Source: a virus. Taken from it: a stretch of 33,899 bases of DNA. The position numbers and the translations under genes were made by a program. The first letter of the stretch is position 1; each line of letters begins with the position of its first letter. Below are positions 1-33,899 of this stretch, in pieces. The notes under the pieces were generated by a model. It worked only from the letters and a program-made list of their open reading frames with translations, was not told the DNA's origin and ran no database searches. Where the stretch lies: IMG/VR virus record IMGVR_UViG_3300042525_000085, positions 1 through 33,899 of that record; one strand, written 5' to 3'.

Positions 1-52
1 ATGCTGTAAAGCCTTCAGCTAGTGAGTGCAGAATGTCCATTTCTTCCTTGCT
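1..52. repeat. Terminal direct repeat, left copy (circular joint)
   Basis: The first 52 bases are identical to the last 52 (33848-33899). The ERF-like gene on the minus strand continues in frame across the joined ends. This is what a circular contig looks like when cut open with a short assembly overlap. A true 52-bp virion terminal repeat cannot be excluded from sequence alone. Confidence 0.95.
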
Positions 53-466
53 GTACTCTGGTGACTTGAGTTCAGGTATTACTGGCTTTTCTGACCCTGT
101 AGTAGCGTCTAGCACATCGTGTTCAACAATTTCCATTGCCACGACCCACAAATACCTGCGCTGATATGTTTCTACCGCACCTACGTTTTGCACCTCATGG
201 CAGCCCTTTAACGCTGCGCTACCCATAGGGCTAGTGATAGTTATCTGTGAGTTGTCATCAATGTCTGTAATGGTCAATGTTGCCAAGTCTGACGTAAAGC
301 TAACAACACCACATAAACCTTGATTGCTAAATATGTTGTTGATGGTTGGCAAGAAGTCACCAAGTTCAAAGTATTTGTAACCTGCAAACTTATTGTGACC
401 AGACTTGCTTAGTTTTGTGTTTTGTAATTCTAAACGTGCATTGTTTAATTTTTTGTATACTGACAT
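1..466 (-). CDS. erf: ERF-family single-strand annealing protein, N-terminal part (continues across the circular joint)
   Basis: Codons 1-155 lie here; codon 156 starts at position 1 and the rest lies at 33847-33711, giving 200 residues in all. Start ATG at 466 has a good AGGAGA Shine-Dalgarno. Residues 3-40 carry the pattern of ERF-like phage recombinases: KKLNNARLELQ, then NKFAGYKYFELGDFLP. Further on, GAVETYQRRYLWVVAMEI matches the ERF region that usually reads GAxxSYxRRYxL. Known members anneal complementary single strands during phage recombination and circularisation. SSB lies downstream in the same leftward unit, which fits a recombination module. The stop of the preceding 63-aa gene overlaps this ribosome binding site. 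The family call rests on motif reading only. Confidence 0.75.
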   Translation of the reverse strand, partial: MSVYKKLNNARLELQNTKLSKSGHNKFAGYKYFELGDFLPTINNIFSNQGLCGVVSFTSDLATLTITDIDDNSQITITSPMGSAALKGCHEVQNVGAVETYQRRYLWVVAMEIVEHDVLDATTGSEKPVIPELKSPEYSKEEMDILHSLAEGFTA

Positions 467-475
467 ATTGTTCTC

Positions 476-667
476 CTAAATTTCAATCTCTGTGTCTTCT
501 GGTAAGCCCATAAGGTCTAAAAAAGCCTCAAGTGCATCGCCTTGTTCTAGTATGTGGATAAGCTGTTCGCCATTGCCTATGCTGTAATGGTCATACAGAA
601 ACTCTGTAAACTGCGCTTGCAAATCAGCAATATGCTGCTTGCGTTCTTGTTCGTAAGAAACTGACAT
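476..667 (-). CDS. Small acidic protein of unknown function
   Basis: 63 residues and acidic, with a helical N-terminal half (EQERKQHIADLQAQF) and an acidic C-terminus (PEDTEIEI). No family recognised. The ATG follows the stop of the upstream 38-aa gene by one base, and its own stop overlaps the Shine-Dalgarno of the ERF-like gene. It therefore sits inside a tightly coupled leftward operon. Being immediately upstream of an annealing protein hints at a recombination accessory role, but nothing in the protein itself shows this. Confidence 0.7.
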   Translation of the reverse strand: MSVSYEQERKQHIADLQAQFTEFLYDHYSIGNGEQLIHILEQGDALEAFLDLMGLPEDTEIEI

Positions 668-668
668 A

Positions 669-785
669 TTAGGCCACCAATAATAAATATAGAAAAATTG
701 AAAGTAAGACTACACCGACAAAGCAAATGCCTTCTATCCATGATGTAATGTCTGTTTTAGGTTTGTGGTTTTTATAATCACGCAT
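669..785 (-). CDS. Tiny single-pass membrane protein
   Basis: 38 residues from the ATG at 785. A basic, polar N-terminus (MRDYKNHKPKTD) is followed by one strongly hydrophobic segment (about residues 17-38) that ends the protein. A longer in-frame start at 872 would run deep inside the 112-aa gene. The 785 start gives the usual short phage overlap (ATGCGTGA contains the upstream stop) and has GAGG-like bases upstream, so I prefer it. Function unknown; the topology suggests inner-membrane insertion with the N-terminus in the cytoplasm. Confidence 0.6.
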   Translation of the reverse strand: MRDYKNHKPKTDITSWIEGICFVGVVLLSIFLYLLLVA

Positions 786-1116
786 TTTGTTCTGCCTCGC
801 TTTCAATAGCAGATATACATACGTTAGCAAATGATTTAGCAAACACAACGAAATCTTGTGCGCTTTGCTCACGGTCTACTTTTCTACCTGCGTTTAAGGA
901 ATTGTCGTATGCAATAACCATTGCTTTTAGAGTTTGTGCAATAGCTTCTTGGTCAGCGTAATCTAATACGATTGAAAATACATCGTTTGCTGATTTTTGA
1001 TATGTTTCTGTGATGTGGTCGTAAATACGTTCTTCTGTATTGTCATTATGATTGTCACGGTCTTGCCAGTCTGGGTCAAGTGTGCAACCTGGGTACCAAT
1101 CTGCGTTGTAGTCCAT
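778..1116 (-). CDS. Hypothetical early protein, 112 aa
   Basis: Acidic protein. The N-terminus is rich in Asp, Trp and Tyr (MDYNADWYPGC, then DPDWQDRD) and is followed by a longer, probably helical region. The start has a strong AAGGAG six bases upstream, and a promoter-like element lies at 1172-1200. No recognised domain. It overlaps the following 38-aa membrane protein gene by 8 bases. Its position suggests early expression together with the recombination genes. Confidence 0.7.
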   Translation of the reverse strand: MDYNADWYPGCTLDPDWQDRDNHNDNTEERIYDHITETYQKSANDVFSIVLDYADQEAIAQTLKAMVIAYDNSLNAGRKVDREQSAQDFVVFAKSFANVCISAIESEAEQNA

Positions 1117-1171
1117 TTTATTTCTCCTTACCGTTTCTATTAAGTTAATCGCTTTGTTGCTGCGATGTGTA

Positions 1172-1200
1172 ATATTAATTCATATAATTTAATAAATCAA
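1172..1200 (-). promoter_or_regulatory. Putative sigma70-type leftward promoter
   Basis: Read on the minus strand: TTGATT (1200-1195), a 17-base spacer, then TAATAT (1177-1172). It points at the 112-aa gene starting at 1116, in a 98-base gap between genes. Each hexamer matches consensus at four of six positions. AT-rich gaps often contain such matches by chance. Confidence 0.45.
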
Positions 1201-1214
1201 TACTTTTTCTACAT

Positions 1215-1664
1215 TTATTTACATTGATTCCAAGCATGACCTTCAGATTCATATCTATATTCTTTATAAGCCATGTCAGCAATGGCAAATGCTTGATATT
1301 TTTTTAAATCTCTTGTTATTTTATATCTTTCTTTTTTACGTTTTGATGTAGGTTGAACAGCTTTGTTTAATTTTAATAATAATTTAACTATTTTAAATCT
1401 TGTAATTAAATCATATTCATCTGTTTTTTCTAAAATTATGGCTATGGATGGATAATATGCTGTTAAATACCCAAATACAGTCATGTTGCTATCCCATGGT
1501 TTTGGGTAATGCTTCATATTTGTCATATCATCAAAAGTTAAATTTTTATTTAATTTGCTTAAAAAACGGTTTCTACATTGAGTCATTGTGTCAAATCTAT
1601 TAACAAAAAATTGATTAGTTAAATGTAACACCCATAATTCATTGTTTGTTTTATTTATTGTCAT
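1215..1664 (-). CDS. Hypothetical protein, first gene of the leftward unit
   Basis: 149 residues and basic in the C-terminal third (SKRKKERYKITRDLKKY). It is markedly AT-rich compared with the structural genes and uses mostly A/T-ending codons, which suggests separate acquisition. The start ATG has AGGAGA seven bases upstream. It is the first gene after the divergent promoter region and therefore probably among the earliest expressed. Trp and Tyr are frequent. I recognise no domain; phage genes in this position often encode host-takeover proteins, but that is context only. Confidence 0.7.
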   Translation of the reverse strand: MTINKTNNELWVLHLTNQFFVNRFDTMTQCRNRFLSKLNKNLTFDDMTNMKHYPKPWDSNMTVFGYLTAYYPSIAIILEKTDEYDLITRFKIVKLLLKLNKAVQPTSKRKKERYKITRDLKKYQAFAIADMAYKEYRYESEGHAWNQCK

Positions 1665-1696
1665 ATATTCTCCTACTGTGTCATTTAAATTATTTA

Positions 1697-1725
1697 TTCA
1701 ACTTACAAGCGTTACAATATATAAT
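1697..1725 (+). promoter_or_regulatory. Putative rightward early promoter
   Basis: TTCAAC (1697-1702), a 17-base spacer, then a perfect TATAAT (1720-1725), 46 bases before the VRR-NUC start. The -35 is weak (3 of 6). It overlaps the putative leftward promoter, so the two could exclude one another. Confidence 0.5.
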
Positions 1726-1742
1726 AAAAATACAAAAGTAAA
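1714..1742 (-). promoter_or_regulatory. Putative leftward early promoter
   Basis: Minus strand: TTTACT (1742-1737), a 17-base spacer, then TATTGT (1719-1714), about 50 bases upstream of the 149-aa gene start. Its -10 abuts the -10 of the rightward promoter. Its -35 lies inside the dyad at 1734-1749. Confidence 0.4.
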
Positions 1743-1749
1743 TACTTTT
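1734..1749. promoter_or_regulatory. Perfect dyad, candidate operator
   Basis: AAAAGTA-AA-TACTTTT: two 7-base arms around a 2-base centre, lying on the -35 of the leftward promoter and just downstream of the rightward -10. The 12-base core AAGTAAATACTT occurs again at 33428-33439. The XRE-type protein encoded at 3930 is the obvious candidate ligand, but this is untested. Confidence 0.4.
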
Positions 1750-1771
1750 TATACAAATAGTCAAAATAATT

Positions 1772-2116
1772 ATGAAAATAACGGAACATCAGGAACAAGT
1801 AATGCTTATTACATGGTTTAGGCTGCAATACCCAAAATATATCATTTTTGCTATACCTAATGGTGGTGCTAGACATATAGTCACGGCAGTAAAGTTAAAA
1901 GCAGAGGGAGTATTGGCTGGCGTACCAGACTTATTCTTAATGGCTGCTAAAGGTGAATGGCACGGTATGTTTATAGAGATGAAGGCCAAGACAGGCAATG
2001 TGTCAGATAAACAGAAAGAATTTATGGCTGCCGCTAACGCCATGAACTATAAGACTATAGTTTGCTATGGATTTGATGACGCTAAAACGTCAATAATAAA
2101 TTACTTGCAAGAATAA
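1772..2116 (+). CDS. VRR-NUC domain nuclease
   Basis: 114 residues, nearly all one VRR-NUC (PD-(D/E)xK superfamily) fold. Visible motifs are AIPNGG at 27-32, the helix KLKAEGVLAG, then GVPDLF with catalytic-type Asp53, and FIEMKAK with Glu69 and Lys71. This is the full catalytic set and the usual length for stand-alone phage members. Such nucleases act on branched or flapped DNA. It is the first gene of the rightward unit, before the replication genes, which suits a role in replication or recombination. The start has no clear Shine-Dalgarno in its AT-rich leader. Confidence 0.88.
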   Translation: MKITEHQEQVMLITWFRLQYPKYIIFAIPNGGARHIVTAVKLKAEGVLAGVPDLFLMAAKGEWHGMFIEMKAKTGNVSDKQKEFMAAANAMNYKTIVCYGFDDAKTSIINYLQE

Positions 2117-2134
2117 TTTAGTTAGTTTAAAGTA

Positions 2135-2246
2135 TCACCATCACTTGGCGGTGAACAACTAGTAAGCCTTAGTCAACACTCTGCTGGTACTAGCCAGTCC
2201 GCCAACGCCCTTAAAAAAGGCGAGAGTGTTGTCTAGGGCTTTTTTT
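2135..2246 (+). ncRNA. Structured leader RNA with pseudoknot potential and terminal T-run
   Basis: An 18-base helix (2165-2182 with 2223-2240, one T-T mismatch and one G-T pair) closes a junction holding two hairpins: CTGG/CCAG (2184-2187 and 2194-2197) and CGCC/GGCG (2206-2209 and 2219-2222). Upstream, hairpin TCACC/GGTGA (2135-2139, 2150-2154) exposes loop bases TTGGC, which can pair with GCCAA at 2201-2205. Seven T's end the structure at 2240-2246, and the Shine-Dalgarno of the initiator gene (GGAG, 2249-2252) follows at once. It could be an attenuator, an antitermination element or a small RNA. No known family recognised. Confidence 0.65.
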
Positions 2247-2259
2247 ATGGAGTAAACAA

Positions 2260-2928
2260 ATGAAACTAATGCCTAAAAATTGGGAAAAATTCCAGCACTA
2301 TAAACACCGCAGCCCACCTTGGATTAAATTGCATCGTGATATTTTAGATGATTTTGATTGGTGGTCATTACCTATTGCTAGCAGGGCGATAGCACCATGT
2401 CTTTGGTTGCTAGCATCATGTGAAGAAGATGGTGAGTTTGATGCAACACCAGAAAAGTTAGCTTTTAGATTTAGAATGACTGAAAAAGAAATACAATTAG
2501 CTATTAAGCCATTGATAGAAAAAGGATATTTTGTTAGTGCTAGTGACACGCTAGCAGAGTGCTATCAAGATGCTACGTCAGAGAAGAGTAAGAGTAAGAG
2601 AAAGAGTAAAGAAGATACAGAGGAGATATTTATTCCTCCAATTGATTCTAAGTTATTAAATGAATGGATATCTGTTCGTAAAAAGAAAAATGCTGTAGAT
2701 ATTACAGAGTTAGTTTGGAAAGGATTATTACGTGAAGCAGGTAAACTTAATTGGACACCAGAACAAGCTGTTGTATATTGCTGTGAAAAAGGATGGGTTA
2801 GTTTAGATGCTAGTTGGGTTAAGGACAGACCAAACAAACCAATGAAAGGTTATGGTTTTGTATCTGACGCACAATTTAATGATTGGCTAGAGTCCACACC
2901 TACACAAGAAAGGATTGCAAATGAATGA
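2260..2928 (+). CDS. Phage replication initiator-like protein (lambda O-type position)
   Basis: 222 residues. The N-terminal region (about 15-85) has the look of a phage replisome-organiser winged helix: PPWIKLHRDILDDFDW, then a helical stretch ending RFRMTEKEIQLAIKPLIEKGYF. A Lys/Ser/Glu-rich linker (108-125) leads to a C-terminal module (about 130-205) rich in Trp. GGAG lies seven bases before the ATG. The next gene overlaps by 8 bases and looks like a helicase loader, so the pair fits an O/P-type initiator and loader cassette. The upstream structured RNA could control its expression. Known O-type proteins bind origin iterons; I saw no convincing iterons within the gene. Confidence 0.6.
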   Translation: MKLMPKNWEKFQHYKHRSPPWIKLHRDILDDFDWWSLPIASRAIAPCLWLLASCEEDGEFDATPEKLAFRFRMTEKEIQLAIKPLIEKGYFVSASDTLAECYQDATSEKSKSKRKSKEDTEEIFIPPIDSKLLNEWISVRKKKNAVDITELVWKGLLREAGKLNWTPEQAVVYCCEKGWVSLDASWVKDRPNKPMKGYGFVSDAQFNDWLESTPTQERIANE

Positions 2929-3352
2929 TTCCAATAAAAAGCAGTTTTGGGGAATGTTAAATGTTGCAATGGAACTTACTAACAAACCACCATTAACAAA
3001 AGAAGCCATCCTTACTTGGTGGAATTTACTATCTAAGTACGAGTATAGCGTAGTAGAGAAAGCAGTAAGCCAATGGGTAGACAGTTCAAGCAAGCCACCA
3101 ACGCCACATGACATCGCTGGACTATGCAGACCTAAAGAACCTATCTACCAAGCGTTACCACCACCAGTTAGTCATGAAGACAATAAAAAACACGCTGATA
3201 AACTAGCTTTGTTTATTCACGAAAGAATTAAGCCAAAGACTGATTACCATGCTTGGGCTAAACGAATACTACGCAATCCACAAAACTTTCCAGATACTTC
3301 AGTAGAGGCAGCACGTAAAGTTCTAGGGGATAAATATGATTCGCAATCGTAA
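2921..3352 (+). CDS. Helicase loader-like protein (lambda P / G39P type)
   Basis: 143 residues from the ATG at 2921, which overlaps the initiator gene by 8 bases and has AAGGA six bases upstream; a TTG two codons earlier is less likely. The first 70 residues follow the loader pattern: a helix around LTKEAILTWWNLL, then YEYSVVEKAVSQWV and the diagnostic turn KPPTPHDIAGLC. Loaders of this kind deliver the host replicative helicase to the initiator complex. The C-terminal part is basic and helical. The family call comes from pattern and position. Confidence 0.6.
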   Translation: MNDSNKKQFWGMLNVAMELTNKPPLTKEAILTWWNLLSKYEYSVVEKAVSQWVDSSSKPPTPHDIAGLCRPKEPIYQALPPPVSHEDNKKHADKLALFIHERIKPKTDYHAWAKRILRNPQNFPDTSVEAARKVLGDKYDSQS

Positions 3353-3713
3353 GCATTTAGGTTGTTTTGTAAACTTCAGCAATATGCACTTTGACAAAAT
3401 ATCGCCTATGGATTTTGATGCTTTTATGGAGTTTAAGAATAAATTATTTATATTTATTGAAACTAAATACTTAGATGCGCCAATGCCATTTGGTCAACAA
3501 CTTGCATTAGAAAGACTTTGTGATGCTTGCCAAGACGCAGGTAAAGTTTCTGTTGTGTTTATGACATCGCATAACAACAACTCTGACGAAGACAACATTG
3601 ACCTTGGTAACTCAATAGTTAGTAAATACCGTTGGGAAAAACAATGGCACATACCAAAGCACAAAGTTACGTTACATGATGCTGTGCTTAAACTAAAAGA
3701 GAGATATGTATGA
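3336..3713 (+). CDS. Hypothetical protein of the replication operon
   Basis: 125 residues. It overlaps the loader gene by 17 bases and starts after an AGGGGA Shine-Dalgarno. The central part, ALERLCDACQDAG followed by VSVVFMTSHNN and an acidic stretch, resembles an alpha/beta core; the C-terminus ends in a basic helix. No family recognised. Its stop overlaps the next ATG (ATGA), so it is translated in series with its neighbours. Confidence 0.7.
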   Translation: MIRNRKHLGCFVNFSNMHFDKISPMDFDAFMEFKNKLFIFIETKYLDAPMPFGQQLALERLCDACQDAGKVSVVFMTSHNNNSDEDNIDLGNSIVSKYRWEKQWHIPKHKVTLHDAVLKLKERYV

Positions 3714-3871
3714 AGTGGGTTGAACAAGACAAGTATCACATAAGTTCTGGTGCATGGACTATAGCCAAATACTTCTCACCTGCAGGAGTTAAGTATGGTC
3801 TTAGCAAGATGAACAAAAATCTTGGTTATTACGACACGCTAGAAAAAGCTAAACGAAATGCTAAAGATTAG
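3710..3871 (+). CDS. Small basic protein, 53 aa
   Basis: Starts in an ATGA overlap with the preceding stop. Reads MKWVEQDKYHISSGAWTIAK and ends KAKRNAKD, basic overall, with a likely beta N-terminal half (alternating Tyr, Ile, Trp) and a helical end (YYDTLEKAKRN). This layout recalls the small phage proteins that wrap a short strand-helix domain, but I can assign no function. It is the last gene before a promoter-like element at 3872, so it probably ends the replication operon. Confidence 0.65.
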   Translation: MKWVEQDKYHISSGAWTIAKYFSPAGVKYGLSKMNKNLGYYDTLEKAKRNAKD

Positions 3872-3900
3872 TTGCATATTTTATACAGCGTATATATAAT
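3872..3900 (+). promoter_or_regulatory. Putative promoter of the XRE regulator gene
   Basis: TTGCAT (3872-3877), a 17-base spacer, then a perfect TATAAT (3895-3900), 30 bases before the regulator ATG. The spacer contains a short dyad, TATAC-agc-GTATA (3882-3894), that could serve as an autoregulatory operator. Confidence 0.55.
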
Positions 3901-3929
3901 AAATCCATCAACGACAGAAAGGGTTATAT

Positions 3930-4097
3930 ATGACGCACACAGAGTTAAAAGAACTACGCAGCAAAACAGGTTTATCACAAAAAGAGTTTGGAGTTAAGTT
4001 GTTTAAGACTAGGGATAGCATTGCTAAATACGAGTCTGGCAAGTTTACGATTCCTGCTTACATGGATATTTTAGTTAAGGCTGTGTTTAGTGACTAA
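3930..4097 (+). CDS. Small XRE/Cro-type helix-turn-helix regulator
   Basis: 55 residues, almost exactly one HTH_3 domain: ELKELRSKTGLSQKEFGVKL forms helices 1-2, and the recognition region includes TRDSIAKYESGK, a standard XRE signature. There is no extra oligomerisation or protease domain, so it is more like Cro than CI. It has its own good promoter with a dyad in the spacer. It may govern the divergent early region or its own operon. The genome shows no integrase, so a lysogeny switch is not implied. Confidence 0.8.
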   Translation: MTHTELKELRSKTGLSQKEFGVKLFKTRDSIAKYESGKFTIPAYMDILVKAVFSD

Positions 4098-4109
4098 AAT
4101 TAATAATTT

Positions 4110-4673
4110 ATGATTTTATTTCCAAACAAAAAATATGATGTAATTTATGCAGACCCACCTTGGTCTTATTATAACGATTCTGATGCAAATGTTAATTGCA
4201 CTACTGTAAAAGGAATGAGAAGACCACCTTACTCAGTAATGTCTTCTAAAAGCATAAAATTATTGCCTGTTAAAAATATAGCAAAAGAAAATGCAATTTT
4301 ATTGATTTGGACAACAGATTATCATTTGGAAAAATGTATAGAAGTAATAAATGCTTGGGGATTTACATATAAAACTGTAGGATTTTGTTGGTCAAAAAGA
4401 AATAAAAACAACACTCCAGTTACTTTTATGGGGGCTTATACCATGAAAAGTGGAGTTGAATTATGTTTGTTGGCAACAAAAGGTAAAAATGCTAGAAAAT
4501 TATTAAAAAAACACAATGTTCGTGCTTATATTGAAAGCGAAAGACAGCATCATTCTAAAAAACCTGATGAAATTAGAAATAGAATCAATGAATTATTTGG
4601 TGATGTTTCTAAAATAGAATTATTTGCTAGAAATAAATATGAAAATTGGGATTCGTGGGGAAATGAAATTTAA
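4110..4673 (+). CDS. MT-A70 family adenine methyltransferase
   Basis: 187 residues. Residues 9-18 read YDVIYADPPW, the DPPW catalytic motif at Asp15-Trp18. Further family features are ILLIWTTDYHLEKC (about 65-78), WGFTYKT, and the C-terminal IELFARNKYENWDSWGNE. Phage members methylate adenine N6 in DNA, often without a partner nuclease, probably for protection from host restriction. The gene is clearly more AT-rich than the virion genes and its ATG lacks an obvious Shine-Dalgarno, which suggests recent capture. The target sequence cannot be told from the protein. Confidence 0.9.
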   Translation: MILFPNKKYDVIYADPPWSYYNDSDANVNCTTVKGMRRPPYSVMSSKSIKLLPVKNIAKENAILLIWTTDYHLEKCIEVINAWGFTYKTVGFCWSKRNKNNTPVTFMGAYTMKSGVELCLLATKGKNARKLLKKHNVRAYIESERQHHSKKPDEIRNRINELFGDVSKIELFARNKYENWDSWGNEI

Positions 4674-4696
4674 AATTTATTAAGAAAACAAAATAT

Positions 4697-4888
4697 ATGA
4701 CTGAGATTACATGTAATGAATTTATAAAGCGCATGAAGGCTGCTGGGTTCACAGGTAAGTTTCGTGCAACAGACGGAACTAGAGTTATAACTGGTGAAAT
4801 AAAGCAAGACAAAATAGACACGGTAAAAGTTAAGACTTCTACGGAGTCAAGACAAAAAATAAAGGATATGTTTAAAAATGGAAATTAA
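4697..4888 (+). CDS. Hypothetical protein upstream of ninB
   Basis: 63 residues, basic (many Lys, two Arg near the end). It starts with a short helix (CNEFIKRMKAAGF) followed by probable strands. It overlaps the ninB-like gene by 11 bases and so is probably co-translated with it. No family recognised. Only weak purine-rich sequence precedes the ATG. Confidence 0.65.
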   Translation: MTEITCNEFIKRMKAAGFTGKFRATDGTRVITGEIKQDKIDTVKVKTSTESRQKIKDMFKNGN

Positions 4889-5243
4889 ATCATTTAACAT
4901 TAGTAGCAGCAATCTGCCTTACCTATTTGAAAAGATTAAGGCATTAGATTTATCACTCGGTTATGTAGCCAACGTAACAGTCAAATCACACACACGCAAC
5001 CTAGAACAAAACGCACGGTTATGGAAACTGTATGGCGCGATTGGCGATTACATTGGCGAATCACCTGACAAAATCCATGAATTAATGGGTTGGAAGTTCT
5101 TACGCAGCCAGTCTGTAGTCAATGGCGAAACAATTGAAGTCATTAAGAGTACGACCAAACTGTCTACGGCAGAGATGGCTCAATTCCAAAATGATATTGA
5201 AATATGGGCATCTACAATAGGATTTGTATTTATAGATATATGA
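4878..5243 (+). CDS. ninB: NinB-like recombination protein with a replaced C-terminal tail
   Basis: 121 residues. The diagnostic NinB block is RNLEQNARLWKLYGAIGDYI (about residues 40-59), comparable to RSLDQNRKLWACLGDV in lambda NinB. NinB (Orf) binds SSB and ssDNA and helps RecA-type recombination; SSB and an annealing protein are also encoded here. The last residues read IEIWASTIGFVFIDI. A second, differently coded version of this tail (VEIWAGSIGFVFNDES) lies at 5808-5858 behind the HNH gene. This gene therefore seems to have been cut by the insertion and given a substitute 3' end, keeping it full length. Confidence 0.8.
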   Translation: MEIKSFNISSSNLPYLFEKIKALDLSLGYVANVTVKSHTRNLEQNARLWKLYGAIGDYIGESPDKIHELMGWKFLRSQSVVNGETIEVIKSTTKLSTAEMAQFQNDIEIWASTIGFVFIDI

Positions 5244-5254
5244 TACAATATCAT

Positions 5255-5308
5255 TGTCAGTTCGGGGAGCCGCTAAGTATAAATTGCTCTAACAGTTTAT
5301 AGCTGACA
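5255..5308 (+). ncRNA. Predicted stem-junction in the leader of the HNH gene
   Basis: Helix TGTCAG/CTGACA (5255-5260 with 5303-5308) encloses a small hairpin CGG/CCG (5263-5265, 5270-5272) and a 9-bp hairpin (5278-5286 with 5293-5301, loop CTCTAA). It lies 34 bases before the HNH start. It is much too short for a group I intron core. It may hide or expose the HNH ribosome binding site or mark the element's end. Pairing was done by hand. Confidence 0.4.
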
Positions 5309-5341
5309 CACTCAAATCAACGTCTTAGAGGACACACAAAC

Positions 5342-5803
5342 ATGATTACACAATCAAGATTAAAACAAATTCTTACATACAATCCAGAAACAGGCATTTT
5401 TCACAGAATTTCAAATAATAAAATTGCAGGTGGAAAAACTGGTAACGGTTATATATTAATTGGCATTGATAAAAAACAACATTATGCTCATAGATTAGCT
5501 TGGTTATATATGACAGGGGAAATGCCAGTTAATCTTATTGACCATAAAAATATGGATAGAGCAGATAATAGATTTTCAAATTTACGAGAAGCTACATATT
5601 CACAAAATATTGCAAATAAAAAATGTATGAGCAAATCAGGATTTAAAGGTGTAACGTGGTGGGATAGAGATAAAAAATGGAAAGCGCAAATATACATTGA
5701 TGGTAAAAACAAACATCTTGGTTATTTTGACAATCCTGAATTGGCTCATCAATGTTATTGTTTTTATCAAAATAAGATAGCAGGAGAATTTGCTAATGCT
5801 TAA
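5342..5803 (+). CDS. HNH homing endonuclease with AP2 DNA-binding domain
   Basis: 153 residues in two domains. The HNH_3 part is about 50-100: YAHRLAWLYMTGEMP, then LIDHKNMDRADNRFSNLR, with the conserved His and Asn residues visible. The AP2 part is about 100-150: SGFKGVTWWDRDKKWKAQI, then HLGYFDNPELAHQCY. This is the standard architecture of free-standing phage homing endonucleases. GAGGA precedes the ATG by about nine bases. Codon use is AT-rich compared with ninB, supporting transfer. Known relatives cut an empty allele and spread by repair; the split ninB tail beside it fits such a history. Confidence 0.9.
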   Translation: MITQSRLKQILTYNPETGIFHRISNNKIAGGKTGNGYILIGIDKKQHYAHRLAWLYMTGEMPVNLIDHKNMDRADNRFSNLREATYSQNIANKKCMSKSGFKGVTWWDRDKKWKAQIYIDGKNKHLGYFDNPELAHQCYCFYQNKIAGEFANA

Positions 5804-5807
5804 TCAC

Positions 5808-5858
5808 GTTGAGATATGGGCTGGCAGCATTGGATTTGTGTTCAATGACGAAAGCTGA
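5808..5858 (+). pseudogene. Displaced original 3' end of ninB
   Basis: In the ninB-equivalent frame this stretch reads VEIWAGSIGFVFNDES then TGA. It parallels the last 12-15 residues of NinB at 5196-5243 but with different codons. Its end overlaps the start of the next gene (ATG at 5845), a typical phage gene overlap that must predate the insertion. An in-frame ATG at 5796 with AGGAG upstream could let ribosomes translate this remnant and so keep coupling to the next gene. Confidence 0.7.
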
Positions 5859-6105
5859 GAAAGAATACCTTAATCGTGTTGCAGAACTTGGCTGCATTAT
5901 TTGTCGTATGCCAGCAGAGATACACCACCTACGCACAGGAATGGGCCTAGGAATGAGAAACGATTATAAGAACGCAATACCACTATGCCCAACGCATCAT
6001 CGGACTGGTGGACACGGAGTAGCTTACCACGCAGGTCGGTTAGCATTTGAGTCCCAATTCGGGACAGAAATAGAATTATTAGAGAAAGTGAGAAGTTTAT
6101 TATGA
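5845..6105 (+). CDS. HNH nuclease-like protein, Ref/DUF968 type
   Basis: 86 residues from the ATG at 5845 (MTKAEKEYLNRVAELG). Zinc and HNH features are CIIC (Cys pair), AEIHHLRTG and the C-terminal LCPTHHRTGGHG; this spacing resembles the RecA-dependent nuclease Ref and DUF968 proteins that accompany ninB in lambdoid phages. An in-frame TTG at 5809 would lengthen it through the old ninB tail and is unlikely. The weak Shine-Dalgarno fits former coupling to ninB, now broken by the insertion. It ends in ATGA overlap with the next gene. Confidence 0.78.
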   Translation: MTKAEKEYLNRVAELGCIICRMPAEIHHLRTGMGLGMRNDYKNAIPLCPTHHRTGGHGVAYHAGRLAFESQFGTEIELLEKVRSLL

Positions 6106-6704
6106 TAGTTTTTCGTAAGAAAGTAGACGCATGGGTAGTAACAGCTAGGGATTCAGATTGCCAAATAATTCATATCGGTGATTACAAGACACAAGAAGAA
6201 GCCAAAGTAGCAGAACAAGCATATAGAGATAAGAAGTTAGCAGATTCATACGCTAAACAAGAAGCAAAGCTAGACAGACAAGCAAAAGAGATGGTTGCTA
6301 GATATAACGTCTACCTAGAGTTTTGTGTATTGCCTAAGACTTTGACTGACATGAAGCAACATTTAGATGCTGATAAGAATACTGCGTCTAATACAATTAA
6401 AAGTTTAATGGCCCGTGGCTATTTGAAAAGCATTGTCATTAGCGACACCAGTTCACGTAAGTATTATAGCTTTGTCACAATCAAGCTAATGAGTTACGAA
6501 GAAGCATTAGAGTACGTGTCACCAAGAAAATACAAAACCAAGGCTAGTGAAAATGAAGCAACAATACCTGGTGCAAGGGTAATTAACTTTGATGACAATA
6601 AATTGACCAAGCTATACATGAACCAACGTGCAATAGATAGGGCTAATATGAAGTCACCTAAGAACTATGTAAGCGGTGCTTTAATGTCAACGGCGGATTG
6701 GTAA
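6102..6704 (+). CDS. AP2-like plus winged-helix protein, putative regulator
   Basis: 200 residues. The first 40 look like an AP2-type DNA-binding domain (WVVTARDSD, then HIGDYKTQEEAKVAEQAY). A Lys/Glu/Ala-rich helix (about 42-65) leads to a winged-helix region (about 67-125): LPKTLTDMKQHLDADKNTAS, then IKSLMARGYLKS and a beta wing. Two DNA-binding modules and no catalytic motif suggest a transcription or replication regulator. It follows the HNH protein by ATGA and precedes a 77-aa gene by TAATG, so all three are probably co-translated. The domain calls are by eye. Confidence 0.6.
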   Translation: MIVFRKKVDAWVVTARDSDCQIIHIGDYKTQEEAKVAEQAYRDKKLADSYAKQEAKLDRQAKEMVARYNVYLEFCVLPKTLTDMKQHLDADKNTASNTIKSLMARGYLKSIVISDTSSRKYYSFVTIKLMSYEEALEYVSPRKYKTKASENEATIPGARVINFDDNKLTKLYMNQRAIDRANMKSPKNYVSGALMSTADW

Positions 6705-6937
6705 TGAGAGTTACTAGCGATGGTTCAAGCGCAAGCTACTATGAGTTGCCTAAAAATGCTAGTGAGTTGCAAGACTTAATTAGCGCAAAGAATATGAACG
6801 CACAGATAGGTGAGATATTTAGGGAGTGCTACAGGTATGGACAGGCATCACATTGTGACGAGATACGAGGCATTAAAAAAATTTTATTCTATGCCAATGC
6901 TGAGTTGAAAAGATTAGCCAGTCAAGATAACTCCTAA
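6704..6937 (+). CDS. Small phage protein, possibly DUF3310-like
   Basis: 77 residues from the ATG at 6704 (TAATG with the preceding stop); a TTG two codons upstream is less likely. The block YYELPKNASELQDLISAKNMN, the GEIFRECYRYG helix and IKKILFYANAELKRL at the end give a helical protein whose order recalls the small DUF3310 family of phages. I am not sure of this. Its last codons form the left arm of the hairpin at 6914-6945. Confidence 0.65.
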   Translation: MRVTSDGSSASYYELPKNASELQDLISAKNMNAQIGEIFRECYRYGQASHCDEIRGIKKILFYANAELKRLASQDNS

Positions 6938-6945
6938 CTGGCTAG
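6914..6945 (-). terminator. Hairpin ending the pqqA transcript
   Basis: Arms TTAGCCAGT (6914-6922) and ACTGGCTAG (6937-6945) form a 9-bp stem with one G-T pair and a 14-base loop. On the minus strand, just after the pqqA stop, it is followed by AATCTTTT. It may also act weakly for the rightward operon, whose last codons it overlaps. Confidence 0.5.
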
Positions 6946-6950
6946 TTAAA

Positions 6951-7022
6951 TCATTTATTCATTACGTACATAGTAACTTCAAAGCCAAAACGCATTTCTG
7001 TAGCTGCTGGTGTTGTCCACAT
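6951..7022 (-). CDS. pqqA: PqqA, pyrroloquinoline quinone precursor peptide
   Basis: 23 residues, the same length as Klebsiella PqqA. It begins MWTTPAATEMR and continues FGFEVTMY, ending VMNK. Family hallmarks all align without gaps: Met-Trp start, Pro5, Arg11, Gly13, then Glu15-Val-Thr-x-Tyr19. In known PQQ synthesis PqqD holds PqqA while the radical-SAM enzyme PqqE joins this Glu and Tyr; the pair is then excised and oxidised to PQQ, cofactor of periplasmic methanol and glucose dehydrogenases. AAGGA lies eight bases before the ATG. The gene stands alone, opposite in direction to its neighbours, with a dyad and promoter-like sites upstream and a hairpin after it. No pqqB-E is present, so host enzymes would be needed. 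Confidence 0.9.
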   Translation of the reverse strand: MWTTPAATEMRFGFEVTMYVMNK

Positions 7023-7045
7023 GATAGTAGTCCTTAATCTGTGAT

Positions 7046-7059
7046 AAGCAAGATTGCTT
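7046..7059. promoter_or_regulatory. Dyad upstream of pqqA
   Basis: AAGCAA-ga-TTGCTT, two perfect 6-base arms, centred about 30 bases upstream of the pqqA start. It could be an operator or, in RNA, a tight hairpin in the leader. Confidence 0.35.
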
Positions 7060-7094
7060 GTATGTAATAATGAACTGATTGTTACAGACTACAT

Positions 7095-7124
7095 ATAGTA
7101 AAAACCATTAAATAATAGGAACAA
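7095..7124 (-). promoter_or_regulatory. Possible promoter of pqqA
   Basis: Minus strand: TTGTTC (7124-7119), an 18-base spacer, then TACTAT (7100-7095), about 73 bases before the ATG. The -35 overlaps the Shine-Dalgarno of the divergent methyltransferase gene. Weak match; offered because a lone antisense gene needs its own promoter. Confidence 0.3.
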
Positions 7125-7125
7125 C

Positions 7126-7878
7126 ATGATTGATTTAAGATTAGGTGATTGCTTAGAAGTAATGAAGGCTATACCTAATGGAAGCATAGATGCAATTATT
7201 GCAGACCCACCATACGGCACTACTGCTTGCAAATGGGATAGCGTTATACCTTTTGAGCCTATGTGGGCAGAGTTAAAGCGCATTATTAAACCAAATGGTG
7301 CAATTGTTTTGTTTGGTCAAGAGCCATTTAGCAGCGCTTTGCGTATGAGTAACATCAAGAATTATAAATATGATTGGGTATGGGATAAAAAAATACCAAG
7401 CGGAATGAGTTATGCAAGGTATCAACCAATGCGTCAGCATGAATGTATTCTTGTATTTTGTGCAGGTAAAACTATTTATAATGCACAAGTTACATTAAGA
7501 GATAAGCCAATTAAAAAAGGTGGAAATAAATTTAGCGAAACAGCGCCTATTGCAGCTTGTAAAAATAATGTTACTTTTAAAAAAATTTATACAACAAAAC
7601 AACCAACATCAATCATACAGTTTGATAAAATAAGAAAAGGTAGCGTACATCCTACACAAAAGCCAGTAGCATTGCTTGAATACTTAATTAAAACTTACAC
7701 TCAAGAAAACGAAACTGTATTAGATTTTACAATGGGAAGCGGAACAACTGGCGTTGCTTGTAAAAATCTTAATCGCAATTTTATAGGCATTGAGTTAGAT
7801 GAAAACTATTTTAATATAGCAAAAGCACGTATTGGTGATATATTGACGCAAAGTAAAGGATATGATATAGTCACGTAA
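7126..7878 (+). CDS. Site-specific DNA methyltransferase (N4/N6, DPPY type)
   Basis: 250 residues, beta-class order: catalytic motif ADPPYG at residues 26-31 first, S-adenosylmethionine-binding motif FTMGSGTTGVACKNLNRNF around residue 200 last. Between them lie the expected FGQEPFSS and HPTQKPVALLEYLI blocks. These enzymes methylate the amino group of adenine or cytosine in a short DNA site. No restriction gene is adjacent, so it is an orphan, probably protective or regulatory. AGGA lies five bases before the ATG. It is AT-rich like the MT-A70 gene. Confidence 0.92.
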   Translation: MIDLRLGDCLEVMKAIPNGSIDAIIADPPYGTTACKWDSVIPFEPMWAELKRIIKPNGAIVLFGQEPFSSALRMSNIKNYKYDWVWDKKIPSGMSYARYQPMRQHECILVFCAGKTIYNAQVTLRDKPIKKGGNKFSETAPIAACKNNVTFKKIYTTKQPTSIIQFDKIRKGSVHPTQKPVALLEYLIKTYTQENETVLDFTMGSGTTGVACKNLNRNFIGIELDENYFNIAKARIGDILTQSKGYDIVT

Positions 7879-7962
7879 AGATTTATAGTAGTGCGATTTT
7901 GCATTACTTTTTTATTTTAGCGACAGTACATCGCTAGAAAGCAATCACAGCCCCCCAGACGT

Positions 7963-8007
7963 GGTAGGGTAGACTCCGAGGCAGTCTAGTTGCGAGAGCC
8001 TCCTACT
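7963..8007 (+). ncRNA. Leader RNA with H-type pseudoknot potential before the late genes
   Basis: Hairpin TAGACT/AGTCTA (7970-7975 with 7983-7988) has loop CCGAGGC. Its GAGGC (7978-7982) is exactly complementary to GCCTC at 7998-8002. An outer pairing GTAGG/CCTAC (7964-7968 with 8002-8006) competes at one base. Five to six T's follow (8007-8011), then AAGGA and the ATG at 8022. A further hairpin (TAGCGA/TCGCTA) lies upstream at 7918-7935. The 143-base gap contains no gene that I can find. Confidence 0.55.
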
Positions 8008-8021
8008 TTTTAAGGATAGTT

Positions 8022-8390
8022 ATGGGCTTATTGGACATTAAAGAAGGTATCGTATCTGTTAAAGAGAACGACTCAAACACAGAAAATGCCATTAAGAACT
8101 ATTCTCTTGGGCCATTAAACCCAGACTTACCTAACAAAGAATACTGGTCAAAGATGGCCAAGTCATTCCGAATCACTCCAGACGAAGCTAAACGTCAACG
8201 CTGCGGTAACTGCGAATACTACGAAAATACTCCATCCATGTTTGAAATGATGGAAGAAATCCCATTAAACAAATACGACTTATACGATGGTCAAGCACAG
8301 CGTGGCTACTGTCATAAGCTAGACTTTATTTGTCATAACTCTCGTCTATGTTCTGTATGGGAAGAAAAAGAATTTGAGATGGAGGATTAA
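8022..8390 (+). CDS. Cysteine-rich phage protein, probable metal or Fe-S site
   Basis: 122 residues. The C-terminal half has clustered cysteines: RCGNCEYY (C-x2-C), then GYCHKLDFIC (C-x6-C) and RLC. This layout is common in small podophage proteins encoded just before the packaging genes and resembles high-potential iron-sulfur or zinc sites. The N-terminal half is polar (EGIVSVKENDSNTENA). Good AAGGA before the ATG. First gene of the late block, behind the structured leader. Function not known to me. Confidence 0.7.
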   Translation: MGLLDIKEGIVSVKENDSNTENAIKNYSLGPLNPDLPNKEYWSKMAKSFRITPDEAKRQRCGNCEYYENTPSMFEMMEEIPLNKYDLYDGQAQRGYCHKLDFICHNSRLCSVWEEKEFEMED

Positions 8391-8392
8391 TT

Positions 8393-8560
8393 ATGCGTAA
8401 TATGGATAAGATTGCAGCAAAGATTGGCAAAGTAATGGGCGAGTATAAAGACAAAGAGTTACATTCAGGCAAAGGTGGCAAGGTCGTTAAGAATCCTAAA
8501 CAGGCTATTGCTATTGCTTTATCTGAAGCTGGTGTAGCTAAGAAGAAAGGCAAAAAATAA
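8393..8560 (+). CDS. Small basic protein, DUF6496-like
   Basis: 55 residues. KVMGEYKDKELHSGKGG followed by NPKQAIAIALSEAG matches the short DUF6496 pattern (a helix, a Lys/Gly turn, then QAIAIALSEAG) seen in bacteria and phages. The end is very basic (KKKGKK). It begins two bases after the previous stop with GGAGG upstream. The first 13 residues (MRNMDKIAAKIGK) resemble those of the following gene, suggesting a partial duplication. Likely nucleic-acid binding, by charge only. Confidence 0.75.
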   Translation: MRNMDKIAAKIGKVMGEYKDKELHSGKGGKVVKNPKQAIAIALSEAGVAKKKGKK

Positions 8561-8703
8561 TGCGTGACATGAACAAAATTGCTGAAAAGATGGACAAACT
8601 CTGGTCAGGTGGCAAGTTCCGTACGGTCAAACCTACAAAGACACAAGAAACATATAAAACTATTGATGCGGAAATGGCTAAATTTGCTAAAGGCAAAAAA
8701 TAA
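8560..8703 (+). CDS. Small basic protein, paralogous N-terminus to its neighbour
   Basis: 47 residues in TAATG overlap with the previous gene. It starts MRDMNKIAEKMDKL and ends FAKGKK, close to the start and end of the 55-aa neighbour. Its middle (SGGKFRTVKPTKTQETYKT) differs and lacks the QAIAIAL helix. Basic overall. Function unknown; the shared ends suggest duplication followed by divergence. Confidence 0.65.
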   Translation: MRDMNKIAEKMDKLWSGGKFRTVKPTKTQETYKTIDAEMAKFAKGKK

Positions 8704-8709
8704 TCAAGA

Positions 8710-8790
8710 ATGAACGACCATTGGGCAATAATACTATTAGCTGTAATAGCTAACTTAACACTCGTTATAAACGCAATACATCATTGGTAA
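8710..8790 (+). CDS. Very short membrane peptide, 26 aa
   Basis: MNDHWAIILLAVIANLTLVI then NAIHHW: one hydrophobic segment (residues 5-21) flanked by His/Trp. It fills the gap between two real genes and is in the same direction, but only a weak purine stretch precedes the ATG. Coding status is likely but not certain; a chance ORF of 27 codons is possible. Confidence 0.45.
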   Translation: MNDHWAIILLAVIANLTLVINAIHHW

Positions 8791-8794
8791 CACT

Positions 8795-9208
8795 ATGACA
8801 ACTTGGGATGATTACGTTAAAAAAGTAATGACAAAGCAACCAGCTAGTTCTGGTGGATTACAAGCGTCTAATTATCCTGCGCCATATGGCTTACGTGCAT
8901 TTATGTTATCTAATGGCAGTTATGGTGGGCAAATGATGCCTAAGACTACAGGTTGGATGGGTGAAATACCATCGCTACAAGGTGGTTCTATTACAGAATA
9001 CTCATTAGGTGGCAATACACCTTCTGAACCATTTTATCCTATGGTCACAGAAAACATGACATCACCAATGATTCGCAATTTACAAAACTTAGAAGCTGGC
9101 TTGTTATCTGAAAGAAGTCCTGAAGCTGAACAATTAAAACGTAACGCATATAATGAATACTTGAGAAAAAAATCATTAGGTCAATCAGCATTTAAAGATT
9201 ACAACTAA
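8795..9208 (+). CDS. Hypothetical protein upstream of terminase
   Basis: 137 residues, Gly/Ser/Pro-rich (QASNYPAPYGLRAFM, then SNGSYGGQMMPKTTGWMGEI), with a helical C-terminal quarter (NLQNLEAGLLSERSPEAEQL). Such composition suggests a structural or assembly protein. No family recognised. A short GGGT/ACCC hairpin (9220-9231) lies between this gene and the terminase start. Confidence 0.65.
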   Translation: MTTWDDYVKKVMTKQPASSGGLQASNYPAPYGLRAFMLSNGSYGGQMMPKTTGWMGEIPSLQGGSITEYSLGGNTPSEPFYPMVTENMTSPMIRNLQNLEAGLLSERSPEAEQLKRNAYNEYLRKKSLGQSAFKDYN

Positions 9209-9250
9209 CATTAACAACAGGGTGACCACCCATTATGGAGTCACATAAAC

Positions 9251-9553
9251 ATGGCAGAAATAACAGAAACAAACCCAAGAGGTGCAGGTGCGCCATTAGG
9301 CAACCAAAACTCTAGTAAAAACAATCGTTTGTGGGCTGAAACAATTAAGCGAGTTGTAGTACAAGGCGATGGTGAAACATTACGCAGAGTAGCAGAGGCT
9401 TTAATACTAAAAGCACAAGAGGGTGACATAGCTGCTATAAGAGAATTAGGCGATAGACTTGATGGCAAGTCAGTAGCAACAACAGAGTTAAGCGGTGCTG
9501 ATGGTAAAGATTTAGTCATTAATGTAATAACAGGCATAGATGACAACAGTTAG
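9251..9553 (+). CDS. terS: Terminase small subunit-like protein
   Basis: 100 residues. Starts with the RGAGAPLGNQNS turn that marks many small phage DNA-binding packaging proteins, followed by helices WAETIKRVVVQGDGETLRRV and AEALILKAQEGDIAAIREL, which look like a compact helix-turn-helix and oligomerisation core. It overlaps the large terminase gene by 14 bases, the usual order. TerS recognises the viral DNA and stimulates the large subunit. GGAG lies nine bases before the ATG. Confidence 0.75.
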   Translation: MAEITETNPRGAGAPLGNQNSSKNNRLWAETIKRVVVQGDGETLRRVAEALILKAQEGDIAAIRELGDRLDGKSVATTELSGADGKDLVINVITGIDDNS

Positions 9554-10799
9554 CACAGGGTATCAGCCACGTGACCCACAGAATGAAATACACAGGGCAG
9601 TAAGGGATAATCGGTTTGTAGTATGTGTAGCGCACCGGAGGATGGGTAAGACGGTAGCAGCTATAAACCAGCTTATACATAGTGCGTTAAATAATAAGCA
9701 GGCAAACCCACGTTACTCTTACATTGCCCCAACGTACTCTCAAGCCAAGCGAGTCGCATTTGATTACCTAGTAGAGTTCACAAGACCATTAGGTGCAACA
9801 GTAAACATCGCTGAGTTACGAGTAGACTTTATGGGCAGACGTATCAGCCTGTATGGTAGTGAGAATGGTGACAGCTTACGAGGCCAGTATTTTGATGGCG
9901 TAGTGCTAGATGAGATTGGTGACCAAAACCCAAAGATATGGAATGAGATTATCAGGCCAGCTTTAGCGGATAGAAAAGGTTACTGCTTATTTATAGGCAC
10001 ACCAAAAGGCAACAACCATTTTAAAGAGTTTAGAGATAGAGCCGAAACAGCAGAGGGTTGGAAGCTGCTAGAGTTCAAGGCAAGTCAAACAGGTTTAATA
10101 GATGCACAAGAATTGTCATCAGCCAAGAACGAGATGGGTGAAGACAAATACATTCAAGAGTTTGAGTGTAGCTTTGATTCACCGGTAGAAGGTAGTTACT
10201 ACGGCAAGCTAATGAACGAGGCTGAAGAAGCTAATCGCATTGGTGTAGTGCCTAGAGATGACTTAAGCAATACGTTTACTGCTTGGGATTTAGGTATGTC
10301 TGATAGCACCAGCATTTGGGTGGCACAAGTAGTAGGTAAAGAAGTAAGGCTAGTGGACTACGTAGAGAATCACAGTCAATCGCTAGAGTGGTATGTAAAC
10401 TGGCTACGTGATAACAACTGGCACAAGGCCACACACATATTGCCACATGACGTTGAAGTAAGAGAACTAGGAACTGGTAGGTCACGTAAAGAGATGTTGA
10501 TGGAGTCAGGGCTTGAGATAATCATAGCACCTAAACTATCAGTAGCAGATGGGATACAATCAGTTAGGCGTTTATTACCTAGATGCTGGTTTAATAAAGA
10601 AACAACAAAGCAAGGCATTGACTGTCTAAGAAACTATAGACGAGTGTATGATGAAAAGCGTAACGTGTTCTTTGACACACCATTACACGACTTTGCGTCA
10701 CACGGATCAGATGCTTTCAGATATTTAGCAGTAGGCTTAAACGAACCTGATTCGTCATGGACTCAGCCACTTAACGTAAATACTAAATGGGTAGTGTAA
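9540..10799 (+). CDS. terL: Terminase large subunit
   Basis: 419 residues. ATPase motifs: Walker A HRRMGKT (32-38), Walker B VVLDE (121-125), coupling motif GTPKGNN (153-159). The nuclease half starts around TAWDLGMSDSTSIW, giving the first catalytic Asp; later acidic residues include HDVEV and the C-terminal SDAFRYL region. TerL pumps DNA into the procapsid through the portal and cuts it. Length is normal. The start overlaps terS; the portal gene follows directly. From sequence alone I cannot say whether packaging is headful or uses a fixed site. Confidence 0.96.
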   Translation: MTTVSTGYQPRDPQNEIHRAVRDNRFVVCVAHRRMGKTVAAINQLIHSALNNKQANPRYSYIAPTYSQAKRVAFDYLVEFTRPLGATVNIAELRVDFMGRRISLYGSENGDSLRGQYFDGVVLDEIGDQNPKIWNEIIRPALADRKGYCLFIGTPKGNNHFKEFRDRAETAEGWKLLEFKASQTGLIDAQELSSAKNEMGEDKYIQEFECSFDSPVEGSYYGKLMNEAEEANRIGVVPRDDLSNTFTAWDLGMSDSTSIWVAQVVGKEVRLVDYVENHSQSLEWYVNWLRDNNWHKATHILPHDVEVRELGTGRSRKEMLMESGLEIIIAPKLSVADGIQSVRRLLPRCWFNKETTKQGIDCLRNYRRVYDEKRNVFFDTPLHDFASHGSDAFRYLAVGLNEPDSSWTQPLNVNTKWVV

Positions 10800-10801
10800 A
10801 T

Positions 10802-12976
10802 ATGGATGAATTAGAACTAAAGACGATTATCTCCACAGAGATTGACAACTCCATCGGTTACTTGGAAACAGAAACCGTTGAAGACCGTGCCACCTCTATG
10901 GACTTTTACCTACGTAAGCCTTATGGCAACGAGGTAGAAGGTAAGTCATCAATAGTTACTGGGGAAGTCGCTGAAGCAGTAGACGGTGCATTACCTCAAC
11001 TAATCCGTGTTTTCACGTCTAGCGAAGACGCTGTGCGTTTTGAGGCTACTAAAGATGGTGGCGATGAGTTCGCTGACCAAGCGTCTGATGTAGCCAACTG
11101 GGTATTCTACAAGCAGAACGATGGCTTCTTAATCATGCACAACTGGTTCAAGGATGCCTTGATGCAGAAAGTCGGTGTGGTTAAGGCTTACTGGTCTGAA
11201 GAGAAAGACATCACAAAAGAAACCTACGAAGGTTTGACTGATGATGAACTCACCATGCTAATGATGAATGATGAGTTTGAGATACTAGAACAAGAAACAT
11301 TGACAGATATGCGTGAAGGTATGCCTATGGTTACTACGCACAACGTCAAAATTAAACGTACTAAAGACAAGTCCAAGATTGTTGTAGAGAACGTACCACC
11401 TGAAGAATTCCTGATTGATAAACGTGCAAGGTCTATCCAAGACGCACAGTTTGTAGCACACCGTAAACGTATTGCCCGTGGTGAATTGATTGCTATGGGT
11501 TACGACAAAGACGTTGTAATGAACATCCCAGTAGGTGACCGCCTAACATACAGTCCAGAGATATTGGCACGTTACTCACAAGGCGAGATACCACAGGACA
11601 TTGTAGACGTAGATGACGCAATGCAAGAAGTTGAAATATTTGAGTGCTACATCAAAGTAGACATGAACAAGTCTGGCTTGCTTGAGTTACGCAGAGTTAT
11701 GTACGCAAACAACACAATCTTGGATGACGAAGACTGTGACTATGTGCCTTTCCACTCTGTATGCCCATTCCCAATCCCACATAAATTCTTTGGTCAATCA
11801 TTATCTGACCGCACGATGGACTTGCAACTAATCAAGTCTACAATCATGCGTCAAATGCTAGACAACTTGTACCTAACTAACAACTACCGTGTTGGTGCAG
11901 TAGAAGGCCAAGTAAACCTAGATGACTTGCTAACATCAACTGCTGGCGGTGTAGTACGTATTAAGAACGCAGGTGCTATTGTGCCTATGACTGTTCAATC
12001 TACAGCATCACAATCATTCCCTATGATGGAATACTTGGATGGCGTACAAGCTAAACGTACTGGCGTTAGCGACATGCAACAAGGCTTAGACCCAAATGTA
12101 TTGCAGAACGTATCAGCCACAGCAGTAGCGGCAATGACACAGCAATCAACCGGCAAGCTAGAACTAATAGCACGTATATTTGCTGAAACAGGTGTTAAAT
12201 CATTGTTTAAAGGTATCTTGCATTTAATGTGCAAATACCAAAATTCAGTACAGACAGCACGAATTCACAATAGCTACGTACAGTTTGACCCACGCGAATG
12301 GGATACAGAATACAACGTAACTATTAACGTAGGTTTGGGTAACGGTAATAGACAAGAACAAATAGCCATGCTACAAATGATACTTGCCAAACAAGAACAA
12401 ATCATTCAGCAATATGGGCCAACCAATCCACTTGTTTCCGTTACCCAATACCGTAAGACACTTGGTCGCATGATTGAGATGGCTGGCTTTAAAGACACGA
12501 CTTCATTCTTGAACGAGGTTACACCTGAAGTTGAACAAGGCATCCAGCAACAAGCAGCACAGGCAGCACAAGGTCAATCAGACCCAACAGCTATCTTTGC
12601 TGAAGTTGAGAAAATGAAAGCGCAACTACAAGCACAGACAGCACAAGCTAAGATGCAAGCAGAACAAGCTAAACAACAAGCACAGATACAACTAGCGTCA
12701 GAGAAACTACAAAGTGACCGTGAACAGGCAATGGCTGACATCGCTATGAAGCAAGCTGAGTTGTCAATGCAAGAAGAAAAAGCAGCACTAGAGATTGAGA
12801 TGCAACGAGTTAAACTTGTGCAAGACGAAGCAATGGCTGACCGTAAGCAATCATTAGAAGAACGCAAACAAGTTGTAGCAGAGTTAGAAATGGTAAGCCA
12901 AAGTCTAAACGACATCACAGATGTTGAGATAGCTAAAGCTGAATTATCTAATCTATTAGCACAGTTGAGGGAATAG
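10802..12976 (+). CDS. Portal protein (head-to-tail connector)
   Basis: 724 residues from the ATG at 10802; an in-frame ATG at 10787 overlaps terL and adds five residues. It has the long podovirus portal pattern: VTGEVAEAVDGALPQLIRVF near residue 50, NVPPEEFLIDKRARS near 200, PFPIPHKFFGQSL near 325, then DNLYLTNNYR. The last 140 residues are Gln/Ala/Glu/Lys-rich coiled coil, like the barrel helices of P22-type portals. Twelve copies form the ring that TerL docks on and through which DNA passes. Confidence 0.92.
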   Translation: MDELELKTIISTEIDNSIGYLETETVEDRATSMDFYLRKPYGNEVEGKSSIVTGEVAEAVDGALPQLIRVFTSSEDAVRFEATKDGGDEFADQASDVANWVFYKQNDGFLIMHNWFKDALMQKVGVVKAYWSEEKDITKETYEGLTDDELTMLMMNDEFEILEQETLTDMREGMPMVTTHNVKIKRTKDKSKIVVENVPPEEFLIDKRARSIQDAQFVAHRKRIARGELIAMGYDKDVVMNIPVGDRLTYSPEILARYSQGEIPQDIVDVDDAMQEVEIFECYIKVDMNKSGLLELRRVMYANNTILDDEDCDYVPFHSVCPFPIPHKFFGQSLSDRTMDLQLIKSTIMRQMLDNLYLTNNYRVGAVEGQVNLDDLLTSTAGGVVRIKNAGAIVPMTVQSTASQSFPMMEYLDGVQAKRTGVSDMQQGLDPNVLQNVSATAVAAMTQQSTGKLELIARIFAETGVKSLFKGILHLMCKYQNSVQTARIHNSYVQFDPREWDTEYNVTINVGLGNGNRQEQIAMLQMILAKQEQIIQQYGPTNPLVSVTQYRKTLGRMIEMAGFKDTTSFLNEVTPEVEQGIQQQAAQAAQGQSDPTAIFAEVEKMKAQLQAQTAQAKMQAEQAKQQAQIQLASEKLQSDREQAMADIAMKQAELSMQEEKAALEIEMQRVKLVQDEAMADRKQSLEERKQVVAELEMVSQSLNDITDVEIAKAELSNLLAQLRE

Positions 12977-12977
12977 T

Positions 12978-15350
12978 ATGGCAACAATAACTGGATTAAC
13001 TAGTTCTGCTATTGGCGGTTCAAGCATGAGTTCTATTGGTCAATTAACTCCAGCCCAAAAAGCTGCTGCTGCACAAACTAAAGCAGTTACTGACAAAGTT
13101 AAAACATTAACTGCTGTTACAGTAGATGCTAAACCTGCTGCATTGTCACCAGGTGAAGTAGTTAAACTTACTAATGCTAAAGGCAAAGTTGAGTATTACG
13201 TTGGTACTTATGACGGCAAACTATCTAAACCATTAACTTCTGTATCAAGTGCTGTTAGTGCTGTAAACACACAGATTAAGAAAGCTGAACAAGTACAAGC
13301 AACTGCATTACGTACATCACAAAAGATTGAAGAATCAGAGTTAAAGCAATCATTGACTGAAGCAGGATTGCCTGCTAAAGAAATTAAAGCAATACTTGCA
13401 ACAGAGAAAAAAGCTAACACGGAAGAGTTAACTCAATATAAAGGGTTACTTGCAGAACCAATGTTGCAATATGGCGTGCGTGATGCAGCAACTAATACGT
13501 TTGTAAATAATGTAGTTAATGGCGTTACAACGCCAACAGCAACACCAAAATCATTGCTTACGCTTGATGACCCAGTTTTAACTCCTAAAGTACAAGCAAA
13601 CATCCAGTCTGCTAACGATGCTGTAGCTGAGTTCCAATTATTAAAAGGTATCACGCAACCATTTTTACGTAGTGGCAATACAACATCTGGCATAAATACA
13701 TACGCTATTTATCAAGCATTAGATAATGGCTCAATTATTGCAACTAAAGATAATACTGGCATAACTACTGGTTATACAGTATCTCCAGAAGTTGCTGCAA
13801 AAGGTGGTGACCAAAGTGGCTTTATAGATGCAACTGGCATGAGTAAAGCTAGTGCTAGGGCATTAGGTTTAGTTTTAAATAACGATGTTGTTATTGGTGG
13901 TAAAGCCAATGTAGTTACTGATGTCAATGACAACCATTATGTTTATGATGCTAGTGGTGCTGACCGTTACGGCACACAAAAGCCTTTATTTGATACAGGC
14001 AGAGTAGTTGATTCTGGCCTAAAAGACGCAAACGGCAATCCAATAATGAATAAAGTGTTTGCTGAAGTATCTACAGATAACTCCAAACGCAACTATGTAT
14101 CAGTCGTAAGCAATTATATACAGCAACCAGATGGCACATTCACATACGGTGGTATTGATAGCACAGATTACACACACATAGAAGGCTTTAATCCAATTAA
14201 AGCATTGGTTATTGCTGGTATGTCTGCTGGTGCTGGGTTAGCAACTGGCCCATTAACCGGTTTTACTGGTGCATTAGGAAATACAGTAGCTGGTGCTGCT
14301 GCAGGTGTTACAGGTGCTGCTCTATCAGGTAGCAACATAATTAGAGGTGGGCTATTAGGTGCGCTTGGTGGCTTTACTTTAGGTGAAGTCAGGGCTGCCG
14401 CACAAGCTGCTGGTGGTTATGACAATTTATTAGGTCAAGTAGGTACTGGTAACCTTTCATCATTTACTCAAGCAGGACAAGACGCTGCTGCTTTTGCTAA
14501 CTCTGCTGCTGGTTCAGCTAGTGGTGTTGATGGTGGCGGTGGTGGGTTAGTTGGTGGTGGTGAAAGCCAAGCTAGTATAAATTTTGGCTCAGACGCTTCA
14601 GTTGCCAATGGTGGATTTACTAATGCAAATAATCTTGCCAATACTACCGTAAACGATTATTTAAACAGCTTTAATGCTGATGGCACACTTAAAACAATAG
14701 ACTTGGCTAATTCTGATTATTATACAGATGGCACAAAACGAATAGGTGGCGCTACAAATACATCATATATTGATAATGCTTTAGATAGGTTTAAATTAGA
14801 TAATTGGTCTAATGACCAAACAATGGTAGAAAACTTTACCGGTGGCAAGGCTATTGATAATGGTATCCCTGGAGTAAATCCTGATGGCACATTTAAACAA
14901 ATAGATTTAAGCAATAGTGACTATTACACAGATGGCACACCAAGAGTTGTAACACCATCAGTTACTCCTAACGGACTACTTGATACAATAATAAATGCAG
15001 GTTCAAATGTTGTTAATACGTTAGGTGTTGGTGGCACAATCTTAGCTGCCGGTGCAGTTGTTCCAGAGATTGTAAAAGCAGTTACTCCTGAGCCAAAAAC
15101 AGACAATACTGTATATACAGCACCATTAATAAACAATGTAATGATGCCAACGAATAAAGTACCAAGTTTTACACAGAACTATAACAACTTGTTTAACCGT
15201 CAAGGCGTAGGCGCAGGTCAATACTTAGGTTACGATTACTTAAACAACATAAACGTGCCACCAGAATTAATGGGTTTACTAGGTACATCTGCACAAGCTA
15301 GACCAACATCGCTTACAATGCCTACACCAACATCAATAACACCGGCATAA
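12978..15350 (+). CDS. Large Gly/Ala/Thr-rich virion-associated protein
   Basis: 790 residues. A helical N-terminal third (QKAAAAQTKAVTDKVKTL, TALRTSQKIEESELKQSL) is followed by a hydrophobic Gly/Ala stretch (about 410-475, including MSAGAGLATGPLTGFTGALG) that could insert in a membrane. A repeat reading N-x-DGT-x-K-x-IDL-x-NSDYYTDGT occurs at 14673-14735 and 14875-14937. GAGGG precedes the ATG. Proteins of this make-up between portal and scaffold are often ejection proteins; no family recognised. Confidence 0.7.
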   Translation: MATITGLTSSAIGGSSMSSIGQLTPAQKAAAAQTKAVTDKVKTLTAVTVDAKPAALSPGEVVKLTNAKGKVEYYVGTYDGKLSKPLTSVSSAVSAVNTQIKKAEQVQATALRTSQKIEESELKQSLTEAGLPAKEIKAILATEKKANTEELTQYKGLLAEPMLQYGVRDAATNTFVNNVVNGVTTPTATPKSLLTLDDPVLTPKVQANIQSANDAVAEFQLLKGITQPFLRSGNTTSGINTYAIYQALDNGSIIATKDNTGITTGYTVSPEVAAKGGDQSGFIDATGMSKASARALGLVLNNDVVIGGKANVVTDVNDNHYVYDASGADRYGTQKPLFDTGRVVDSGLKDANGNPIMNKVFAEVSTDNSKRNYVSVVSNYIQQPDGTFTYGGIDSTDYTHIEGFNPIKALVIAGMSAGAGLATGPLTGFTGALGNTVAGAAAGVTGAALSGSNIIRGGLLGALGGFTLGEVRAAAQAAGGYDNLLGQVGTGNLSSFTQAGQDAAAFANSAAGSASGVDGGGGGLVGGGESQASINFGSDASVANGGFTNANNLANTTVNDYLNSFNADGTLKTIDLANSDYYTDGTKRIGGATNTSYIDNALDRFKLDNWSNDQTMVENFTGGKAIDNGIPGVNPDGTFKQIDLSNSDYYTDGTPRVVTPSVTPNGLLDTIINAGSNVVNTLGVGGTILAAGAVVPEIVKAVTPEPKTDNTVYTAPLINNVMMPTNKVPSFTQNYNNLFNRQGVGAGQYLGYDYLNNINVPPELMGLLGTSAQARPTSLTMPTPTSITPA

Positions 15351-15351
15351 C

Positions 15352-15582
15352 ATGAACAGAACACAAGAAGCACAGTTGTTACTTGGAAACGAGTTTTTTA
15401 AGACAGTATTTCAAGAACTAGAGGACTTGCAGCTATCACGGTTTGCAAACTCAAATGAAGAAGATATAAGTGGTCGTGAATTAGCGTATGTAAAGCTAGC
15501 CACATTGAAAGAGATTAAATCGCATATAGAATCAATCGCAGCATCAAGCGAAATTCGTGATAAGCGATGGAAGATTTGGTAA
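15352..15582 (+). CDS. Small helical protein before scaffold
   Basis: 76 residues, acidic in the middle. RTQEAQLLLGNEFFKTVFQE and KLATLKEIKSHIESI are probable helices. It starts one base after the previous stop. The gene family resembles the short helical assembly proteins next to scaffolds in podoviruses, without a name that I can give. A perfect hairpin covers its stop codon. Confidence 0.68.
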   Translation: MNRTQEAQLLLGNEFFKTVFQELEDLQLSRFANSNEEDISGRELAYVKLATLKEIKSHIESIAASSEIRDKRWKIW

Positions 15583-15594
15583 CTTTTTACCAAA
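15575..15594 (+). other. Perfect 8-bp hairpin over a stop codon
   Basis: TTTGGTAA-cttt-TTACCAAA. The left arm contains the TAA of the 76-aa gene. No T-run follows, so it is not a standard terminator. It may slow ribosomes, mark an RNA processing site, or adjust scaffold expression. Confidence 0.45.
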
Positions 15595-15630
15595 CGCAGT
15601 CAGGGCGTATCTGAATATAGGAAGTAAACA

Positions 15631-16599
15631 ATGGAAAATACCATGACCCCAGCTACTGGGAATGGCACGGTGCAAGAAGCAGCAAGCCAATTTTTTGACA
15701 TGATGGAAGAAGCGGAAAACCCAGAAGGGCAAAATGAAGCTGAACAAGAATCAGACGAAATTGAGGAAGGCGAATCAGACGAGGAAGAACTAGAAGCCTC
15801 TGAAGAACTTGATAGTGAAGACGAAGATGAGGAACAGGAATCAGAACCTACTTACCGTATTAAGATGGCTGGTGAGGAACGTGAGATAACCCAACGTGAA
15901 CTTATTAAGTTAGCACAGCAAGGCGCAGATTACACCAAGAAGTCACAGCAAGTAAGCGAACAACGCAAAGCGTTAGAAACTGAAGCTGCGGCTATACAAG
16001 AGGCTAAACAGCTACGCAACGAATACGCACAACGATTACAAGCAATGCAGCAAATGCTACAGGCTCAACAACCGGAAGATGATTTAGATTATCTACAGGA
16101 AAATGACCCGATTGGCTACGCTGTTAAAGTTGCTGATATGACTAGGCGTGAAAAGCAAATGAACGCAATTGAGTACGAACGTCAACGCATTGCCCAACAG
16201 CAACAAGCGGAAATGTCCGAACATCAACGCAGACAAGTTGCTGCGGAAGCAGAAAAGGTCACAGAGTTAATTCCTGATTACTCAGACGCAAAGAAAGGTG
16301 CTACATTGCGGCAAGAGTTACGTGCCTATGCTAAAAGCATTGGGTACACAGACGCAGAGATTGGTGCAGTTTATGATGCACGAACTGTTAAGGCTCTGTA
16401 CGATGCAATGCAATACCAAAAGTTAGTTGAGTCTAAACCAGGCGTATCTAAGAAAGTGCAATCTGCACCTAAGATGATTAAGTCAGGAACATCAACTAAT
16501 AAAACAAGTACAACAGAATCGCAGAAGCGCCAATTCAACAAGTTGAAATCAACTGGTAGAGTTAAAGATGCTGCTGCATTATTTGAGAAATTTTTATAA
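15631..16599 (+). CDS. Capsid scaffolding protein
   Basis: 322 residues. Strongly acidic N-terminal region (about 25-75, long runs of Glu/Asp), a central coiled coil rich in Gln, Ala, Glu and Arg (about 90-215), and a basic C-terminus (KSGTSTNKTSTTESQKRQFN, then KLKSTGRVKDAAALFEKFL), the end that usually contacts the coat. Its position directly before the capsid gene confirms the call. Scaffolds direct procapsid assembly and then leave or are cut. Confidence 0.88.
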   Translation: MENTMTPATGNGTVQEAASQFFDMMEEAENPEGQNEAEQESDEIEEGESDEEELEASEELDSEDEDEEQESEPTYRIKMAGEEREITQRELIKLAQQGADYTKKSQQVSEQRKALETEAAAIQEAKQLRNEYAQRLQAMQQMLQAQQPEDDLDYLQENDPIGYAVKVADMTRREKQMNAIEYERQRIAQQQQAEMSEHQRRQVAAEAEKVTELIPDYSDAKKGATLRQELRAYAKSIGYTDAEIGAVYDARTVKALYDAMQYQKLVESKPGVSKKVQSAPKMIKSGTSTNKTSTTESQKRQFNKLKSTGRVKDAAALFEKFL

Positions 16600-16610
16600 A
16601 GGAATAAGAA

Positions 16611-17558
16611 ATGCCAACCTATCAAACCTATACGGCCATTGGCCAACGTGAAGACTTAATGGATGTTATCTATAACATCGCCCCAACAGAAACACCATTC
16701 ATGTCATCTATCGGTAAAACATCTGCTACTGCTCGTTTACACGAATGGCAAACAGATACACTAGCTGCTGCTGTAACAACTAACGCTGCGATTGAGGGTG
16801 CTGCTGCTACTTCAGCAACTATCACTCCATCCGTACGTTTAGGCAACCGCGCACAGATTTCACAAAAAACCATTGCTGTATCTGGTACTTTGGAAACTGT
16901 AAACAAAGCAGGCCGTCGTTCAGAGAAAGCCTATCAATTGGCTAAAGCCTCTAGCGAACTAAAACGTGACATGGAAGCAACATTGTTGTCAAACAACGTA
17001 GCTGCTGATGGTAACGGTTCATCTACTGCTCGTACATTGGGCGGTTTACAAGCATGGTTAAGTTCTAATTACTCTGGCGGTACTGATGGTGTTGCTGGTT
17101 CATTAGGTACTACTGCTCGTGTAACAGGTACTGACCGTGCATTTACAGCAACACTATTGAACACAGTAATGCAATCTGCATTTACTAACGGTGGTTCACC
17201 AACAATGTTGTTCGTAACTCCAGCACAAAAAGTTGTTGCATCAACATTTACTGGTATCGCTACTCGTTACCGTGATGTTCCTGCTAACCAACAAGCACAA
17301 ATCGTAAACGCTGCGGATGTATACGTGTCTGACTTTGGTATTATCCAAATCGTACCAGACCGTTTCATTCCTAACAGCGATAACGATGATTGCGCTTTCT
17401 TGATTGATACAGAGATGGCTTCAGTTGCTTACCTACGCCCATTCCAAACTAACGAATTGGCAATCACAGGTGATGCAACCAATACACAACTTTTAGTTGA
17501 GTATACATTGCAAGTAAACAACCAAGCAGCACACGGTATCATTGCTGACTTAACCTAG
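16611..17558 (+). CDS. Major capsid protein (SU10/DUF5309-like, HK97 fold)
   Basis: 315 residues. The N-terminus, YQTYTAIGQREDLMDVIYNI followed by APTETPFMSSIGKT and HEWQTD, is the signature of the DUF5309/SU10-like capsid group. Later RNRAQISQKTIAVSGTLE and FVTPAQKVVASTF fit the HK97-type core. Codons here are the least AT-biased of the genome, with many preferred forms (CGT, GGT, AAC), as expected for the most highly made protein. A terminator-like hairpin follows at once. AAGGA precedes the ATG. Confidence 0.92.
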   Translation: MPTYQTYTAIGQREDLMDVIYNIAPTETPFMSSIGKTSATARLHEWQTDTLAAAVTTNAAIEGAAATSATITPSVRLGNRAQISQKTIAVSGTLETVNKAGRRSEKAYQLAKASSELKRDMEATLLSNNVAADGNGSSTARTLGGLQAWLSSNYSGGTDGVAGSLGTTARVTGTDRAFTATLLNTVMQSAFTNGGSPTMLFVTPAQKVVASTFTGIATRYRDVPANQQAQIVNAADVYVSDFGIIQIVPDRFIPNSDNDDCAFLIDTEMASVAYLRPFQTNELAITGDATNTQLLVEYTLQVNNQAAHGIIADLT

Positions 17559-17566
17559 TAGAAAAT

Positions 17567-17600
17567 AAACTCCCTGTGTTGACTCATGGGGAGTTTTATT
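17567..17600 (+). terminator. Rho-independent terminator after the capsid gene
   Basis: AAACTCCC (17567-17574) pairs with GGGAGTTT (17589-17596), loop of 14 bases, then TTATT. Position after the capsid gene suggests partial termination to raise capsid dose over tail genes. Confidence 0.75.
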
Positions 17601-17610
17601 GGAAATATAA

Positions 17611-17928
17611 ATGGCAAACATACTATACGAAAATGGTAAGAAAACAGAATTTCTTGATAATGGCTCAGATGTCATTGTCAAACAAACGCAAGACATTACT
17701 GGAATCATTGAGTTTAATAAGGCTCAGTACAATGAAACAGATTCTAGGGCAAGGTGGAGTGATGATGCAGTAGGTAACAAGGTTGCATCTATACCGCTAA
17801 CAGTATTTCAAGACCTTGAGAAAAAAGGCATCACTCGTGGATTTACGATTATAGACCACAAGCGATTTAAAGAATTTTTAAATAATCCTGATAACCAAGT
17901 ATTTAGAACCAGACCAGGAAGAATATAA
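17611..17928 (+). CDS. Hypothetical protein between capsid and adaptor
   Basis: 105 residues. Mixed strands and helices: ANILYENGKKTEFLDNGSD, then IIEFNKAQYNETDSRARW, and a helix KRFKEFLNNPDNQVF; the end is basic (RTRPGRI). It lies after the terminator and directly abuts the adaptor gene (ATG the base after its stop). Its location suggests a head-decoration or completion protein, but no family is recognised. Confidence 0.68.
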   Translation: MANILYENGKKTEFLDNGSDVIVKQTQDITGIIEFNKAQYNETDSRARWSDDAVGNKVASIPLTVFQDLEKKGITRGFTIIDHKRFKEFLNNPDNQVFRTRPGRI

Positions 17929-18549
17929 ATGGCATTTACAACATACGCAGAGTTACAATCTACGGTTGCAGACTATCTTGCACGTAGCGACTTAACAAGC
18001 CAAATACAGGACTTCATTTCACTAGCTGAAACAAGGTTAAACCGTGACTTGCGTATTCGTCAAATGCTGACATACACAACAATCACAATGACGGCTGATT
18101 CACCAAACGTAACCATCCCTGCTGACTTCTTGTCTATACGGGATATTCATATTATTGGTTCGCCAGTTTACACATTAAAGTATGAGTCACCATCTAACTT
18201 GTTTAGGAACACAGACTCATACATTACTGCATTACCTAAGTTCTACACGACAGTAGGCGCACAGTTTGTATTCTCACCAATACCTGATACAGCTTATGTA
18301 TTGCAAATACTTTACTATGCTAAACCACCAGCATTGAGTAATGCAGTTACATCTAACGTATGGCTAGTAAACTGCCCAGACGCATTACTATACGCAGCAC
18401 TAGCTGAAGCAGAACCCTACTTAATGAACGATGCACGTGTAGCTACATGGGCTGCATTGTATGACAGGGCTATTGCAGCAGTAACAGCAAGCGATGACAG
18501 TTCTGAGAACGCAGGTTCACCATTAGCAATAACAATAGCTGCGAGGTAG
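17929..18549 (+). CDS. Head-tail adaptor (P22 gp4 / SU10 adaptor-like)
   Basis: 206 residues. The start, TYAELQSTVADYLARSDLTS followed by DFISLAETRLNRDLRIR, is the typical helical opening of podovirus adaptor proteins. It is followed by a beta region (TITMTADSPNVTIPADFLSI) and a final helical part (PDALLYAALAEAEPYLMND). Adaptors bind the portal and provide the platform for the nozzle and fibres. The nozzle gene follows after one base. Confidence 0.85.
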   Translation: MAFTTYAELQSTVADYLARSDLTSQIQDFISLAETRLNRDLRIRQMLTYTTITMTADSPNVTIPADFLSIRDIHIIGSPVYTLKYESPSNLFRNTDSYITALPKFYTTVGAQFVFSPIPDTAYVLQILYYAKPPALSNAVTSNVWLVNCPDALLYAALAEAEPYLMNDARVATWAALYDRAIAAVTASDDSSENAGSPLAITIAAR

Positions 18550-18550
18550 T

Positions 18551-19972
18551 ATGCAAAGAATAAACTTAGGCGAGTGGACACCAGACCAACCAGGTATCTC
18601 TGGTAGTTTGACAACTGCAACTAATGTAGTACCACAACAAGTGGGCTATGGCCCATTCCCATCAGCAGCAGTTTATTCTTCTGCCGCATCACAACCTCTA
18701 TTGAGTTCATTTGCTGGCGTTTACGGTAATACATTGGTGTTATTTGCTGGCGGTGCTACTAAGCTATTTAAGTTTAATGACTTAACTACTGCTATGGCTG
18801 ACGTATCTAAAGCAGGCAGTTACACATCAACTGATGGCTGGGAATTTGCTCAATTTGGTGACATTGTTATTGCAGCCAATAATGAAAACGTATTACAAGC
18901 ATGGAACTTAACATCATCTACTTTATTTGCTGACTTATCTGCAAGCGCACCTATAGCTAAGTTCGTTACGGTTGTTCGTGACTTTGTTGTATGTGCTAAC
19001 ATTGGTTCTGGTACAAATCCAAGCAAAGTGCAATGGTCTGATTTAAACGATGAAACAGACTGGGTATCAGGCCCTACAAGCCAATCAGATTACCAAGAGA
19101 TGTCAGACGGTGGCAACATTACTGGCTTAACTGGTGGTGAATTTGGTCTAGTGTTAATGGAACGTGCCATTGCACGTATGACTTACTCAGGTTCACCATA
19201 CTTCTTCCAGTTTGACATTATTTCCCGTGGTTTAGGTTGTATTGAACCTGGGTCTGTAGCACAATATGGCAGTACAACATTCTTCTTATCTGATAATGGC
19301 TTTTACTCATGTAATGGTCAAGCATTAGAACCAATTGGTGCTGAAAAAGTAGACCGATTCTTCTTAGATGACGCAGACCAAGCAGCTTTATCTCAAATGA
19401 GTGCAACTATTGACCCATTACGCAAACTAGTAATATGGGAATACCGTGATAACAATCAAAATAGTTCATTATTGATATACAATTGGCAAGTAAAACGCTG
19501 GTCTTACGCTATTACTGACGCAGATTACCTATCAACAGCGACAACACCTGCATTGACGCTAGACGCATTAGACGTATTTGGTACAGTAGATACAATTACT
19601 ACCTCATTTGACTCACGCGTTTGGGTTGGTGGTAAAGCTACATTGGCTGGTATACGTGGTAATAGTATAATTACCTTTACTGGTGGCAATACTGGCGCTG
19701 AAATTGCTACAGGTGATATTGAGTTATCACAAAACTCTATGGTTGGCGTAATTAAACCAATAGTAGACCAAGGTTCATGCGATGCACAGATAGCCTCACG
19801 TAGAGGTCTTAACGATGACATTAATTACAGCGCAACAAGCGTACAAAATGCTGATGGTCGTTGCCCAGTTCGTTCTGCCGGCAGATTTCATCGTATTAAG
19901 CTATTACCTACAGGCGATTGGACAGCAGCAGTAGGCATGGACATTGAAGCAGCAACACAGGGCAATAGATAA
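18551..19972 (+). CDS. Tail nozzle / stabilisation protein (P22 gp10-like)
   Basis: 473 residues, nearly all beta. It begins INLGEWTPDQPGI, then ATNVVPQQVGYGPFPSA, the usual gp10-like opening, and continues with repeated blade-like strands such as DGWEFAQFGDIVIAANNENV and GSVAQYGSTTFFLSDNGFY, consistent with a beta-propeller. Such proteins close the short tail tube. The stop overlaps the next start (TAATG). Confidence 0.85.
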   Translation: MQRINLGEWTPDQPGISGSLTTATNVVPQQVGYGPFPSAAVYSSAASQPLLSSFAGVYGNTLVLFAGGATKLFKFNDLTTAMADVSKAGSYTSTDGWEFAQFGDIVIAANNENVLQAWNLTSSTLFADLSASAPIAKFVTVVRDFVVCANIGSGTNPSKVQWSDLNDETDWVSGPTSQSDYQEMSDGGNITGLTGGEFGLVLMERAIARMTYSGSPYFFQFDIISRGLGCIEPGSVAQYGSTTFFLSDNGFYSCNGQALEPIGAEKVDRFFLDDADQAALSQMSATIDPLRKLVIWEYRDNNQNSSLLIYNWQVKRWSYAITDADYLSTATTPALTLDALDVFGTVDTITTSFDSRVWVGGKATLAGIRGNSIITFTGGNTGAEIATGDIELSQNSMVGVIKPIVDQGSCDAQIASRRGLNDDINYSATSVQNADGRCPVRSAGRFHRIKLLPTGDWTAAVGMDIEAATQGNR

Positions 19973-20766
19973 TGGTTCAATTCATCACATTACCACAGGG
20001 CGGTGCAGACCAACGGCAAGTTGCCGAGGTTGTCCGTGGTATAATGGATGGCAAGACCAATAATACAGGCACGATTACATTAGCCACAGGCAATGCAACG
20101 TCTACAACGCTATACAACGAACGTATTGGCTACGAATCTGTCATTCTGTTGACACCTGATTCATCAGCATCGCAAAATGACTCAGCACCTTACGGATGCT
20201 TTACGAATAACACAGACCAAACAGCACCAAGTGTAGGTGCTACTGCCGTAGTTATTTATGACACAACAGAAGAATCAAATGGCGTATATCGTGACACAGT
20301 AAACACATCACGTATTTACGTTAGAAACGCTGGTATGTATAACGTGCAATTTTCTTTGCAATTGGTCAACAAAGACAATGCCGTGCAGTATGCTGATATT
20401 TGGTTTAGAGTAAATGGCGTAGATGTACCAAGAAGTGCAAGCCGCTTTGATATACCAATAAGAAAAAACGCTACAGAGTGGGGACACGTTGTTGGTACTG
20501 TAAATACATTTCTTGACATGGCTGCTGGTGACTACGTTGAAATTGCAGGCACAACATCTAGCACATTAGTCGGATTAGAACATTATCCTGCTGACACAGG
20601 TATACCAAGACCAGCTATCCCTGCCGTAATTTTAACTTTGCAGTATATTTCTGTTGATTCTATTTCAAACGTGTACATAAGTAGTCAGACTAGAGGTAGT
20701 GCTGTCATATCACATTATGCAAATAGCACGGCAGATAAAACTTATAAATACGTTATAGTCGGATAA
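19972..20766 (+). CDS. Virion protein with C-terminal jelly-roll (C1q/TNF-like)
   Basis: 264 residues. A short helical N-terminus (QRQVAEVVRGIMDGK) is followed by strands TGTITLATGNATSTTLYNER, then a second half with the C1q-like order: RIYVRNAGMYNVQFSLQL, DIWFRVNGVDVPRS, LDMAAGDYVEIAGTT and a final VILTLQYI. Such domains sit on heads or tails and bind sugars or proteins. Coupled by TAATG to its neighbours on both sides. Confidence 0.7.
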   Translation: MVQFITLPQGGADQRQVAEVVRGIMDGKTNNTGTITLATGNATSTTLYNERIGYESVILLTPDSSASQNDSAPYGCFTNNTDQTAPSVGATAVVIYDTTEESNGVYRDTVNTSRIYVRNAGMYNVQFSLQLVNKDNAVQYADIWFRVNGVDVPRSASRFDIPIRKNATEWGHVVGTVNTFLDMAAGDYVEIAGTTSSTLVGLEHYPADTGIPRPAIPAVILTLQYISVDSISNVYISSQTRGSAVISHYANSTADKTYKYVIVG

Positions 20767-21173
20767 TGGAAGCTAAATTTATACCGCCAAACGAGTTAAG
20801 AGAATGGTGGGCATTTGCAAAGGAAGGTCTACAGGCTGTTTTAAATAAATCGCCTGAGGATTACATCCAAGAAGAAGTTTTTGTGGCTCTATGGCTTCAG
20901 AAATCAATGCTATGGGTGTTCCTAGATGGTGAAAAGCCTGCAGGTTTTACTGTACTAACACCAGAAGGTGATAATTTGTTTGTTTGGGCAGTATGGGGCA
21001 AAGAACCGCAAAGTTATGAAGTAGTAGCGGAGTGCTTTGATATTATTAAAGGTATAGCCAAGCAGGGAAACGCAAAGAGTATTACATTTGGTTCTCATCG
21101 TCTTGGATGGGATAAACTAGCAAGAAAATTAGGATTTACACCTAGACAATGGGAATTAAGATTAGAGGATTAA
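20766..21173 (+). CDS. GNAT acetyltransferase-like protein
   Basis: 135 residues with a GNAT-like order: a helical N-terminus (NELREWWAFAKEGL), strands MLWVFLDGEKPAGFTVLT and LFVWAVWG, then a helix and the GSHRLGWDKLARKLGF end typical of the GNAT C-terminus. The usual Arg/Gln-x-x-Gly-x-Gly/Ala acetyl-CoA loop is not clear, so it may be a GNAT fold without that activity. Similar small proteins occur among podophage tail genes. Confidence 0.6.
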   Translation: MEAKFIPPNELREWWAFAKEGLQAVLNKSPEDYIQEEVFVALWLQKSMLWVFLDGEKPAGFTVLTPEGDNLFVWAVWGKEPQSYEVVAECFDIIKGIAKQGNAKSITFGSHRLGWDKLARKLGFTPRQWELRLED

Positions 21174-21177
21174 GATT

Positions 21178-22038
21178 ATGAGTTCAAAACCACAAAACGT
21201 CACACAAGTACAGTCAATTGACCCAATGCTACAGCCTTTTGTCAAGCAAGGGCTAAATAATGCTACGAGTTTATATAATCAGCAGACAGCAGTTGATGCA
21301 CAAGGCAACTTAATTAATCCAGCGTATTATCCTGGTCAAACTTATGTAGGCGCATCAGACCCAACACAAGCTGCTTTGTTAGCGCAACGTAATCGTGCTA
21401 TGCAAGGTAATATGCTTAATCCTACAGCACAACAACAACAATTAAATACAATTAGCGGTGATTACCTAGCTGGCAACCCATTCTTTGGCGGTGCATTTAA
21501 AGGTGCAGCAGAACAGGCTACAAACGCGTATAATCAATCTGTAAATTCAGCATTGTCTAACGCATCACAAGCAGGTCGTTATGGTTCTGGCGCAATGAAC
21601 ACAGCATTAGGTGGCGCAGGTCAAACACTTGCGAACTCACTAGCTAACACAGCCGGCAATCTAGCGTATCAAAACTATGGCGCAGAACGCAGTATGCAAC
21701 AACAAGCAGCACAAAATGCACCATCACTAGCACAACAAGATTACTATGACATTAACCAACTAGCACAAGCTGGTCAAGGTTACGAAGGTTACTCACAACT
21801 AGCATTACAAGATGCGTTAAATCGCTGGAACGCAACACAAAATGCACCGCAAAACGCATTAGATACATACATGGGTTACGTTACTGGCTCACCACGAGGT
21901 TCACAAACTACTTCACAAGTATATAGAAATCCTTTATCAGGCGTTGCTGGCGGTGCTGGTATTGGTGGTTCATTAGGCGGTGGTACAGGTGCTTTAATTG
22001 GTGCTGGTTTAGGCGGTCTTGCTGGTCTTTTAGGTTAG
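21178..22038 (+). CDS. Gln/Ala/Asn-rich probable ejection protein
   Basis: 286 residues. The central part is rich in Gln, Asn and Ala (LNTISGDYLAGNPFFGGAF, AYNQSVNSALSNASQAGRYG, GGAGQTLANSLAN). The last 30 residues are almost only Gly, Ala and Leu, a glycine-zipper-like hydrophobic segment able to enter a membrane. This build, next to two long helical proteins, resembles podovirus internal or ejection proteins that help DNA cross the cell envelope. No named family. Confidence 0.65.
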   Translation: MSSKPQNVTQVQSIDPMLQPFVKQGLNNATSLYNQQTAVDAQGNLINPAYYPGQTYVGASDPTQAALLAQRNRAMQGNMLNPTAQQQQLNTISGDYLAGNPFFGGAFKGAAEQATNAYNQSVNSALSNASQAGRYGSGAMNTALGGAGQTLANSLANTAGNLAYQNYGAERSMQQQAAQNAPSLAQQDYYDINQLAQAGQGYEGYSQLALQDALNRWNATQNAPQNALDTYMGYVTGSPRGSQTTSQVYRNPLSGVAGGAGIGGSLGGGTGALIGAGLGGLAGLLG

Positions 22039-22047
22039 GAGTTAAGT

Positions 22048-23232
22048 ATGGCAATTTCAGATTTCTTTAGCGGTGGTCAGACTCCAGATTATCTATCAGG
22101 CTTGCTTGATGATGAACAATTACGCAGACTTAAAGCTAACGCACAACAAAATGCTTTAATGCAATTTGGTCTATCTGCTTTGGCGCAAGGCGGTTATTCA
22201 CAAACTCCAGTAGGCATTGGCGAGATACTAGGTAAAGCTGGTATGGCTGGTATGCAAGGTTATCAACAAGGCATACAAAGTGGCATAGAAGGCATAGGCA
22301 CACGTGCTAAGTTAGAAGAAATGCAACGTAAAAAGAAAGAAGACGCACAGCGTAAAGCATATATGCAGCAATTTGTATCTACATTGCCTGAAGACCAACG
22401 TGCCGCAGTTGATGCTATGCCTGAATTAGGTATGAAATTAGCTGAAAAAAAATTAATTCCTCCAGACAAAAAATATCAACAAGTTGGGAATCAATTAATT
22501 GATGTTACTGGAACACCGACTGTTGCGTTTACTGGTGAGAAAGAAGTAAAAGCATTACCAACATATAAAGTTCAACAGGGTAGAACAGAGTATACAATGC
22601 AAGTACAGCCAGATGGTAGTGAAAAAGTTATTGGTAAAGGGTCAATGGATGCGCCACAAAAAACTTCTGAACCTTCATATTCAATACAAACAGATATAAA
22701 CGGTAAGGCAATTTATGTACCTAATAAGCCTGGTATGCCATCAATTGATGCAGCAACAGGAAAGCCAACTGTTTATGAACCAGCATCTACGCCAGCGCAA
22801 GAAAAAATAAAAGATAAAGCAACTAAAGCTGCAACAATACCAACATTATTAAATGAAGCTAAAAAATTAATCCCTCAAGCTACTGGCAGTAAATTAGGTA
22901 ATCTTGCAGATGAAGCAGCGGCAACATTTGGTGAATCTACAACAGGCGCACAAAAAATTGCAAGTCTTAAAGCAATTGAGGCTCAATTAATACTTAATAT
23001 GCCAAGACTTGAAGGTCCACAAGGTGTTTTAGATTTAATTTTATATAAAGAAGCTGCAGCGCAAGTTGGTAATCCAAAGATACCTGCAAATACTAAATTG
23101 GCGGCTCTACAAACATTAGAAGACATTAATAAAAGAACTGCAAATCCAAGTGGAGGTATATTGCCAAAAAATGCACCAATGCCAAAACGTAGCAAACAAG
23201 ACATATTGAATCAATATGGAGTAAATCAATAA
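22048..23232 (+). CDS. Probable internal virion / ejection protein
   Basis: 394 residues. Helical N-terminal part: LSGLLDDEQLRRLKANAQQN, a Gly-rich section, then RAKLEEMQRKKKEDAQRKAY. The middle is beta-like and proline-rich, and the C-terminal 120 residues are helical with Ala and Lys (AATIPTLLNEAKKLIPQAT, LGNLADEAAATFGEST). AGGAG precedes the start. Its stop overlaps the start of the next gene (TAATG). Function inferred from order and composition. Confidence 0.62.
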   Translation: MAISDFFSGGQTPDYLSGLLDDEQLRRLKANAQQNALMQFGLSALAQGGYSQTPVGIGEILGKAGMAGMQGYQQGIQSGIEGIGTRAKLEEMQRKKKEDAQRKAYMQQFVSTLPEDQRAAVDAMPELGMKLAEKKLIPPDKKYQQVGNQLIDVTGTPTVAFTGEKEVKALPTYKVQQGRTEYTMQVQPDGSEKVIGKGSMDAPQKTSEPSYSIQTDINGKAIYVPNKPGMPSIDAATGKPTVYEPASTPAQEKIKDKATKAATIPTLLNEAKKLIPQATGSKLGNLADEAAATFGESTTGAQKIASLKAIEAQLILNMPRLEGPQGVLDLILYKEAAAQVGNPKIPANTKLAALQTLEDINKRTANPSGGILPKNAPMPKRSKQDILNQYGVNQ

Positions 23233-24809
23233 TGGCTGATAGACAACAATTAGAAAATGCTTTAGTTGCTGCCCATGAAGCAGGAGATACTGAAGCTGCA
23301 CAAATGTTTGCTAATGAGATTAAATCATTGCCTCCAGCTAGAACAACTGGTGAAGAATTTAAACGTCAGTTAGGTTTAACTGGTCGTTATGGATTAGAAG
23401 GACTTGGTTCTATTGTTGATTTAGCACAAGCGCCTATTCGTGGAGCAATTAATCTTGCTATGCCAAAAGATAGACAATTACAACCTGTTTCATTAGGCGG
23501 CTCTATTGCTGATGTATTAGGTTTACCACAACCAGAAACTGGAACGGAACGAGTTGTTGGTGATGTAAGTCGTGCTGTGTCTGGTACTGGTGGAATGATG
23601 AGGTTAGCAGGTGGATTAACTCCAACAAGTAACATTGGCCGTAATGTTGCCACATCTTTATCTGATAATGCTCTTACACAACTTTCTGGGTCTGTTGGTG
23701 CTGGCGGTGCTAGTGGCTTGACTAGAGAAGCAGGTGGGGGTGAAGTAGCACAAATGCTTGCTGGATTAGGTGGTGGTTTTGCTGGTGGCGCTTTAGTTGC
23801 TCCAAAATCTATTGGATTATCAAAAGAACAATTACAAAATGTATCAAAAGATAAGCTATTAAATTCTGCACAAAAAGCTGGATATATAGCTTTGCCTAGT
23901 GATGTTGGTGCTGGTAAAGTTGCAAAAACACTTGAAACATTATCTGGCAAATTTAAATCTGAAGAACTTGCTTCATCTAAAAATCAAAATACTGCTAATA
24001 ATTTAACACGTAAGTATTTAGGATTACCTGAATCTGCACCATTAAATGATGATACATTTTCTGCATTAAGAGATTCTTATGCAGAGCCATACAGATTAGC
24101 ATCACAACTACCAGAAGGTCAAATTGGAACGACATCAACTAAATCTTTAGCTACTGGTAAAGTATCAACAACGCCTGTTATGAAAAATGGCGCACAAATT
24201 GTTGATGAACTTAAAATGGCTAGAGATGATTCTCGTGCAGCATGGAAAGCATATAATTCTGGAACAGCAAACAATCCTACTGAATTGAGGAAACAAGCAC
24301 AATCGTCTGAGAAACTTGTTGTCCAATTAGAAAAACAACTTGAATCTTTAGCTAAATCAGCTAATCAACCAGATTTGTTAAAAGCATTAAATGAAGCAAG
24401 ACGTAATATAGCAAAAGTATATACAGTAGAAAAAGCAACATTAGGTGAGAATTTAATTGATTATCGTAAAATTGGTAAAGCTATTGATAAAGGCGCACCA
24501 GTAACAGGTGAATTAGCTTTAGCAGGAAAATTTGCCAAAGAGTTTCCTCGTGTAAATAAACCTATACCATACGAACCAACTGCGTTTACATTGCCAGATG
24601 TTTTTGCATCAGGAGTTGGACTTGGTATTGATGCTTTAACTGGAGTTCCTTTAACAAGCGCATTTCCTGCTGCTCGTGTTGGAAGCAGATATTTAATGGA
24701 ATCTTCTCCATTTCAACAAAGATATGTCAAACCAAAATACAACAAACTAGTAAATCCATACGTGCCTTACATGGGTCTATTAGGCGGACAGTATAATAAC
24801 GAGGAATAA
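23232..24809 (+). CDS. Probable internal virion / ejection protein, 525 aa
   Basis: Starts with a helical segment (QQLENALVAAHEAGDTEAAQ) like the short repeats at the start of many phage virion proteins. A glycine-rich region follows (about 150-190: SGSVGAGGASGLTREAGG, then LAGLGGGFAGGALVAP) that could be membrane-active, then a long helical half (RKQAQSSEKLVVQLEKQLES). The end, RYVKPKYNKLVNPYVPYMG, is aromatic. With the two genes before it, this forms a set of three ejection-type proteins. No family name assigned. Confidence 0.62.
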   Translation: MADRQQLENALVAAHEAGDTEAAQMFANEIKSLPPARTTGEEFKRQLGLTGRYGLEGLGSIVDLAQAPIRGAINLAMPKDRQLQPVSLGGSIADVLGLPQPETGTERVVGDVSRAVSGTGGMMRLAGGLTPTSNIGRNVATSLSDNALTQLSGSVGAGGASGLTREAGGGEVAQMLAGLGGGFAGGALVAPKSIGLSKEQLQNVSKDKLLNSAQKAGYIALPSDVGAGKVAKTLETLSGKFKSEELASSKNQNTANNLTRKYLGLPESAPLNDDTFSALRDSYAEPYRLASQLPEGQIGTTSTKSLATGKVSTTPVMKNGAQIVDELKMARDDSRAAWKAYNSGTANNPTELRKQAQSSEKLVVQLEKQLESLAKSANQPDLLKALNEARRNIAKVYTVEKATLGENLIDYRKIGKAIDKGAPVTGELALAGKFAKEFPRVNKPIPYEPTAFTLPDVFASGVGLGIDALTGVPLTSAFPAARVGSRYLMESSPFQQRYVKPKYNKLVNPYVPYMGLLGGQYNNEE

Positions 24810-24811
24810 TT

Positions 24812-27196
24812 ATGGCAAAAACCAAGATAAGCGAGTTTAGTTCTACCCCAGCCAATAATACCGATATTGACGGTATAAACATTGGCGAGGGGATGCTACC
24901 TTCAAACGTGAATAACTCCTTCCGTGAGTTAATGTCACAATTAAAGAATCAGCAAGACGGTTCAGACGGCAGCGACTTTACTGTAGGCGGTAACTTAACT
25001 GTTGCTGGCACTACTACAACAACCGGAACGCACACATATAACGGTGCAGCTAACTTTAACGGTGCTGTCACCATGACATCTACTGCTAACTTAGGCACTA
25101 ATGCTACGGTAGGCGGTGGTGTTGTTAATAACACAGTAATCGGTAATACCACAGCACAAACTGTACGAGGCACAACTATAACAGCCACAACAGGCTTTGT
25201 AGGTGGTTTAACAGGTAATGTAACGGGTAACGTTACAGGTAACGTAACAGGCGCAGTAGCAGGCAACGTAACGGGTAATGTTACAGGTAACTTAACTGGC
25301 AATGTAACGGGTAACGTCACAGCAGTATCTGGCACATCAACATTCAATAACGTAACGATTGATGGCACGTTAGATATGTCATCTGGCACGGTAGGCACTA
25401 TTACAGGTCTAGCTACTCCAGTTAATCCTTCTGACGCAGCAACTAAAAGTTATGTAGACACCAATGACGCATTAAAACTTAACCTTGCTGGTGGCACTAT
25501 GTCCGGTGCTATTGCGATGGGTACAAGCAAGATTACAGGCCTTGGTGACCCAACAAGCGCACAAGACGCTGCAACTAAAAACTATGTAGACAATTCTGTT
25601 CAAGGTTTGGATGCTAAAGCATCAGCAGTCGCAGCAACTACTGCAAATATTACATTATCAGGCACACAAACTATTGATGGCGTATCTGTTATTGCAGGTG
25701 ACAGGGTTTTAGTTAAAGACCAAACTGCACCAGCAGAAAACGGTATATATGTAGCAGCCGCATCAACATGGGATAGGTCATCAGACGCAAACACATGGGA
25801 TGAATTAGTATCTGCCTTTGTATTTGTAGAAGGTGGTACAGCTAACGCTGATAGCGGTTGGACTTGTACATCTAATGCAGGTGGCACGCTAGGTGTTACA
25901 GCAGTAACTTGGGTGCAATTCTCCGGTGCTGGTCAAATCACAGCAGGTACAGGTTTAAGCAAAACTGGCAACACAATAAACGTCAACACAGCATCATCAA
26001 GCCGTATTGTTGTAGGTGCAGACGAGATTGACTTGGCTACTACTGGTGTTACAGCAGGTACATACAAATCAGTTACTGTGGATGCTTTTGGTCGTGCTAC
26101 AGCAGGTACTAATCCTACTACGATTGCTGGCTTTGGCATTACAGACGCATACACCAAAACAGAAATTGACACATCGCTATCAGGCAAATTAAACAATACT
26201 GGTGGTACAATGTCTGGTGCAATAGCAATGGCCACCAATAAGGTAACAGGCTTAGGTGACCCAACCAATGCACAGGATGCAACAACCAAGACTTACGTTG
26301 ATGGCATATTAGGTAGTGCAACAAGTGCTGCTACAAGTGCTGCTGCTGCGTTAGTAAGCGAGAATAATGCTGCTACATCTGCCTCAAGTGCTACTGCTAG
26401 TGCGACTGCTGCGGCTGCTTCTTACGATTCATTTGATGACCGTTATCTAGGTGCTAAGTCTTCAGACCCGACATTAGATAATGATGGTAATGCTTTACTA
26501 ACTGGTGCTTTATATTGGAACACAGTTTCTAATGTAATGAAAGCATACACAGGTTCAGCTTGGGTAGTAACATACGTTCCATCATCAGGATTTTTAACGA
26601 CTGCTGATATTGGTGTTAGCGTACAGGCTTATGATGCAGACTTAACATCATGGGCTGCTATTACTCCAGCAACTAAACAAGATACTTTAACGTCAGGCAC
26701 AAACATCAAGACTATCAATAGCACAAGTTTGCTAGGTAGTGGCGATGTTGCAGTTCAAGCGACGTTAGTTTCAGGTACTAACATTAAAACTATCAATAGT
26801 ACATCTATTCTTGGTAGTGGCGATATAACAACAGGCGATGTAACTTTAACTGGCACACAGACTTTAACCAATAAAACAATTACTGGATTTAAAGAAACAA
26901 GCACAGCATCAAGTTCAAATAACTTTAACCTTGCTAATGCAAACTACTTTACTCACACATTATCAGGTGCGACTACATTTACTGTAAGCAATACAGCATC
27001 AAGCGGTTCTGTATCAACATTAATTCTTAACTTAACTAATGGCGGTTCTGCTGCTATTACTTGGTGGTCAGGAATGAAATGGGCGGCTGGTACTGCGCCT
27101 ACTTTAACTGCTAGTGGTAGGGATGTATTGGGTTTCTTTACTTATGATGGCGGCACAATTTGGTCAGGATTAGTCTTGGCGAAAGACGTAAAATAA
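24812..27196 (+). CDS. Tail fibre protein with repeat-rich shaft
   Basis: 794 residues. The N-terminus, KTKISEFSSTPANNTDIDGI then EGMLPSNVNNSFRELMSQ, is a common podophage fibre attachment start. Shaft elements: a run of Gly-Asn-Val-Thr units; the fibre repeat GLGDPTSAQDAATKNYVD, present twice plus a variant (PVNPSDAATKSYVD); two copies of SGTNIKTINSTSLLGSGD. The C-terminus, LTGTQTLTNKTITGFKETST and onward, ends in a strand-rich head. Such fibres bind host surface sugars. The next gene overlaps by one base. Confidence 0.88.
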   Translation: MAKTKISEFSSTPANNTDIDGINIGEGMLPSNVNNSFRELMSQLKNQQDGSDGSDFTVGGNLTVAGTTTTTGTHTYNGAANFNGAVTMTSTANLGTNATVGGGVVNNTVIGNTTAQTVRGTTITATTGFVGGLTGNVTGNVTGNVTGAVAGNVTGNVTGNLTGNVTGNVTAVSGTSTFNNVTIDGTLDMSSGTVGTITGLATPVNPSDAATKSYVDTNDALKLNLAGGTMSGAIAMGTSKITGLGDPTSAQDAATKNYVDNSVQGLDAKASAVAATTANITLSGTQTIDGVSVIAGDRVLVKDQTAPAENGIYVAAASTWDRSSDANTWDELVSAFVFVEGGTANADSGWTCTSNAGGTLGVTAVTWVQFSGAGQITAGTGLSKTGNTINVNTASSSRIVVGADEIDLATTGVTAGTYKSVTVDAFGRATAGTNPTTIAGFGITDAYTKTEIDTSLSGKLNNTGGTMSGAIAMATNKVTGLGDPTNAQDATTKTYVDGILGSATSAATSAAAALVSENNAATSASSATASATAAAASYDSFDDRYLGAKSSDPTLDNDGNALLTGALYWNTVSNVMKAYTGSAWVVTYVPSSGFLTTADIGVSVQAYDADLTSWAAITPATKQDTLTSGTNIKTINSTSLLGSGDVAVQATLVSGTNIKTINSTSILGSGDITTGDVTLTGTQTLTNKTITGFKETSTASSSNNFNLANANYFTHTLSGATTFTVSNTASSGSVSTLILNLTNGGSAAITWWSGMKWAAGTAPTLTASGRDVLGFFTYDGGTIWSGLVLAKDVK
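25214..25320 (+). repeat. Degenerate 12-base tandem repeat coding Gly-Asn-Val-Thr
   Basis: About nine units of a GGTAACGTAACA-like 12-mer encode Gly-Asn-Val-Thr (variants Ala-Val-Ala and Asn-Leu-Thr). Codons vary from unit to unit while the peptide stays constant, which points to selection on the protein shaft. Confidence 0.85.
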
Positions 27197-29190
27197 TGGC
27201 AGTCAATGACATAGTAATGGGTGCGGCTGGTGCTAGTGGGCCAGGTCCCTATATTGAGGATTTATTCTCTACTTACCTTTACACAGGTAATAGCCCTACT
27301 GGCCAGACTATTAACAATGGCATAGATTTATCTACCTATGGTGGTATGGTTTGGATTAAAAGTAGAAGTAGTGCCGCACACCACACCACATGGAGTACAA
27401 ATTTAGGGCTTACTAGGTACATTCAGCCAAATACAACAGCATTTAGAACCGCTACTGATACTGGAAGGGGTGTGTATGCATTTAATAATAATGGTTTTTC
27501 TCTAGGACCAAACCTAAGTGGGGAAAATGACACAAATCAAGCGACTGTTTCTTGGACATTCCGTAAACAAGAAAAGTTCTTTGATATTGTTACTTATACA
27601 GGTAATGGGGGTGTTTTAGTAGTTAATCATAACTTACAGTCAACACCAGGCTGCATAATAGTTAAACGCTTAAACCTTGCATATAATTGGGCTGTATGGA
27701 ATAACAGTCTTGGCTCTTCAGGAAAATATCTTAACTTGAATAATGGTAATGGATTTACTAGCGATGTAGCATTTAGTGCAGTTGATAGTTCTAGTTTTAC
27801 TGTTACTGAAAATGGAACTCCATTAGTTAATGGTAACGGGTCTACATATATAGCTTACATTTTTGCCTCAGATACCACTGGGTTTGGAGAATCTGGAACA
27901 GACAGTGTAATTAAATGTGGTACTTATACAGGAAACGGTTCGGCAACTGGGCCAGTGGTAAACTTAGGGTGGGAGCCACAATGGCTTTTAGTTAAAAATG
28001 TCTCCGCTTTAGATGATTGGGTAATATTTGATAGCACTAGGGGCATTACGACTGGAGGAAATGACTACAATTTACGCATTAACGTAAATGCGGAAGAACA
28101 AGCAGATAATTTTATATCTTTAACCGCAACGGGGTTTAGCGTAAATTCAACAAGTACAAAAGTAAATGGAAATACATACAAATACTCGTACATAGCAATC
28201 CGCAGACCAATGAAGAAACCTACTGATGGCACTCAGGTATTTACACAAAAGGTGTATACAGGAACTAACGTAGATAATCGTCTTGTTAATGCGGGTCAAT
28301 TTACTGATATGGTATGGGCAAGACAGCGCAATTCTACAACAGTAGCAGGAATGGTTGTCGGAGATAGGCTACGAGGCAATAATTATTTACTAACAGGCTC
28401 AACAGCAGTTGAAAATGCGGACGCTAACTCCCTTATGACACCTACATTTTTATCTGCTGTGTCGTACGGAAATGCTTTTTCAGCTATGACTGGATTTGGG
28501 GTTGGTAACGATGCCACATCACAGCTTAACGCAAGTACAACCGCAAGTAATCAGGTAGCTGAGTGCTTTAAACGCGCACCAGGCTTCTTTGATGTAGTGT
28601 GTTATACGGGGGATGGTGCAGGGGGTAGAGTAATTAATCACAACTTAGGTGTTGCGCCTGAATTGATGATTGTTAAGCGTAGAAGTTCGCCAGCGGAAAA
28701 TTGGATTGTATATAGTGCAAATGTTGGCGCTGGGTATGAAATACGGCTAAATCAAACTGGTGCAGCTGCGTTAGATGCAACCGTCTGGAACAATACATCA
28801 CCAACATCTTCTGTATTTACAGTAGGCACTAATTCATCTACAAATGGTAGCACTTATACATACGTTTCCTATTTATTTGCTACTGTTGCTAATGTATCTA
28901 AAGTAGGTTCATATACAGGCACAGGCGCTACTCAAACTATTAATGCTGGACTTGCTTCAGGGGCTAGGTTTGTGATGATTAAACGCACGGATTCTACTGG
29001 CGCTTGGTTTGTTTGGGATACTGCGCGAGGTATGGATGCAGGCACAGACCCTAGACTTGCTATGAACAGCACAGCAGCAGAATCAAACGCCAACTGGGTT
29101 TACACAGTATCAACAGGCTTCCAAATAGTAACAACAGATGCTTCAGTCAATGCTAGTGGCGGCACATATATTTATCTTGCAATTGCTTAA
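27196..29190 (+). CDS. Receptor-binding or tail spike-like protein with DUF7483-type repeats
   Basis: 664 residues from the ATG at 27196 (TAATG with the fibre stop); an upstream in-frame start at 27160 would lie inside the fibre gene. A beta-rich module recurs: FDIVTYTGNGGVLVVNHNLQ, CGTYTGNGSATGPVVNLGW, FDVVCYTGDGAGGRVINHNL and VGSYTGTGATQTINAGL, each followed by a PxxxIVKR-like strand. This matches the repeated domains now called DUF7483 in phage tail proteins. It probably attaches to the fibre and contacts the cell. Confidence 0.78.
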   Translation: MAVNDIVMGAAGASGPGPYIEDLFSTYLYTGNSPTGQTINNGIDLSTYGGMVWIKSRSSAAHHTTWSTNLGLTRYIQPNTTAFRTATDTGRGVYAFNNNGFSLGPNLSGENDTNQATVSWTFRKQEKFFDIVTYTGNGGVLVVNHNLQSTPGCIIVKRLNLAYNWAVWNNSLGSSGKYLNLNNGNGFTSDVAFSAVDSSSFTVTENGTPLVNGNGSTYIAYIFASDTTGFGESGTDSVIKCGTYTGNGSATGPVVNLGWEPQWLLVKNVSALDDWVIFDSTRGITTGGNDYNLRINVNAEEQADNFISLTATGFSVNSTSTKVNGNTYKYSYIAIRRPMKKPTDGTQVFTQKVYTGTNVDNRLVNAGQFTDMVWARQRNSTTVAGMVVGDRLRGNNYLLTGSTAVENADANSLMTPTFLSAVSYGNAFSAMTGFGVGNDATSQLNASTTASNQVAECFKRAPGFFDVVCYTGDGAGGRVINHNLGVAPELMIVKRRSSPAENWIVYSANVGAGYEIRLNQTGAAALDATVWNNTSPTSSVFTVGTNSSTNGSTYTYVSYLFATVANVSKVGSYTGTGATQTINAGLASGARFVMIKRTDSTGAWFVWDTARGMDAGTDPRLAMNSTAAESNANWVYTVSTGFQIVTTDASVNASGGTYIYLAIA

Positions 29191-29199
29191 GGAATAATC

Positions 29200-29646
29200 A
29201 TGGAAATTAGAATCAGAGAATCAGGACAAGTAATGTATGAAAGCGAGTTTCGTGCATTATTCCCCAACACATCATTGCCGCTACTTACTGAAATCGTTTT
29301 AAATGACTTGGGTGCGGATGTAGTATTAGAAGCCCCACAAGCACAACCTACACGCTACCAAATAGCATTTAGAGATGGTGTTGCACAGGTTGATGGCAAA
29401 TGGTTTACCAAGTATTCTGTTAGCGATTTAGATGCAGATGGTATTGCCGCAAAAGACGCTGAACAAGCTAAATCAGTTCGTGCTACACGAAATAGTTTAA
29501 TTGCTGAATGTGATTGGACTCAGTTAGCAGACGTTGTACTGACAGACGAGGCTAAGTTAGCATGGGCTACATATCGCCAAGAGTTGCGTGATATTACAGC
29601 GCAGGAAGGCTTTCCATTTGATGTAACTTACCCAACTAAACCATAG
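29200..29646 (+). CDS. Tail fibre assembly protein (phage tail APC/DUF4376 type)
   Basis: 148 residues. The C-terminal half has the family signature: KSVRATRNSLIAECDWTQLA, then DEAKLAWATYRQELRDITAQ, and GFPFDVTYPTKP at the end. The N-terminal half (YESEFRALFPNTSLP) is the usual beta domain. Such small proteins help fibres or spikes fold and trimerise. Placement directly after the two fibre genes agrees. AAGGA precedes the start. Confidence 0.82.
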   Translation: MEIRIRESGQVMYESEFRALFPNTSLPLLTEIVLNDLGADVVLEAPQAQPTRYQIAFRDGVAQVDGKWFTKYSVSDLDADGIAAKDAEQAKSVRATRNSLIAECDWTQLADVVLTDEAKLAWATYRQELRDITAQEGFPFDVTYPTKP

Positions 29647-29654
29647 GAATGTTT

Positions 29655-29831
29655 ATGACACCAGAAGAACAGAAAGAACTGCACAAGGCAGCATTTAAAG
29701 AAGCTATCTCAGAGTGGCTAGACAAACAGTTTGCTACAGTTGGCAAATGGACATTGCGAGGCATCACATCTGTTGCTTTAGGTATGTTTTTGTATGCTTA
29801 CGCTGCTGCACATGGCTGGGTAATAAAATGA
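29655..29831 (+). CDS. Small single-pass membrane protein near the lysis genes
   Basis: 58 residues from the ATG at 29655, six bases after AGGA; another ATG at 29649 is too close to that site. An amphipathic start (TPEEQKELHKAAFKEAISEW) leads to one membrane segment (about 36-56, ITSVALGMFLYAYAAAHGW). It could be a holin or antiholin-type partner. ATGA overlap with the next gene. Confidence 0.65.
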   Translation: MTPEEQKELHKAAFKEAISEWLDKQFATVGKWTLRGITSVALGMFLYAYAAAHGWVIK

Positions 29832-30001
29832 AACAAACTATGATTAATCGCATTTGTTTATGTGACCATTGCCGTAAGGCTTTTATCATTAACGAACAAG
29901 GCGATGAATCGCGGTGTGATAACTGTTTAGCGGAAGACGAACTAACACATGAAATGATAGACTCTGGTGATTTAATTGGAGTCAATTATGACCGTGCATA
30001 A
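29828..30001 (+). CDS. Small zinc-finger-like protein
   Basis: 57 residues in ATGA overlap with the membrane protein. CLCDHC and RCDNC give two Cys-x2-Cys knuckles about 18 residues apart, a likely zinc ribbon. The rest is acidic (EDELTHEMIDSGD). Function unknown; possibly transcription-related. Confidence 0.7.
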   Translation: MKQTMINRICLCDHCRKAFIINEQGDESRCDNCLAEDELTHEMIDSGDLIGVNYDRA

Positions 30002-30179
30002 CTTATTTGGTGGCGCACAAGATTACTTTGAACACATGATTGGCAAGACCATAGAAGAAGTTGGTATCTTTGATGGTGAGTTAGTTATATTCCTTGATGA
30101 CTTGTCTGAGGTATGTATCTTTGAGGATATAGATGGCCTGGCGATGCAAATCAATGAACGACCCGAACTGGATGGATAA
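29988..30179 (+). CDS. Hypothetical acidic protein, 63 aa
   Basis: Start ATG at 29988 with TTGGAG seven bases upstream, overlapping the previous gene by 14 bases. Reads TVHNLFGGAQDYFEHMIGK, then strands VGIFDGELVIFLDDLSEVC and IFEDIDGLAM. This strand-rich pattern, like a small beta-sheet domain, is acidic throughout. No family. Its stop overlaps the endolysin start (TAATG). Confidence 0.65.
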   Translation: MTVHNLFGGAQDYFEHMIGKTIEEVGIFDGELVIFLDDLSEVCIFEDIDGLAMQINERPELDG

Positions 30180-30619
30180 TGCAATTATCAAAGAACTTTA
30201 AACTAAATGAATTTACCACATCACAAACAGCAACACGAAAAGGCATTGATAACACAGCACCAGCACCAATCATTGAAAGATTGCGTATGCTGGCTAATAC
30301 GCTTGAGCAAATCCGTACTTTATTGGGCAATCATTCCATTCGCATATCTAGCGGTTATCGTTGCATTGCTCTTAATCGTGCTATTGGAAGTGGCGATACA
30401 TCTGCACACGTACAAGGTTATGCCGTTGATTTTACGTGTCCGAACTTTGGTACGCCAAAAGAAGTAGCCAATAAGATTGCACAGTCAGACATTAAATTTG
30501 ACCAGCTAATCTATGAAGGCACATGGATTCATCTAAGCGTAGACCCACGTAATCGCAGGGATGTTTTAACAGCAACATTTAAAGGCGGCAAAGCTACTTA
30601 TAGCAAAGGCATTGCATGA
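30179..30619 (+). CDS. M15 peptidase endolysin (Peptidase_M15_3)
   Basis: 146 residues. Zinc ligands are visible: SAHVQGYAVDF gives His77 and Asp84, and WIHLSVD gives His118. Upstream, ISSGYRCIALNRAIGSGD is the usual family block. M15_3 enzymes cut peptide cross-links in peptidoglycan and serve phages as endolysins. There is no signal peptide, so a holin is needed; a candidate follows with a 4-base overlap. Confidence 0.92.
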   Translation: MQLSKNFKLNEFTTSQTATRKGIDNTAPAPIIERLRMLANTLEQIRTLLGNHSIRISSGYRCIALNRAIGSGDTSAHVQGYAVDFTCPNFGTPKEVANKIAQSDIKFDQLIYEGTWIHLSVDPRNRRDVLTATFKGGKATYSKGIA

Positions 30620-30804
30620 AGAAGTGGTACAAGTCCAAAACATTATGGTTTAACGTAGCTGTTGCTATAGGCGCAGCAATTGAAACATCGTTGACGCTAG
30701 TACAAGGTTACTTTGACCCACGTGTGTTTTTAGCTTTGATAGGTTTAACGGCAGGCGTTAATGTTATATTGCGCTTTCTTACTACAACAGGTGTGACTAA
30801 ATGA
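30616..30804 (+). CDS. Holin candidate
   Basis: 62 residues, two membrane segments (about 10-28, LWFNVAVAIGAAIETSLTL, and 37-56, VFLALIGLTAGVNVILRFL) with a short loop, and a basic N-terminus (MKKWYKSK). Starts by ATGA overlap with the endolysin and leads by the same overlap into the spanin gene. This fits a class II-like holin by size and position. Confidence 0.75.
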   Translation: MKKWYKSKTLWFNVAVAIGAAIETSLTLVQGYFDPRVFLALIGLTAGVNVILRFLTTTGVTK

Positions 30805-31274
30805 TACCGTTGACGTTTAACTTTAAACACGCATTGATTGCTGGTACTATCTTTGTAGCCTTTAGTGCTGGCTGGACAGTCAATGGTTGGCGGCATGATG
30901 CTAATCTAAAAGAAGCATTACAAGATAAGGTAGAACTACAAAAAGCGTATGACGATTATGCCCGTGAAGTTGCAGCTAAGTTTCAGAATCAACAAGCAGC
31001 CCAGACAATTGTTTATCGTGATTTAAAAAGAAAGGTTAAAGATGTTACGGATAACAGGATATGTTTTGCTGACAACAATGCTTTGCAGTTGTGGAATGAT
31101 GCCCTTACAGGTATGCCCAACACCACCACAGGAACTGCTAAAACGACCACCTCTGCCAGTACCGCTATTACAGATGAGCAAGTCATTACCAACGCAATAG
31201 AAAACTTTGAACAAGCTAAAGCAATGCGTGACCAGCTTAATGCTTTAATAGACTGGTACGAAACTAATCGTTAA
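30801..31274 (+). CDS. Rz: Inner-membrane spanin (Rz-like)
   Basis: 157 residues. One N-terminal membrane anchor (about 9-28, KHALIAGTIFVAFSAGWTVN) and then a periplasmic helical domain (DANLKEALQDKVELQKAYDD and onward) with another helix near the end (ITNAIENFEQAKAMRDQLNA). Last gene of the rightward unit. A separate reading frame inside it codes for a small lipoprotein, just as in lambda Rz/Rz1. Its stop overlaps the convergent leftward gene by 11 bases. Confidence 0.85.
   Translation: MIPLTFNFKHALIAGTIFVAFSAGWTVNGWRHDANLKEALQDKVELQKAYDDYAREVAAKFQNQQAAQTIVYRDLKRKVKDVTDNRICFADNNALQLWNDALTGMPNTTTGTAKTTTSASTAITDEQVITNAIENFEQAKAMRDQLNALIDWYETNR
31042..31200 (+). CDS. Rz1: Outer-membrane spanin Rz1-like lipoprotein, embedded in Rz
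   Basis: 52 residues in the +1 frame wholly inside Rz. Starts MLRITGYVLLTTMLCSC: a short signal peptide with lipobox Leu-Cys-Ser before Cys17. The mature part is proline-rich (CPTPPQELLKRPPLPVPL), the classical Rz1 trait. AAAGG lies about seven bases before the ATG. Rz1 sits in the outer membrane and binds Rz across the periplasm to fuse the membranes at lysis. Confidence 0.82.
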   Translation: MLRITGYVLLTTMLCSCGMMPLQVCPTPPQELLKRPPLPVPLLQMSKSLPTQ

Positions 31275-32433
31275 TCATACCTATGTCGCACGTGTGACGT
31301 TCTATCTCACCGTATTCTTTATGCAATATGATTGAACACATATCACGACCGGCACGGTAGCCTTGTCCTTGATGCCAGGCATCTCTAGCAGCTAATGTTC
31401 TAAAGTATTCTACTACACCACCGTGATACTCTTTAACGTCTTTGTGGTGTACGTGACCAACATACCAATACCTAAACTTAGACTTGCCCCATTCTTCAGA
31501 CTTGTCTGCTGCCATGATTGACAGCATATCTTTACCTTTAACGGTATCTCCATGCGTAGAGCCTATTAGAACCTTGCCAAACGTGTAGTACCAGCATACT
31601 GATGGTGACAAATCAACTTCCATACGTGGTTCATTATGAAAGTAACAGCTAATCATCAATGCCAACGCATAAGATGAATGACCATCGTGATTGCCTTTAT
31701 TGATACGGAAGACTACCTTCTGATGCTTTTCTAACAATCGTTTTAGACAGTAAATAATGGCACGTAAACCTACTTGCTGCACCTTTGCCCATCTACCGTC
31801 TACGTCTAGCTGATGACCTGAAGCCGTTATATTCTTTTGGTTGTCTGCATGGAACATATCACCAAGATTTAATAGCAATGCTGTGTGTGAATTAGGTGAA
31901 CTTGCGATAAGTCTGTCTATTGCGCTACAGGTTAGTTTCTCTGCAATGTCTAGGTCAAAGTCATCGCCAGCATCTTGATGCCAGGCATATAATCCAAAAT
32001 GCGGGTCGCCCATAGGAATGACTGTAAGAATGTTGTCAGAACTGATTGCTGGTGCTGGTGTGATTGGCGCTAGACCTTTGATGTCTTCTGCTAAATCTGC
32101 TACAAAGTTTCGCACCATCTCTTCTAGCTTGCTGTCCTGTACGCGAGTCTTAACCCATTGCCCAGACGCTTTACCTTCTGCGTTATAGTAAGTAGACACA
32201 CCACGTACTATAAACGGCTCTGGTGCTACTCTAGTCATGTCGTGGTTAGGTGAGTAACCAGCTAGTGCTGCTTTAGCTTTTAAACCTCTGACAGCCACAT
32301 CAACTACGGTAGCAGTTACATTAAAGAATTTAGCTGCTGCACGATTAGAACCTAGTTCACAAGACTTTGAGTAATATTCCCATTGTCTATTTGTAGCATA
32401 CTGGGCTAACTTATCATCTATTGGAGTTACCAT
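31264..32433 (-). CDS. Calcineurin-like metallophosphoesterase with N-terminal HTH region
   Basis: 389 residues from the ATG at 32433, which has AAGGA five bases upstream; a start 11 codons earlier lacks this. Phosphoesterase motifs in order: GDPHFG (142-147), LGD (190-192), GNHD (247-250), HGD (294-296), GHVH (326-329), a full metal-binding set. The first 60 residues resemble a helix-turn-helix (SCELGSNRAAAKFFNVTATV). It may be a nuclease or phosphodiesterase acting in DNA metabolism. Last gene of the leftward unit; the stop overlaps Rz. Confidence 0.88.
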   Translation of the reverse strand: MVTPIDDKLAQYATNRQWEYYSKSCELGSNRAAAKFFNVTATVVDVAVRGLKAKAALAGYSPNHDMTRVAPEPFIVRGVSTYYNAEGKASGQWVKTRVQDSKLEEMVRNFVADLAEDIKGLAPITPAPAISSDNILTVIPMGDPHFGLYAWHQDAGDDFDLDIAEKLTCSAIDRLIASSPNSHTALLLNLGDMFHADNQKNITASGHQLDVDGRWAKVQQVGLRAIIYCLKRLLEKHQKVVFRINKGNHDGHSSYALALMISCYFHNEPRMEVDLSPSVCWYYTFGKVLIGSTHGDTVKGKDMLSIMAADKSEEWGKSKFRYWYVGHVHHKDVKEYHGGVVEYFRTLAARDAWHQGQGYRAGRDMCSIILHKEYGEIERHTCDIGMIND

Positions 32434-32557
32434 AGCTATCCTTATGTTTTTGTTTATTATAAACATATTTAGAATAATATGTAGATATAATTAGCCCAAC
32501 TACAATACCTAGTATAAAAGCATCTTTGTAACACAAGATGTAGTCTAGCGTGTACAT
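32414..32557 (-). CDS. Small single-pass membrane protein, 47 aa
   Basis: Starts in TAATG overlap with the stop of the 57-aa gene. YKDAFILGIVVGLIIS forms one membrane segment (about 10-26); the rest is Tyr/Lys-rich (YYSKYVYNKQKHKDSYG). Ends inside the metallophosphoesterase gene by 20 bases. Function unknown. Confidence 0.65.
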   Translation of the reverse strand: MYTLDYILCYKDAFILGIVVGLIISTYYSKYVYNKQKHKDSYGNSNR

Positions 32558-32730
32558 TAAACAACCTTACCTAGATACGTTGCCTTGCTGCCATTGAACT
32601 GAACTGTGATAGCACACTCGTCACCTTTCTGTAGGCAAAACAATTTATATACGCCAATAGACATTGCGCTGATTGCTATTGCAGCCAATACCGCCACAAC
32701 TACTGTTGCCCTGCTGTATTTATTGTTCAT
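32557..32730 (-). CDS. Small membrane-anchored protein, 57 aa
   Basis: Near-perfect Shine-Dalgarno (AGGAGG) eight bases before the ATG. A basic start (MNNKYSRA) and a hydrophobic anchor (TVVVAVLAAIAISAMSIGV) are followed by an outside part with two Cys (FCLQKGDECAITVQF). The second half looks beta. The two Cys could bond in the periplasm. Function unknown. Overlaps the preceding gene by 11 bases. Confidence 0.7.
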   Translation of the reverse strand: MNNKYSRATVVVAVLAAIAISAMSIGVYKLFCLQKGDECAITVQFNGSKATYLGKVV

Positions 32731-32986
32731 CTTTCACCTCCTGGTAGTGTTCGCCAGTATTGCCATTTTGTGCGATTGCCTTATCACGTTCTGAATCTTG
32801 CCAGTCCTCACTATATTGCTTTTTCTTCTTATTAAAGATTCTATCAAAGCCTTCGTCAAACTTTTCTTTCTGTTCTTTGCTGCCAATTTTAGATACTAAG
32901 CTATCGCCCGTGATTGAGTTGCTAGACATAGGTAGACTCCATAAATTTATTGGTTTTAAAAGTAGGTCGTGCCATTTAACTTTCAT
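32720..32986 (-). CDS. Hypothetical protein downstream of SSB
   Basis: 88 residues from the ATG at 32986 (AAGG upstream, 16 bases after the SSB stop). An internal ATG at 32929 has a better GGAG and would give 69 residues; both may be used. The longer form starts MKVKWHDLLLKPINLWSLP, a hydrophobic motif that I think recurs in phage small proteins. The rest is highly charged (SKEQKEKFDEGFDRIFNKKK). Function unknown. Confidence 0.62.
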   Translation of the reverse strand: MKVKWHDLLLKPINLWSLPMSSNSITGDSLVSKIGSKEQKEKFDEGFDRIFNKKKKQYSEDWQDSERDKAIAQNGNTGEHYQEVKDEQ

Positions 32987-33002
32987 AACACGACCTTGTA
33001 TG

Positions 33003-33383
33003 CTAAAACGGCAAATCCGAGTCCACATCATCCATTGGGTCAGCTTTTGTTGCTGGTTTAGCTGCACCACCTTCAGATTTGCCACCTAGTAAAGTTACGT
33101 CACTCACACGGCACTCTAGGCTTGATTTCTCTGTGCCATCCTTTGCTTTGTATGGGCGCAAGCTAATCTCGCCTGTAACACCTATTTGTGTGCCTTTTAG
33201 AAGCATTGGCGCAAGTATCTCTGCACGTTTACCCCACAAGTTGCAGTTTAACCAGGTAGTTGTGGCTTTATCACCATAACCGGCAGTTAATGATAGTGAA
33301 AAGTTGCAGATTGGGTCTTGGTTTGCCGTGTAACTTAATTTTGCGTCTTGTCCAAGGCGGCCTGTTGCGTTTAAATTATTCAT
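33003..33383 (-). CDS. ssb: Single-stranded DNA-binding protein
   Basis: 126 residues. OB-fold signature: NATGRLGQDAKLSYTANQDP, then NFSLSLTAGYGDKATTTWLN and NLWGKRAEILAPMLLKGTQI. The C-terminus ends DDVDSDLPF, the acidic tip that recruits partners. Shorter than host SSB but complete. It serves replication and probably cooperates with the NinB- and ERF-like proteins. AAGGA precedes the ATG. Confidence 0.95.
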   Translation of the reverse strand: MNNLNATGRLGQDAKLSYTANQDPICNFSLSLTAGYGDKATTTWLNCNLWGKRAEILAPMLLKGTQIGVTGEISLRPYKAKDGTEKSSLECRVSDVTLLGGKSEGGAAKPATKADPMDDVDSDLPF

Positions 33384-33400
33384 ACTATTTCCTTTAGTTG

Positions 33401-33538
33401 TTACCTAATTCTAGGTATTGGTTTTGAAAGTAAATACTTGTGACCCATTTCTTTTATAGCTTGCGCTACTTTAGCGTCACGGTCTGCCACCTCTTTTTGG
33501 CTAGGTGGGGTTAAGCCATATAGTGACTTGATAACCAT
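33401..33538 (-). CDS. Small basic protein, 45 aa
   Basis: From the ATG at 33538 (AAGGTGG upstream); a start at 33586 would overlap the secreted-peptide gene. VIKSLYGLTPPSQKEVADRD, then KVAQAIKEMGHKYLLSKP: a helical, Lys-rich protein. The codons for HKYLLSK contain the dyad AAGTAAATACTT (33428-33439), also found in the divergent promoter region. Function unknown. Confidence 0.62.
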   Translation of the reverse strand: MVIKSLYGLTPPSQKEVADRDAKVAQAIKEMGHKYLLSKPIPRIR

Positions 33539-33548
33539 GTGTTCCACC

Positions 33549-33701
33549 TTAAAAGCAGTTCGTATTGCAGTTGCCAAGACTATCACAGCAAGTTGTACAC
33601 ATTACCATCTTACCACCTGACATAAATGTGTGAGTTGTACAGGCTGCGTAAGCTGTTACTGATACTACTAATAATGCTAAAGCTACTAAAATTTTATTCA
33701 T
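33549..33701 (-). CDS. Secreted cysteine-rich peptide
   Basis: 50 residues. A clear signal peptide (MNKILVALALLVVSVTAYA) with a cleavage site after Ala19. The mature 31 residues hold six Cys (21, 35, 38, 39, 45, 49), including CTTCC and NCNTNC, enough for three disulfides. No lipobox (Tyr at -3). AGGAG lies before the ATG. It is encoded in the early recombination cluster, which is odd for an exported protein. It could modify the periplasm or block superinfection, but this is speculation. Confidence 0.75.
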   Translation of the reverse strand: MNKILVALALLVVSVTAYAACTTHTFMSGGKMVMCTTCCDSLGNCNTNCF

Positions 33702-33710
33702 AATAATCTC

Positions 33711-33899
33711 CTATTTGTTTGTACTAGAATATTTTTTGTATGATGACCTGGTCTTGCTGTCCAACAAGCCCCACATAACAGACTTCTGCTCATTATCAAG
33801 TGCATCCCATGTTACCTTGGCTTCAGCATGATTGTTGTCAGCTACAAATGCTGTAAAGCCTTCAGCTAGTGAGTGCAGAATGTCCATTTCTTCCTTGCT
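33711..33899 (-). CDS. erf: ERF-family single-strand annealing protein, C-terminal part
   Basis: Continuation of the gene whose N-terminal part lies at 466-1. Positions 33848-33899 repeat 1-52, so unique codons run from 33847 down to the TAG at 33713-33711. This end reads AFVADNNHAEAKVTWDALDN, then GLLDSKTRSSYKKYSSTNK. The helical tail is less conserved than the N-terminal annealing domain. Together the two parts give one intact 200-residue protein. Confidence 0.75.
   Translation of the reverse strand, partial: SKEEMDILHSLAEGFTAFVADNNHAEAKVTWDALDNEQKSVMWGLLDSKTRSSYKKYSSTNK
33848..33899. repeat. Terminal direct repeat, right copy (circular joint)
   Basis: Exact copy of bases 1-52. The two copies fuse into one in the circle. 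Confidence 0.95.

Follow-up and report, generated by a model that had tools for sequence, protein, structure and literature searches.

A Conserved Pseudoknotted RNA, Probably a Transcription Attenuator, Precedes the Replication Genes of Freshwater Phages

Introduction

Phages must time the replication of their DNA and, to our knowledge, little has been learned about how this is controlled in most environmental phages. In satellite phage P4 the leader of the replication operon is silenced by CI/C4 RNA, while riboswitches link a conserved ligand-binding core to genes of one pathway. IsrK, a small RNA that ends at an intrinsic terminator, also has a read-through form that is an mRNA (PMC4825925). 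The put RNA of HK022 is about 70 nt long and folds into two stem-loops with a triplex (PMC9378689); its action extends to terminators as far as 10 kb away. A further point of comparison is int-alpA RNA (RF02996), which Rfam types as an sRNA.

Here we describe an RNA element in the 33,899-base virus record IMGVR_UViG_3300042525_000085, which was analysed whole and is referred to as the window. Portal, scaffold, major capsid and endolysin families were recognized in it, indicating a podovirus-like phage. The best annotated relatives of its capsid came from a freshwater spring source and from a Methylophilales phage, and the nearest relative of its VRR-NUC nuclease among annotated phages was in Methylophilaceae phage P19250A. 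There was no integrase in 13 related phage records, so that close relatives give no sign of lysogeny. The window also contains a small Cro-like helix-turn-helix gene within the replication operon (3930–4097; PHROG transcription regulators, weak Pfam HTH_19) and two DNA methyltransferase genes (4110–4673 and 7126–7878; MT-A70 family, PHROG DNA methyltransferase).

Results

Architecture of the RNA Element and Its Flanks

The element sits between the VRR-NUC gene and the replication gene 2260–2928. Its features and those flanking it are as follows (classes A, B and C are groups of homologues described below).

1772–2116: VRR-NUC nuclease gene, upstream of the RNA element
2105–2133, plus strand: putative promoter TTGCAA-N17-TAAAGT, as read from the sequence, overlapping the 3′ end of the VRR-NUC gene
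2140–2246, plus strand: whole structured RNA element, 107 nt, scoring 125.4 bits with covariance model R1 (the window is among the sequences from which R1 was built)
2141–2144/2151–2154, plus strand: stem of hairpin H1 (TCAC/GTGA), loop 2145–2150; an A-U to G-C compensatory change
2145–2150, plus strand: 5′ strand of pseudoknot PK1 (TTGGCG), the six-base H1 loop; partner CGCCAA at 2200–2205
2159–2164, plus strand: 5′ strand of pseudoknot PK2 (CTAGTA), a linker; partner TACTAG at 2188–2193, the complete H2 loop
2165–2182, plus strand: 5′ strand of helix P1 (lower 8 bp, mismatch at 2173, upper 9 bp); partner 2223–2240
2183 and 2198–2199, plus strand: unpaired G and unpaired UC, retained in classes A, B and C
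2184–2197, plus strand: hairpin H2, with loop 2188–2193 as the PK2 3′ strand; compensatory changes between classes
2200–2205, plus strand: 3′ strand of PK1 (CGCCAA), with covariation in class A
2206–2222, plus strand: hairpin H3, stem 2206–2209/2219–2222 and an A-rich loop; two-sided changes in three of four pairs
2223–2240 and 2240–2246, plus strand: 3′ strand of P1 and U tract (seven T's), an intrinsic terminator predicted from sequence
2249–2252 and 2260, plus strand: Shine-Dalgarno GGAG and start codon ATG of the replication gene
2260–2928, plus strand: replication gene (PHROG replication protein, O-like), matching phage replication families

As an initial annotation had proposed, an 18-position helix (P1; 17 bp and one mismatch, 2173/2232) encloses two hairpins, H2 and H3, and is followed by seven T's and the Shine-Dalgarno sequence of the replication gene. 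Minimum-energy folding of 2135–2246 recovered P1 and the 3′ hairpins at −46.4 kcal/mol, compared with a mean of −26.5 for shuffled sequences (z −5.5; none of 200 shuffles was as good). The upstream hairpin can be drawn from 2135 in the window (TCACC/GGTGA), and homologues keep TCAC/GTGA only. The pairing TTGGC/GCCAA suggested in that annotation is backed by compensatory changes and extends to six bases (TTGGCG/CGCCAA, i.e., PK1). Both PK2, which is stronger than PK1, and the promoter were absent from it. PK1 and PK2, each nested with the other, have no bases in common with H1, H2 or P1. With position 2140 numbered as 1, H1 is 2–5/12–15, PK1 6–11/61–66 and PK2 20–25/49–54; P1 is 26–33/94–101, mismatch 34/93 and 35–43/84–92, followed by G44; H2 is 45–48/55–58, then U59 and C60; H3 is 67–70/80–83, and the U tract 101–107.

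In the window and in other members, a U run comes directly after a G+C-containing stem, P1, as in an intrinsic terminator; a simple terminator scan omits it, its loop limit being 8. On the upstream side, the candidate promoter resembles the sigma-70 type and ends 6 nt before the element. It has 8 of 12 matches and is omitted by a generic scan with a threshold of 9 of 12. The best −10-like hexamer, sought 4–11 nt before the element, ends 5–8 nt before it in 53 of 60 members, and the −35 plus −10 score of members (8.6) is about 13 sd above that of shuffled upstream sequence (6.77, sd 0.14). On the downstream side, a start codon lies 10–17 nt past the element in 52 of 57 members. With a sigma-70-like promoter directly before it and a replication start codon mostly at this short distance after it, the element is predicted to be a complete promoter-RNA-terminator unit, and 2140–2246 is probably the entire putative terminated transcript.

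The Pseudoknots Are Conserved through Extensive Sequence Change

Homologues were collected through relatives of the replication protein, relatives of the nuclease, and DNA patterns. Those of class A have the window's core in common, and in classes B (L057 and L083) and C (L061 and L066) much or most of the sequence of P1, H2 and H3 is replaced, with an identical anatomy. A search with R1, which was built from the nested helices only, yielded further members before other replication genes, giving 63 distinct sequences, 60 of them complete, with one element per phage record. They include a member with a seven-base loop (L013). Two candidates that matched a looser DNA pattern, L015 and L041, were dropped, as the element is absent from them. 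In L131 (288–381), about 12 bases of the P1 5′ strand (AGTCAACACTCT) are missing and both pseudoknots are kept; its terminator stem is largely lost, either as a real variant or as an assembly artefact.

Formal pair counts were restricted to class A (17 sequences), because MAFFT aligned H2 and PK2 wrongly in classes B and C, which were parsed by segments; the sequences are related, so these counts do not represent independent events. In class A, all 204 cells of PK1 and PK2 were paired. Two-sided changes occurred in six of the 12 pseudoknot pairs (two pairs of PK1 and four of the six of PK2) and one-sided changes in none. The covariation score of the pseudoknots was reached by none of 500 shuffles, and sliding the pseudoknot partner by 1–3 columns left only 24%–48% of cells paired. 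For the whole structure in class A, 99.7% of cells were paired, with two-sided change at 12 pairs. Over classes A–C, the upper and lower parts of P1 were paired in 205 of 205 and 184 of 184 cells, respectively.

The first 41 elements contained 19 distinct PK2 linker/loop alleles (stems fixed), 18 of them fully paired, whereas cross-combining their linkers and loops gave full pairing in only 31 of 338 cases. The lengths of the H2 loop and of PK2 vary together (5, 6, 7 or 8 nt). Among the 60 complete elements, PK2 was full in 59, and PK1 had six of six pairs in 51 and five of six in nine, totals that lean toward the structure because pseudoknot pairing was one of the criteria for picking the hairpin from the candidates. 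For classes B and C the parsing used complementarity to find PK1, a circular procedure, so that the class A alignment provides the independent test of PK1. Compensatory changes, whose absence the initial annotation had named beforehand as refuting its fold, are present. The variety of alleles makes the structure near-certain despite the kinship of the sequences, and we consider the element's structure and its conservation to be all but certain.

Nascent and Full-Length RNA Favor Different Folds

When the window RNA was cut at 66 nt, ahead of the 3′ strand of P1, the nested energy of PK1 plus PK2 (−17.9 kcal/mol) was about 5.6 kcal/mol better than that of H1 plus H2 (−12.3), whereas in the full-length RNA the terminator fold (−42.8) was 12 kcal/mol better than PK1 plus PK2 (−30.8); ViennaRNA cannot score pseudoknots, and these differences carry model error. 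Minimum-energy folding of the nascent RNA produced the PK1 helix in 49 of 60 members. A preference that reverses in this way follows the logic of an attenuator in which the terminator is held back by an earlier fold. Yet the sets of bases do not overlap, and the pseudoknots could coexist with the terminator as a compact fold instead of competing with it. The exact match between H2 loop length and PK2 length (5–8 nt) suggests that H2 and PK2 are present at the same time. In a straight P1 of 18 positions, the base appears to be out of reach of H2 plus PK2 (about 10 bp), so that PK2 and a complete lower P1 would coexist only if P1 bends, perhaps at the conserved mismatch.

Downstream Genes and Hosts

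The downstream proteins that we tested differed in their N-terminal families and were DnaD-like helicase loaders and primosomal or O-like replication proteins. Several have an O-like C-terminal part in common, through which autoregulation may occur; for those of L017 and L019 that family gave no match. A GIY-YIG-like or other small gene separates the element from the replication gene in a few members. In L061, L066 and L282 the intervening gene, a GIY-YIG-like endonuclease as judged by eye, appears to have been inserted.

Among bacterial genomes, the element was found in one of 186 in the genus, two of 399 in the order and one of 398 in the phylum, one and the same Polynucleobacter genome being counted in all three samples. 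This rarity marks it as a phage feature. In Polynucleobacter sp. UK-Kesae-W10 the element precedes a replication gene whose start codon is 76 nt beyond it; there is a repressor-like gene nearby and an integrase-family match about 17 kb off, and the location is a probable prophage.

Comparison with Known RNA Families

No family in Rfam 15 matched the element at gathering or permissive thresholds, BLASTN of the leader against 50,697 phage records gave no match, and we found no description of this RNA in the open-licence literature. The conserved pseudoknotted leader thus remains unassigned in Rfam, as the initial annotation had it; it is a new RNA family of a known general kind, the regulated phage leader. 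Freshwater-2 RNA (RF02980) reached at best 17.4 bits (E 1.7), against a gathering score of 49.9 bits.

One close likeness in anatomy is to int-alpA RNA, although it gave no match in the window at its gathering score (35.8 bits), nor around the element at E values up to 10. It occupies the corresponding site, just upstream of replication genes of the same families, has a closing helix around two hairpins followed by a U-rich stretch, and its second-hairpin loop can pair with a distant strand. However, that strand is downstream, whereas in the window element it is upstream.

The Rfam covariance models of isrK (RF01394), C4 (RF01695) and c4-a1b1 (RF03163) had no match in the window at gathering scores; in P4, used as a positive control, isrK and C4 were recovered and c4-a1b1 fell just under its gathering score. 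Like IsrK and the P4 leader, the element is a structured RNA heading a phage operon, but there was no covariance match either way, and no complementary antisense stretch longer than 11 bases turned up in the window. With HK022 put it shares the character of an early phage leader RNA controlling termination, which in the window element is a prediction.

Riboswitch-type attenuators are 5′ leaders that switch between folds at an intrinsic terminator, and the element would resemble them if its predicted folds do alternate. It differs in having no large conserved unpaired core, only G2183 and UC2198–2199 being conserved and unpaired across classes A–C, and in that the genes downstream are replication initiators of several families. 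Of the suggestion that the leader is an attenuator sensing a ligand or phage protein, the sensing is conjectural, with only three strongly conserved unpaired positions and varied genes downstream, whereas the attenuator fits the promoter-element-terminator-ribosome-binding site anatomy. A released small RNA of about 110 nt, also suggested, would be compatible with that anatomy as well.

Other Leaders at the Same Site

A similar promoter is found in phage P19250A where the nuclease gene ends, before the replication gene, but this phage lacks the element. Further relatives have other structured leaders at this position, some with a terminator. The site therefore looks like a regulatory slot.

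One such group ("class D": L012, 2078–2175, and also L067, L068, L135 and L215) shows complementarity between the loop of a long 5′ hairpin and that of the terminator hairpin, with three covarying alleles (GGTCAAG/CTTGACC, GGACAAG/CTTGTCC and GGACTAG/CTAGTCC). Another ("class E") occurs in L071 and L102 just past the nuclease gene, and in L212. Pairing is possible there between the loop TTGATAA and TTATCA of a hairpin further downstream. The ribosome-binding site seems to be covered by the 3′ stem, with which a short reading frame overlaps; these leaders had no Rfam match.

In a third group, int-alpA RNA lies directly before phage replication genes, in L278 (1403–1477), L264 (1403–1481) and L153 (1403–1484), which score at or above gathering; other leaders (e.g., L230, L233 and L256) score below it. 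In 22 of 25 leaders, the second hairpin and a strand located downstream of the closing helix were complementary over 6–7 bases, compared with 111 of 596 cross-combinations, which suggests that int-alpA RNA contains a pseudoknot.

Discussion

The reading that we favor, with somewhat better than even confidence, is that the element is a transcription attenuator of phage replication genes under pseudoknot control. Between the U tract and the ribosome-binding site there is no room for a promoter, so that the replication gene would have to be transcribed by read-through of the terminator. Transcription would start at or within a few bases of H1, making the nascent RNA the element itself, and the first two thirds of the RNA would fold into PK1 and PK2, with the 5′ strand of the terminator stem held in the loop closed by PK2. 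As the 3′ strand (2223–2240) emerges, P1 would form beside the U tract, RNA polymerase would stop, and an RNA of about 107 nt would be released. If P1 were delayed, or its lower half blocked by PK2, polymerase would instead read through to the ribosome-binding site and replication protein would be made. The balance might be tipped by the speed of RNA polymerase, NusA, a phage or host protein, an RNA or a ligand. We infer that the promoter and terminator function, and that the pseudoknotted state promotes read-through and sets the timing or dose of replication; the element thus probably decides the amount of replication protein made. It is likely that a complete terminated transcript is produced. 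A second role in trans, like that of IsrK (PMC4825925), is conceivable for the released RNA, although we think it rather unlikely that it has a function of its own.

The same predicted anatomy suits a stand-alone small RNA gene, its placement before replication genes being incidental. According to this explanation, to which we give about one chance in four, the product is a stable RNA of about 107 nt acting in trans, with a read-through RNA that is possibly an mRNA. Promoter-like sequence and a terminator tightly flank the fold, there is a single copy per genome, IsrK offers the precedent of a terminated small RNA whose read-through form serves as mRNA (PMC4825925), and the 76-nt distance to the start codon in the Polynucleobacter genome would fit. 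But most members precede replication genes, which is needless for a free small RNA; the loops are paired internally and change freely, unlike an exposed, conserved antisense seed; and elsewhere in the window there is no complementary stretch of more than 11 bases. The helices have no bases in common and could in principle all form together, and the terminator stem is strong, as expected of a static, pseudoknot-stabilized terminator or 5′ end whose sole job is to insulate the replication genes or protect the RNA, without switching. This is unlikely: a pure insulator, with no promoter room behind its U tract, would silence the replication genes, and keeping two pseudoknots through at least 18 fully paired linker/loop alleles goes beyond what a terminator needs.

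Two further phage systems were considered, and both seem very improbable models. The initial annotation had raised a put-like antiterminator, an RNA that binds RNA polymerase and lets it pass its own and later terminators. The element is a promoter-proximal structured RNA in an early phage operon, and HK022 putL, which works without a protein partner, likewise follows closely on its promoter (PMC9378689). However, the element ends in its own terminator, R1 had no match in the HK022 record from 24000 to 40000, and put is described as two stem-loops with a triplex, with no pseudoknot mentioned (PMC9378689). As slight a chance attaches to the element being the target or source of an antisense immunity RNA as in P4. 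The position is similar, the P4 replication-operon leader holding the Rfam families isrK, C4 and c4-a1b1, and one member lies in the probable Polynucleobacter prophage; but the 13 related phage records lack an integrase, R1 had no match in P4, and the window contains no antisense copy of the element.

Returning to the attenuator, a broader proposal, which we put forward tentatively and hold to be somewhat doubtful, is that the element belongs to a widespread, unlisted class of phage leader whose two nested pseudoknot helices, being the first to form, antiterminate the terminator that surrounds them and gate replication, with the released RNA as a second product and non-homologous leaders filling the same slot elsewhere.

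The element is a single RNA module, conserved in structure and free in sequence, that freshwater phages carry ahead of several different replication initiators; in relatives other structured RNAs replace it. Together these observations point to a general role of leader RNA in controlling phage replication. Swaps between the many natural alleles of the module offer a direct test of the pseudoknots.

Follow-up and report, generated by a model that had tools for sequence, protein, structure and literature searches.

A solo phage-borne pqqA gene in a tailed-phage contig and in dissimilar phages of methylotrophic bacteria

Introduction

PqqE, together with PqqD, cross-links a glutamate and a tyrosine of the small peptide PqqA, which is consumed in the synthesis of the cofactor PQQ. 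A first-pass annotation of an uncultured viral contig (IMG/VR contig IMGVR_UViG_3300042525_000085; all 33,899 bases were analyzed and are called the window here) proposed that a complete pqqA gene of only 23 codons lies antisense in an intergenic gap. Is this open reading frame (ORF) a genuine precursor gene, from which host was it taken, and what would a phage gain from a peptide that host enzymes must process? Here, we report the identity of the gene, its distribution in cultured and uncultured phages, its signs of selection, and a proposed function weighed against four alternatives.

Identity and genomic context

The ORF (6951-7022, minus strand; 23 codons, ATG start, TGA stop; product MWTTPAATEMRFGFEVTMYVMNK) scored above the cut-offs of both PqqA models, with 40.3 bits against PF08042 (E = 3e-10; cut-off, 21.1), the profile search that the first-pass annotation had called for, and 38.8 bits against TIGR02107 (NCBIfam, "equivalog"; cut-off, 20). 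No PHROG or solved-structure match was found for the 23-aa peptide. Its length falls inside the ∼20 to 30 aa expected of full-length PqqA, and every conserved position named at first reading was present: W2, P5, R11, and G13 are in place, and the core EVTMY occupies residues 15 to 19, with Glu15 and Tyr19, the residues that PqqE cross-links in known PqqA, four apart.

A Shine-Dalgarno (SD) motif, AAGGA (7031-7035, minus strand), precedes the ATG by 8 nt. The gap is bounded by two plus-strand ORFs, a small one of 79 aa on the 3′ side of pqqA (6698-6937; ORF call) and a DNA methyltransferase on its 5′ side (7126-7878; phrog_67, E = 7e-82); pqqA is antisense to both, and the placement first described was borne out by the sequence and these neighbors. 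An intrinsic-terminator-like hairpin of 13 pairs with the tail ATCTTTTC (6915-6944, minus strand; 1 found versus 0.2 expected) stands directly 3′ of the pqqA stop and overlaps the 3′ end of the 79-aa ORF. On the other side, the presumed 5′ leader contains a short inverted repeat, AAGCAATCTTGCTT (7046-7059, minus strand), which was kept in near relatives, whereas more distant ones have other stems (such as TACAC..GTGTA) in its place.

The window encodes a terminase large subunit (9540-10799, plus strand), portal, major head protein, endolysin, SSB, HNH nucleases, and DNA methyltransferases, and the contig is therefore that of a tailed phage. A profile-level check of the window for pqqE, PQQ methanol dehydrogenase, and HxlA found all three absent.

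Cultured and other cataloged phages

PqqA was found by tblastn among 50,697 phage records in nine Methylophilales phage isolate records, with identities to the window peptide of 100% (P19250A), 91% (MEP301 and Venkman), 83% (MEP401 and MEP402), and 73% (four Melnitz records), and in an uncultured podovirus from Manatee Spring (96%). The sole remaining matches, two "Acinetobacter phage" records, were rejected as bacterial-type contigs with pqqABCD(E). The record labelled "Acinetobacter phage MD-2021a" (CAKLQF020000010.1, 105210-111263) has ppk and pqqABCD(E) and looks chromosomal and mislabelled. A commoner PqqA sequence used as the query recovered no additional phage from these records, and a Methylobacterium-type PqqA query gave nothing new among phages. 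Among the 50,697 records, pqqA was confined to phages of methylotrophs. The named Methylophilales phages MEP431-434, HIM624-A, phiMB624-A, and Venkman EXVC038S lie outside the isolate set, so pqqA cannot be claimed for every isolate.

Correct annotation of pqqA was found in 0/9 isolate records. No feature is annotated at the match in P19250A, MEP301, Venkman, MEP401, and MEP402, while in Melnitz and the Manatee phage the ORF annotated over pqqA is on the opposite strand; these wrong-strand hypothetical proteins were deposited at 3961-4056 in one Melnitz record and at 2067-2195 in MW202481.

The isolates (P19250A, Venkman, MEP301, MEP401/402, and Melnitz) resemble the window in having a solo pqqA but differ from it in genome, being unrelated or only distantly related, and in the position of the gene. 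Indeed, the pqqA-bearing genomes are mutually dissimilar (T4-like Melnitz, Zobellviridae MEP401/402, siphovirus-like P19250A, and the group to which the window belongs), and the position of pqqA varies among them. Megablast of window positions 1 to 25000 against the phage records returned a single stretch of shared DNA, 91 bp at pqqA in P19250A (6947-7037, minus strand; 89%), and the 8-kb pqqA region of Venkman had only 85 bp in common with the Manatee phage, again at pqqA. The isolate terminases nearest to that of the window were those of the Manatee phage and Venkman (67%), both with pqqA; the next nearest were from Pelagibacter phages (45%), which had no pqqA match.

Uncultured viruses and close relatives

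IMG/VR was scanned with a degenerate DNA pattern for W..P.....R.G.EVT.Y. At least 120 contigs matched, and every match listed was a short but complete ORF preceded by a ribosome site. Gly13 was encoded by GGA in 11/120 of the matches listed, and a GGA-restricted pattern again returned at least 120 matches, from which we extrapolate to at least about 1,300 contigs with pqqA, a rough lower bound that holds if the first 120 matches listed are a fair sample. The restricted scan added 109 new loci among the matches listed, 108 of them with complete PqqA. Most of the matches listed encode MWTxPxATEMRFGFEVTMYVMNK. Other viral PqqA types (such as MKWETPDYSDIRFGFEVTMYINNK) resemble those of different bacteria in the class sample, which makes it probable that the set extends to phages of further PQQ users. 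Three loci (L166, L176, and L192) have a PqqA variant (..HRIGFEVTAYIMTR / ..MRYGFEVTAYIMTR) with several joint changes and the EVT.Y core retained, which may mark a different host species.

Relatives were also collected with terminase as the bait, independently of PqqA. The window's own group (TerL identity of at least 93%, counting the window) comprised 8 contigs with enough upstream sequence. The expectation that close relatives would retain the ORF with its Glu and Tyr held for 6/8, in which pqqA with Glu15 and Tyr19 lies on the minus strand 2.4 to 3.5 kb before terminase; it did not hold for two partial contigs (L131 and L138), which have neither pqqA nor the methyltransferase at the site and carry other small ORFs instead. 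The gene is accordingly accessory cargo, not a core gene, and dispensable there. In both contigs, a small conserved ORF (MSVLxxQxGGxHYK...; about 4010-4234 in L131 and about 1072-1335 in L138) replaces the pqqA-methyltransferase stretch, which makes the gap a place where accessory genes are exchanged. At ∼70% terminase identity, ten more contigs had antisense pqqA 1.5 to 2.5 kb upstream, and two had it elsewhere.

PqqB, PqqC, PqqE, and XoxF/methanol dehydrogenase were near pqqA in 0/252 viral loci (2.18 Mb of partial contigs; locus range only). The phage peptide must therefore rely on host enzymes to become PQQ.

Host genomes and host pqq arrangement

That the host is a methylotroph, as the first-pass annotation had supposed, was supported by four complete, streamlined 1.3-Mb genomes (G622, G858, G719, and G689; from an order sampled around genome G108), whose PqqA is 100% identical to the window peptide. 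Each has two or three scattered pqqA copies, and PqqA was present in 185/187 genomes of this host-type family (1 to 12 matches each). These four and two further host-type genomes (G833 and G749) have pqqE (>500 bits; 519 bits for PqqE of a genome with the identical peptide), a PQQ alcohol dehydrogenase above cut-off, and 3-hexulose-6-phosphate synthase (HxlA), the RuMP enzyme in these genomes. Host-type pqqE adjoins pqqC and a pqqB-like sequence. In all six genomes, every pqqA copy is >100 kb from pqqE and stands between unrelated genes; a solo pqqA is thus the host's own arrangement.

Methylophilaceae carry 3 to 12 pqqA copies with a single pqqBCDE set (PMC4109929). We infer that the host-type family is Methylophilaceae from three points: the genome size of 1.3 Mb, the multicopy pqqA that is characteristic of this family, and the identity with phages whose isolation hosts are Methylophilaceae. 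The window gene shares with Methylophilaceae pqqA (PF08042/TIGR02107) the identical 23-aa product, start, SD, length, and lack of linkage to pqqB/C/E; it differs in sitting between phage genes and in its DNA, in which 3 of 72 bases depart from the nearest host copies seen. Two features of a phage auxiliary metabolic gene were found: a genuine phage genome, with phage genes around pqqA here and complete cultured phages that carry it, and a host metabolic homologue, in the PqqA of host-type genomes.

The families of G285 and G161 also hold PqqA and were rejected as the host family. The latter (probably Methylophagaceae; PqqA in 47/57 genomes, up to 9 scattered copies) is a second group with multiplied pqqA.

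Selection and cassette structure

Viral pqqA copies evolve under purifying selection, with pN/pS of about 0.2: the ratio was 0.24 at codons left free by the search pattern (119 distinct 23-aa ORFs among the matches listed) and 0.20 in 15 ORFs collected via the terminase bait, while the other two frames of the same DNA gave ratios above 1. Glu15, Val16, Thr17, and Tyr19 were retained in 15/15 terminase-bait ORFs.

An SD motif stood ahead of pqqA in 201/201 distinct viral copies (18 expected), and TATAAT (-10) occurred in 56 of these upstreams (21 expected). Complete two-box sigma-70 promoters were not above chance (46/205 upstreams versus 50.7 shuffled), so that enrichment was seen only in the -10-like element, and a consensus sigma-70 promoter was absent from the window's own upstream gap. 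Terminator-like hairpins followed 80/210 viral copies (8.6 expected), and both neighbors were opposite in strand at 56/126 loci (44%) versus 97/1,778 control gene triples (5%). The enrichment of SD, -10, and terminator, together with antisense placement, indicates that pqqA moves as a small cassette that is in many cases self-contained. Features of a "moron" were mixed at this locus: a terminator is in place, the site is empty in L131 and L138, the gap has no consensus promoter, and -10-like motifs are enriched across copies. Stems of at least 6 pairs were present in 73/201 distinct pqqA upstreams (about 24 expected), located between the presumed -10 and the SD; their sequence shifts between relatives (AAGCA..TGCTT and TACAC..GTGTA), and an operator or a hairpin that stabilizes the mRNA may be considered among their candidate roles.

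Proposed function and alternatives

Taken together, the pqqA of the window is probably a functional phage gene that was acquired from a methylotroph of Methylophilaceae type, is selected as a self-contained cassette, and feeds host PQQ synthesis. A phage would have captured pqqA from such a host, and selection would keep it as a small cassette of ribosome site and ORF, often with its own -10 element and terminator. On infection, host PqqD/PqqE would receive the translated 23-aa peptide and join Glu15 to Tyr19, and host PqqB and PqqC would complete PQQ. With one PqqA spent per PQQ, an extra precursor gene alone could raise or maintain PQQ and in this way sustain methanol dehydrogenase activity and energy supply during host expression shutdown. 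In this account, we infer that the gene is expressed, that host enzymes process the peptide, and that the phage benefits. The phage would thereby supply a stoichiometric substrate that host enzymes convert to PQQ, keeping methanol oxidation running. The proposal of the first-pass annotation, that the gene would increase PQQ supply in infection, is compatible with all the results. The same tiny gene in hundreds of otherwise unrelated methylotroph viruses suggests that PQQ supply matters during infection.

Two studies of bacteria bear on the size of the effect. In Acetobacter, pqqAB raised PQQ by 29% and the full cluster eightfold (PMC7936290); other steps can thus limit, and the gain from extra precursor by itself may be modest. 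Of the five pqqA copies of one methylotroph, pqqA1 and pqqA3 have much higher expression than the other three, and their expression increases together with that of pqqE as PQQ output grows (PMC9851590).

Four other explanations were weighed. Neutral or selfish cargo, a mobile pqqA cassette exchanged among phages and hosts with little benefit, would fit its accessory status in near relatives and DNA similarity limited to about 90 bp at pqqA, both for the window with P19250A and for Venkman with the Manatee phage; the low pN/pS, the full retention of the SD, and restriction to methylotroph phages among the cataloged records make it unlikely. Improbable, too, is a decoy or brake: by occupying PqqD/PqqE or acting as a regulator, the peptide would slow PQQ synthesis or divert it. 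Inhibition of host enzymes is common among small phage proteins, and a substrate-like peptide could titrate PqqD/PqqE; in a decoy, however, some lineages should have lost the reactive residues, whereas Glu15 and Tyr19 were kept in all copies, including the 15 found without a motif search, and the host's own substrate has the identical sequence.

Should RNA be the product, so that the flanking plus-strand genes are under the control of an antisense transcript or a terminator structure and the ORF is incidental, the antisense position to both neighbors and the stable 3′ hairpin would be explained; selection at the codon level, the universal SD, and the many copies that are codirectional with their neighbors or at other sites make this very improbable. 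Host contamination, mis-assembly, and a chance ORF are refuted, since a PqqA-like motif is found a single time in the window and in 0/200 Markov-shuffled windows, several IMG/VR contigs with near-identical terminase have pqqA at about the same site, complete cultured-phage genomes have it, and no sign of contamination was seen in the window, unlike the MD-2021a record.

Beyond the proposed function, a broader joint reading is possible, which we put forward tentatively and at somewhat less than even chances: that a solo pqqA, acquired on repeated occasions, characterizes nearly all phages of PQQ-dependent methylotrophs, that PQQ precursor supply is a bottleneck of infection, that phages and hosts share one pool of mobile pqqA cassettes, and that the gene can mark the host of uncultured methylotroph phages.

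Prior reports and significance

Viral pqqA is already known as a kind, and the caution of the first-pass annotation on earlier reports proved apt. The Lake Baikal virus populations VP_139 and VP_266 are viruses of methylotrophs, and the VP_266 representative (2020) encodes PqqA and methanol dehydrogenase, proposed to support methanol oxidation (PMC7678222); the window differs in having pqqA alone, without methanol dehydrogenase or PqqE. A 2026 study listed viral pqqA among phosphate-cycling genes (PMC13188868). In the literature searched, which lacked most subscription journals and preprints, publications on Melnitz, MEP401/402, MEP301, and Venkman make no reference to a pqqA gene of phages, and no work linking pqqA, bacteriophage, and OM43 was found. 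Within that same literature, the solo form, the breadth over unrelated phages, the host restriction, and the systematic absence from annotation appear to be unreported.

Cyanophage photosystem genes are viral auxiliary metabolic genes for energy. Like such cofactor or energy genes, pqqA is host derived and may sustain a central energy pathway in infection; unlike them, its product is a consumed peptide substrate and not an enzyme or protein subunit. It was missed by annotation in all cultured Methylophilales phages that matched, and auxiliary metabolic genes shorter than the usual gene-caller length cut-off remain invisible. The gene could also serve as a simple DNA marker by which methylotroph phages are recognized among uncultured viral contigs. 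The claim that PQQ precursor limits energy supply in infection is testable in phage-host pairs already cultured (P19250A, Venkman, Melnitz, MEP301, and MEP401/402). If a shared cassette pool exists, some of the scattered host pqqA copies may come from phages. If expressed, this 23-codon gene would tie infection directly to methanol oxidation in highly abundant freshwater and coastal methylotrophs.
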